NCBI GenBank assembly: GCA_009930445.1
Contig: RZYD01000004.1
Location: forward strand, 1 to 34,361
Direction of reading: 5' to 3'
From: Bacteroidia bacterium
GTDB taxonomy: Bacteria > Bacteroidota > Bacteroidia > Bacteroidales > BM520
DNA: 34,361 nucleotides
Below, one piece after another: positions 1 through 34,361 of the stretch. Made by a program: the position numbers and the translations under genes. The notes below the pieces were generated by a model. That model was not told the origin of the DNA and ran no database searches. It saw nothing but the letters and a program-made list of their open reading frames with translations. How positions within the stretch are numbered: the stretch's first letter is position 1; each line of letters begins with the position of its first letter.

Positions 1-99
1 GATAAGTGTTTGAAGAGCTAGTATTTATTTTATAATAGTTAGAACCATTACTGTCTGGGCTTTTAAATACAAAACAGTATTTATTACCAACAGTCAACG
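1..99. repeat. Terminal direct repeat, left copy (circular closure)
   Basis: These 99 bases are identical to the last 99 bases of the window. The repeat lies inside an open reading frame that continues in frame across the join, which is what an assembler overlap on a circular or circularly permuted genome looks like. A true 99-bp terminal redundancy cannot be excluded from sequence alone. Confidence 0.95.
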
Positions 100-538
100 A
101 GACCCTGTTAAAATTAACTTTAAAAGGACTACCACCATTAAAAACTTCATCTTTATCTAGCTCAACACTATCTAAAACACTACCCGTTGGATTTTCACTA
201 GCGTCGGCATTATATACTTCTATTGTCAAATCGCTTGGAGTTCCTGTCCAAATAGTTATATAAAAAGTAGCACTCATTAAATATCCTTTAGTAGCCTTAA
301 AAGATTGTGAAACAATATCATCATCACGAATATCCCACTGAGCTCCTCCACTATTAGTTTGCGTTATTTCTTCCGTTTCTCCTGTTGGTTTCAAAATATC
401 ACCCCATTTTGTCAACGGACTAACACTTGTTCCACCAGTTAATAAGCCTGTTAATGATATACTATCAGGGTCAATACTACTTGCGTTCTCGGCCGGCCAT
501 TTATCCCCTGCGTTAAATTTATATTTTGATAAACTCAT
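1..538 (-). CDS. Tail fibre / receptor-binding protein, N-terminal part (continues at the right end)
   Basis: Translated by hand from the ATG at 538 (MSLSKYKFNAGDKW...), the frame stays open to base 1 and continues at the right end of the window (33190-34262). The joined gene is 1,611 nt, 536 aa. This part carries the virion-attachment end and the first of two jelly-roll-like repeats (around ...SQSFKATKGYLMSATFYI..., 'YCFVFKSPDSNGSNYYK'), a pattern common in phage fibres and carbohydrate-binding modules. It follows the tail-tip genes directly, the usual place for a fibre. An A/G-rich stretch (AAAGGAAA) lies about 12 nt before the start. The gene lacks the GATCGY motif found elsewhere and contains GGCCGGCC at 491-498, unlike the rest of the genome. 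Function is inferred from repeats, position and the C-terminus. Confidence 0.8.
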   Translation of the reverse strand, partial: MSLSKYKFNAGDKWPAENASSIDPDSISLTGLLTGGTSVSPLTKWGDILKPTGETEEITQTNSGGAQWDIRDDDIVSQSFKATKGYLMSATFYITIWTGTPSDLTIEVYNADASENPTGSVLDSVELDKDEVFNGGSPFKVNFNRVSLTVGNKYCFVFKSPDSNGSNYYKINTSSSNTY

Positions 539-542
539 AAAT

Positions 543-779
543 TTATTTTAATTTCCTTTCTTTTAAAATGTTTCTAAATTTCTTTTTTATTTTTTTGTTG
601 TCTTTCAAAAAATGAAAGGGTGTATTAACTTTATTAAACTCCTCTTTTGTCCCATTATATTCAGCTCTAATAACTTTATGCTGAAAATTACACTCAGTCA
701 CAACTTGATAAGCCTCCAAGTCGTCAGCGACCTCAACCTCAACGATAACAATATTCTTTTTTTGTTTTTCTTTAACCAT
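543..779 (-). CDS. Small lysine-rich protein of unknown function
   Basis: 78 aa starting at ATG 779. The N-terminal half has alternating hydrophobic residues ('NIVIVEVEVADDLEAYQVV') that suggest beta strands; the C-terminal 25 residues are strongly basic (KKIKKKFRNILKERK). No family is recognised. It sits between a tail protein and the tail fibre, 4 bp from the fibre start, and has its own promoter-like sequence at 788-816 that could also drive the fibre gene. A tail-tip or fibre-assembly role is only a positional guess. The plus-strand ORF over the same bases (612-794) is a shadow. Confidence 0.7.
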   Translation of the reverse strand: MVKEKQKKNIVIVEVEVADDLEAYQVVTECNFQHKVIRAEYNGTKEEFNKVNTPFHFLKDNKKIKKKFRNILKERKLK

Positions 780-787
780 ATATCAAA

Positions 788-816
788 ATTATAACATTTT
801 TCTTAGACACTGGCAA
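788..816 (-). promoter_or_regulatory. Sigma-70-like promoter TTGCCA-N17-TATAAT
   Basis: On the minus strand TTGCCA is followed by exactly 17 bp and then TATAAT, just upstream of the 78-aa gene (start 779) and hence of the tail fibre. It overlaps the 3' end of the preceding tail gene, so it would boost the last tail genes inside the late operon. Near-perfect hexamers and optimal spacing support the call; activity is not tested. Confidence 0.65.
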
Positions 817-1483
817 AGGTATATTTACAACTAACCACGATCGCAGTAGAGGTATCTTTAGCCCAACTCAATCCTTTAAGGTAAGACCATAATTGACCAG
901 TATCAACAGTCCCAGTCCCGTCAATAGCATTACCAAACTCAGTAATAGTAACAGAGCCACTAGGTGGATATTCAGCCTCAGTCAAAAAAGCAGTCAAATA
1001 AGCGATATTAGATGAGGCAGTAGCACTAGCAATATCATTCCTATAAGTTTCAGTTTCTAAAGTAGTATCTGAGGCAGAGGCAGAGCCAGTAGTTCCAGTC
1101 CCGAATAACGCTTTATTGATTTCTCCTGTATAGGTGGTGTCACCAGTCAATAATCTAGTAAGAGCATTAAATCCAGCATTACAGATTACATTTTTGTGAA
1201 CATCAACATTAACCAACTTACCAAAATGATAATTATTAAACATATAATCACGAACTGCCAACATAAACTCTAATTTAGTCTTTTTCAATCTACGATTGAA
1301 AAACTTTCTAAACTTATTGACATAACTATCAAATTTAGTGAATTTATATTCCTCCACCATTTTATCGCATTTAGCGACTAGATTTTTATTTTCTATTTTT
1401 TGTTTTTCCGTTAATGTTTTCTGATCGTGAAATTTAGCAGTAATCTCACCAGTAACTTTAACTTTTTGGTTTAAATTTTTCAT
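803..1483 (-). CDS. Putative minor tail / tail-tip protein
   Basis: 226 aa. Residues 1-90 are charged and helical; residues about 95-226 are rich in Gly, Ser and Thr with a beta-type pattern ('GFNALTRLLTGDTTYTGEIN', 'FGTGTTGSASASDTT'), similar in style to phage minor structural proteins that carry a C-terminal beta domain. It follows the 495-aa tail hub-like gene by 12 bp and precedes the fibre genes, which supports a role at the tail tip. The start is an ATG with an AT-rich leader (TATAAAAATATG) and no Shine-Dalgarno sequence. It carries two GATCGY motifs (839 and 1423). The exact function is unknown. Confidence 0.6.
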   Translation of the reverse strand: MKNLNQKVKVTGEITAKFHDQKTLTEKQKIENKNLVAKCDKMVEEYKFTKFDSYVNKFRKFFNRRLKKTKLEFMLAVRDYMFNNYHFGKLVNVDVHKNVICNAGFNALTRLLTGDTTYTGEINKALFGTGTTGSASASDTTLETETYRNDIASATASSNIAYLTAFLTEAEYPPSGSVTITEFGNAIDGTGTVDTGQLWSYLKGLSWAKDTSTAIVVSCKYTFASV

Positions 1484-1493
1484 ATTTTTATAA

Positions 1494-2981
1494 TTAACCT
1501 AAATAACTTCTATTTAACATAAACTCCCTTTTTTTATCTGTCTGTCCCGTAGGAGTATAAGGGCATAAAACAAAGTCAGGATGAACCCCAGCCCCAAAAG
1601 GGTCTTTTTGTAAGTCCTCAGTGACCTCAACATCTTGGTGGTCCTCTTTTTGGTCAAGAACCTCAACCTCCTCAGTAACCTGAACCCTCTGACTATCTAT
1701 ATAATATTTTTCTAATACTTCATCCTCATTCAATTCTAAATTATCATTACTCAATAATTTATCTTGTAAAAACTGAATAATCCCCATAGTTTGAGTAGTA
1801 GCTAATTCCACAGTCCACTCTCCCTTTGTCCGAGTAATCATTTTTAAAGCTACCCTTTGGATAATGAACTGGTCAGCAATTCCCAAATCTGTCAAATTTA
1901 TTGATAAAGTTTGTCCTGATTTTAACCCACTCTCATAAGTTCTAAAAGAACCCTCCCGAACTGACTGAGCATAGCTTTCTAATTGAGCCTGTGCGTAAAG
2001 CTGTGCGTCCTCAGAACTTTTTAAGTCCTTATTGACCTTAGAGAACTCATATCTCCCAAATTGACTTATAGAGCCTAAATCCTCAATCTGAACGATTATA
2101 GGTATCTCAGGGTATCCAGTAATAACAATCGGATGAGTATCGGTAGGGGCAGTCCCAAATCTTATATATTTCTGATTATAATTCCAATAACAATCATAGC
2201 CAGTAGTATCTAAATTCTCAACCCCAACCGTAACAGGCGAACCATTAACAGTAACTATAGGCAACTCAGCAAATTTATAATCTGTATTAAAAGCAGTAGT
2301 AGTCCCGTCCCCTGTGTGGTTTTTATCACGAGTATTAGTAGCAACTTTATCAGCCCCCCTGATAGTGACAACATTTCTCAACTGACTTAAATCACTATTC
2401 AAATCTAAACTATTACCAATTATATAATCACTATCATCAGAAATATTAAAAGGTGAAGCCTCAGAGTTTTTAGCAATAAAGTGAATATCACTATCATAAT
2501 CAATATACCAAATATAATTAGTCAATTTGGCTAGATCGTTCAAGCACTGAGTAACGGTCTTTTTATTGAAAACAATTCTAGTAATCTCTATATCACAATC
2601 AACATTAGTAATCGTGACCCCTGACAAATAATTAGTATTGATATAATCAATTATGTCATTCACAGTTTCCTCATCAAAACTTTCGGTAACAATCACTCTA
2701 TCTAATTTTAAGGTTTCATCTTTTACGGTGACCTGATAATAAGCAATATCAGCCTCAAAATAATTCCTTACCCTGATTATAGTCCCACTAAATATTTTAT
2801 CTGAGCCGTCAGTAGCGACCACACTATCACCAATAGCAGGTTTATAACTCTGACCTGTATATGTTTTTATTATAAAAGAGCAGGTGTTAGGTTGCTGATT
2901 AACATTATCCTCATATCTAAAACTACCCCACTCAACCAAACTGGACTTATCAACTCCTCCGATTGTAACTGTGATGTTCAT
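1494..2981 (-). CDS. Tail hub / distal tail protein (baseplate-hub-like)
   Basis: 495 aa. The N-terminus ('VTIGGVDKSSLVEWGSFRYE', then 'KPAIGDSVVATDGSDKIFSG') has the beta-barrel pattern of phage hub proteins such as the Mu gp44 / tail-associated families: insertion-type barrels followed by a segment about residues 100-175 ('CLNDLAKLTNYIWYIDYDSD') typical of tail hub proteins. The C-terminal 60 residues are acidic. It lies directly after the tape measure gene, overlapping nothing and separated by one base, which is the usual slot for the distal tail/hub protein. It probably closes the tail tube and anchors the fibre. Family assignment is by pattern, not by search. Confidence 0.7.
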   Translation of the reverse strand: MNITVTIGGVDKSSLVEWGSFRYEDNVNQQPNTCSFIIKTYTGQSYKPAIGDSVVATDGSDKIFSGTIIRVRNYFEADIAYYQVTVKDETLKLDRVIVTESFDEETVNDIIDYINTNYLSGVTITNVDCDIEITRIVFNKKTVTQCLNDLAKLTNYIWYIDYDSDIHFIAKNSEASPFNISDDSDYIIGNSLDLNSDLSQLRNVVTIRGADKVATNTRDKNHTGDGTTTAFNTDYKFAELPIVTVNGSPVTVGVENLDTTGYDCYWNYNQKYIRFGTAPTDTHPIVITGYPEIPIIVQIEDLGSISQFGRYEFSKVNKDLKSSEDAQLYAQAQLESYAQSVREGSFRTYESGLKSGQTLSINLTDLGIADQFIIQRVALKMITRTKGEWTVELATTQTMGIIQFLQDKLLSNDNLELNEDEVLEKYYIDSQRVQVTEEVEVLDQKEDHQDVEVTEDLQKDPFGAGVHPDFVLCPYTPTGQTDKKREFMLNRSYLG

Positions 2982-2982
2982 A

Positions 2983-5067
2983 CTATAAATTATTAGCTAG
3001 TTGTAGTTTATTTATAATTTGATTACCGATTTTTTCTCCTGCCTCATTATCAAGCAAAGTATTCCCAGTAATATTTATCTCAATAGCCCTCACCTGAGAT
3101 GAAGTTTCAGCAACTCTCCTATTTATATCAGCGACACTAATCTGACCAGTAGTCAAACCTTTCTTTGAGTTTTGAATAGCTTTAGCTAACTGATTATATT
3201 TTTCAATTTCTCTATTTATACTCTCAGCAGTAGCTAACTCACTCTCAGCAAGAAAAGCCTGATAATTTTTTAGTCCTTGTTCTTGATAGGCTTTAATCTC
3301 AGCATATTTAGCAACTTCTAAAGCTAACTCTTTTTGTAGAGCATTATACTTAGACTGATATTCCTCCTCTATCGCCATTCTCTTTAAATTCAAATCCTCC
3401 ACAGTTCTCTCAAACTCTGTTAGACTGGCTCTCCTACGAGCCTCAGCGACCTCATTATGATAAGCCAACTCAATAGACTTCTTTTCAGCCAAGACAGCTT
3501 TTTCTCTTTCTAATTCTGAGAATAACTGGTCTTTATGGTCTTGGTCTTTCTCTGACTGCCATTGAGCCTGTAAATCAGCGACTTTCTGCTCTTGTTCTAC
3601 ATAAGCCTCAGCGAAGTCATTTCTAATCCCTAGAGTATCTTTAGCATATCCAGTATTTAACTCTTTCATTTTATCTGTAATCTCAACTATTTTACTACCG
3701 ACATCATTAAGAGCCTCCATACTTTTCTCTCCAAAGTCCTCTAGTGTTTCACCGAATTTTTTAAATTGTTCTGTGGCTTTCTTTCCGTCCTCAGTAGCCT
3801 CATCAAATCCCTGAGATAAACCACTTAAAGCATTATTATATTCTCCTAACTGAGTTGTAGCCCCTGGCATACCCTCCATAGCAACGAACTCATTAAAAGT
3901 ATCAACTACTTTCTGCCAAGAACCAGCAACATAATCAGAAGTCCCCGAACTATTGGTCCCAAAATTTTTCATCTCTAAAGTGACATTAGAGAACATATCT
4001 GTGAACATAGTGCTAATTTCCTCTTTAGCACCACTAAAATCACCTGTGATAGCTTTTCCAATAGATGAAAAAACACTCATCAAGTTTTTACCAAAATCTT
4101 TAAATAAATTTATTCCGTCCTTAACGAAAGCGACCATTACCTTAGACACATCATACATAGTCATACCGAACCCGATAAAGGTATCAATAATAGCTCTCAA
4201 AGACTGCCATAGCAACTTAAAGAACTGAACAACCCCGTAGATCGTCTTTCCGACATAATTAAAGCCCTCAGCGTCAGCTCTGAGCCAATCAGCAAGTTTT
4301 ATCAACTCATCTACAAGCAGACCTCCCCAAGTGATGAGCATATTTCCTTGCGTTCTTAAAAATATATTTATACTATCTTTTAAATTTGAAATCTTACCTA
4401 GAAAAGTCCCTGATTGTTTATCCATTAAATCAAAGAACTTACCTCCCTCACCTGACATAGTTTGAAAGGCTTTCTCAACCTCAGGAAATCCAATCTTACC
4501 CTCACTAACCATATCCTTAATAGCTTTCTCACTTACATTCAAATTCTTAGCTAACTCAGATATAAGAGGCACACCTGCCCTGACGAAATCTCTTAATTCA
4601 ACACCAGTCAAAACAGTTTGACTTTTAACCTGACCATAGTTATAAGCTAGTCTATTCAAATCTACACTTAGACCAGCACTAACATCACCCAACGCTTTCA
4701 TAGTAGGTATAACGCTATTAGCCTCAATACCCATAGCTAAAAGCTGTTTAGCACTCTGCTCAATACCAACTAATTCAAAAGGTGTCTTAGACGCAAAATC
4801 AGCCAAATCTCTTAACATAAGATTGGCTTGTTCAGCACTTCCCAACATAGTAGTAAAGGCAATCTGTGTCTGCTCAAACTTTCCAGCTAAGTCTATCATC
4901 TTTCTACCGAGAGCAACTACTCCCATAGTTCCCCCCAAGATCGCACCTAATTTTAAAGCGGTAGAGCCTAAACCACCCATACCGCTTTTTACCTTGTTTA
5001 AATTGGCAGTAGCCTCATCTTTTGCCTTGATAACTATTGATAAATTTTTTTTATTTTCACCTAGCAT
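2983..5067 (-). CDS. Tail tape measure protein
   Basis: 694 aa, the longest late gene. Residues about 65-240 form the phage tape-measure N-terminal domain ('FEQTQIAFTTMLGSAEQANL', 'DLADFASKTPFELVG', 'GVELRDFVRAGVPLISELAK'). Hydrophobic stretches near residues 35-55 and 270-345 can act as membrane segments during DNA entry, and residues about 450-660 are a long charged coiled coil (VEQEQKVADLQAQWQSEKD...). At about 1.5 angstrom per residue the tail would be near 100 nm, typical of a siphovirus. The gene begins 3 bp after the stop of the frameshifted chaperone product, the classic order G/GT then tape measure. The stop is TAG. Confidence 0.95.
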   Translation of the reverse strand: MLGENKKNLSIVIKAKDEATANLNKVKSGMGGLGSTALKLGAILGGTMGVVALGRKMIDLAGKFEQTQIAFTTMLGSAEQANLMLRDLADFASKTPFELVGIEQSAKQLLAMGIEANSVIPTMKALGDVSAGLSVDLNRLAYNYGQVKSQTVLTGVELRDFVRAGVPLISELAKNLNVSEKAIKDMVSEGKIGFPEVEKAFQTMSGEGGKFFDLMDKQSGTFLGKISNLKDSINIFLRTQGNMLITWGGLLVDELIKLADWLRADAEGFNYVGKTIYGVVQFFKLLWQSLRAIIDTFIGFGMTMYDVSKVMVAFVKDGINLFKDFGKNLMSVFSSIGKAITGDFSGAKEEISTMFTDMFSNVTLEMKNFGTNSSGTSDYVAGSWQKVVDTFNEFVAMEGMPGATTQLGEYNNALSGLSQGFDEATEDGKKATEQFKKFGETLEDFGEKSMEALNDVGSKIVEITDKMKELNTGYAKDTLGIRNDFAEAYVEQEQKVADLQAQWQSEKDQDHKDQLFSELEREKAVLAEKKSIELAYHNEVAEARRRASLTEFERTVEDLNLKRMAIEEEYQSKYNALQKELALEVAKYAEIKAYQEQGLKNYQAFLAESELATAESINREIEKYNQLAKAIQNSKKGLTTGQISVADINRRVAETSSQVRAIEINITGNTLLDNEAGEKIGNQIINKLQLANNL

Positions 5068-5070
5068 AAT

Positions 5071-5594
5071 TTATTTATTCTTGTTAGCCTCTAGACGAGC
5101 TTTCTTACTCTCCATTTCAATAAACTTGATAAATACTTCAATCGTATAACTATCCTGTTTATCTAATTGGTCAGGCGTCCAGCCGAACCTATCACAGAGG
5201 GCAAAGTCAATATACTCATCAGGGACTTCTTTATCATTACCGACAAGATAAGCACCAATATAATCATCTATCCTATCACTTATTTTTTTTTTGTCATTTC
5301 GTCAATAGCTTTGATGATTAACTCACAATCCTCATCTTTCATATTGTCAAAGGTTTCTTTACTAACTGGCATTTCTTTTTCGTTAATAACCAGTTTTTCC
5401 ACCATACCAATTAAAGCAACATCATTAGCATTATCCATATTGGCAATACTAATTCCGTCAAAGGTTTGGCGACTATCTTTGACATCCATTTTCCCCTCCA
5501 CATTTTCATATAGAGTAGCCTTGATTTTTTTCTTTAGTCCTCTAGTGACGAAAGGTTTTAGAACGGCATATCCGTTTGAAAATTTAATCTCCAT
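5071..5594 (-). CDS. Tail assembly chaperone, long form made by -1 frameshift (gpGT-like)
   Basis: The 210 bp after the gpG stop contain no independent gene, but the -1 frame is open across the A10 run: slipping one base back on A-AAA-AAA gives ...TKKKISDRIDDYIGAYLVGN... and continues 'WTPDQLDKQDSYTIEVFIKF' to a TAA at 5071-5073, 3 bp before the tape measure ATG. The extension ('CDRFGWTPDQLDKQDSYTIE') has the look of the T domain of lambda gpGT-like proteins, with a short conserved helical region followed by a basic end. The programmed frameshift is well established for this gene pair in many siphoviruses; here it is inferred from frame, slippery site and gene order. Confidence 0.85.
5280..5594 (-). 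CDS. Tail assembly chaperone, short form (gpG-like)
   Basis: 104 aa, between the tail tube gene and the tape measure gene. It has the size and position of lambda gpG-type chaperones, which coat the tape measure during tail assembly. The protein begins MEIKFSNGYAVLKPF and ends DEMTKKK just before a TAA. The last three lysine codons lie in a run of ten A residues (5292-5283 on the coding strand), a slippery site that links it to the extended product described separately. The start is an ATG after an AT-rich leader with a hairpin further upstream (5610-5634). Confidence 0.85.
   Translation of the reverse strand: MEIKFSNGYAVLKPFVTRGLKKKIKATLYENVEGKMDVKDSRQTFDGISIANMDNANDVALIGMVEKLVINEKEMPVSKETFDNMKDEDCELIIKAIDEMTKKK
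5283..5292 (-). promoter_or_regulatory. Slippery A10 site for -1 translational frameshift
   Basis: Ten consecutive A residues on the coding strand at the end of the gpG frame, immediately followed by its TAA stop. The zero frame reads ACA AAA AAA AAA TAA; the -1 frame reads through AAA ATA AGT GAT. X-XXY-YYZ-type slippery runs of A are classic -1 frameshift signals. Confidence 0.8.
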
Positions 5595-5609
5595 AAGATT
5601 TTAATTTAA

Positions 5610-5634
5610 GGGGGTGAGTGGTAAAACCCACCCC
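5610..5634 (-). terminator. Stem-loop after the tail tube gene (attenuator or mRNA stabiliser)
   Basis: On the minus strand GGGGTG pairs with CACCCC, with an inner GGT/ACC pair around a TTT loop. The hairpin sits in the 50-bp gap after the tail tube stop codon. There is no good U-tract after it (TTAAATTAAAATC), so a partial terminator or a 3' stabilising structure is more likely than a full stop. Similar stem-loops lie upstream of the tail tube gene and after the capsid gene. Confidence 0.6.
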
Positions 5635-5644
5635 TATTTATTAT

Positions 5645-6619
5645 TTAGTAACTTGATTTTTCGTTAGTCAATACAGCCTCAGCACTCTTACTATCAGTTA
5701 AGCTATAAAAACCTTTAAAGGCAACAACCATTTTAACCAACTCATTATTATCTCCACTCTCAACAGGGTCGCTAAATTTAACTTTAGCTAGGTCAATTAC
5801 CAACTTAGGGTTTGAAGTAGCCCCGATAGTAACATCAGTATTGGTCAACTCAACTCTCATAGCCTTACTATCTCCGTCTAAAGCATAATCTCTCATATAT
5901 AGACTAGAGAAATATAATTCTACACTACCCTCAACAGCAACCTGCTTAACCAAGAAATCACTTGGTCCGTCATTATTCAATATATCCTTATCCTCAATAT
6001 TCTTATTGATAGTTAAGGAGATATTACGGGCGTCAATAGCAGTAGCACTATCAATCCCTGAATAATTGGCGGCTAACTTCACAGCAATATTCTTAGCCAT
6101 AAAGTAATTTTCAGCAACATAGCTAGGAGAGTTAGATGAGCTTTCGCCTTTCTTACCTCTTAACTGAGCCTCAAACTTTACATAGTCATTAACAGACGCG
6201 TCAATCTTTAAACTCTCAATTACTGAGTTAGGATAAGACACTTGTTCAAGATCGCCTCTCTTTTTCTCAATAGTAAAGGTAGGATGTTCAGCACTCTGTA
6301 AAACTGAGAAAGTGTGTTCATAAACACCACTATCACCAGTTTCACTTGAACTAACAGAACCGAAAGCACCTAATAAGAAAAACCCAAAACTTTGGTCAAA
6401 GATTTCACCAGCGACCACACCTGAGGCGAACTTCTTACTAATTACTTGGTCCTCACTATCCTGAATAACACCCATAGACCTCTCAGTAGCGATTACATCT
6501 ATCTTTTCGCTTATATCCTCATTCAAAGGTTTAAGCCAAAAAGCAGGGGTGACCTTAGTTCCTCTTGTGGTTTCTTTGCCAATACCGATATTAAATTTTC
6601 TTTTTAAAATTTCACTCAT
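5645..6619 (-). CDS. Major tail (tube) protein
   Basis: 324 aa. The N-terminus 'IGKETTRGTKVTPAFWLKPL' is a recognisable feature of phage tail tube proteins, followed by a beta-rich body ('GVVAGEIFDQSFGFFLLGAF', GVYEHTFSV, 'SLTINKNIEDKDILNNDGPS'). It lies between the head-tail completion genes and the G/GT chaperones, as expected. It is probably one of the two most expressed late genes; stem-loops occur in the intergenic gaps on both sides of its small operon. The start ATG has an AT-rich leader and no Shine-Dalgarno sequence. Length is at the large end for the family, which may reflect an extra surface domain. Confidence 0.88.
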   Translation of the reverse strand: MSEILKRKFNIGIGKETTRGTKVTPAFWLKPLNEDISEKIDVIATERSMGVIQDSEDQVISKKFASGVVAGEIFDQSFGFFLLGAFGSVSSSETGDSGVYEHTFSVLQSAEHPTFTIEKKRGDLEQVSYPNSVIESLKIDASVNDYVKFEAQLRGKKGESSSNSPSYVAENYFMAKNIAVKLAANYSGIDSATAIDARNISLTINKNIEDKDILNNDGPSDFLVKQVAVEGSVELYFSSLYMRDYALDGDSKAMRVELTNTDVTIGATSNPKLVIDLAKVKFSDPVESGDNNELVKMVVAFKGFYSLTDSKSAEAVLTNEKSSY

Positions 6620-6627
6620 ATAATTAT

Positions 6628-6810
6628 TTATTTATTTAATAATTCTTTAAGTTTTTTGTTAGCCTCTTTAGGAGAACTAGCTTTCACGGTAACCCCGTGT
6701 TCAGGAAAGCAGTAATCTCTTTCCTTTGTTTCTATTATAGCACGATTGCTATTTCTTGTCATCTTTTTTTCGGGACTTAATGACTTGTCCTCAGTTTTTT
6801 TAATAGCCAT
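6628..6810 (-). CDS. Small protein next to the tail tube gene, unknown function
   Basis: 60 aa if started at the ATG at 6810 (MAIKKTEDKSLS...). The ORF track begins 15 codons earlier at 6855, but that extension (MINSPLYITNLILIY) overlaps the upstream gene and a stem-loop and looks like translated intergenic DNA. The body ends 'CFPEHGVTVKASSPKEANKK', a short beta-helix unit of the kind seen in small phage proteins beside the tail tube gene. No firm family. It may modulate tail assembly or be a minor virion protein; this rests only on position. Confidence 0.7.
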   Translation of the reverse strand: MAIKKTEDKSLSPEKKMTRNSNRAIIETKERDYCFPEHGVTVKASSPKEANKKLKELLNK

Positions 6811-6839
6811 ATAAATTAGGATTAAATTTGTTATGTAAA

Positions 6840-6858
6840 GGGGCGAGTTAATCACCCC
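6840..6858 (-). terminator. Stem-loop upstream of the tail tube operon
   Basis: As minus-strand RNA, GGGGUGA pairs with UCGCCCC around a UUAAC loop, with one G-U pair. On the plus strand the same position would be a C-A mismatch, so the structure favours the transcribed strand. It overlaps the last codons of the HNH-like gene and precedes the 60-aa gene and the tail tube gene. It could be an attenuator, RNase barrier or a ribosome-access switch. Confidence 0.5.
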
Positions 6859-7072
6859 TATTTTGAGTTATATCTATCTGATATATATCAGCCCAAAAGG
6901 TCTTATTAAGAAATCTAACAATCTCTTTCGGGGTCATATTACCAAATAGAGAGTGATAAAGGTTGTGCTGTTTTTCAGCTACCTTACAGACATTTAACAC
7001 TCCTTTTCCCTCTAGTCTGCTCTGAGGGATGATGTGATGTTTCGTTTTCTTATTCTGATTTTTTCTTTTCAC
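6848..7072 (-). CDS. Small HNH-like protein
   Basis: 74 aa with a compact HNH-like signature: 'HHIIPQSRLEGKGVLNVC' then 'EKQHNLYHSLFGNMTPKEIV'. The His-His-Ile-Ile-Pro start, the Asn in the middle and the third His (NLYH) fit a minimal beta-beta-alpha metal site. Stand-alone proteins of this form are, to my knowledge, frequent in Patescibacteria and their mobile elements. It sits inside the tail module between the tail terminator and the tail tube operon, an odd place, which suggests a moron or homing-type insertion. It could be an active nicking enzyme or a processing factor. The gene is co-directional and closely packed with its neighbours. Confidence 0.7.
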   Translation of the reverse strand: MKRKNQNKKTKHHIIPQSRLEGKGVLNVCKVAEKQHNLYHSLFGNMTPKEIVRFLNKTFWADIYQIDITQNRGD

Positions 7073-7098
7073 TTATCCCTCCTTTTTTTAATGAACAA

Positions 7099-7509
7099 TT
7101 ATGTTAGTTGTTTTAACTTTTTACATTCAAGGGTAACCTCTAACACTCTCATCATTAACTCTCTATCCTCCCACATAAAAGCCGAACTCATACTCACATC
7201 ATCACACACACCCCCAAGGGTATCATCCTCATCAAACGCATTATCAATAGTATCAGCCAAAGTATTCAATAAATCCTCACCTTGCTCTTGACCTCTAGCG
7301 TCCTCATTAACTTCCTGATAAATACGAACCCTAAAATTATAAGTCTTATTTATGGTTTTTACACTCTCACGAGTTTTAGTATTCTCCGACCCTAAAATTA
7401 CAGCGACAGGATATTCCTCAAAACTTCCTTTATTATATTTATAGACTTCTTTTATTCCGTCTATCGCTTTTAATTTATTGTAGATCGCAGTAATCAAAGT
7501 TTGCCTCAT
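7099..7509 (-). CDS. Tail terminator / head-tail completion protein
   Basis: 136 aa with the alternating pattern of the phage tail terminator family (lambda gpU / gp17-like): N-terminal helix 'TLITAIYNKLKAIDGIKEVY', beta strands 'GSFEEYPVAVILGSENTKT', then 'TYNFRVRIYQEV' and a C-terminal strand 'MMRVLEVTLEC'. It overlaps the upstream gp10-like gene by an ATGA stop-start, indicating translational coupling. Position just before the tail tube region supports the assignment. It would cap the tail tube and attach it to the head. Confidence 0.7.
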   Translation of the reverse strand: MRQTLITAIYNKLKAIDGIKEVYKYNKGSFEEYPVAVILGSENTKTRESVKTINKTYNFRVRIYQEVNEDARGQEQGEDLLNTLADTIDNAFDEDDTLGGVCDDVSMSSAFMWEDRELMMRVLEVTLECKKLKQLT

Positions 7510-7958
7510 ATTTTTTTTACAATATTTTTTAACACATTATTGAAAATAGTATTTATCGGACTAGCTACGATATTGGCAGTCCTCTCAACAAAGGGATTAG
7601 CTTTTTGACCTTTGACTTTTTTAGTAAAAATCATTTTCCCTCCGACCTTGAAAGCCAATACTTTAGCATTAACTGGTCTAATATAATCATTCCTTTTTCC
7701 ATAAATACCAGTCCCCTCGTGAACATAACCAGCATATTCTCTAGTAGGGTAAATTTTTACACTAATCGGGGCATAATCCATAGCAATAGTTCTCCTTAAC
7801 AATCCAGTCTTTCCGACAGGGGCTTCTTTTTTTTCAGTTCTCAAAACAACCTTACCAGCTTCTTTAACCCCTTTAATCAATTCTGAACTAACCAATAGAG
7901 GGGCACGAGTAAAGGCTTCTTGTATTTCTTTTAAATTTTCAACCTCTATTGAATACAT
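7506..7958 (-). CDS. HK97 gp10-like head-tail connector protein
   Basis: 150 aa. The segment 'EAPVGKTGLLRRTI' followed by 'YAGYVHEGTGIYG' and 'NPFVERTAN' is the signature of the HK97 gp10 / neck-protein family, which forms part of the head-tail joint. It ends in TGA overlapping the next gene's ATG, which also shows that TGA is used as a stop here (standard code). It follows the head closure protein by 2 bp. Confidence 0.85.
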   Translation of the reverse strand: MYSIEVENLKEIQEAFTRAPLLVSSELIKGVKEAGKVVLRTEKKEAPVGKTGLLRRTIAMDYAPISVKIYPTREYAGYVHEGTGIYGKRNDYIRPVNAKVLAFKVGGKMIFTKKVKGQKANPFVERTANIVASPINTIFNNVLKNIVKKI

Positions 7959-7960
7959 AT

Positions 7961-8263
7961 CTAATTATTAGCTTTATATATATAAGCCTCTAAACGGCTC
8001 ACCTTGCGAAATTTAAACTTTCTGATAGCTTTTACCACATACTTCACATTATCCTTGTCTACGACTATGTCAGCCTCTTTCAGGTCCTCATTAACATCAC
8101 AATAGAGCTTACAAGCCTTAGACGGGTCGCCCTCAGCCAAAATCACATCCTCAGCTTTAAGAGGCAAGATAATTCCCATAATAGTCCCGACATTAAAATA
8201 TTCCTCAGTCTTACTATACAGGGTAGGTCTTTTTACTGTGATTTGCTCATTAAAAAATATCAT
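7961..8263 (-). CDS. Head closure / head-tail adaptor protein
   Basis: 100 aa, small beta-barrel pattern: 'NEQITVKRPTLYSKTEEYFN', 'IMGIILPLKAEDVILAEGD', 'DIVVDKDNVKYVVKAIRKF'. The order connector, adaptor, gp10-like protein, tail terminator is the standard siphovirus head-completion cassette (SPP1 gp16 / lambda FII-like stopper). It overlaps the upstream connector gene by 4 bp (ATGA). Assignment rests on size, order and the barrel-type strand pattern. Confidence 0.75.
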   Translation of the reverse strand: MIFFNEQITVKRPTLYSKTEEYFNVGTIMGIILPLKAEDVILAEGDPSKACKLYCDVNEDLKEADIVVDKDNVKYVVKAIRKFKFRKVSRLEAYIYKANN

Positions 8264-8847
8264 ATATTTCTAACTCTATAAGTGGATAACATAGATTTTA
8301 ATTCAGGAGTTAAACAATCCTGAAAGGTGACATTTCCTCCGTCTAATCCCTCAGAACTCTCACCCTCACTCTCACTTTTATTATAAAACCCGTCAGCTAA
8401 CTTTAAACAGGCTAATTTAAGCCCATTAGGTAAATCAGCACTATCTCCTGAGATCGTATATCCAGCAGTATAAACAACCTTATAATTATTATATCCTGAT
8501 TGAACTCCTAGATTTTCTCTAGTGAAATTCAATTTGATTATTCCCTCATCAGTCAATAGAGCATAATTATCTCTATCCTCCTCACTCCAACTAGGTGAAC
8601 TTTCTGTCCCTGAGTTATAATAAACAGTCACATCAGTTATCTTAGTCCGATTAGTTAAGAAAATTTGGTCGCCCTCATCAATAATATCATCTCCGTTAAA
8701 ATACTCAGTGACCTCTCCTTTAACTAATTTATTCTGACAATAGGATTGAACAAAATCAATCACACCATTCACAATCAAGTCAATTTTATCATCATAAGTA
8801 TCTACACTTATACCAGCGAAATTTTTAAACTCTGCTTTTGTAATCAT
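8260..8847 (-). CDS. Head-tail connector protein (gp6-like adaptor)
   Basis: 195 aa. The N-terminal helical region ('EFKNFAGISVDTYDDKIDLI' and 'GVIDFVQSYCQNKLVKGEVT') matches the phage gp6-like connector family that docks under the portal. A C-terminal helix with acidic insert (DGFYNKSESEGESSEG) follows. It is the first connector gene after the inserted glycosyltransferase/methyltransferase genes; in most HK97-type phages it would follow the capsid gene much more closely. The leader before its ATG is AT-rich (TTTAAAAATATG). Confidence 0.8.
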   Translation of the reverse strand: MITKAEFKNFAGISVDTYDDKIDLIVNGVIDFVQSYCQNKLVKGEVTEYFNGDDIIDEGDQIFLTNRTKITDVTVYYNSGTESSPSWSEEDRDNYALLTDEGIIKLNFTRENLGVQSGYNNYKVVYTAGYTISGDSADLPNGLKLACLKLADGFYNKSESEGESSEGLDGGNVTFQDCLTPELKSMLSTYRVRNI

Positions 8848-8856
8848 ATTTTTAAA

Positions 8857-9486
8857 TTAAAATTTATACCCCTTAGCACTTTTACCAATCCCCTCGTGCC
8901 AAGTTTCTAAGTCTTTGAGATATACACTTAAATATCCGTTCTTTCTCCAAAATCCACCCCTCTCAACATCTTTCTCAATCATCTGCTCAGCCATTAACTC
9001 AAAAGCCTCTCTAGGTATCACTGTGAACATTCCTCCTGTGTGAGTAGTTATCTCAACATTAAAAGAACCCAATTCTCTCCTATTATCAACTATCTGAGGC
9101 TTATAGGAGGGCAATATATTCAAATCTAAAGGGGCTGTGATGTATTTATCTCCCACTTCGTTATAAAACCTCATAATCTCTGCTAAAATCCCTCTAGTCT
9201 TAATTTGGCAGTCATCATCAAACTTCATTACATAGTCAGGAATAAACCCGTGTTTAGTCCCCTCTCTATATCCACGAACCCAAGCCCTAACTATTCCCTC
9301 GTTTTCAATATTACTAATTACATTATAGCCTTTTTTCTTAAGCCATTCAACAGTTCCGTCATTACTTCCGTTATCTACAACAATATGCTCATAAGGATAA
9401 CCAGCTTTTCTTTTTAATTCTCCTAAAAATCTCCTAGTAGTTTCTAAGCGACCTCTAGTAATTGTGATAACTAAAACTTTTTTCAT
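8857..9486 (-). CDS. Glycosyltransferase family 2 (GT-A fold)
   Basis: 209 aa. The N-terminus 'KKVLVITITRGRLETTRRF' and the motif 'HIVVDNGSNDGTVEWLKKKG' are classic GT2 nucleotide-sugar binding features; 'MKFDDDC' provides the metal-binding DxD. 'ETWHEGIGKSAKGYKF' ends the protein. It overlaps the methyltransferase gene by 4 bp (ATGA), so the two are translationally coupled. The gene lies inside the head module between capsid and connector genes, which points to late expression and possibly to sugar decoration of the virion; host cell-surface change is the alternative. The acceptor and donor cannot be told from sequence. Confidence 0.85.
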   Translation of the reverse strand: MKKVLVITITRGRLETTRRFLGELKRKAGYPYEHIVVDNGSNDGTVEWLKKKGYNVISNIENEGIVRAWVRGYREGTKHGFIPDYVMKFDDDCQIKTRGILAEIMRFYNEVGDKYITAPLDLNILPSYKPQIVDNRRELGSFNVEITTHTGGMFTVIPREAFELMAEQMIEKDVERGGFWRKNGYLSVYLKDLETWHEGIGKSAKGYKF

Positions 9487-10043
9487 AATAATTTTATAGT
9501 AATTAACATTTTTGAATAATCATCAGACCTAGCTACATATCGGTCAACGACCTTAAAATATAAATCTAATCTTTCTAAAAATAACTCCTCGTAGATTGAG
9601 GTTTTATGTTTTTCAGCAGGATTACCACCACACTCATCTTGTTCAACCACACCGAGAGGCACAACAATCATCATATACTTGAATATCCCCTTTAACCTAA
9701 CCAATAAATCAAACATCTCATTTTCCTCTAAATGCTCTAACACATCCCCAAAGATTGCGAGATCGTAGGTTTTCTTACTATCCCACCATTCCCTTATATC
9801 ACACTTCTCAACCACATTATAAATCCCCTCATACTTCAACCACTCAACAGACTTATCAAAAACTTCTAATCCTTTTAAAAAGATATTAGGTCCAAGAACT
9901 GAACGAGCTATCACTCCATACTTACCAAGACCAGCACCAAAATCAACGATAGTAGCAGGTTGTATTCTTTTTAAAATAACCTTAGCGACTTCATCTGTCA
10001 TCCCCCAACTTCCTCCTGTATTTTCAGGTTTTATCTTTTCCAT
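9483..10043 (-). CDS. SAM-dependent class I methyltransferase
   Basis: 186 aa. Motif I 'TIVDFGAGLGKYGVIAR' binds S-adenosylmethionine; the acidic end of strand 2 (LEVFDKS), 'YDLAIFGDVLEHLEENEMFD' (motif IV region of small-molecule and sugar methyltransferases) and 'MMIVVPLG' follow in the right order. No DNA-methyltransferase catalytic motif (DPPY/PC) is visible, so a sugar or small-molecule acceptor is more likely than DNA. It overlaps glycosyltransferase genes on both sides (13 bp upstream, 4 bp downstream), so the three form one coupled unit, perhaps to make and cap an O-methylated glycan. Confidence 0.85.
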   Translation of the reverse strand: MEKIKPENTGGSWGMTDEVAKVILKRIQPATIVDFGAGLGKYGVIARSVLGPNIFLKGLEVFDKSVEWLKYEGIYNVVEKCDIREWWDSKKTYDLAIFGDVLEHLEENEMFDLLVRLKGIFKYMMIVVPLGVVEQDECGGNPAEKHKTSIYEELFLERLDLYFKVVDRYVARSDDYSKMLITIKLL

Positions 10044-11515
10044 ATTTTCATAAAATCAACTTTATTAAAATCAATCACTTCACCCTTTTTCATCATTCTA
10101 TTATATAGGTCAGGATTTTCTAAAAGCATTTTCTTGTCATACTTTAGCTGTCTTTCCTTTTTAGCCTTTACATCCTCATCTCTCACATAACCAAAATGCT
10201 TTAAGATATATTCAGTTTCTTTCCTATTCTGATAAGCATATTTAGGTCCTGAACCACAGTGTAGATTTCTGTCATAGAACTTTTGTGATTGTTCGGGGCA
10301 ATATCTAAATAACCTGATATTCTTTTGCTGAGAAAACACCCCGTCAATTCTTACTTTATCCTCAGACCCCCAATAATGAGCCAAGACAAAATCATAGGCA
10401 ATACCACTATTGAGCAAACTGATAATAGCAGGTCTATTTAATTCCTCATCAAAGAACTCATCTGCGTCAATCGGGATAATTCCAAGAGGATTTTTAGAGA
10501 TAGCATATTGAGTAGCCCTCTCTCTTAATAAGTTCTCAGCCTTACCAAACAATTTGAATTTATGCTCGTAGATCGTGATAGGGTAATATTCTTTTAACCT
10601 TTTTAACTCTTTTATAGTTTTAGTATCTGAGTTATCACAGACAACAACTATCTCGTCAATTAGTTTCCTTTTAAATAAGTCAATAATTACTCTACTCATA
10701 TATCTGTCAGCCTCATTACCGACAATCATACTCCCGATTATTCTTTCCTTGTTTTTCCACTTTAAATTAAAATAAGCAAGACCATTATAATAATTAGAAC
10801 GCCAAAACTCAGACATAGTATTTACACTATCCTTGCCCTCGTGTTTGGCTTTAGCCTTGCTTACACAAATTTTATATCCTCGCCTTTTAACATTCTCACA
10901 TAAATCATTATCCTCAAACATAAAGAAAAATGTTTCATCAAATCCTCCAATCATCTCAAATAACTCTCTCCTAATACACATCACAGAGCCATTAAGACCC
11001 CAAGAGGTTTCAGAACAAGCAGTCCCGACCATTCCGACCTCACTATCACTAAAAGGCTTTAACAGATTATAGAAAAAACCACTCTCACTTAACTCAACAT
11101 CATCATTTAGGAATAAGATAAACTCTCCTAGTCCCTCATTTAACTTAGCCCCGTCATTACAGGCTTTAGCAAAACCCCCAACCTCAGGGCTAAACTTCCT
11201 CTCAATAACTTCAAGAGTAATTTTTTTCTGTTTTAAATATTTTTTAAGAACACCTAAACTAGCGATTGATTTCTTGTCCTTAGTAGGCACAACAACATCA
11301 ATAACTCCTCTTTGATATTTCTTGCCGAGAATATTACGCCCAGTCAATTTATCTCTCTCAACCTCATCAGGCATATAAACATCCTCCAGCAACTCAGTCT
11401 TTTTAACAATCTTATCTTTTTTTAATTGTTTATATTCCTCAGGGCTTACAGCTCTGACATCCCCTGGCACATAATTATCTTGACCTTTTAGATATTCCAC
11501 TAATATCTTGGTCAT
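10031..11515 (-). CDS. Two-domain glycosyltransferase with an N-terminal capsid-associated-like domain
   Basis: 494 aa in three parts. Residues 1-45 ('KILVEYLKGQDNYVPGDVRA', then a short helix) resemble the complete 59-aa head-module protein encoded just upstream. Residues about 70-260 form a GT2 domain ('GVIDVVVPTKDKKSIASLGV', 'EFILFLNDDVELSESGFFYN', 'GGFDETFFFMFEDNDLCENV'), and residues about 260-490 form a second GT2-like domain with 'LGIIPIDADEFFDEELNRPA' (DxD-like). The gene sits directly after the small head gene and before the methyltransferase. The fusion suggests the enzyme is brought to the capsid, or at least descends from such a protein. Sugar donor and acceptor are unknown. Confidence 0.82.
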   Translation of the reverse strand: MTKILVEYLKGQDNYVPGDVRAVSPEEYKQLKKDKIVKKTELLEDVYMPDEVERDKLTGRNILGKKYQRGVIDVVVPTKDKKSIASLGVLKKYLKQKKITLEVIERKFSPEVGGFAKACNDGAKLNEGLGEFILFLNDDVELSESGFFYNLLKPFSDSEVGMVGTACSETSWGLNGSVMCIRRELFEMIGGFDETFFFMFEDNDLCENVKRRGYKICVSKAKAKHEGKDSVNTMSEFWRSNYYNGLAYFNLKWKNKERIIGSMIVGNEADRYMSRVIIDLFKRKLIDEIVVVCDNSDTKTIKELKRLKEYYPITIYEHKFKLFGKAENLLRERATQYAISKNPLGIIPIDADEFFDEELNRPAIISLLNSGIAYDFVLAHYWGSEDKVRIDGVFSQQKNIRLFRYCPEQSQKFYDRNLHCGSGPKYAYQNRKETEYILKHFGYVRDEDVKAKKERQLKYDKKMLLENPDLYNRMMKKGEVIDFNKVDFMKIWKR

Positions 11516-11521
11516 AATTTT

Positions 11522-11701
11522 TTACTTAGATTTTTTATACTCTTTAGCAAATCCTTTCTTAATAAATTTCTCTGCTAAACTTTTGTTAAAACCAGCAACC
11601 TCACCTTTGATATAAGGGGTATGTGGTTTAACGAACTCAATTAAAACCAATTTCTTAGTTTCCTTTTTTTCCTCTTTGTTAGAGGTGTTTTGTCTTGCCA
11701 T
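11522..11701 (-). CDS. Small head-module protein (missed by the ORF track)
   Basis: 59 aa, below the ORF cut-off; stop TAA at 11522-11524, start ATG at 11701. After a basic tail (MARQNTSNKEEKKETKK) comes 'LVLIEFVKPHTPYIKGEVAG' and a helix 'LAEKFIKKGFAKEYKK'. Short proteins with this strand-loop-YxxGE[VI]-helix pattern are common between the capsid and connector genes of HK97-type phages; their job is not well known. The same pattern opens the 494-aa glycosyltransferase 7 bp downstream. It is separated from the capsid gene by a strong stem-loop. Confidence 0.8.
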   Translation of the reverse strand: MARQNTSNKEEKKETKKLVLIEFVKPHTPYIKGEVAGFNKSLAEKFIKKGFAKEYKKSK

Positions 11702-11724
11702 AAATTTAGATTATTAAGTTAATT

Positions 11725-11765
11725 AGCTTACGAGGTCCACCTCAAAAGAGATGAACCTTAAAGCT
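11725..11765 (-). terminator. Strong stem-loop immediately after the major capsid gene
   Basis: As minus-strand RNA a 10-bp stem (GGUUCAUCUC / GAGGUGGACC, UUUU loop, two G-U pairs) is extended by an outer AGCUU/AAGCU stem. On the opposite strand the two G-U pairs become C-A mismatches, so the structure belongs to the transcribed strand. It begins at the capsid stop codon and has no U-tract, so I read it as an attenuator or a 3' stabiliser that sets the ratio of capsid to downstream products. Confidence 0.65.
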
Positions 11766-12825
11766 ATTTAACACCAGTCATTTTCTTACAAGCGGCAGGA
11801 AGTGTATAAACACCGTCCACAGCTTCAGCAACAACTAGCTCAACTTGTAACTTAGATAGGACTTTGTCTGTATCAACAAACATTTTTTCTCCGTCCTTAA
11901 TCCAGTAATACCACATATCACCGAAATAGATTTCTGTGGTATCAGCAGAACTTCCTAAATTAGCAGGGATGTCAGCACTTTCAACCAAAGGTTTGCCTAA
12001 TACTTTAGTAGTATTAAAGTCAAAAATTGGTCTACCGTTGTCATCCTCTACATTTAGAATAGCCTGCATTCCAAGTGAGGAAGTTAAGAATACTGCGTTA
12101 TCACGATATTGTTCATCTAGAGCAAAATATAGTTTAACCATATCTTTATACTCTAAAGCTGAACCAGCCTGAGCAATAGTGCCAGTCAAAGAAGCAGATC
12201 GTAGACCTGTAGGCTTAGCGTCACCGTCACCAGCAACGAAAGCACTTTCCTCTTTGTTTCTTAACGAACGAGCACACAATTCACCAACATAGTTAACGAT
12301 ATTATATGCTGAGGTATTTAACAACTTACGAGGAATAAGAACTCTAGCCGCTAAATAGTAATCCCCAAGAGTTTTCTTGTTTAAAGTAGGATTGCTTTCA
12401 GTGATAGTTTCGTTCTCATCTACCCAATAACCTGTAACACCTGTCCCCTCAGTAGGTAATTGAAAATTACCTGACATTTGGAAAACAAAAGCCAACTTAC
12501 GCATTTTGGCAATTTTATCTTTGGCTTGTAAGATAAAAGAGCTTAATTCGGTAGGCACAGCGTAACCGAATGATTCAGTATCAGAGTCAATAGCTTTCTT
12601 TTCAAACTCAGCAGATTTCTGCTCACTACATACTTCTTTGATGAAGTTAGCAGATTTCTCTAAATTTTCCTCGTCACTATTAACTTTAACTTCGTCTTTT
12701 AAAGTGCCTTTGACCTCATCAAGGACTTCCTTTTTAAGGTCAGGGATTATTTCTTTAATCCCGTCAGCCATTATGGATTTTAATTCCTCCATAGTGACCT
12801 CTTTGATTTCATTTTTTTCACTCAT
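11764..12825 (-). CDS. Major capsid protein, HK97 fold
   Basis: 353 aa. Residues 1-80 are charged and helical ('MEELKSIMADGIKEIIPDLK'), the delta/scaffold-like segment that the prohead protease would remove. The rest matches the HK97 gp5 family: 'ESFGYAVPTELSSFILQAKD', 'MRKLAFVFQMSGNFQLPTEG', 'LIPRKLLNTSAYNIVNYVGE', 'ESAFVAGDGDAKPTGLRSAS' and 'IYFGDMWYYWIKDGEKMFVD'. It follows the protease gene by 17 bp and ends inside the base of a strong stem-loop. The exact cleavage site is not visible. The stop codon is TAG. Confidence 0.95.
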   Translation of the reverse strand: MSEKNEIKEVTMEELKSIMADGIKEIIPDLKKEVLDEVKGTLKDEVKVNSDEENLEKSANFIKEVCSEQKSAEFEKKAIDSDTESFGYAVPTELSSFILQAKDKIAKMRKLAFVFQMSGNFQLPTEGTGVTGYWVDENETITESNPTLNKKTLGDYYLAARVLIPRKLLNTSAYNIVNYVGELCARSLRNKEESAFVAGDGDAKPTGLRSASLTGTIAQAGSALEYKDMVKLYFALDEQYRDNAVFLTSSLGMQAILNVEDDNGRPIFDFNTTKVLGKPLVESADIPANLGSSADTTEIYFGDMWYYWIKDGEKMFVDTDKVLSKLQVELVVAEAVDGVYTLPAACKKMTGVK

Positions 12826-12842
12826 AAAATTAAAGATTAAAA

Positions 12843-13676
12843 TTATTTAGATTTTGTTATCCTAAGCAAATATTGACTTGATTTCAAATTCTGCTTAGCA
12901 ACTTGTCTAATACGGAGGATTTTTTTATCAGGGTTGCTATTGCCCTCTCCGTTATCAGCTACGACCTTTGTTTTGTGAGCCTTAATCTCACTAATATGTT
13001 TTTTTAAAAACTTTCTACTCATAGGCATTACCCAACATTTCTTTTCTCCATTCTCACGGTAATAAACCTTTAACTCTTTTTTCTTAACATCAATCTTAGT
13101 ATAATCAGCCTTGATGATTTTTTCTTTCTTTTCCTCTTTCTCTTTTTCCTCATCTTTCTTTTCAGTTTTCTTTTTATCATCCTTTACATTTATCAATTCA
13201 GTATCAGGATTAGCACCAGCTAAAACAGGTGACCATTCGTAAAGACGAGCCTTTGTGATAACTCTAATATCAGGGTCATCCTCACTCCACTCATAACCAA
13301 GAACTCTAAAGCCGATTGAGAACTCATCAACAGTTCCAAATTTCAAATCACTATAAGCCTCTTTACCTCTTTGAGTTTCTAAATTGAATTGTCCTTTAAT
13401 ATATAAACCTTTCTCATCCTCACGAGCCTCCAAAGTCTTAGCAATAGGCTGGTCCCAATTATGAGCCCAAACTCCCTTAGGGAATTTCTTAGCAAGGCTT
13501 TCAGCGAAAGCACCTCTTTTAATAATATCTCCCACTAGGTCAACATTATCAAAAATACTAACATAAGCCTCAACAATACCTTTCTCATCATCAGCTTTAC
13601 TTTCAATGATTTTGAGTTTCACAGGTAAAATGACTTTTATGTCTGCCTTTGCCTCAGCATTATTTTTTTTGCTCAT
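12843..13676 (-). CDS. Prohead protease, HK97 family (S78)
   Basis: 277 aa. Residues 20-150 match the family: 'EKGIVEAYVSIFDNVDLVGD', 'RGAFAESLAKKFPKGVWAHN' (the His of the catalytic triad is in AHNWD), 'GKEAYSDLKFGTVDEFSIGF' (catalytic Ser in FSIGF). A highly charged linker (KKTEKKDEEKEKEEKKEK) and a basic C-terminal domain with 'YRENGEKKCWVMP' follow, longer than the minimal protease and possibly a scaffold part. It has its own promoter at 13713-13741, and lies between portal and capsid genes as expected. Confidence 0.92.
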   Translation of the reverse strand: MSKKNNAEAKADIKVILPVKLKIIESKADDEKGIVEAYVSIFDNVDLVGDIIKRGAFAESLAKKFPKGVWAHNWDQPIAKTLEAREDEKGLYIKGQFNLETQRGKEAYSDLKFGTVDEFSIGFRVLGYEWSEDDPDIRVITKARLYEWSPVLAGANPDTELINVKDDKKKTEKKDEEKEKEEKKEKIIKADYTKIDVKKKELKVYYRENGEKKCWVMPMSRKFLKKHISEIKAHKTKVVADNGEGNSNPDKKILRIRQVAKQNLKSSQYLLRITKSK

Positions 13677-13712
13677 ATTTTTAACTTAGTTAAATTATTT
13701 CTATATATCTTG

Positions 13713-13741
13713 ATTATAGCAGGAAATCAAAAAACTGACAA
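13713..13741 (-). promoter_or_regulatory. Late-module promoter TTGTCA-N17-TGC-TATAAT
   Basis: TTGTCA, 17 bp, TATAAT on the minus strand, with TGC directly before the -10 (extended -10, TGn). It lies in the 127-bp gap between portal and protease genes, 37 bp before the protease ATG, and would raise expression of protease, capsid and downstream genes. The promoter before the portal gene has the same hexamers, spacing and TGC. Confidence 0.8.
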
Positions 13742-13743
13742 CA

Positions 13744-13788
13744 TTATTCGCCTCTTTTCTTTTTGATTTCTTTAATAGTTTTAGACAT
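13744..13788 (-). CDS. Possible 14-aa leader peptide
   Basis: A 14-codon frame, MSKTIKEIKKKRGE, starts 15 bp after the portal stop and ends just upstream of the protease promoter. The codons look like those of a real gene start rather than random DNA, and no other gene lies here. It may be a tiny gene, a remnant of a longer one, or chance. Confidence is low. Confidence 0.25.
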   Translation of the reverse strand: MSKTIKEIKKKRGE

Positions 13789-13803
13789 ATATATTTTTAA
13801 TTA

Positions 13804-15879
13804 TTAAATAGGCACAATATCACATTTACAATTAGGATGAACTGGTATCTCTCCTTGAATACTTTTCATAGTCCACTGGTTCTGTGATTTTGCTACACAC
13901 TCCTCACAAGCCCCAGGGCTTAATAACCACTCAGCCTCGTTAAAACCATAATACATATAGGTTTGTAGATGAGCCTCAGTAATTCCTCTAGCAGTTTCAG
14001 TCCTAGCAATCATCTCAGCTCTAGTATCACCAGCAAAGCTGAATACCTTTCTTACCCTCTTAGTTAACTCACCGATATTCTCTCCCTGAGCAATACCCTC
14101 CCTGATCGTGGTATCAAAGGCAGTGATAGTAGTGTCATTTATATTCTTACCAATTTCCTCACCAACTTTATCCAACCACTCTCTTAAGAACTGAAAATCA
14201 GATATAGCAGGTTGGTTTATCAATTCACTAGCTTGTTTAGCACCTCTCATCACGGTTTCATACATTAGAGGATTGATTATCTCAATAGTGGCACTTAACT
14301 CATCCTCTACATCAATACCAATATCCTCAGCAACACTCTTTTTAACTTTCTCTAATTTAGCTATAAACCTGCCCTCCTGAGCCTTAAAGAACTTTTTAAA
14401 TGTATCAGACCATATTTTCTCTAAACTCTCCTCCTCAGCCATTCTAGCCTTATACCAAGCCTCAACAACATCCTTACTCAACTCTAGTTTTTTTTTTGGT
14501 TCAGCCTTTTTATCAACTAACTTAAAAACAACTTTCTTTTTACCCTCTAAAATCTCATAGGCTTTCTTAGTGGCTTTCTCAGATAATTTCTTATTTCTTA
14601 ACTTTCTATTTAAAATCATTTTCTTAACATATTTCTCAGTCTTAAGGTCAACTCTACCCTCATCCATTTTCCTAGCGTCACCAATCTTTAAAATCTCAGC
14701 AGATTTTTTCTCTCCACCAATCATAGGTAAAGAAGTAAGAGGCATATAAATATACTCTCCCCCCTTGATAGGAGTAAGTCCGTCCATTTCTCTGACCTCA
14801 TTAACGGTCCTCCAACGATTAACGCTTTCAGTCTTTTTCTTTAACTCTATTTCCTCATCCTCTTTGGCAAGAGGCTCAAAGCCTAACCAAATATCATCAT
14901 CAAACTTAGGCACTAAAAACTCATTCAACTGCTCACAGATTTCAGTAGCCAAAGGTTCTAAAGTCCATTTATTAAACTGATATTCCCCAGCGACAGCAGA
15001 GGCTCTATTTACATCATCAAAAGTCATCAAAGATTTCGGCACTCCAAATATTCCAAGTATCTCATCTCTGTTTAACTTACGACCCTCAATAAATTCTAAA
15101 TCACGAGGAGGGATGACATTAGGTTTAAACTTCATACCACCTTGTAATATCTGAATTTTATGAGCATTTTCAAACCCTGCCATTTTAGCCTTAGACTTTT
15201 TCTCTAATCTCTTAATTTCTTTATTATCCAATATTTCCTCAGTTTCTAAAAAACCACTAGAGATCGCACCCTCTTTCAAAAGATTGTTATTAGATTGAAG
15301 CATATAGTCATCATTCTCAGCAGTCATTCTTACAGCCTCAATAATACCAATACCTTTGTCAGGATTTTTAGGATTATAATTTTTTAAAAAGATAACTTGG
15401 TTCGGGCTATACTCTCGTTTATAAGTCCCAATCTCATAAACATACTTAACCACATTACCCTCTTTATCTTTCTCTGCTTTAAAATACTCAGGTCTAGCAA
15501 TATACATCTGAGTAGGATTATTCCCGTTCTTATCTCCACCCTCTAATATCCAGGGTGAAGCACCTAACAAATCTCTATACACAACACTCAACTGAATAAA
15601 ATTATATTTAGTCATTTGAGAGTTAACCCTATTTAACAATTCAAGGACTGGATGTTCCAAGACCTCAAACACTTTATCTCCTTTTAATTTATATGCCTTA
15701 AATTCAATCTGAGCCAAACCCATAGACCTACGAGCAACACAACCATAAACCCAGCTCTTATAAAAATCTAAAGCGTCATTCTTAGTGACGATATTAGACA
15801 TTATGCCTGAGTTATAAAAAAAGGAATAAGGCACGCCTTTCTTTTCACCGAGATTAAAGATTTTACTAAATAGTCCCAT
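13804..15879 (-). CDS. Portal protein fused to a MuF-like head morphogenesis domain
   Basis: 691 aa. Residues 1-390 are an HK97-family portal ('YKSWVYGCVARRSMGLAQIE'-like start, 'DKGIGIIEAVRMTAENDDYM', 'LNRDEILGIFGVPKSLMTFD', 'RASAVAGEYQFNKWTLEPLA'). Residues about 480-691 are a MuF / SPP1 gp7-type domain: 'TIREGIAQGENIGELTKRVR', 'AEMIARTETARGITEAHLQT', then 'CEECVAKSQNQW' and 'IPVHPNCKCDIVPI' at the very end. A K-rich linker joins them. In many phages these are two adjacent genes. The gene has its own promoter at 15908-15936 and an AT-rich leader. The portal is the DNA channel at one capsid vertex; the MuF part is probably a minor head protein. Confidence 0.93.
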   Translation of the reverse strand: MGLFSKIFNLGEKKGVPYSFFYNSGIMSNIVTKNDALDFYKSWVYGCVARRSMGLAQIEFKAYKLKGDKVFEVLEHPVLELLNRVNSQMTKYNFIQLSVVYRDLLGASPWILEGGDKNGNNPTQMYIARPEYFKAEKDKEGNVVKYVYEIGTYKREYSPNQVIFLKNYNPKNPDKGIGIIEAVRMTAENDDYMLQSNNNLLKEGAISSGFLETEEILDNKEIKRLEKKSKAKMAGFENAHKIQILQGGMKFKPNVIPPRDLEFIEGRKLNRDEILGIFGVPKSLMTFDDVNRASAVAGEYQFNKWTLEPLATEICEQLNEFLVPKFDDDIWLGFEPLAKEDEEIELKKKTESVNRWRTVNEVREMDGLTPIKGGEYIYMPLTSLPMIGGEKKSAEILKIGDARKMDEGRVDLKTEKYVKKMILNRKLRNKKLSEKATKKAYEILEGKKKVVFKLVDKKAEPKKKLELSKDVVEAWYKARMAEEESLEKIWSDTFKKFFKAQEGRFIAKLEKVKKSVAEDIGIDVEDELSATIEIINPLMYETVMRGAKQASELINQPAISDFQFLREWLDKVGEEIGKNINDTTITAFDTTIREGIAQGENIGELTKRVRKVFSFAGDTRAEMIARTETARGITEAHLQTYMYYGFNEAEWLLSPGACEECVAKSQNQWTMKSIQGEIPVHPNCKCDIVPI

Positions 15880-15907
15880 ATTATTTTTAATAATTTTAAC
15901 TATCTAA

Positions 15908-15936
15908 ATTATAGCACTATACCCACAATTTGACAA
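15908..15936 (-). promoter_or_regulatory. Late-module promoter TTGTCA-N17-TGC-TATAAT upstream of the portal gene
   Basis: TTGTCA, 17 bp, TATAAT on the minus strand, with TGC before the -10 as in the protease promoter. It lies in the 59-bp gap after the terminase large subunit stop and about 28 bp before the portal ATG. Two promoters of nearly the same make in one operon point to recruitment of the host's main sigma factor for late genes. Confidence 0.8.
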
Positions 15937-15938
15937 TA

Positions 15939-17321
15939 TTATTCAAGAGTAATTATATCTAAAACTCTTTTAGGCTTAACCAAACTATACATCCTCATCA
16001 TAACCATATCAGCATAGTCAGGAGATCGTCCAATATTCTCTTTAATTTTATCCTTACCGACTAAATAAATCTTTCCGTCTTTATCTACATCTCTCTGCTT
16101 AATCTGTCCCAATTCCTCAATATACTCATCTTTGGCTTTACTATCAAAAGCCTCCTCATCCACACCTAACTCACCAGCCTCCATAACCTCAGCTAATTTA
16201 AAATAGCACTGAGTTTTAAGGTTTCCATAATTCTCATAGAACTCACCTCTCTTTTTCCTTAACTCATCTTGCTTAGTGAGAACAGGTGACGAGCCATTTA
16301 TAAATCCAATACACCCCTTAATATTATCAACTACTCCACCACCAACTCCGTCCTCATCTAAAATGATATGACTGGTCCTGACTTTATACTTCTGAGCCAA
16401 CTTCTTGATATACTTGGCACTCTCTAAAGTGCTACTCCTTATCTCATAGGGAATAATAAACACCTTGACTAATTGTAAGCCCTCCCATAGACCGACAGGC
16501 ATATTATCTCTACCCTTACGAGATACATCACCAGTAAGCCACCTATCCCTCTTGTCATTAACCTTTTGCTTAAATTGGTCCTGAATAACATCAAGGTCAA
16601 ACAGACAAGCAGGGTCATCATCATACTCCCAATTACCATTTAACAATCTCTCCCGAGTATTTTTATCTTTAATCGCCTTTAACTGAGCAATATAATGTTT
16701 TGAGATGAACGGGTTGTCTTTAGCCAAAGCTCTAATAAAGGCTTTCCCTCTCTCCAATATCCCGTCTTTAAAAGGCTTATAAAAATAAGTATAGACCCAA
16801 CCCTTAGAGGGATTACAGGTCCCCAATAACTTAGGGATTAAACCATACTCATCTAATTTAAAACGAATACGAGATTTTATCACTTCCCAAGCCTTGAAAG
16901 TAATCTGATTAACCTCATCAATAAAAGCGCCAGTCAATTCCAAAGAACCTAACTCATCATAATTCGGGTCACTAGGCTGATGAGCCAAATCAGCTAACAA
17001 CACCTCACTCTTATTGATAAACTTAATTAGTCCGTCCTGAGCATTATAAGTAAAATGAACTCCCTGCTTTAACCCCCACTTATGACAGACCTCAAAAAAA
17101 GTCTTTAGGGTAGTTTCCTTTAACCTCTTTAATTTTTTACGACCTATCAGCCAACGAGTTCCTTTATAGGTGATAGCCATTTTAATAATCCAAGCACAAC
17201 CTAAAAAAGACTTAGCCCCACCTGCCCCACCACCAAACACAATCTCAGTGGTCACATCATCAGCAAGATAAGCCCAAGCCTCTTTTTGTTTTTCTGTTTG
17301 TTCCCATTTAATCTTTGCCAT
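15939..17321 (-). CDS. terL: Terminase large subunit (packaging ATPase-nuclease)
   Basis: 460 aa. ATPase part: 'EIVFGGGAGGAKSFLGCAWI' (Walker A), 'GRKKLKRLKETTLKTFF' (adenine/arginine region), 'LELTGAFIDEVNQITFKAWE' (Walker B plus catalytic Glu), 'LLGTCNPSKGWVYTYFYKP' (coupling motif). Nuclease part of RNase H type: 'RWLTGDVSRKGRDNMPVGLW', 'HIILDEDGVGGGVVDN' and 'GRSPDYADMVMMRMY' supply the three acidic residues. Length is normal for the family. It overlaps the small subunit gene by 14 bp. It cuts and pumps DNA into the prohead; headful or cos packaging cannot be told here, although circular closure of the contig would fit either. Confidence 0.96.
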   Translation of the reverse strand: MAKIKWEQTEKQKEAWAYLADDVTTEIVFGGGAGGAKSFLGCAWIIKMAITYKGTRWLIGRKKLKRLKETTLKTFFEVCHKWGLKQGVHFTYNAQDGLIKFINKSEVLLADLAHQPSDPNYDELGSLELTGAFIDEVNQITFKAWEVIKSRIRFKLDEYGLIPKLLGTCNPSKGWVYTYFYKPFKDGILERGKAFIRALAKDNPFISKHYIAQLKAIKDKNTRERLLNGNWEYDDDPACLFDLDVIQDQFKQKVNDKRDRWLTGDVSRKGRDNMPVGLWEGLQLVKVFIIPYEIRSSTLESAKYIKKLAQKYKVRTSHIILDEDGVGGGVVDNIKGCIGFINGSSPVLTKQDELRKKRGEFYENYGNLKTQCYFKLAEVMEAGELGVDEEAFDSKAKDEYIEELGQIKQRDVDKDGKIYLVGKDKIKENIGRSPDYADMVMMRMYSLVKPKRVLDIITLE

Positions 17322-17847
17322 TTTCGCTTTTCTTAGTAGTTATAATAAACTCAAAAGGCTCTAAATCCTCATCCTGACCTAACCCAACCTTTTGGCGATA
17401 CTTTTTCATTTTCCTGCCAGCATAAAAACGAACCATAGAACCGTCACCTTTTATAATCCCCTGTTTAATCTTATCATCAACTATTGTATCAAAACTATCA
17501 TCAATTTCATCAACGGCTTTTTTAAATTCCTCATCCTCCTTATACCAATTATAAAAAGTGACATTTGAAATCTTTACTTTAGCACAGGCATTAGTCACAA
17601 TCCCAAAACTATCTTTAAGAGCATCCAAAAACTTAGCCTTATTTTTAGCAGTCTTTTCCTTTTCCTTACTCCTATCTCTCCCTAATTTATCCTTAGGCTT
17701 AGGGGTTGTTAAATCTGTTAAATCTGTCTTTTTCTTTTTACTCCCTTTTTTAGCAACACTTTTCTTAGCCGAACTCTTTTTCGGTTTTTTTTTGCTTGAT
17801 ATTTCTATACTAGGCAGACTATTTTTTTGTTCTTTTTTTCTTGGCAT
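17308..17847 (-). CDS. terS: Terminase small subunit
   Basis: 179 aa. A Lys/Ser-rich N-terminal 70 residues ('KKKPKKSSAKKSVAKKGSKK') precedes a helix-turn-helix ('IVTNACAKVKISNVTFYNWY', then KEDEEFKKAVDEID) typical of small terminases, followed by 'IKQGIIKGDGSMVRFYAGRK' and a short C-terminal tail that would contact the large subunit. It directly precedes the large subunit gene and overlaps it. It should recognise the packaging start site, which is often in or near this gene. The basic tail is longer than usual and may add unspecific DNA binding. Confidence 0.88.
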   Translation of the reverse strand: MPRKKEQKNSLPSIEISSKKKPKKSSAKKSVAKKGSKKKKTDLTDLTTPKPKDKLGRDRSKEKEKTAKNKAKFLDALKDSFGIVTNACAKVKISNVTFYNWYKEDEEFKKAVDEIDDSFDTIVDDKIKQGIIKGDGSMVRFYAGRKMKKYRQKVGLGQDEDLEPFEFIITTKKSENGKD

Positions 17848-18061
17848 ACTTCATTAAAGTTTTAATTACTCCATATAGAAAATTAGTGAGAACTACTACA
17901 ACGATTGCCTCTCCCATAGATAGCTCTATTCCTAGTAGGCTTAAGAACCATTTACCGATTGAGGCTTCTATCCATACAATCCCGATCGTGATAAATATAG
18001 CAGTAACCCAAATTTTCTTTACTCTCTTTTTCCAAAGTTTATTTATTGTTTCCTTGTCCAT
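17819..18061 (-). CDS. Small membrane protein with two transmembrane segments
   Basis: 80 aa. Two hydrophobic segments ('IWVTAIFITIGIVWIEASIG' and 'EAIVVVVLTNFLYGVIKTLM') are joined by a short loop and flanked by basic ends (KKRVKK, KYAKKKRTKK), giving an N-in/C-in topology. It overlaps the small terminase gene by 29 bp. Two-segment membrane proteins of this size can be holins or superinfection-exclusion proteins; a separate holin-like gene lies at 32849-33052, so the role is open. Confidence 0.75.
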   Translation of the reverse strand: MDKETINKLWKKRVKKIWVTAIFITIGIVWIEASIGKWFLSLLGIELSMGEAIVVVVLTNFLYGVIKTLMKYAKKKRTKK

Positions 18062-18067
18062 ATATCT

Positions 18068-18559
18068 TTATTTAATTTTATTTTGATAGGCATATTTTCC
18101 ATACAATTCTCTAGCTTTTTTATTATACCAAATACCTGCTTCTCTCTCTGTTAAAAATTTTTTTTTATATCTTTTATCATTTTTTTTTATATCTGCTACC
18201 CATTTTTTACGACCTTGATATGTTCTTGAAAAAGACACTCCCTTATATTTTGATGTTGGCTTTCCACCTAAATAACCTCTTTTCTTTTTATTTTCAAAAT
18301 GATTTTTTTCGCTTATTGATATTAAAACCAGATTACATTTTCTATTATCAAGCTGATTTCCGTTCTTATATAATACTTTTTTATTATTCTGAGTCATTAT
18401 TACAAATTTCCACATAGGGATAACTATAGTCTTTCGGTCAACACCAAATTCTCTGAATACTGTGTTATTATTCGTTACCCAATTAAATCTATTAAGATAC
18501 TTATAATCATCATCATCTACAATAGCATATTTACCTCTTTTTAATTTAATCTTTTTCAT
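18068..18559 (-). CDS. AP2-domain HNH-type endonuclease with a degenerate HNH site
   Basis: 163 aa. The C-terminal part 'SKYKGVSFSRTYQGRKKWVA' through 'FLTEREAGIWYNKKARELYG' is an AP2-type DNA-binding domain. The N-terminal part has the layout of phage HNH homing endonucleases ('KKIKLKRGKYAIVDDDDYKY', then 'YKNGNQLDNRKCNLV'), but the usual M-H-R and V-D-H histidines are replaced: 'IPMWKFVI' and 'KVLYKNGNQ'. The metal/general-base histidine therefore appears to be lost, and the protein may only bind DNA. It is placed just before the terminase genes, a common site for homing insertions. Confidence 0.8.
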   Translation of the reverse strand: MKKIKLKRGKYAIVDDDDYKYLNRFNWVTNNNTVFREFGVDRKTIVIPMWKFVIMTQNNKKVLYKNGNQLDNRKCNLVLISISEKNHFENKKKRGYLGGKPTSKYKGVSFSRTYQGRKKWVADIKKNDKRYKKKFLTEREAGIWYNKKARELYGKYAYQNKIK

Positions 18560-18560
18560 A

Positions 18561-18776
18561 CTAATTGCTAGTGATACATACTATCTTAGTTATTCCTGTC
18601 ATTCCTCCATATCCATTATACTGCCATACCTCTCCAACAAGCAAACCAGCCTCGTGGCATTTATTAGTTTCAGCAATTATCTCATCATTAGTCATAATCC
18701 TTGACTGAGCAGACGAACACCCAGCTAATATAATAGGCATTACCAAGATAAATAAAATTAAAATTACTTTTTTCAT
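18561..18776 (-). CDS. Small lipoprotein
   Basis: 71 aa with a signal peptide and lipobox: 'KKVILILFILVMPIILAGCS' (LAGC, cleavage before Cys about residue 19). The mature part of about 50 residues contains 'MTNDEIIAETNKCHEAGLLV' and 'GGMTGITKIVC', with two further cysteines that could pair. Similar short 'DEIIAET..C..AGL' lipoproteins occur in other phages with unknown role. It may block receptor use by later phages (superinfection exclusion) or act in lysis as an outer-membrane spanin-like part; its distance from the lysis cassette favours the former. It starts with an AT-rich leader, no Shine-Dalgarno. Confidence 0.82.
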   Translation of the reverse strand: MKKVILILFILVMPIILAGCSSAQSRIMTNDEIIAETNKCHEAGLLVGEVWQYNGYGGMTGITKIVCITSN

Positions 18777-18780
18777 ATAG

Positions 18781-19518
18781 TTAACTTAATTTTAAAATGT
18801 TCTTAAGTATTTCATCCTCACCGAACTGGTCTTTAAGAATATTAGCATTAGGAATTTGGCAGTGTCCTCCAATCTTTCCTTTAGGAGGGTAAAGAGTAGG
18901 TCTAATAACCTCAGGCTTTCCTAACTCTCTATATCCTTTATTGTAGCTAGTATTGAAATCAGTAAGAACCACATCAAAGTTAGCGCCGATTTGCTCACAT
19001 AACTTATCTACATACTCAGTGAACGCAATACAGTGAGCATAATAGGTAGTAGATACTAATTTCCCTAACTCAGTATTCTTAGAACCTTTGACAACTTTAG
19101 CGTCTAATCCAAGATCGTCTTTAAAATGGAATAGAACTTTTAGACCTAAATTATCATCATCAGCCCCAATATATTTAACAAAGGTTTTAACTCCCTCATA
19201 TAAATTAGGATGAACCCCACGAATAGGAGAGTGAACTACATTCCCGAAAGCTAAAAATAATTGAAAAGTAACGCTTACTTTAACCGTGCTGTGAATAACC
19301 ACAAACTTTGGTTTATATTTATTTATGTTCTCAACTACAACCTCATTAAACTTTTCATTATAAGGGATACAGATATGTAGATATTCCATTCCCTCTCTAA
19401 AATTATTTATCCCTTTAGATAAATCATTCTCCAAGATAAAGAAGTCCTTAGGAGAGTTTATATAGACTTCTTTGATAGCAGTCCCGACTTCGCCAAGACC
19501 TAAAATTCCAATAATCAT
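18781..19518 (-). CDS. UDP-glucose/GDP-mannose dehydrogenase-like protein
   Basis: 245 aa. The N-terminal Rossmann motif 'IIGILGLGEVGTAIKEVY' binds NAD(P); 'VVIHSTVKVSV' resembles the S-T segment of the dehydrogenase family, 'KNTELGKLVSTTYYAHCIAF' corresponds to the central helix with conserved Glu/Lys/Asn region, and 'IGGHCQIPNANIL' resembles the GGxC catalytic-Cys motif. The family is normally about 430 aa; the C-terminal UDP-binding domain is missing, so the enzyme is a short phage form and substrate binding may differ. It lies near a glycosyltransferase gene and probably makes or alters an activated sugar. Confidence 0.75.
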   Translation of the reverse strand: MIIGILGLGEVGTAIKEVYINSPKDFFILENDLSKGINNFREGMEYLHICIPYNEKFNEVVVENINKYKPKFVVIHSTVKVSVTFQLFLAFGNVVHSPIRGVHPNLYEGVKTFVKYIGADDDNLGLKVLFHFKDDLGLDAKVVKGSKNTELGKLVSTTYYAHCIAFTEYVDKLCEQIGANFDVVLTDFNTSYNKGYRELGKPEVIRPTLYPPKGKIGGHCQIPNANILKDQFGEDEILKNILKLS

Positions 19519-19529
19519 ATATTTTTAAT

Positions 19530-19742
19530 TTAATTAACAGATATAAATTTATTATGCTTTTTTAAGAAATCATCAACTGGCTTGTCAAAATTCTTTTGGT
19601 CCAAATCACCTAATATCTCTCTTGCTCTACTCAACCGACAATAAAACCCACACTCACATTTATAGTTTTCATTAAATCTCCTCTTTATCTCATTCCCACA
19701 CATAGGGCATTTATCATCCCGTAAGTTTTCCCAATTTTTCAT
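19530..19742 (-). CDS. Small zinc-ribbon protein
   Basis: 70 aa. 'CPMCGNEI' and 'YKCECGFYC' give a C4-type zinc ribbon (CxxC plus CxC) in the first 40 residues, followed by a helical region ('SRAREILGDLDQKNFDK'). It overlaps the glycosyltransferase upstream by 4 bp, so the two are coupled. Function unknown; a small nucleic-acid- or protein-binding adaptor is a reasonable guess. Confidence 0.7.
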   Translation of the reverse strand: MKNWENLRDDKCPMCGNEIKRRFNENYKCECGFYCRLSRAREILGDLDQKNFDKPVDDFLKKHNKFISVN

Positions 19743-20479
19743 ATTCCATTTATAGGTATTCTCACAATAGGGTTTATGCTTAGATTACCCCCCTGAATTT
19801 TCCTTTTAATCTCAACAACATTATGCCCCCACTTTTTTTGAAATAGGATAGCTTGTTCCTCCTCTTTTTTCATAGTCCGATAACTAGCACAACCTCCTTT
19901 TTTCTTTATATGAGCAGATACATAATGATATTTATTAAATCTCAAAACCTTTCTGAATTTCCTGAGGGCTTGAATAGAATAATCATAGTCCTCCTTAAGA
20001 CCTAATCTCTCATCAAACCTTATATCCTCGTCCTTGATTATTCCCATACAAGGTCCGAGAATAACTGAACTAAAACTAAAGGGCGAATACTCACGATAAA
20101 ATTTCTTATCGCTTTGTAAATTAACGCCCCAAAGTTTAGTCCCTAATTCTTTTGCCATTCTAAAATTATTCTCAAATAAATCATAGACCTCCTGCTCAGT
20201 CATCATAAACATTTCCAAATTCTCGTAATAACCAAATTGTCTAATATCATCATCCAACATCACCAACTCATTCCCCTTACTATTATCAAGAATAAAATTT
20301 CTAATTACTGCCATACCCTTACCTGCTAGATCGTCAGGAATAGCGACTATTTTATTGTCATTATATTTTTTATACTCCTCTACCTCAAACTGATGACAAT
20401 AAATAACTGCTCTACTAAATTTTTTAGCAGTCAGACAATCATTTGCTCTTTTATAACTTGGTATAGCAATCTCAAACAT
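19739..20479 (-). CDS. Glycosyltransferase, TET-associated (TAGT)-like
   Basis: 246 aa. It starts 'FEIAIPSYKRANDCLTAKKF' and continues 'VIRNFILDNSKGNELVMLDD' with the metal-binding DDD, then 'GLKEDYDYSIQALRKF'. The IPS-KR start, the RN-I segment before a DDD and the E-D-Y-D segment are features I associate with the TET/JBP-associated glycosyltransferases that add sugars to hydroxymethylated cytosine in phages, and more broadly with GT-A enzymes. No TET/JBP or hydroxymethylase gene is seen in this genome, so a DNA acceptor is not proven. Neighbours are a zinc ribbon and a sugar dehydrogenase. Early/middle position differs from the late head-module glycosyltransferases. Confidence 0.65.
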   Translation of the reverse strand: MFEIAIPSYKRANDCLTAKKFSRAVIYCHQFEVEEYKKYNDNKIVAIPDDLAGKGMAVIRNFILDNSKGNELVMLDDDIRQFGYYENLEMFMMTEQEVYDLFENNFRMAKELGTKLWGVNLQSDKKFYREYSPFSFSSVILGPCMGIIKDEDIRFDERLGLKEDYDYSIQALRKFRKVLRFNKYHYVSAHIKKKGGCASYRTMKKEEEQAILFQKKWGHNVVEIKRKIQGGNLSINPIVRIPINGI

Positions 20480-20480
20480 A

Positions 20481-20669
20481 TTAACCCTTAATTACTAAAT
20501 TACTGCCACATTTAGGGCAGGTGATAACCCTACCAGTAGCCATATAAATTAAATACAGACAACCAATAGGCAATAGGAATAAAAGCAATAAGAACAAAAC
20601 GAAGTAAGAACCCCTATTCCTAATCTTTGGTTTCCCGTAGTATTTACAAATTTGACATCTAATAGTCAT
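20481..20669 (-). CDS. Membrane protein with split zinc-ribbon (CxxC-TM-CxxC)
   Basis: 62 aa. A CQIC pair near the N-terminus and a CPKC pair near the C-terminus flank one hydrophobic segment 'FVLFLLLLFLLPIGCLYLIY'. This CxxC-membrane-CPxCG layout resembles LITAF-type or zinc-ribbon membrane proteins, in which the two halves fold into one metal site at the membrane face. Role in the phage unknown. The start lies 1 bp after the previous gene's end in the operon. Confidence 0.65.
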   Translation of the reverse strand: MTIRCQICKYYGKPKIRNRGSYFVLFLLLLFLLPIGCLYLIYMATGRVITCPKCGSNLVIKG

Positions 20670-20670
20670 A

Positions 20671-21105
20671 TTATTTTAGATTAACCACAAAAGCGTCAAC
20701 TGAGTGGCGTATTTTAATAATCTCAGGCACTACATCCTCAGGAATATCTAAGGTCATAGTGTCTTTGCTAAAGTCAACTTGCTCAACACTCACATTAAAG
20801 TAAGGTATCTCTAAACCTTTCATTTCCTCTAATTCTCCCTTAACCTGAGCAATATTGTCCTTTAGAGAACGAATAGAAGCCTTATAGTCGTCAAACATAT
20901 CAGGCTTAGCCTCAACATTTTTAATTTTTCCCTCTAACTCTTTGACCTGATCGTTGAAGTAATCTAGGTCAACAGAGATTTTGACTTTATAATTTGATAA
21001 AGCCTCAGTTAGACCGAAAGGGCTTTTAATCTTTAAAGTCCACTGCCTAGCATTTTCCTTGACTGATAAAGCAAGGATTTTAAATTTCATTTTTTGCTCT
21101 GCCAT
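20671..21105 (-). CDS. Unknown protein with a central coiled coil
   Basis: 144 aa. Beta-type ends ('FKILALSVKENARQWTLKIK' and 'FNVSVEQVDFSKDTMTLDIP') enclose a charged helical coiled-coil segment about residues 50-95 ('FNDQVKELEGKIKNVEAKPD'). No family recognised. Spacing of 11 bp to the ParB-like gene upstream; the ATG is preceded by TTTTAATTTT with no Shine-Dalgarno. Confidence 0.6.
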   Translation of the reverse strand: MAEQKMKFKILALSVKENARQWTLKIKSPFGLTEALSNYKVKISVDLDYFNDQVKELEGKIKNVEAKPDMFDDYKASIRSLKDNIAQVKGELEEMKGLEIPYFNVSVEQVDFSKDTMTLDIPEDVVPEIIKIRHSVDAFVVNLK

Positions 21106-21116
21106 AAAATTAAAAC

Positions 21117-21722
21117 TTATTTAATTAAATCAAGGAGTTTCTGACCGTCTAATACACGACCAACCCCTTTTTGTTTATAGTCTTTATTACTACTCTTAGA
21201 TAAAACACTTTTCAATTTAAAATAATCCTCAATAGCCATCCAATCAACTGAATTGTTAAAAGCAAATACTATATAATTATTTTCCTCTAATAACTCAGCA
21301 CTAAACTCCTCCTCCTTAACCAAGCTGACATCATCAGCGAATACCTTACTCAACTCACTCTCCATAAAACCAACCTCTCTCAATAACTTCTCATCCAGTC
21401 CAGCCAATAACTTAGTATCAAACTCACCCTTATTTTTATTCAATCTTAAATTTAACTCTTTCTCATCCTTAATCTGTAAATTCACACCAACACAAGGCAC
21501 TTCTTTCATTCCTAACTCCTGAGCAATCATTAACCTTTGATGACCACCGATAACAATATTTTTCCTCTTAGGATTGATATTGATTACAATAGGCTCAACG
21601 AAATCAAATTTTTTAATTGACTTTTTTAATTCCATTTTTTCCTTTTTCCCAATCTTTCGGGGATTGTAGGTAGCAGGTTTTAATTCACTAACCTTTTTTT
21701 GTATTATTTTTAGATTGCTCAT
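21117..21722 (-). CDS. ParB-like protein (ParB N-terminal / sulfiredoxin-type domain)
   Basis: 201 aa. 'KKVSELKPATYNPRKIGKKE' then 'IVININPKRKNIVIGGHQRL', 'MIAQELGMKEVPCVGVNL' and 'ELNLRLNKNKGEFD' give the ParB N-terminal fold with the GGHQR motif, of the kind that often precedes a DNA methyltransferase in phages. Here the methyltransferase half is absent; instead a C-terminal part ('ENNYIVFAFNNSVDWMAIED', 'GVGRVLDGQKLLDLIK') follows. Such stand-alone phage ParB proteins may nick DNA or regulate a modification locus. It overlaps the preceding gene by 35 bp. Confidence 0.8.
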   Translation of the reverse strand: MSNLKIIQKKVSELKPATYNPRKIGKKEKMELKKSIKKFDFVEPIVININPKRKNIVIGGHQRLMIAQELGMKEVPCVGVNLQIKDEKELNLRLNKNKGEFDTKLLAGLDEKLLREVGFMESELSKVFADDVSLVKEEEFSAELLEENNYIVFAFNNSVDWMAIEDYFKLKSVLSKSSNKDYKQKGVGRVLDGQKLLDLIK

Positions 21723-22152
21723 AATTTTGTTTATCCATATTTATAATATAAATACTCTTGATTTTTTCTCCCCTGAACTCTCCTTTATCAATAGCCTTTT
21801 TAATGGCATTAGTAGCTTTATCTAATACCTGTTTAGCCTCCTTATCAAAATTCAATTTCAAATTTTTAAACTTCTCTTTAGCCTCTTTCTTGATCGTAGG
21901 TAAAAATTGATATTTAGCCCCGTGTAGCATACGCAAATAAGCAACCCTATTATTCTCATCATCCTGAACCTCAACAGGCGAATAAATAACAGCCCTTTCT
22001 TTATTCCCATTCTTATACTCTACTGCGACAAGCACAGAACCAATCAAGAAATATTTAACCTCTTGCTTAATTCCTTTTTTTGACTTTTTATATTTACTAT
22101 CAAAATCTACTTTAAAAAATAGATTTCTTTTAATTGTGTTTTTAATATCCAT
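21688..22152 (-). CDS. Unknown basic protein
   Basis: 154 aa, rich in Lys with two beta-like segments ('YFLIGSVLVAVEYKNGNKER', 'AVIYSPVEVQDDENNRVAYL') and a helical C-terminal half ('EAKQVLDKATNAIKKAIDKG'). The last 15 residues (KQNYEQSKNNTKKG) overlap the start of the ParB-like gene and could be dispensable. No family recognised. It lies between the initiator-side genes and the ParB/sugar cluster. Confidence 0.6.
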   Translation of the reverse strand: MDIKNTIKRNLFFKVDFDSKYKKSKKGIKQEVKYFLIGSVLVAVEYKNGNKERAVIYSPVEVQDDENNRVAYLRMLHGAKYQFLPTIKKEAKEKFKNLKLNFDKEAKQVLDKATNAIKKAIDKGEFRGEKIKSIYIINMDKQNYEQSKNNTKKG

Positions 22153-22155
22153 AGA

Positions 22156-22368
22156 CTAATTTTTTATTTTATACTTAACTCCGTTAATATTTAGAGTGCC
22201 TTTCATTCCATATAAAGCCCCGATTAACTTTAACCCGTCTTTATTGAAAATCTTTTTAGCACACCAACGCCAAACGAATTTAGGCATAAAATTAGGTTTC
22301 TTTCTTAGAAATATGATGAAAGAGTTTCTTGTCCCCTTTCTAATTTTTTTAGCTTCCTTTGTGTTCAT
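22156..22368 (-). CDS. Small basic protein, unknown function
   Basis: 70 aa, very basic ('RKGTRNSFIIFLRKKPNFMP', then 'FVWRWCAKKIFNKDGLKLIG'). It overlaps the 3' end of the initiator-like gene by 20 bp, suggesting coupled translation. Aromatic and basic clusters suggest an amphipathic or membrane-associated helix, or nucleic-acid binding. No family recognised. The plus-strand ORF 22196-22387 over it is a shadow. Confidence 0.55.
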   Translation of the reverse strand: MNTKEAKKIRKGTRNSFIIFLRKKPNFMPKFVWRWCAKKIFNKDGLKLIGALYGMKGTLNINGVKYKIKN

Positions 22369-23053
22369 AGGTAAATTTGTTAGATAATTTTTTTCTCATT
22401 TCAGCTAGATGTTTATTTATTCTAGCTTGTTCCTCAGGTGTTCTTTCTACTTTAGCCTCTCTTATCATTCTTTGAGTTTCAGTTTCAACTTGCTTTTTAT
22501 TTTCTTGCCTTATCTCACTATCACTAGGCAATTTCTTATATTCAGGCTTAGCCCACTTCTTATTATTCCTGAGCCAAGTAGACCACCTCTGACGCATAGC
22601 AAAAGTTTTCTGTTTTTGCCAGTGTTCTTTTTTGCCTCCGTCATTCTTAGCAGTCCAATAATCAATGAACGCTTTTCTCTCCTCATATAAATCAGCAGGG
22701 ATTGAACCGACAAGATCGTCAAACTTTTCTTTAAAAGACTTATTGCCACTACCCTTGACTGGCTCTGTAATAATTTGAGGATAAATCTTTCTTAGGTTTC
22801 CCCCAGCCCTATCAACCTCACTCTTTAAAAATCCTCTATCCTCTAAACTCTTAATCAATCTACTGACCTGAGTAATTGAGATTTTAAATAACTCAGCAAA
22901 ATACTGATTACTAGCCCAGCAATATCCCTCTTGATTACTTAATGCTGTTATCTCTGCGAACAATAGTTTAGCAGTAGAACCAACAACATCATCATATCTC
23001 ACAGTAGCAGGAATAATCGCCCAAAAGCTAGGTCTTTCTTTTTCATTCTCCAT
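22349..23053 (-). CDS. Replication initiator-like protein (HTH_36-type winged helix)
   Basis: 234 aa from the ATG at 23053 (MENEKERPSFWAIIPATVRY...). The ORF track begins at a GTG at 23068, but those five codons are the promoter -10 itself. The N-terminal 100 residues are the helix-turn-helix domain of phage replication organisers ('VGSTAKLLFAEITALSNQEG', 'YCWASNQYFAELFKISITQV', 'SRLIKSLEDRGFLKSEVDRA'). The middle is a linker, and residues about 135-234 are basic and charged ('DYWTAKNDGGKKEHWQKQKT', 'RTPEEQARINKHLAEMRKKL'). It would bind the origin and load the host helicase. It is probably leaderless: TATAAT is followed by six bases and then ATG. Confidence 0.75.
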   Translation of the reverse strand: MENEKERPSFWAIIPATVRYDDVVGSTAKLLFAEITALSNQEGYCWASNQYFAELFKISITQVSRLIKSLEDRGFLKSEVDRAGGNLRKIYPQIITEPVKGSGNKSFKEKFDDLVGSIPADLYEERKAFIDYWTAKNDGGKKEHWQKQKTFAMRQRWSTWLRNNKKWAKPEYKKLPSDSEIRQENKKQVETETQRMIREAKVERTPEEQARINKHLAEMRKKLSNKFTYEHKGS

Positions 23054-23059
23054 ATTATT

Positions 23060-23088
23060 ATTATACACTATTTTTTAAACCTTGCCAA
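23060..23088 (-). promoter_or_regulatory. Promoter TTGGCA-N17-TATAAT giving a leaderless mRNA
   Basis: TTGGCA, 17 bp (ending GTG) and TATAAT on the minus strand. The -10 is followed by AATAAT and then the ATG of the initiator-like gene, so transcription would begin at or next to the start codon. The GTGTATAAT core is shared with the promoters at 28570, 28866 and 30871. Confidence 0.8.
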
Positions 23089-23091
23089 CAC

Positions 23092-23550
23092 CTAAAAACA
23101 AAATCTCTCAATAAATCCTATCTCCTTTAATAAATCCTCTTTAATAGACTTACGACTTTCATCCTCAGCAATCATCTCAGCCTCCCTCCACTTAGAAAAT
23201 GGCACAATAATCATCTCTCTGTCTTTGGCTCTCTGACCTTTTTTATAGAACCAAACAACTACATACCCATTACCACAACCAAAAAAGCAGTCAAAAGGTT
23301 TTTTGTTTGTGAACCTCATTTTAGGATTATCAGGAATAAAGGGCATATCATTTATTTTGTGATAGCACCCCTCATCCTCAACTTCTTTCAAAGCGATAAC
23401 CTGATGAGGACTTAAACTGTCAAACCTAATTGACTGCGACTTTTCTATTTTCAACTCAAAAGCTGAAAATTTACCATATTGACTTTTTATATATCCTTTA
23501 TTTTCCTCAGCCCATTTAGAAAATAAAATTTGAAAATCTTTCTCTTTCAT
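23092..23550 (-). CDS. RecU/Holliday-junction-resolvase-like PD-(D/E)XK nuclease
   Basis: 152 aa from the ATG at 23550 (MKEKDFQILFSKWAEENKGY); the track start at 23613 adds 21 residues that read through the upstream gene's end. 'KFSAFELKIEKSQSIRFDSL' holds the E-x-K of the PD-(D/E)XK site, followed by 'SPHQVIALKEVEDEGCYHKI', 'TNKKPFDCFFGCGNGYVVVW', and 'REMIIVPFSKW'. The layout matches the RecU/penicillin-binding-protein-related factor A group of Holliday-junction resolvases. It would resolve recombination intermediates or debranch DNA before packaging. Close spacing to the HNH gene upstream (25 bp) suggests one operon. Confidence 0.75.
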   Translation of the reverse strand: MKEKDFQILFSKWAEENKGYIKSQYGKFSAFELKIEKSQSIRFDSLSPHQVIALKEVEDEGCYHKINDMPFIPDNPKMRFTNKKPFDCFFGCGNGYVVVWFYKKGQRAKDREMIIVPFSKWREAEMIAEDESRKSIKEDLLKEIGFIERFCF

Positions 23551-23575
23551 ACGACAAGCAAAATATAAAAGATTA

Positions 23576-23956
23576 CTAGAGCTGAGGAGGGACAACAGAG
23601 TAAGTCCTATCATCCCTCTCCTCTATCCTCAAACTCTTATATTTATTAGTTAAATATTTTTTAATCTGCCTCCAATCTCTTGTAGGCATACGCTTACAGA
23701 GGTCATCAATATCGGCTCTAATAATAGCCCTATACCGATTATAATCTTTATCAAGACCATTCCCTCTGTGATGATAACTACAAACTGGCACGATAGCCCA
23801 TTTCTCATTTATTCTTTTACCAGCAAATAAGAAAGCGTGTTCCCACTCTACTCTCCCCTGACATTCGTGTCCTTTCCCTATATCGCAATAAATACAAGAT
23901 CGCATAAACGGGTCCTCAGCTATCTCCTTTCTCATTTTTAATGGTATCGGTTTCAT
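23576..23956 (-). CDS. HNH endonuclease-like protein
   Basis: 126 aa. 'SCIYCDIGKGHECQGRVEWE' with two metal-binding Cys, 'EWEHAFLFAGKRINEKWAIV' and 'VCSYHHRGNGLDKDYNRYRA' give an HNH-type site (E-H, N, H-H). The protein is the size of phage recombination/maturation HNH nucleases related to NinG-like proteins. It is next to the RecU-like resolvase, so a role in recombination or DNA maturation is likely. Confidence 0.75.
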   Translation of the reverse strand: MKPIPLKMRKEIAEDPFMRSCIYCDIGKGHECQGRVEWEHAFLFAGKRINEKWAIVPVCSYHHRGNGLDKDYNRYRAIIRADIDDLCKRMPTRDWRQIKKYLTNKYKSLRIEERDDRTYSVVPPQL

Positions 23957-23957
23957 A

Positions 23958-24134
23958 CTACTTCGTAATTTTTAACTTATCTATATCAATATGAACCGTC
24001 CTACCATATTGAACCTTACTGGCTAATATAACAGCCTTAAGAACATCAATAGTCATTCTACATTTAAGACAACAACTCTCTCCGTTCTTTCTAAAATAAA
24101 GTCCACATTTTTCGCATTTAATTCTTTCTTTCAT
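23958..24134 (-). CDS. Small zinc-ribbon protein
   Basis: 58 aa from the ATG at 24134 (MKERIKCEKCGLYFRKNGES); the track start at 24170 overlaps the preceding gene by 32 bp and adds 12 residues. Two CxxC pairs (CEKC and CLKC) form a zinc ribbon; the C-terminal part is hydrophobic/beta ('VLKAVILASKVQYGRTVHID'). Function unknown; likely nucleic-acid or protein binding within the recombination operon. Confidence 0.65.
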   Translation of the reverse strand: MKERIKCEKCGLYFRKNGESCCLKCRMTIDVLKAVILASKVQYGRTVHIDIDKLKITK

Positions 24135-24138
24135 ATAA

Positions 24139-24882
24139 TTAAACGCTAACTCCAACAATCTCCTCCTCAAAAATATCTATACCTTTGATGTTTCTAACTC
24201 CTGCTCTAATATCTGCTCTAATCAACTTCTCATCAATAACAAGATATTTTTTAGGGACTTGCTGAGGTTCAACAACTTTAAAATTCCACTGCTTTCTCAT
24301 CTTTAAACTTCCATTATCAGAGTGAACTGATTTTTGTTGTTTGAAATCAGTATCATCAAAACTAAATTCCTCTCTACTAGCCTCCTCCTCTTTAGCTTTC
24401 TGCTCATCCTCAATCCTCTGTAATTCCTCTTTTTTAGCTTTACCTTTTAATCCCTCTTTTTCTAATCTCTTTCTTTCTTTCTCAGCCTCTTTCTCTCTTT
24501 GTTTTCTTAATTTCTCTTGGTCTTTCTCCCACTCCTTTCTTTTTCTGTCCTCCTCTTTTTTTCTTTCAGCCTCTAACTTTTCCTCCTGAACCTTACGAAA
24601 ATTAACAACCTTTAATTTTCCTAAACTTTGAGCCTTTTGTAAAAACTCTTTAATAGGTCTAAACCTAGCATTTATGCTAGTCAATTGGTCATTAAGAGGT
24701 TTTGTAAAGAATAACCTTGTTTCCTCTAATGTTTTTAACTGCTTAGTTATTTCAGCTAATAACTCAGTAGCCATTTTTACTCCATGCTCATCTTTGATTG
24801 TGAGGTCATTAACTCTCTCAATCAAATCTTTTGAGCCTTTTTGAACGACAACTAATTTGTCGTCAATTTGTGTCTTTGTCAT
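24139..24882 (-). CDS. Coiled-coil recombination-operon protein
   Basis: 247 aa. Residues about 40-180 form a very long charged helix ('KKEEDRKRKEWEKDQEKLRK', 'QREKEAEKERKRLEKEGLKG') after a segment 'TKPLNDQLTSINARFRPIKE'. The C-terminal part ('RKQWNFKVVEPQQVPKKYLV', 'IDEKLIRADIRAGVRNIKGI', 'IFEEEIVGVSV') is a conserved end seen in phage proteins of recombination operons (DUF1351-like). It lies among SSB, exonuclease and annealing protein genes, so a role in recombination or replication is likely. The molecular function is not known. Confidence 0.7.
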   Translation of the reverse strand: MTKTQIDDKLVVVQKGSKDLIERVNDLTIKDEHGVKMATELLAEITKQLKTLEETRLFFTKPLNDQLTSINARFRPIKEFLQKAQSLGKLKVVNFRKVQEEKLEAERKKEEDRKRKEWEKDQEKLRKQREKEAEKERKRLEKEGLKGKAKKEELQRIEDEQKAKEEEASREEFSFDDTDFKQQKSVHSDNGSLKMRKQWNFKVVEPQQVPKKYLVIDEKLIRADIRAGVRNIKGIDIFEEEIVGVSV

Positions 24883-24887
24883 AGATT

Positions 24888-25238
24888 TTAATTATTATAT
24901 TTTTTATAAAATTCGTTTGCTAGTTTTAGCACTCGTAATCGTAACATATTTTTCTCGCCTTTTTTAAGTCCATTTATCCCCACAAACCTCTCTCCTCCAT
25001 TTTTTTGATTACGATTATTCTCAGCTATACTCCTCTTAGGAAATTTCATATCTGAGCATTTTTTAGGCTCTACCAAATCACCAATCCTCTCATCAGGTCC
25101 AATTCGGTAGATCGCAACATCAAATCCACTTAAACAAGGCTCTAGGCAAATCTCATAATCCTTAAACTCAAAGGAATAATACATCTGCCTATCATCAGTT
25201 ATAGCTAACTGAAAGTCTTTCCATTCTAATTTTTTCAT
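24888..25238 (-). CDS. Unknown protein of the recombination operon
   Basis: 116 aa from the ATG at 25238 (MKKLEWKDFQLAITDDRQMY); the track start at 25286 would overlap the upstream gene by 47 bp. An alpha-beta pattern with several aromatic residues ('YYSFEFKDYEICLEPCLSGF', 'DVAIYRIGPDERIGDLVEPK') and a helical C-terminal tail. No family recognised. It starts just 1 bp after the stop of the gene upstream. Confidence 0.6.
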   Translation of the reverse strand: MKKLEWKDFQLAITDDRQMYYSFEFKDYEICLEPCLSGFDVAIYRIGPDERIGDLVEPKKCSDMKFPKRSIAENNRNQKNGGERFVGINGLKKGEKNMLRLRVLKLANEFYKKYNN

Positions 25239-25239
25239 A

Positions 25240-25905
25240 TTAGTTATAGTTTTTACGAGCCTCAAATTTCTTACTAATATTCTCAAACCTCTCTATTGTC
25301 CCTGTAATACCTGATGAGCCAACTAACTTCTCAATATTTTTATAATCACGATATTCAGTAGTCAACTTAGCTCTATTCTCAGCCTCTAAACGACTACACC
25401 CGACCTTATCAATTATTTCAGTAATCTTGCCATAGTATAATTGTTTTTTATAAATCAGATAGCCATTTAAAAGAGGCTCATAGGATAAGAAAATCGCAGA
25501 CTTCTCTAACCAATAATCAGCAGGTATTTTAGCTTTATCATTTATCATCTTTCGCATATTTCCTAACTCAGCCTCAACATAATCCATAACTCTCCTAACT
25601 TTATCCTCCTCCTCCTCAGAAAATTTAAGCCCCTCCATTAACTCATTATAGCTAGGTGGTTTCCTGTCTAAAATAATACCTCCAAAAGTTTTCTGAACAT
25701 TACTGACAAAATCTTTATTCTCCTGTTTAAGCATTTCTAAATAATTACCTAACTCCTCAATCTCTGCCTCACTCCATTTATCCTCAGCTTGAATTTCATC
25801 TAAAAGGTCAGGCAACCTTTTTTCAAAATATGCTTTTCTAATTATCCCCTCAGTCTTACCACATATTTTGACCTCCTCTATTTTTTTTGTAGTTTTCTTT
25901 GCCAT
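25240..25905 (-). CDS. Unknown acidic helical protein
   Basis: 221 aa from the ATG at 25905 (MAKKTTKKIEEVKICGKTEG); the track adds 8 residues that run into the SSB end. After a basic first part it is mostly helical and acidic ('AEDKWSEAEIEELGNYLEML', 'EEDKVRRVMDYVEAELGNMR'), with a C-terminal segment 'CSRLEAENRAKLTTEYRDYK'. It sits between SSB and small genes of the recombination operon and may be a partner or regulator of it. No family recognised. Confidence 0.6.
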   Translation of the reverse strand: MAKKTTKKIEEVKICGKTEGIIRKAYFEKRLPDLLDEIQAEDKWSEAEIEELGNYLEMLKQENKDFVSNVQKTFGGIILDRKPPSYNELMEGLKFSEEEEDKVRRVMDYVEAELGNMRKMINDKAKIPADYWLEKSAIFLSYEPLLNGYLIYKKQLYYGKITEIIDKVGCSRLEAENRAKLTTEYRDYKNIEKLVGSSGITGTIERFENISKKFEARKNYN

Positions 25906-25909
25906 ATAT

Positions 25910-26341
25910 TTAGAATGGTATATCCTCAACCCTTATCTCAGGCTCATTATCAGCACTAGGCTGAGAATAATCTGTTTTAGGTTCGGGCTGAGAATACTCA
26001 CCTTGATTATTTTGATTATCATTTTTAGAACTTAAGAACTCCAACTCATTAACAATAACCTCAGTCACATATTTCTTAACTCCATTACTCTCATAATCTC
26101 TAGTCCTCAATTCACCGATAACTCCAATCTTAGAGCCTTTAGTTAGATGTTCAGCAAAGACTTCTGCCTGACGACCAAATAAAACGATATTGGTAAAATT
26201 AACTATCTGCTGTCTTTGTCCTTGCTGGTCTTTATAAAATTTATTAGTAGCGATTGAATTTGACACAACCGACTTACCTGTGTTTGTTTTTTTGAGTTCG
26301 GGATTTTTAGTGATATTCCCGATTAAAATTACTTTGTTCAT
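25910..26341 (-). CDS. ssb: Single-stranded DNA-binding protein
   Basis: 143 aa. The N-terminal OB fold is clear: 'MNKVILIGNITKNPELKKTN', 'TGKSVVSNSIATNKFY', 'NIVLFGRQAEVFAEHLTKGS', 'IGVIGELRTRDYESNGVKKY', 'TEVIVNELEFL'. A flexible Gln/Asn/Pro-rich linker leads to the acidic tip 'EIRVEDIPF', the usual docking site for host repair and replication proteins. It protects single-stranded DNA during replication and Rad52-type annealing, in an operon with exonuclease, annealing protein and resolvase. Confidence 0.95.
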   Translation of the reverse strand: MNKVILIGNITKNPELKKTNTGKSVVSNSIATNKFYKDQQGQRQQIVNFTNIVLFGRQAEVFAEHLTKGSKIGVIGELRTRDYESNGVKKYVTEVIVNELEFLSSKNDNQNNQGEYSQPEPKTDYSQPSADNEPEIRVEDIPF

Positions 26342-26351
26342 AAATATATAA

Positions 26352-26795
26352 TTAGAATAAATTAGCTTGTGGAGATTTTTCAGCTTGATACTCCTCTCTC
26401 CTCTTATAGCTGTAATAATCTATATCACTAATATTCACAGCCATAGGTTCTTTAGAGTGAGTTTCCCAAGCCTTATGATCGTAGGAAAGGACTTGGTTTG
26501 CCATAGTAGCAACTATATCCATACAAGTAACCTCTCCGTGAATAAACTTAATCCCCTCCTCAGTAGGTATCCAACCACCTTTAGCACCATAGACTAATCC
26601 GAAGTATTGTAGCTTTTGAAAGTTAGCTAATTGATTATGAGTTAAATCTAGGCTTTTCTGTAAATTACAGGCTAGATGATATTTCTCAAAATAATCAACT
26701 AATTTTCTCAACGCCTTAACTAAAGGCACATTTAGTCTGTGAGTATAGGCAGTCACCACACCACCACAGCACTCACACTTTTCTTGATACTTCAT
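26352..26795 (-). CDS. Zinc-binding protein with a possible sliding-clamp-binding tail
   Basis: 147 aa. The N-terminus 'YQEKCECCGGVVTAYTHRLN' has a CxCC metal-binding site. A helical winged part follows ('LDLTHNQLANFQKLQYFGLV', 'GGWIPTEEGIKFIHGEVTCM'). The last residues, 'SPQANLF', fit the bacterial beta-clamp-binding consensus (QxxLF, commonly QL[SD]LF), which would place it at the replication fork. No family name known to me. It lies between SSB and the exonuclease. Confidence 0.65.
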   Translation of the reverse strand: MKYQEKCECCGGVVTAYTHRLNVPLVKALRKLVDYFEKYHLACNLQKSLDLTHNQLANFQKLQYFGLVYGAKGGWIPTEEGIKFIHGEVTCMDIVATMANQVLSYDHKAWETHSKEPMAVNISDIDYYSYKRREEYQAEKSPQANLF

Positions 26796-26796
26796 A

Positions 26797-27582
26797 CTAT
26801 TGAACTAAAGCCTCCATTTCTTTCTGTATATTTTTAAGATACAGACAAGAAAGGTAGCCCTTTGTTATACGAGGGTCAGACTTAAAACTCTTAACTGCGA
26901 ACTCAGCATTTTCTTTCCCAAATCTAACAATCCAATTTCTATCAAATTTCTTTTCAAACTCCTCCTCGTGAGCAAGACCATAACCACCAACCTGTAAAAT
27001 AAAGTCCCAATAAATTCCATTACCACTTTTAAAATCTATCAAACAATATTCTCCGTCAACCTCAGCGATACAATCTAAAGTCCCAACGAAATTATATTTT
27101 TTTGAATAGACTAATTTTTCAGTAGCAATAAACTTTACATTATGCTCTTTCTCCCAATCCCTAAAAGCTAAATAGGCATTTTTAATTTCAGGGTCTTTAG
27201 GTATAGCAGGGATAGTCTTTCTCTCTCCTAATTTATATTTAATATACTCACTTACTAGATCGTGGATAATAGAACCCTTTTCAGCAGACTTATCCCTTTT
27301 AGTCCTCCAAGCATTTTTAGCTTGATTGATTTCAGGCTCTCCCACTACTCCCCCACTACTTAAAACATCAACGAGGGCTTTTCCCATTTCTTTACAAGCC
27401 CAAGGGATTAAGAGGGGCTTATCTATCATACCAGTAGCACCAGTAACCGATTTTAGCCATTCTCCATTATCTCGTCTAATATAGACGTGAGAATAGCGAC
27501 CATACTTCTCATAGAAGTCTATTGTGATTGAACCCCCATAAAGATTAAATGTTCTTGTAGGGGTATAAGTTGTCTTTGCCAT
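26797..27582 (-). CDS. RecB/Cas4-type PD-(D/E)XK exonuclease
   Basis: 261 aa. The nuclease core is at residues about 155-200: 'NFVGTLDCIAEVDGEYCLID' (the D of GTLD) then 'CLIDFKSGNGIYWDFILQVG' (D-x-K, then the Q of motif QxxxY). The N-terminal half has 'GSIIHDLVSEYIKYKLGERK' with the early histidine. No Cas4 cysteine cluster is visible, so it is closer to phage lambda-type exonucleases of the RecB family. Next to the Rad52-like annealing gene it forms the usual exonuclease/annealing pair for phage recombination. Confidence 0.85.
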   Translation of the reverse strand: MAKTTYTPTRTFNLYGGSITIDFYEKYGRYSHVYIRRDNGEWLKSVTGATGMIDKPLLIPWACKEMGKALVDVLSSGGVVGEPEINQAKNAWRTKRDKSAEKGSIIHDLVSEYIKYKLGERKTIPAIPKDPEIKNAYLAFRDWEKEHNVKFIATEKLVYSKKYNFVGTLDCIAEVDGEYCLIDFKSGNGIYWDFILQVGGYGLAHEEEFEKKFDRNWIVRFGKENAEFAVKSFKSDPRITKGYLSCLYLKNIQKEMEALVQ

Positions 27583-27608
27583 AGATTTTTTTATTTAATT
27601 TAATAAGT

Positions 27609-28541
27609 TTATTTTACCATTTTAGGACTATTTAAAAAGTCCATTAAATATTTTTGAGCAGTAGATTGCTGTATTTTTAAACTCTTAATATTCTGACCAG
27701 TATAGTTATTATATACCTCAACCATAATCTCAACTTTCTCCTTAGTTAACCCGTCATCAAGGCTTATCTCAGCCTCCTTTGCCAAGACCCTGACTAGCTT
27801 ACTAAAATAATCAACTCCTTTATCCTCTTTGACTACCTCAGGCTCTATCTGATTACCCTCTACAACCTCAACATTCTCCGGATTACTCTCACTCACAATA
27901 AACTCATTCTTGTTATAGACATCACTAGCAATCCCCAACTCACTAGCACATTTCTTAAGGGCGTCAGTAGAGGCACTTTTATAATCATTAGCCATATCAA
28001 CTGGCATACTGGTATTAGACTTCAAATACTTAACACTAGCACCACCGAACTGGCTTTTGACGATAGCAACATTATTGTTTTCGTCTTTAATGATTAACTT
28101 ACCTTGAACCCAAACCTGAACGACTTTGTTTCCTACTTTGACCTCTCCCTTATCAATAATCTCAAAGTCCCAACGCCAACCGAATAAATAGTTTAGAGCA
28201 GTTTTCATATAACCACCCTCAACATAACTCAGCATAGTCCCACTTGGTCCTTTTCTTTGTTTGATATACTGAGCAGGTGTTCTCTCTGCCATTTTGAGCA
28301 ACACCTTTAAATCAAAGACTGGTTTAACTAGAGATTTTTTACTCTCTACAACCAAAGCCTTATTTAACTGCTGAGATAAATCCTCAGCTTTTTGTTCTGT
28401 TTCCACTAAAGCAAGTTTCAACTCTTTAACCTGCTTACTCTCTCTAGGCTTTCTAGTAGCCTTTTTTTGAGATGTTTTTTTAGCGACTTTCTTTTTAGTA
28501 GTCTTAGCTACCTTTTTTGTCGCAGTCTTAGTCTTTGCCAT
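27609..28541 (-). CDS. Rad52-like single-strand annealing protein
   Basis: 310 aa. The first 75 residues are a Lys/Ala-rich tail ('KKVAKTTKKKVAKKTSQKKA') like histone H1 tails, followed by a short coiled coil. Residues about 90-215 match the Rad52/Rad22 annealing domain: 'YVEGGYMKTALNYLFGWRWD', 'FEIIDKGEVKVGNKVVQVWV', 'VKSQFGGASVKY', 'DMANDYKSASTDALKKCASE', 'LGIASDVYNKNEF'. A C-terminal acidic/helical tail may contact SSB. It pairs complementary strands produced by the adjacent exonuclease. Its promoter is at 28570-28598. The basic N-terminal tail is unusual for phage Rad52 proteins. Confidence 0.85.
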   Translation of the reverse strand: MAKTKTATKKVAKTTKKKVAKKTSQKKATRKPRESKQVKELKLALVETEQKAEDLSQQLNKALVVESKKSLVKPVFDLKVLLKMAERTPAQYIKQRKGPSGTMLSYVEGGYMKTALNYLFGWRWDFEIIDKGEVKVGNKVVQVWVQGKLIIKDENNNVAIVKSQFGGASVKYLKSNTSMPVDMANDYKSASTDALKKCASELGIASDVYNKNEFIVSESNPENVEVVEGNQIEPEVVKEDKGVDYFSKLVRVLAKEAEISLDDGLTKEKVEIMVEVYNNYTGQNIKSLKIQQSTAQKYLMDFLNSPKMVK

Positions 28542-28569
28542 AGATATAAGATTAAATTATTATATTATA

Positions 28570-28598
28570 ATTATACACCATTTTATTAACTAACCCAA
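28570..28598 (-). promoter_or_regulatory. Early/middle promoter TTGGGT-N17-TATAAT
   Basis: TTGGGT, 17 bp and TATAAT, with ATGGTG just before the -10. The element lies in the gap before the Rad52-like gene and overlaps the 3' end of the LexA-like gene. It shares the GTGTATAAT core with three other early promoters. Confidence 0.7.
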
Positions 28599-28835
28599 GT
28601 CTTTCTTTACAAGGACAATATTTCTCCAAACTCTACCACCCTTTTTTTTAATAACTCTAATCCTGCCTTTATCAATTAAAGACTGAATAAACTTTTGAGC
28701 ACCTGTCGGGCTGATTGAGAATTTGTCAGCGATTTCTTGCCTTGTAGGAGAATAGTTATTGTCAACTATATATCCAAGAATATAGGCAAATATATCCTCC
28801 TCTCTGCTTGTTAGTGGTAAATTTACTTTAGCCAT
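28590..28835 (-). CDS. LexA-type winged-helix DNA-binding protein
   Basis: 81 aa. 'LPLTSREEDIFAYILGYIVD', 'NYSPTRQEIADKFSISPTGA', 'QKFIQSLIDKGRIRVIKKKG' is the N-terminal DNA-binding domain of LexA. The S24 peptidase half is absent, so there is no RecA-triggered self-cleavage; the protein can only bind DNA. It has its own promoter (28866-28894) and stands right before the recombination operon, so it may act as a small repressor of early genes or of host SOS-type sites. Confidence 0.8.
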   Translation of the reverse strand: MAKVNLPLTSREEDIFAYILGYIVDNNYSPTRQEIADKFSISPTGAQKFIQSLIDKGRIRVIKKKGGRVWRNIVLVKKDLG

Positions 28836-28865
28836 ATACTTTTTATCATTATTATTTATATTTTA

Positions 28866-28894
28866 ATTATACACCTTTTTTTAAATTTAATCAA
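28866..28894 (-). promoter_or_regulatory. Early promoter TTGATT-N17-TATAAT
   Basis: TTGATT, 17 bp (ending AAAGGTG) and TATAAT on the minus strand, about 30 bp before the LexA-like gene. The GGTGTATAAT core is shared with the promoters at 23060, 28570 and 30871. Confidence 0.8.
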
Positions 28895-28895
28895 A

Positions 28896-29246
28896 TTACT
28901 TTTTCCCCAATATTATCTTAGCAATTTTTTCAGTAGTCATACACCTCAGATTACTAATCCCAGCGTAGAAATCACAATCATTATCTAATTCTCTCTGAAC
29001 AAGAGGCTTGTGGTTTGAAAATCTTATTTTATATAATTTCTCACCCTTTTTAACAAAAACATATTTAGATATTTTGTTAGATCGTGGAATATATAACTTA
29101 ACCTCCCAACCCTCTCTCAACATCCTGAGAATAAATCTGAGATATTTAGGGGCACCATATTTCCCCTGAGATAGCTTCATCACCTTTTTGGCAATATCTC
29201 TCTCATTACAGGGTCTAGCCCTGTGGTAGTTTTTCTTAAACGCCAT
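28896..29246 (-). CDS. Unknown basic protein
   Basis: 116 aa, strongly basic ('MAFKKNYHRARPCNERDIAK', 'KVMKLSQGKYGAPKYLRFIL', 'KLYIPRSNKISKYVFVKKGE'). The pattern suggests a small alpha-beta protein; two Cys (RPCNE, LRCMT) are far apart. No family recognised. It overlaps the upstream gene by 11 bp and lies just before the LexA-like gene's promoter. Confidence 0.6.
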   Translation of the reverse strand: MAFKKNYHRARPCNERDIAKKVMKLSQGKYGAPKYLRFILRMLREGWEVKLYIPRSNKISKYVFVKKGEKLYKIRFSNHKPLVQRELDNDCDFYAGISNLRCMTTEKIAKIILGKK

Positions 29247-29559
29247 ACTTAGAAATTTTTAGACTATTATAATGACGGGCGTCTTTAGCATATCTATATA
29301 AGAAATCAACAATCTCATTAAGGTCAAACTCACTCTCTCTGAACTTCACATCCCAATCAAACACGATCGCACCATAATTCAAAGCCTTACTCTTATTATT
29401 AAAGGCAATAGCCCAAAGTCCATTATCCTCAACCCAATAAAACTGATAGCCTAATTCCTCGTGATAATCAGCAGTAAAACGCATTATATCATCTAAACTG
29501 GCGAACTCTCCGAAGTCAAAGCCAACTACTAGCTTTGCTATTTCTTTTTTAGTAATCAT
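29236..29559 (-). CDS. Unknown acidic protein
   Basis: 107 aa, acidic and rich in aromatic residues ('FDFGEFASLDDIMRFTADYH', 'EELGYQFYWVEDNGLWAIAF', 'YGAIVFDWDVKFRESEFDLN'). An alpha-beta fold is likely. No family recognised. It is translationally coupled to the basic protein downstream (11-bp overlap), and the pair of opposite charge might interact. Confidence 0.6.
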   Translation of the reverse strand: MITKKEIAKLVVGFDFGEFASLDDIMRFTADYHEELGYQFYWVEDNGLWAIAFNNKSKALNYGAIVFDWDVKFRESEFDLNEIVDFLYRYAKDARHYNSLKISKYGV

Positions 29560-29569
29560 AATTTTATAA

Positions 29570-30112
29570 TTATTTTCTAACGATTGATTTCTCTCCTAAA
29601 ATTCTCACAGTTAGGTTCTGCTTGCCAAACTTTATTGCTCTGTCTTTCTCCCAGTAGTTCATAGCAATATCTACTCTATTACCAAATCGTGAGTTCATCC
29701 TGTCCCAAACGATACATTCAAAACTCCAACCATTTGATGCTATAATCTGTAACTCAGTCCCTAGAGGCACGAAATTGGCAGCACATACATTCTGACCCTT
29801 AGCAACCTCCTCACATAAATTGACCTTTGAATAAGCACCGATACAGGGAGAACTATCAGTTTGGTTCACATCACCAACATTATAGGCAGTAACCTCTCTG
29901 ATTGTTTCGCTAACTACTTCACGAATAATAATCTCCTCTGAGTTTATCTCGTTAGTATTAGCAAGGGTTTCAATAGACTTAATTGTCTTATTACCCTCTG
30001 ACCAAATATATCCCGAAAGAACACCGACAACGATAAGCGTAAAAATGATTTTTCTTTTAAGTATTTTTCCCCTACGCTTTCGGGTCATATACTTTCTTTT
30101 TTTATTTTCCAT
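29570..30112 (-). CDS. Membrane-anchored 3D-domain protein (putative cell-wall lytic transglycosylase fold)
   Basis: 180 aa. Basic N-terminus, one transmembrane segment ('IIFTLIVVGVLSGYIWSEG'), then a C-terminal 3D (double-psi beta-barrel) domain: 'REVTAYNVGDVNQTDSSPCI', 'AANFVPLGTELQIIASNGWS', 'CIVWDRMNSRFGNRVDIAMN'. Asp residues of the domain (VWDRM, RVDIA) are present. Proteins of this family remodel or cleave peptidoglycan. It lies in the early block, not in the lysis cassette, so it may act in entry-phase wall processing, superinfection exclusion or wall changes. An AGGAGG-like stretch lies upstream of its start, but within the end of the 24-codon frame that follows on the map. Confidence 0.8.
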   Translation of the reverse strand: MENKKRKYMTRKRRGKILKRKIIFTLIVVGVLSGYIWSEGNKTIKSIETLANTNEINSEEIIIREVVSETIREVTAYNVGDVNQTDSSPCIGAYSKVNLCEEVAKGQNVCAANFVPLGTELQIIASNGWSFECIVWDRMNSRFGNRVDIAMNYWEKDRAIKFGKQNLTVRILGEKSIVRK

Positions 30113-30117
30113 ATTTT

Positions 30118-30192
30118 TTAATTTTCCTCCTCCTCTGGTAGATCGTCAATATCTTGATGATTAGCAGGGAGGTAGGGATTAAAATTTAACAT
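30118..30192 (-). CDS. Possible 24-aa acidic peptide
   Basis: ATG at 30192, TAA at 30118, reading 'MLNFNPYLPANHQDIDDLPE' and ending EEEN. It fills the gap between the DUF2958-like gene and the 3D-domain gene, with tight spacing on both sides (2 bp and 5 bp) as is usual in this genome, which favours a real small gene. There is no family and no independent support, so confidence is low. It contains one GATCGY motif. Confidence 0.4.
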   Translation of the reverse strand: MLNFNPYLPANHQDIDDLPEEEEN

Positions 30193-30194
30193 AA

Positions 30195-30512
30195 TTATTT
30201 ATTTAAAGTTTTAATATTAAACTCACTAATTTTTTTCTCTCCACAATGTAAATCTCTCTCTATACCTAAACCGAACTGACCTTTAAACTCCTCTAACTCA
30301 GCAAGACTGAAAGCACCCCACTTGTCATTATGGTCACCGAATAAAGATACATAGCCATAAAAACATTTATTCTCCTCATCCCACTCAGTAGCATACCAAG
30401 TCCCTGCCCCTGTCGGATTAAAGAACTTAGCAACCACGATAGGGTCTTTTTCCTCACTTTGGTCACCGACCTCTTTAAATCTCTTTTTTAACTCCTCTGT
30501 TAATAATTTCAT
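30195..30512 (-). CDS. DUF2958-like protein
   Basis: 105 aa. 'KLLTEELKKRFKEVGDQSEE', 'PIVVAKFFNPTGAGTWYATE', 'KWGAFSLAELEEFKGQFGLG' and 'IERDLHCGEKKISEF' match the DUF2958 pattern (LLT start, F-P-G-T-W-Y-T-E, F-SL-EL, G-ERD). Proteins of this family occur on phages and conjugative elements; their function is not established. It lies in a run of small early genes. Confidence 0.75.
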   Translation of the reverse strand: MKLLTEELKKRFKEVGDQSEEKDPIVVAKFFNPTGAGTWYATEWDEENKCFYGYVSLFGDHNDKWGAFSLAELEEFKGQFGLGIERDLHCGEKKISEFNIKTLNK

Positions 30513-30518
30513 ATAATC

Positions 30519-30656
30519 TTATTTATACATCTGCTCGGCTACCTTGAACTCTAGTTCAACCACCTTACAGACTTTATTAAATTGAGCCTTTGTTATTTTC
30601 TGCTTTAGCTCAGTTAGCAGACTTCTTTGTTTTTGATGTAATTTTTTAGCTGACAT
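30519..30656 (-). CDS. Small basic protein (missed by the ORF track)
   Basis: 45 aa, ATG at 30656 and TAA at 30519-30521: 'MSAKKLHQKQRSLLTELKQK', then 'ITKAQFNKVCKVVELEFKVA' and QMYK. It fills the 148-bp gap between two accepted genes, 4 to 6 bp from each, which fits the dense packing of this genome. Mostly helical and basic; function unknown. Confidence 0.6.
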   Translation of the reverse strand: MSAKKLHQKQRSLLTELKQKITKAQFNKVCKVVELEFKVAEQMYK

Positions 30657-30660
30657 AATT

Positions 30661-30843
30661 TTATTTAATATTTTTCTTTTTTAATATTTTTACTAATTGC
30701 TCTCTACTTAATCCATTCTTAAACTCTTTTGATTGTCTATCATAGAAATCTATTCTCTCACCCTCCTGATTATATATTCCCCATATCGGATATTTACTCA
30801 TATACTCTGAATAGATTTTTATTGTTTTGAACTCTTGTGTCAT
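30661..30843 (-). CDS. Small early protein, unknown function
   Basis: 60 aa. 'IWGIYNQEGERIDFYDRQSK' and 'EQLVKILKKKNIK' suggest a small alpha-beta protein with a basic C-terminal helix. It is the first gene after the GTGTATAAT promoter at 30871-30899, so it heads an early operon that runs to the 3D-domain gene and beyond. No family recognised. Confidence 0.6.
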   Translation of the reverse strand: MTQEFKTIKIYSEYMSKYPIWGIYNQEGERIDFYDRQSKEFKNGLSREQLVKILKKKNIK

Positions 30844-30870
30844 AAAATATTTTTAATTGATTATGTTAGT

Positions 30871-30899
30871 ATTATACACCATTTTATAAACCTTGTATA
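30871..30899 (-). promoter_or_regulatory. Early promoter TATACA-N17-TATAAT
   Basis: TATACA, 17 bp and TATAAT, with ATGGTG before the -10, about 28 bp upstream of the 60-aa gene. The segment AAAATGGTGTATAAT is identical to that of the promoter before the Rad52-like gene. Confidence 0.75.
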
Positions 30900-30906
30900 G
30901 TCGTAT

Positions 30907-31260
30907 TTATACACAATAAATACGGGGGTATTTTGACTTATCCACAGAACCACTTTGAGAATGTAAGTGTATATGGCAACTATCACATAAACAAACTAAA
31001 TTATTATATTTATTATTAGTAGGCACTTCATCAATATGATGAACAACCAATTTTTTCTTTTTAAAACCACAAATCTGACAAGTATAATCATCCCTTTTTT
31101 TTATATCATCTCTTATTTTATTCCATACTCTAACATTTCTTGAATTTATACCAACTGCTATTTGCTGAGCCCTTTGATAAGATATATCAAAAATCTTTCC
31201 TATTGACTGATAAGATAATCCTTTGTTTCTTAGCTCTATTATTCTTTGATTTCTGTTCAT
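30907..31260 (-). CDS. HNH endonuclease with an N-terminal helix-turn-helix
   Basis: 117 aa. Residues 1-40 'NRNQRIIELRNKGLSYQSIG' and 'KIFDISYQRAQQIAVG' form a sigma-factor region-4-like helix-turn-helix; residues 50-108 form an HNH site with two zinc pairs ('YTCQICGFKKKKLVVHHIDE', 'NLVCLCDSCHIHLHSQ'). All HNH residues are present, in contrast to the AP2 protein at 18068. It is the first gene after the terminator at 31.33 kb. A TATAAT lies about 17 bp upstream of the start (31277-31282), but no good -35 is seen. A DnaA-box-like TTATCCACA occurs near its 3' end. Confidence 0.8.
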   Translation of the reverse strand: MNRNQRIIELRNKGLSYQSIGKIFDISYQRAQQIAVGINSRNVRVWNKIRDDIKKRDDYTCQICGFKKKKLVVHHIDEVPTNNKYNNLVCLCDSCHIHLHSQSGSVDKSKYPRIYCV

Positions 31261-31321
31261 AGTATTATTTTTAATTATTATAAGCAGATCGTATCTTATC
31301 GTTGATATTTTTCAAGTCTAC

Positions 31322-31350
31322 AAAAACAAAAACCCCCAAAAAGGGGGCTT
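31322..31350 (-). terminator. Intrinsic terminator at the end of the late transcript
   Basis: On the minus strand AAGCCCCC pairs with GGGGGTTT around TTTTT, followed by TTTTTGTTTTTG. It lies 80 bp after the peptidase stop codon and before the HNH gene, ending the late/lysis transcript and marking the border of the early block. The G5/C5 stem and T-run are textbook features. Confidence 0.9.
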
Positions 31351-31432
31351 CTGTTAAAATCTCGTGGCAAAGACTTTCTGACAAGGGAGAGGAGAAAGAC
31401 CCAAGTCAGTATATAAAAATCCTTTCGGAATT

Positions 31433-32551
31433 TTATTTCAATTTTAATGTTCCCTGTATCGCCTTATCCCACTCAATCTCACCTTTCTCATTCTTAGGCA
31501 CTTCAATACCGAAATTTAAACATACACTCTCCATAGCCTCAGGACTTAAGAAAGGAAGCCATACACCCACAGCAGGGCTATTCTCATCCTTAATAATTTT
31601 TACATTTTGATTGTTAGACATATCATTCCAATTATTATTTAAGTCAATCAATGTCCAAGGGCTATAAACGAAATACCCAGCGAAATAATCACTTTGTAAT
31701 TTCTGCCAACCCTCAACTCCACAGGAATTGCCCCAAGAGTTTATCGGACTGATTGTTTTTTTATTATTTTCTAAAAATGCTTTTCCACCAAATAAAGCGT
31801 GTGACCAAGCAACCTCTAAAGGAATTTGTGGATATTCAGAAGTCCAACCTCTACCATTCTCTCCGTCAACTGCGAAAAATACTCCCAACCCCATAAGCAT
31901 AGCCCAAGCCATTTTATCCATTAACTCAGGTCCAAACCCTTTAACGCTTTTATATTCTTTACTCTTAAGGATTGAACGAACCTCTTTCAGCTCATCAGTT
32001 TCCTCAGGCTTTTCTAAATATTCTTTTTCTGAGTAAGGATTTCTGACTATCCCGTGGTCAGTTTCAAATTCGTGATAACAAGGCACTAATTCCTCAGTCC
32101 CAACTCCACGATTACAAGTCAACTTTAATCCGTCCCTTAGATAAGCACCAACTCCCTCTCCAAGAGAAATATAAGCATAAATATCCCTAGCAGATATTTT
32201 TTTATATTCTCCAGTTTCAATAAAATTTAATATCTCTAAATAATAACTCAAAGCCTGTCCTACGCAAGAACTAGATATGCCTTGATTTTTTACAGGTATT
32301 TTAAAAGGAGGAATATTTTTCTTTTTTACTTCATCAACTATCTCTCTATATCGGTCAACTCCCCAGCCCTCTCGTCCTCTTATTCCAAAAAACTCAGCCT
32401 CATCTTTACAGATCGCACGATAGCCGAGTAATAATTCAATATCAAAACCTAACTCCCAATCAAAGGGGGCAACAGAGGCAAATGCTCTATCTCTTTTGTC
32501 CTCCATTTGTTTTGACAATATTGAACTTTTACCTAAATCTTTCTCTAACAT
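31433..32551 (-). CDS. Papain-like (C1 family) cysteine peptidase in the lysis cassette
   Basis: 372 aa from the ATG at 32551, which is coupled to the upstream stop (TAATATG); an ATG 15 bp earlier (32566) overlaps it. Catalytic motifs of C1 peptidases: oxyanion Gln and nucleophile Cys in 'IPVKNQGISSSCVGQALSYY', His in 'EVAWSHALFGGKAFLENNKK', Asn in 'TISPINSWGNSCGVEGWQKL'. The C-terminal 50 residues ('VGVWLPFLSPEAMESVCLNF', 'EIEWDKAIQGTLKLK') look like a separate small domain. It follows holin-like and XhlA-like genes, where an endolysin is expected. A peptidoglycan-peptide-cutting or S-layer/pilin-cutting role is possible; no amidase or muramidase is seen. Confidence 0.85.
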   Translation of the reverse strand: MLEKDLGKSSILSKQMEDKRDRAFASVAPFDWELGFDIELLLGYRAICKDEAEFFGIRGREGWGVDRYREIVDEVKKKNIPPFKIPVKNQGISSSCVGQALSYYLEILNFIETGEYKKISARDIYAYISLGEGVGAYLRDGLKLTCNRGVGTEELVPCYHEFETDHGIVRNPYSEKEYLEKPEETDELKEVRSILKSKEYKSVKGFGPELMDKMAWAMLMGLGVFFAVDGENGRGWTSEYPQIPLEVAWSHALFGGKAFLENNKKTISPINSWGNSCGVEGWQKLQSDYFAGYFVYSPWTLIDLNNNWNDMSNNQNVKIIKDENSPAVGVWLPFLSPEAMESVCLNFGIEVPKNEKGEIEWDKAIQGTLKLK

Positions 32552-32552
32552 A

Positions 32553-32843
32553 TTATTTATTAGCATTAGTTAAGACAAATTGTAGAAGTAATAAAAATCC
32601 TGAGGCTATATAAACAAATCTTTCTAATTTTCTCATTCTGTTTTCGTGGTCTTTGATTTTAGTATCAACAGCAATCTCTTGTATTTTTATTTTTTCTCCA
32701 ACCTCCTCTTTATCACATTTATTAACTTCAACTTTAGATAGTCTAGTTTTAAAGTCATTATTATCCCGTATTAAATCAGATAGACGAGTATCTATCCTAA
32801 TAAGCAGATCGTGGTCACTTTGATATTTACTTTCCTCCGACAT
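32553..32843 (-). CDS. XhlA-like coiled-coil membrane protein of the lysis cassette
   Basis: 96 aa. A charged coiled coil ('DTRLSDLIRDNNDFKTRLSK' to 'IKDHENRMRKLERF') is followed by one C-terminal transmembrane segment 'VYIASGFLLLLQFVLTNANK'. This layout is typical of haemolysin XhlA proteins that accompany holins. It lies between the holin-like gene and the peptidase and should anchor at the inner face of the membrane to time lysis. Confidence 0.8.
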   Translation of the reverse strand: MSEESKYQSDHDLLIRIDTRLSDLIRDNNDFKTRLSKVEVNKCDKEEVGEKIKIQEIAVDTKIKDHENRMRKLERFVYIASGFLLLLQFVLTNANK

Positions 32844-32848
32844 AGTTT

Positions 32849-33052
32849 CTATTTCTTAGGTTTATAATAACTCCAAATAGGTAAAATTATCGCTGACACA
32901 GCACTCACAGCGTTAATAACTGTCATTATGGTATCAGTGAAGGCTTCAGCGTTAAACTCTCCAGTATAACCCATTAGAGTTAAAATAACATAAAGTGAAG
33001 CTGATATACCTGCCCAAATTCTCCTTTGTTTTAATAGTTCTAAAATTTTCAT
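32849..33052 (-). CDS. Holin-like small membrane protein
   Basis: 67 aa. Two hydrophobic segments ('IWAGISASLYVILTLMGYT' and 'IMTVINAVSAVSAIILPIWS') are separated by an acidic loop (EFNAEAFTD) and followed by a basic tail (YYKPKK), a class-II holin layout. First gene of the lysis cassette, with a 137-bp upstream region holding the 15-bp repeats. Position and topology support the call; no sequence-specific family motif is used. Confidence 0.75.
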   Translation of the reverse strand: MKILELLKQRRIWAGISASLYVILTLMGYTGEFNAEAFTDTIMTVINAVSAVSAIILPIWSYYKPKK

Positions 33053-33087
33053 AAAGTTTGTATTAAGTTAGATTATTAAGTTATATT

Positions 33088-33093
33088 ATTATA
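33088..33093 (-). promoter_or_regulatory. TATAAT -10 element upstream of the holin-like gene, no clear -35
   Basis: TATAAT on the minus strand about 36 bp before the holin-like start. At the expected -35 spacing there is GAGGGT rather than TTGACA, and the first 15-bp repeat (33097-33111) covers the spacer. This fits a promoter that needs a bound activator, or one blocked by a repressor. Confidence 0.45.
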
Positions 33094-33096
33094 TTG

Positions 33097-33156
33097 ACAT
33101 TTATGTTAATACCCTCTTTACATAAATGTTAATAGCTATATACATTTATGTTAATA
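33097..33156. repeat. Three-copy 15-bp repeat array (operator- or iteron-like)
   Basis: ACATTTATGTTAATA (33097), ACATAAATGTTAATA (33120) and ACATTTATGTTAATA (33142), with start-to-start spacing of 23 and 22 bp, close to two helical turns, so proteins on all three copies would sit on one DNA face. The first 10 bases form a palindrome of the form ACATWWATGT; the tail gives direction. The array fills the 137-bp gap between fibre and lysis genes. Operators of a late/lysis regulator or iterons of an origin are the two likely readings. Confidence 0.85.
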
Positions 33157-33189
33157 GGTATAACAGCTTTTAAACAGTTAATCCACAAC

Positions 33190-34361
33190 CTAACTACTTG
33201 TTATTGCTTCCCAAGATGTTCCGTTATAAAAATTTAATTTATTAGTGGTTGAGTTAAATATTATCTGTCCTGCCCTTACTCCTAAAAGAGCGTCTCTTTG
33301 CGCTGTAGTTAAACTTTGAGCAACAAATACTTCTTTAGGAATTTTAGTGTTTCCGTCTAATCTTAATATATTAAAATCATCATCTGTCTTAGGAGTTTGA
33401 GTTGCGTTTGTTCCTAAATCTAAATAATAACCACTAGCGCCGTCAGAAGTATTTCCACTAATATCAGTCCCACTTGAAGGACTTGTCATTTTCTCTATAT
33501 TCTTATCAGATTTAATAATAAATTTATTAGTGCTATATTCAACTGTTTCATTTCCACTTGTTAATTCTCTAATTTGTTCTTGTAAAGCTGAGGCAATTTC
33601 ATCAAAAGTCGGGACTTTTTCTCCTATTATTTTAAAATATAAATCTATGCTTACATTTGTCCAAGGATTACTACTAACTTTTTCTATAACATTACCGTTA
33701 GAATAAATATCACTTGTTGAACATTGAGCAGATACATATTGACTTGATGTAGTTTGAGGATAAGCCGGAGGTGTTAAAACTATCGCATATTTTGTATTGG
33801 AATTTAACAAAATAGATGAACTCAAAGTTAATTCTATATCTTGATAACTTGTTGTTAATTCTGTCGCAATGTTTAATGTGGCAGTAGCTAAAGCACTACC
33901 AGTTGGAAAACCACCAGAAGTCGCATATATTCCTACCGTTAATGTTCCATAAGCACTTGAATACTTTTTGAGCCTTAAAACTATTTTTGATATTAAATTT
34001 TTACTTACAGTTTCAAAAGTTTGTCCCTGTTGTATTTCATCATAAAAAGCTCTCTCATTTCCTGACCCACCTACAAAAAGGTCCGTTCCCTCACTTTCGT
34101 ATGGTAAACTTAATATATTATCATCATAGTCAGTATTATCTATATTTATAGAGTATTTTAAAAAGTTAACTGATGTTGCCATATTAACTTTCATATAAAT
34201 ATCGCTTGATACAGAATTCCAACTAGAGCCACCGTTTAAACTATATTTTAATGTTCCGTCTGGATAAGTGTTTGAAGAGCTAGTATTTATTTTATAATAG
34301 TTAGAACCATTACTGTCTGGGCTTTTAAATACAAAACAGTATTTATTACCAACAGTCAACG
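33190..34361 (-). CDS. Tail fibre / receptor-binding protein, C-terminal part (starts at the left end)
   Basis: This is the downstream two thirds of the 536-aa fibre gene that starts at 538 and crosses the circular join; the ORF-track start (a TTG at 34359) is an artefact of the window edge. It contains a second jelly-roll-like repeat ('GQTFETVSKNLISKIVLRLK' through 'DLYFKIIGEK') parallel to the one in the N-terminal part, which suggests a duplicated glycan-binding module. The C-terminal end ('LTTAQRDALLGVRAGQIIFN' and 'LNFYNGTSWEAITSS') is a typical phage fibre/appendage ending. It is the last gene of the tail block, 137 bp before the lysis cassette. No terminator hairpin is evident after its stop, so read-through into the lysis genes is possible. 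Confidence 0.8.
   Translation of the reverse strand, partial: LTVGNKYCFVFKSPDSNGSNYYKINTSSSNTYPDGTLKYSLNGGSSWNSVSSDIYMKVNMATSVNFLKYSINIDNTDYDDNILSLPYESEGTDLFVGGSGNERAFYDEIQQGQTFETVSKNLISKIVLRLKKYSSAYGTLTVGIYATSGGFPTGSALATATLNIATELTTSYQDIELTLSSSILLNSNTKYAIVLTPPAYPQTTSSQYVSAQCSTSDIYSNGNVIEKVSSNPWTNVSIDLYFKIIGEKVPTFDEIASALQEQIRELTSGNETVEYSTNKFIIKSDKNIEKMTSPSSGTDISGNTSDGASGYYLDLGTNATQTPKTDDDFNILRLDGNTKIPKEVFVAQSLTTAQRDALLGVRAGQIIFNSTTNKLNFYNGTSWEAITSS
34263..34361. repeat. Terminal direct repeat, right copy (circular closure)
   Basis: Exact copy of the first 99 bases. Removing one copy gives a closed molecule of 34,262 bp. The size of a k-mer-like overlap (99) suggests an assembly artefact of closure rather than a biological end. 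Confidence 0.95.

Follow-up and report, generated by a model that had tools for sequence, protein, structure and literature searches.

A small protein domain encoded directly behind the major capsid gene of tailed phages from an uncultured group was found a second time, at the front of the glycosyltransferase (GT) encoded next to it. The window, i.e. the whole stretch of 34,361 nucleotides that was analysed, is a tailed-phage contig with an HK97-like gene order on the minus strand, and sequence comparison that includes relatives leaves no doubt that the 59-aa small protein is homologous to the 494-aa GT over the opening ~40 residues of the latter. We propose that a head-binding domain fused to the GT would target it to assembling heads, where it would glycosylate head proteins together with the partners of its cassette, a reading in which we place about as much trust as doubt. 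Glycosylation of phage virions is already established in mycobacteriophages, and the fusion of a GT with a head domain seems to be new.

The genes on the minus strand follow the order terminase, portal-MuF, protease, capsid, 59-aa protein, 494-aa GT, methyltransferase, GT2 and head-tail connector. The HK97-fold major capsid protein (11764..12825, minus strand; Pfam Phage_capsid, E 4.1e-48; PHROG major head protein) is followed by the stand-alone small protein (11522..11701, minus strand) and the GT (10031..11515, minus strand), which lie where the sequence-only reading had placed them; the spacing that it gave as 7 bp measures 6 bp from the stop codon of the small gene to the GT start. The GT carries the fused copy of the small domain at its N-terminus (residues 1-44, 11384..11515, minus strand), followed by two GT-A-like domains. 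Next come a methyltransferase (9483..10043, minus strand; Pfam Methyltransf_23, E 1.8e-6), whose gene begins 13 bp before the GT gene ends, and the second GT of the cassette, a single-domain GT2 (8857..9486, minus strand; Pfam Glycos_transf_2, E 2.1e-12), whose gene overlaps that of the methyltransferase by 4 bp. Because of the 6-bp gap and these two overlaps, the GT cassette reads as one block. The head-tail connector, a gp6-like adaptor, lies beyond it (8260..8847, minus strand; Pfam Phage_connect_1, E 1.5e-9; phrog_442 head-tail adaptor, E 8e-19). The portal and the Mu-F-like minor head protein form one 691-aa ORF (13804-15879, minus strand), which is similarly long in the related loci L031 and L033 and is represented by two separate ORFs in L001 and L036.

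Taken alone, the two segments of the window resemble each other weakly, with 9/36 identities, a Smith-Waterman score of 43 where shuffled sequences average 23.5 (p 0.0012) and a BLASTP match of 6/17 (E 8e-4, for a single comparison), and both weakly match PHROG 34879 (E 0.0063 and 0.021). A chance likeness between short beta-beta-alpha-beta segments of separate origin would be compatible with the core identity of 21% and the shuffle p of about 0.001 in this pair, and such a fold is common, but the comparison of families makes chance scarcely credible. When 15 small proteins were aligned by hhalign with nine GT N-termini, the match extended over 37 gapless columns with P 5.3e-17 and probability 98.8, and its score of 68.1 was far beyond the best of 300 column-shuffled GT profiles (18.6). 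Windows slid along the GT matched only at its N-terminus (next best elsewhere, P 8e-4), and the window's own clade by itself gave P 1.8e-6. Adjacent copies are identical at 15/30 (L044), 15/36 (L047) and 17/36 (L048) positions in these three distant relatives, with core identities of 39-45%. Chance similarity was rejected on the evidence of these relatives and of the shuffle and sliding-window controls. The gapless alignment to the GT N-termini delimits the core of the small protein to residues 18-56 (11534..11650, minus strand). A profile search of the domain alone and fused, which had been suggested along with a comparison of structures, likewise put both segments into one family: besides the hhalign result, a full-length GT profile searched against three GT-less records matched only their small proteins (E 2e-8 to 3e-5), through GT residues 3-46.

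The comparison of predicted structures agreed on the order of secondary structure, the register and the nearest solved folds. AlphaFold2 predicted strands at residues 18-23 and 35-39, a helix at 40-49 and a strand at 52-54 for the small protein (mean pLDDT 78), and strands at 4-8 and 20-23, a helix at 25-33 and a strand at 37-39 for the GT start, where the pLDDT of the block was 70-82 and the rest of the model was poor. Both segments are thus predicted to be beta-beta-alpha-beta with a constant register offset of 14-15, which bears out the common order of strand, turn and helix noticed before. As the model of the 494-aa protein had a mean pLDDT of 38.7, only residues 1-40 were used for the fold comparison of the small domain. 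Both models matched the same solved folds, the GINS structure 3anw_B and ribosomal L9 N-domains. The GINS B-domain and the L9 N-domain are accordingly the nearest solved folds to both copies, but they belong to cellular proteins with no usable sequence similarity and another context. The list for the small protein was headed by the C-terminal domain of lambda gpFI (2lsm; Z 6.0, rmsd 1.6, 48 residues), tied with L9 and GINS rows. Beyond the domain, the small protein of the window has only a low-confidence tail of 17 residues and no helical second domain.

The remainder of the 494-aa protein has two GT-A-like domains of the Pfam GT2 type, in line with the two-domain GT of the sequence-only reading. 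Residues 174-223 matched Pfam Glyco_tranf_2_3 (E 2.4e-10; PF13641, 41.2 bits against a curated cut-off of 27) and residues 272-383 matched Glycos_transf_2 (E 2.5e-9; PF00535, 37.7 bits against a cut-off of 23.3). The first domain (residues ~72-257, 10745..11302, minus strand) contains the motifs NDD (137-139) and ED (201-202), and the second (residues ~258-494, 10034..10744, minus strand) contains DADE (350-353); NDD, ED and both Asp and the Glu of DADE are invariant in 9/9 aligned sequences. The fold of the second domain, taken from a poor model, matches dolichyl-phosphate mannose synthase, ArnC and GtrB. Unlike membrane-bound O-antigen GTs, the 494-aa GT shows no obvious membrane segment; a search along it for a strongly hydrophobic segment of 19 residues found none.

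Full-length relatives of the GT were found at 13 loci among viral contigs, which include near copies (L034, L035, L036, L042 and L043; L045 and L046), with 47-77% identity to the GT of the window over the whole length (near relatives 61-77%, distant ones 47-49%). The small N-terminal domain is kept in every one of them, down to 47% GT identity, and in every relative seen the fused GT is located in the head operon, apart from DNA-modification genes. The distant GT matches L049, L050, L062-L071 and GX15bay aligned with parts of the GT domains only, none of them at the N-terminus, and were set aside. The stand-alone small protein occurs in both GT-bearing and GT-less phages among the viral contigs and lies directly behind the capsid gene in all examined relatives having it. 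The GT-less L038, L039, L040, L053, L058, L059, L060 and L080 have the order capsid, small protein, connector. The small protein is the usual core part of this module and the GT is accessory, and it follows from the GT-less order that the GT and its satellites occupy a variable slot behind the small protein, which looks like a site of variable head decoration. In L045 and L046 the GT lies directly behind the capsid gene and no copy other than its N-terminal one was found on the whole contig (the contigs are possibly fragments); as the only copy, it may serve the original role of the small protein.

The history of the fusion was approached through a tree of the 40-residue core, in which all GT copies except that of L045 formed one group with weak support (84.5/85), placed weakly (20/70) beside the small proteins of L044, L047 and L048. 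The GT domain of the window is only 21% identical to its own neighbour and 41% identical to the small protein of L047. The earlier proposal of a duplication followed by fusion thus holds as regards homologous copies but fails as a recent event in this phage, which we rejected because of this low identity of the pair and the grouping of the GT copies. Since small proteins of other phages resemble the GT domain more than its own neighbour does, a recent origin of the copies here can be dismissed, and so the fusion is old and inherited, or was carried along with the GT gene. The simplest account, on an alignment too short for proof, would be a single duplication and fusion long ago, after which the small proteins of the window's clade drifted. 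A search of 40 genomes related to the assembly of the window did not detect the domain, and tblastn of the domain against 50,697 phage records gave weak matches only. Small proteins of the group match, weakly to moderately, the PHROG families 34879, 28254, 38773, 2616, 10196 and 24620 and Pfam DUF7210 (best PHROG match, phrog_34879 with L053, E 7.9e-8), all of which are unannotated and name no GT fusion.

The closest known parallel to the small protein is lambda gpFI, the DNA packaging chaperone FI (Popovic et al. 2012, as described in citing papers). Like that of the small protein, the gene of gpFI comes directly behind the one for the major capsid protein, with the head closure gene following it. 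To judge from the weak match to 2lsm, on a level with the L9 and GINS domains, its head-binding C-terminal domain may have a similar fold. This synteny, in which the small protein takes the place of FI in lambda, and the fold match together suggest a role in contact with the head. However, gpFI has a helical domain that is absent from the small protein of the window, it carries no enzyme, in contrast to the GT-fused copy, and sequence similarity is not detectable: the small proteins did not match PF14000 or phrog_92 in our searches, and hhalign with the lambda FI C-terminal domain gave P 0.23-0.31. Membership of the gpFI family by sequence was rejected on these results, and since there is also no helical second domain in the window, we leave the small protein outside the gpFI family; in function it may well correspond to the head-binding half of gpFI. 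The best bridge between the two is the stand-alone protein of L060, in which the domain is joined to a helical part of SAP/Rho_N-like type; lambda gpFI gives a hint of such a part as well. gpFI is believed to work via the major head protein (PMC7889075), and MCP3 of TP901-1 has been compared with gpFI (PMC4493119).

The mechanism that we propose builds on the domain homology, the conserved fusion and gene order, the conserved GT-A motifs and the lack of an obvious membrane segment, and from there we infer head binding, the virion as target, the acceptor and the sugar product. The small protein would be a head-module domain binding the major capsid protein or the prohead, comparable to the head-binding C-terminal domain of gpFI. 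A copy of it, joined in the distant past to the N-terminus of a soluble GT with two domains, would bring the enzyme to assembling heads, where the GT, the adjoining GT2 and the methyltransferase would build a short glycan on a head protein, which the latter two could extend and cap. Capsid binding and modification of the virion are consistent with the synteny, the weak gpFI fold match and the sole copy in L045/L046. Against such targeting count the failure to connect it with gpFI by sequence (hhalign P no better than 0.23), the Z of 6.0 for 2lsm, which lies within the range of a common arrangement in which ribosomal L9 and GINS B-domains score alike, the RNA binding of ribosomal L9, and a TET-associated GT encoded by the same phage, with which DNA glycosylation is possibly in its repertoire. 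A further version, a capsid-homing GT with a head-binding, packaging-chaperone-like domain fused so that heads are glycosylated during assembly and with the L045/L046 enzyme also replacing the stand-alone protein, is conceivable, but we lean against it.

Two other readings of the fusion were weighed. The cassette could alter the host surface (O-antigen or capsule) or make a soluble glycoconjugate, the N-terminal domain being a folding or dimerisation remnant of an accidental in-frame fusion with the neighbouring gene. A gene can easily be duplicated by accident beside its parent, and of the phage GT families with any score most are O-antigen GTs or GTs of unspecified kind. The second GT domain is similar to the polyprenyl-phosphate GTs GtrB and ArnC (poor model), and surface-modifying GTs have been proposed in structural regions of phages (PMC8008677). 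Against this, the domain persists in every full-length relative found, and in L045/L046 although the stand-alone copy is absent there, and the enzyme is without an obvious membrane segment; we regard a host-surface role as rather unlikely.

Alternatively, the domain could lead the GT to another part of the head module, such as the portal, the terminase or the packaging DNA, and the enzyme would modify packaged DNA or a neck or tail protein and not the capsid shell. Folds like the L9 N-domain include RNA binders, the connector is the next gene in the GT-less relatives, and the TET-associated GT and a ParB-domain protein of the window suggest glycosylated DNA; but the TET-associated GT is encoded in another gene block and falls into another Pfam family, and the fused GT keeps to the head operon and not to the side of DNA-modification genes. 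We consider a target elsewhere in the head module improbable. The TET-associated GT itself (19739-20479, minus strand; PF20691, E 1.4e-18) probably acts in DNA base modification, and the ParB-domain protein is encoded near it (21117-21722). Besides, a short protein with a UDP-glucose/GDP-mannose dehydrogenase central domain (18781-19518, minus strand; PF00984, just above the cut-off) is perhaps a nucleotide-sugar enzyme.

Under the targeting of the GT to the head, the nearest known case is that of the mycobacteriophages, whose GTs glycosylate capsid and tail-tube proteins (PMC12363180), including the virions of Che8, Corndog and Myrna (Freeman et al. 2023, as cited in PMC12363180). As in the window, the GTs there are phage-encoded. 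In our own reading of its sequence, Che8 has three GT genes, and in one of them a methyltransferase-like part seems to be joined to the GT; they are placed at the genome's far end and, by eye, start directly with the GT fold and have no small head domain. The domain profile had no match in the Che8 record, in a search run with no positive control, and Che8 was rejected as a system of the same make on both counts. In the open papers searched, which cover the literature incompletely, no account of a fusion between a GT and a head protein came to light.

We know of no described phage system that addresses a GT to the particle by a head-morphogenesis domain. To the question of how phage GTs reach the virion and not other acceptors, a GT carrying a domain of the phage's own head module would offer a direct and testable answer, i.e. 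targeting by a borrowed assembly domain. If this is true, the orphan small proteins of PHROG 34879, 28254, 38773 and 2616 would gain a probable place at the capsid, and the domain would provide a natural address tag by which enzymes could be directed to the heads of phages.

Some of the related loci have additional features. L062, from a phage of another group, has GT-like genes seemingly behind a capsid-like gene (263-3953), with no evident small domain. Extra genes, including those of long fibre-like proteins, stand between the GT cassette and the connector in L001 (8593-10943) and L033 (7130-10129). Apart from these, the GT cassettes of L044 (7051-7539) and L048 (6490-6978) encode a small kinase-like protein with the P-loop GIPSSGKT and GIPSCGKT, respectively.

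Follow-up and report, generated by a model that had tools for sequence, protein, structure and literature searches.

Within a phage genome recovered from a metagenome-assembled genome (MAG), the minus-strand genes at 18781-21722 combine a glycosyltransferase, a ParB-like protein, a short relative of nucleotide-sugar dehydrogenases and small zinc-ribbon proteins, which raises the question of whether such a locus modifies the viral DNA or the surface of the host cell. The window (the whole analysed stretch of 34,361 nucleotides) is contig C382 of a 3.47-Mb MAG, and the end of the contig copies its start as a 99-bp direct terminal repeat; therefore it represents a complete phage genome of about 34,262 bp, circular or circularly permuted, and not a fragment. 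The gene order on the minus strand is tail, head, portal, terminase, the studied region, and then recombination and single-strand-binding genes, and the module lies directly upstream of the TerS-TerL pair (Table 1). With a probability of roughly 0.7 the module is a two-protein DNA-modification system of the ParB-like protein and the TAGT-family glycosyltransferase within a ParB-Tls locus, which would transfer sugar to phage DNA at restricted sites; the phage thus probably decorates its viral DNA with sugar. All ORFs named in the original prediction were found on the minus strand with their families confirmed; however, they had been listed as consecutive, and here two small genes separate ParB and TAGT, which are adjacent in most relatives.

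Table 1. Features of the studied module and of the adjoining terminase genes.
Feature	Coordinates	Strand	Evidence
ParB-like protein, 201 aa	21117..21722	-	ParB_N 1.4e-9; Foldseek to CTP/CDP-bound ParB and Noc
ParB-like protein, domains	residues ~1-130 and ~140-201		ParB/Srx NTP-binding N-domain (~1-130); TAGT-coupled C-terminal domain, CTD (~140-201), ExxNYIVF.FNN..DW...KGVGRVLDG
144-aa protein with coiled-coil middle	20671..21105	-	60% identical copy at the same place in L001
Single-span membrane protein with LITAF-like zinc ribbon, 62 aa	20481..20669	-	PF10601 2.6e-5, 24.7 bits vs cut-off 23.8
TAGT-family GT-A glycosyltransferase, 246 aa, DDD and LKEDYD motifs	19739..20479	-	PF20691 1.4e-18; PHROG 842 1.6e-26
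Zinc-ribbon protein, 70 aa	19530..19742	-	CPMCG...CECG in sequence
Short nucleotide-sugar-dehydrogenase relative, 245 aa	18781..19518	-	PF00984 1.2e-5; TIGR03026 part match; Foldseek
Small terminase-like protein (TerS), downstream of module	17308..17847	-	precedes TerL; weak HTH_Tnp_1_2; conserved in relatives
Terminase large subunit (TerL)	15939..17321	-	Terminase_3 4.5e-12

The glycosyltransferase matched the Pfam TAGT family PF20691 with 68 bits (gathering cut-off 27.5) over residues 2-196 and the whole length of the profile (1-205), while PHROG 842, to which it is also assigned, is the T6-type "beta-glucosyl-HMC-alpha-glucosyltransferase". The TAGT identity, proposed earlier from the IPSYKR, RN and DDD features, is therefore well founded, and these features are invariant or nearly so across the family; DDD is present in 104 and LK(E/D)DYD in 102 of the 106 family members, both being found in the window. 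Chance resemblance to TAGT is ruled out by the profile scores together with the conserved context. Searches of TAGT and of the dehydrogenase against PDB sequences by phmmer gave nothing useful. In comparison with the nearest relative (L001) TAGT and ParB are 85% and 82% identical, respectively, and the neighbouring proteins mostly 40-70%, so this pair is among the better-conserved non-structural proteins. The TAGT of phage T6 glucosylates a DNA-borne sugar, while solitary TAGTs, which occur without T4-type alpha-GT or beta-GT, are known from 288 of the 753 phage genomes that encode such glycosyltransferases, and their function is stated as unknown (PMC13216743).

The ParB-like protein gave no HTH_ParB match, unlike the ordinary ParB of L213, and so the combination of N-domain and HTH that characterizes a partition ParB is missing from it. 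In the AlphaFold model the N-domain is confident and the CTD only moderately so (pLDDT about 54-77), and in Foldseek the model resembles CTP- and CDP-bound ParB and Noc with E-values down to 6e-8. The CTD, a stretch of about 60 residues described by no Pfam or PHROG model, is common to nearly all ParB proteins paired with TAGT, with the family pattern E..NYVV..FDN..DW...G.GRV..G.

The association of the two proteins was followed in a census of the 80 nearest matches of each of two scans (TAGT and CTD), with some contigs common to both. The TAGT profile scan found 466 related stretches in viral contigs, of which the best 80 were kept, and a further 8 in bacterial genomes. Among these best matches, ParB lay upstream on the same strand at 73 of the 74 TAGT loci with enough upstream sequence, and 72 of these ParBs had the CTD; the sole exception has just 731 bases of upstream sequence. 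The paired loci form 55 clusters at 95% identity, 40 at 70% and 10 at 50%, and the two genes usually touch or overlap, most commonly by a 4-base stop/start overlap. The 144-aa gene, whose product has no Pfam or PHROG match above the cut-offs, separates them only in close relatives of the window, and in L001-L005 the zinc-ribbon gene at 19530..19742 is also retained beside TAGT. In the opposite direction, scanning viral contigs with the CTD only revealed 216 loci, and TAGT was found no more than two genes downstream in all of the best 80 of 216 (80/80). The CTD query was built from TAGT-adjacent ParBs, whereas the scan itself made no selection for TAGT, so the reciprocal test is a fair one for the 80 nearest matches. 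Among these matches TAGT and the CTD-bearing ParB are thus obligately paired in both directions, and the same arrangement is present in isolates, namely in the Streptococcus phage Javan291 and in 56 records of Microbacterium phages.

The genomic position of the pair is also constant. The order ParB, TAGT, TerS, TerL seen in the window is matched in nearly all relatives, and the next large downstream gene was a terminase in nearly all of the 41 loci scanned (Terminase_6N in 19, Terminase_3 in 17 and GpA in 4). Such a constant terminase neighbourhood could be explained if the substrate of the pair were a packaging or head protein, or a nucleotide, instead of DNA, and ParB/Srx-fold proteins can indeed be NTP-using enzymes, SerK for example; but terminases of several families follow the module, a diversity that hardly points to one protein as the substrate, and the ParB-N domain also occurs in fusions with DNA methyltransferases (below), so this explanation is improbable.

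When phages with a window-related terminase were collected irrespective of TAGT, four of them (L214, L231, L243 and L273) were found to carry, directly upstream of TerS-TerL, a fusion of ParB with an N6_N4_Mtase domain (PF01555, 9e-15 to 4e-34). The ParB part of these fusions matches the ParB model used here over positions 9-17 through 140-145 with E-values of 1e-37 to 1e-47, and the CTD is absent from all four. In L215 a relic joins the N-terminus of ParB to the C-terminus of TAGT. Together with the obligate pairing, the fusions in the same slot indicate that TAGT has apparently taken the place of a DNA methyltransferase as the modifier that ParB directs, and in the simplest reading one ParB-N unit would serve either a fused methyltransferase or, via the CTD, a separate TAGT.

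In its gene order this arrangement corresponds to the ParB-Tls locus of Iyer et al. 2013, which, in the description given in PMC6536676, holds DNA-modifying genes between a ParB-like gene (separate or fused) and the terminase large subunit; compared with that description, the modifier in the window is a predicted glycosyltransferase alone, and its ParB has a TAGT-specific CTD. ParB was proposed there to direct DNA-modifying enzymes to specific sites during packaging (PMC6536676). ParB-methylase fusions are also known, one of them with nicking activity (PMC5512222), and examples such as Bce_0392 of Bacillus cereus place the same ParB-N family beside a DNA-modifying catalytic unit; the phage fusions occupy the same slot upstream of the terminase, but they transfer methyl groups to exocyclic amines, have no CTD and are fused rather than paired. 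ParBc proteins further accompany carboxymethylcytosine genes (PMC12783734). In the literature examined the CTD, the reciprocal pairing and the swap were not found described, while Iyer et al. 2013 may already list TAGT-only ParB-Tls loci. The TAGT subfamily of the window can thereby be given a constant partner, a domain diagnostic of the pair and a place in the genome that ParB-methyltransferases also occupy, so that cultured phages offer a direct test of what phage ParB-like proteins contribute to DNA modification.

The original prediction had left both DNA and surface modification open, and it is the DNA side that is strongly supported by the obligate pairing and the ParB-methyltransferase swap, while the surface side is not. 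For the latter, the glycosyltransferase, the dehydrogenase and the membrane zinc ribbon would change the host surface, for instance in superinfection exclusion, with ParB as a partition or nuclease protein that has no part in it. Surface polysaccharide pathways often include nucleotide-sugar dehydrogenases and GT2-like enzymes, and close to the locus there are a membrane protein and a lipoprotein-like ORF. Against this, TAGT is coupled to the CTD-ParB in both directions, the membrane protein and the dehydrogenase are outside the conserved core, and the same slot in relatives holds a DNA methyltransferase; surface alteration is accordingly highly improbable, and from the gene context we infer that the target is DNA and not the cell surface.

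In the preferred reading, DNA modification by the ParB-TAGT pair, the ParB-like protein, with its predicted NTP-binding ParB/Srx fold and without the usual helix-turn-helix, would engage phage DNA, and its CTD may recruit or activate TAGT, presumably by physical contact. TAGT would then take a sugar from a nucleotide sugar of the host, probably UDP-glucose, and attach it to a base at a limited set of sites in the phage DNA, at about the time of replication or packaging, and the benefit would presumably be protection from host nucleases.

As for the acceptor, ParB-like proteins and TAGT enzymes are known companions of phage cytosine hypermodification loci with TET/JBP and methyltransferase genes. 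Neither TET/JBP nor DNA methyltransferase had been seen in the window, which holds by Pfam for nearly every gene, all but a few short ORFs having been scanned. TET/JBP had no match in 46 related records, in the MAG of the window or in 396 genomes of the phylum, but no positive control gave a signal, so this absence is weaker than it appears. The thymidylate-synthase family, which includes known hydroxymethylases and 5-hydroxy-dCMP synthase (PMC13390438) and was searched as the source of dCMP hydroxymethylase, was found in none of 48 related records including two complete isolate genomes, with controls positive in 9 of 14 genomes, and in none of the scanned proteins of the window. A C5-methyltransferase gene was present in 4 of the 48 records, and in L049, which is outside this set, such a gene is located between two TAGTs. 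Many of the viral contigs are fragments, while the window, Javan291 and Jefe are complete. The lack of TET/JBP, considered puzzling before, is the rule in this TAGT subfamily and no local oddity (46 records, no control signal for TET/JBP). The window-type records share with the PF20691 family (the T6 enzyme and TET-associated glycosyltransferases) the sequence family, the GT-A motifs and the presumed UDP-sugar donor; they differ in the lack of detected TET/JBP or hydroxymethylase, in the nearly constant CTD-ParB and in the sometimes tandem TAGT. The dioxygenase that defines the TET-TAGT cytosine hypermodification system (again with no control signal) and the dCMP hydroxymethylase that defines T4-type hydroxymethylcytosine glucosylation were both not found here.

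Since no known source of hydroxylated bases was detected, the candidates for the acceptor are a host-made or cryptic handle and a plain base. The first is a sub-case of DNA modification that differs on the acceptor, where the pyrimidine receives its 5-hydroxymethyl or 5-hydroxy group from host enzymes or an unrecognised phage protein, and TAGT does no more than glycosylate this handle. It is held at somewhat less than even odds: in every relative that has been characterised the substrate is cytosine that is hydroxylated or carries a sugar already (the T6 TAGT, PMC13216743; arabinosyl-hydroxycytosine phages, PMC13390438) and several small genes of the window belong to no identified family, but the searches above stand against it, with TET/JBP unmatched in the 46 records and the MAG (the controls being silent), the thymidylate-synthase family at 0/48 and C5 methyltransferase at only 4/48, and the hosts of the pair are so diverse that any host enzyme serving all of them would need to be widespread. 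The second and rather unlikely version is a site-directed DNA glycosyltransferase that would place sugar straight onto an unmodified base with no hydroxylated handle, for example onto an exocyclic amine, the kind of group modified by the N6/N4 methyltransferases in the same slot; the attached sugar would then be oxidised by the dehydrogenase without nucleotide-binding domain. Sugar transfer without a hydroxylated base, if true, would amount to a novel type of DNA chemistry.

The dehydrogenase was taken before as a part of the modification locus; the gene is real and lies beside TAGT, but it is an accessory outside the conserved core. It matches the central domain PF00984 with 25.8 bits (cut-off 25.4) and consists of a Rossmann and a central domain with the GGHC catalytic-cysteine motif, without the UDP-binding domain. 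Accordingly, TIGR03026 gives 31.9 bits, below its threshold of 189.8, and is covered at positions 106-287 of 413 only, the UDP-binding part being absent; in the structural model the N-terminal half is a Rossmann fold with UDP-glucose dehydrogenases as top Foldseek matches, and the C-terminal half is unreliable. PF00984 was found in only three of 49 records (G001, G058 and Jefe), most TAGT phages having no dehydrogenase, and for this reason the enzyme was rejected as the core of the module and is regarded as a rare accessory. A tblastn search for it in phages gave no hit at 1e-5, although a profile does recognise the Jefe copy. This copy belongs to the Microbacterium cluster EC phages (Quhwah, Jefe; PMC7302621), in which ParB, a small gene, the glycosyltransferase and a short UDP-glucose dehydrogenase are arranged in this sequence, close to the end of the genome that connects to the terminase genes. 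The lineage is unrelated, with the glycosyltransferase 25% and the dehydrogenase 23-24% identical to those of the window, and this glycosyltransferase alone falls below the PF20691 threshold. The Microbacterium dehydrogenase matches TIGR03026 at 70-286 of 413 and, like that of the window, stops just past the catalytic cysteine without a UDP-binding domain; two distant phage lineages therefore have a short dehydrogenase beside TAGT. The probable role of the enzyme in this phage is to oxidise the C6 alcohol of the sugar to an acid, while the sugar is still on an unusual donor or possibly once it has been transferred to the DNA.

The composition of the genome bears on the extent of modification. 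It had been pointed out that GATC is retained only as RCGATC, and the pattern is even stronger than described: all 30 GATC sites (95 GATC expected) are RCGATC on the coding (minus) strand. The loss of GGCC was likewise borne out (2 observed, about 47 expected), and GGCC, TCGA, TGCA, GTAC, ACGT and CATG are nearly gone, with 0-2 of each against 31-57 expected. C-containing tetranucleotide palindromes are thus strongly avoided, yet a genome with all cytosines glycosylated would have little cause for this, so the doubt raised earlier about blanket hypermodification was justified; the avoidance argues against genome-wide protection of the phage DNA and favours modification at few sites, other functions being possible as well. 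The RCGATC motif as a target of ParB-TAGT fits the close relatives and is a lead only, since G008, with a TAGT 70% identical, has no RCGATC. It was rejected as a host-wide motif: ACGATC occurs 920 times in the 3.47-Mb MAG (about 0.27/kb, both strands together) and is unenriched there, unlike in the phage. A general oriented and evenly spaced motif was not found in other ParB-TAGT phages.

Finally, 16 loci carry two TAGT genes in tandem, in which the first copies make up a separate group with 28-29% identity to all others, and the second copies are ordinary. In T6 glucosylation proceeds in two steps (PMC13216743), and by analogy such tandem TAGTs may add successive sugars.

Throughout the window every GATC is read on the coding (minus) strand as RCGATC (30 of 30 sites, the first at 839 and the last at 32807), and over the same stretch RCGATC is more common than RCGATA, RCGATG or RCGATT. 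The sites are spaced at a mean of 1.1 kb with a coefficient of variation of 0.38, which is more regular than chance, and none of 2000 random placements matched their evenness. RCGATC has the appearance of a functional motif that is dispersed and oriented. The pattern is also present in three related phage records (G001, G003, and G005), while in a fourth, G002, RCGATC is found at 37 of 47 sites and without even spacing. It is absent from G008 (TAGT 70%) or in L213, a terminase relative without TAGT (TerL 64%).

Several tetranucleotides are extremely avoided across the window, TCGA and GTAC being absent, TGCA, ACGT, and CATG occurring once each, and GGCC twice, against 31–57 expected for each; the sets avoided by relatives differ in part. 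The direct terminal repeat of 99 bp indicates that the window is a complete genome, circular or permuted.

The GT2-like and Methyltransf_23 genes are possibly involved in head or tail glycosylation. At other ParB-TAGT loci additional genes are encountered. The class I methyltransferase (PF13847) that sits between ParB and TAGT at L037 and at nine more loci might methylate the attached sugar. GmrSD_N (DUF262) is a family of restriction enzymes targeting sugar-modified DNA, and one member is encoded at locus L089 of Roseibacillus ishigakijimensis.

Coordinates of the terminal repeat and of genes in the window and at related loci
Feature	Location	Strand	Remarks
Direct terminal repeat	window 1-99 = 34263-34361
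Two GT2-like glycosyltransferases flanking Methyltransf_23 gene	window 8857-11515	-	between major capsid gene and head-tail genes
Gene within this group	window 10031-11515		relatives' copies 62-72% identical
PF13847 methyltransferase, ~187 aa	L037 5454-6017		between ParB and TAGT
GmrSD_N (DUF262) protein	L089 7717-8766		TAGT on one side, terminase-like gene on the other

In Victivallaceae MAGs two ParB-TAGT pairs (L093 and L094) are located without an adjacent terminase, the latter near an enolase-like chromosomal gene.
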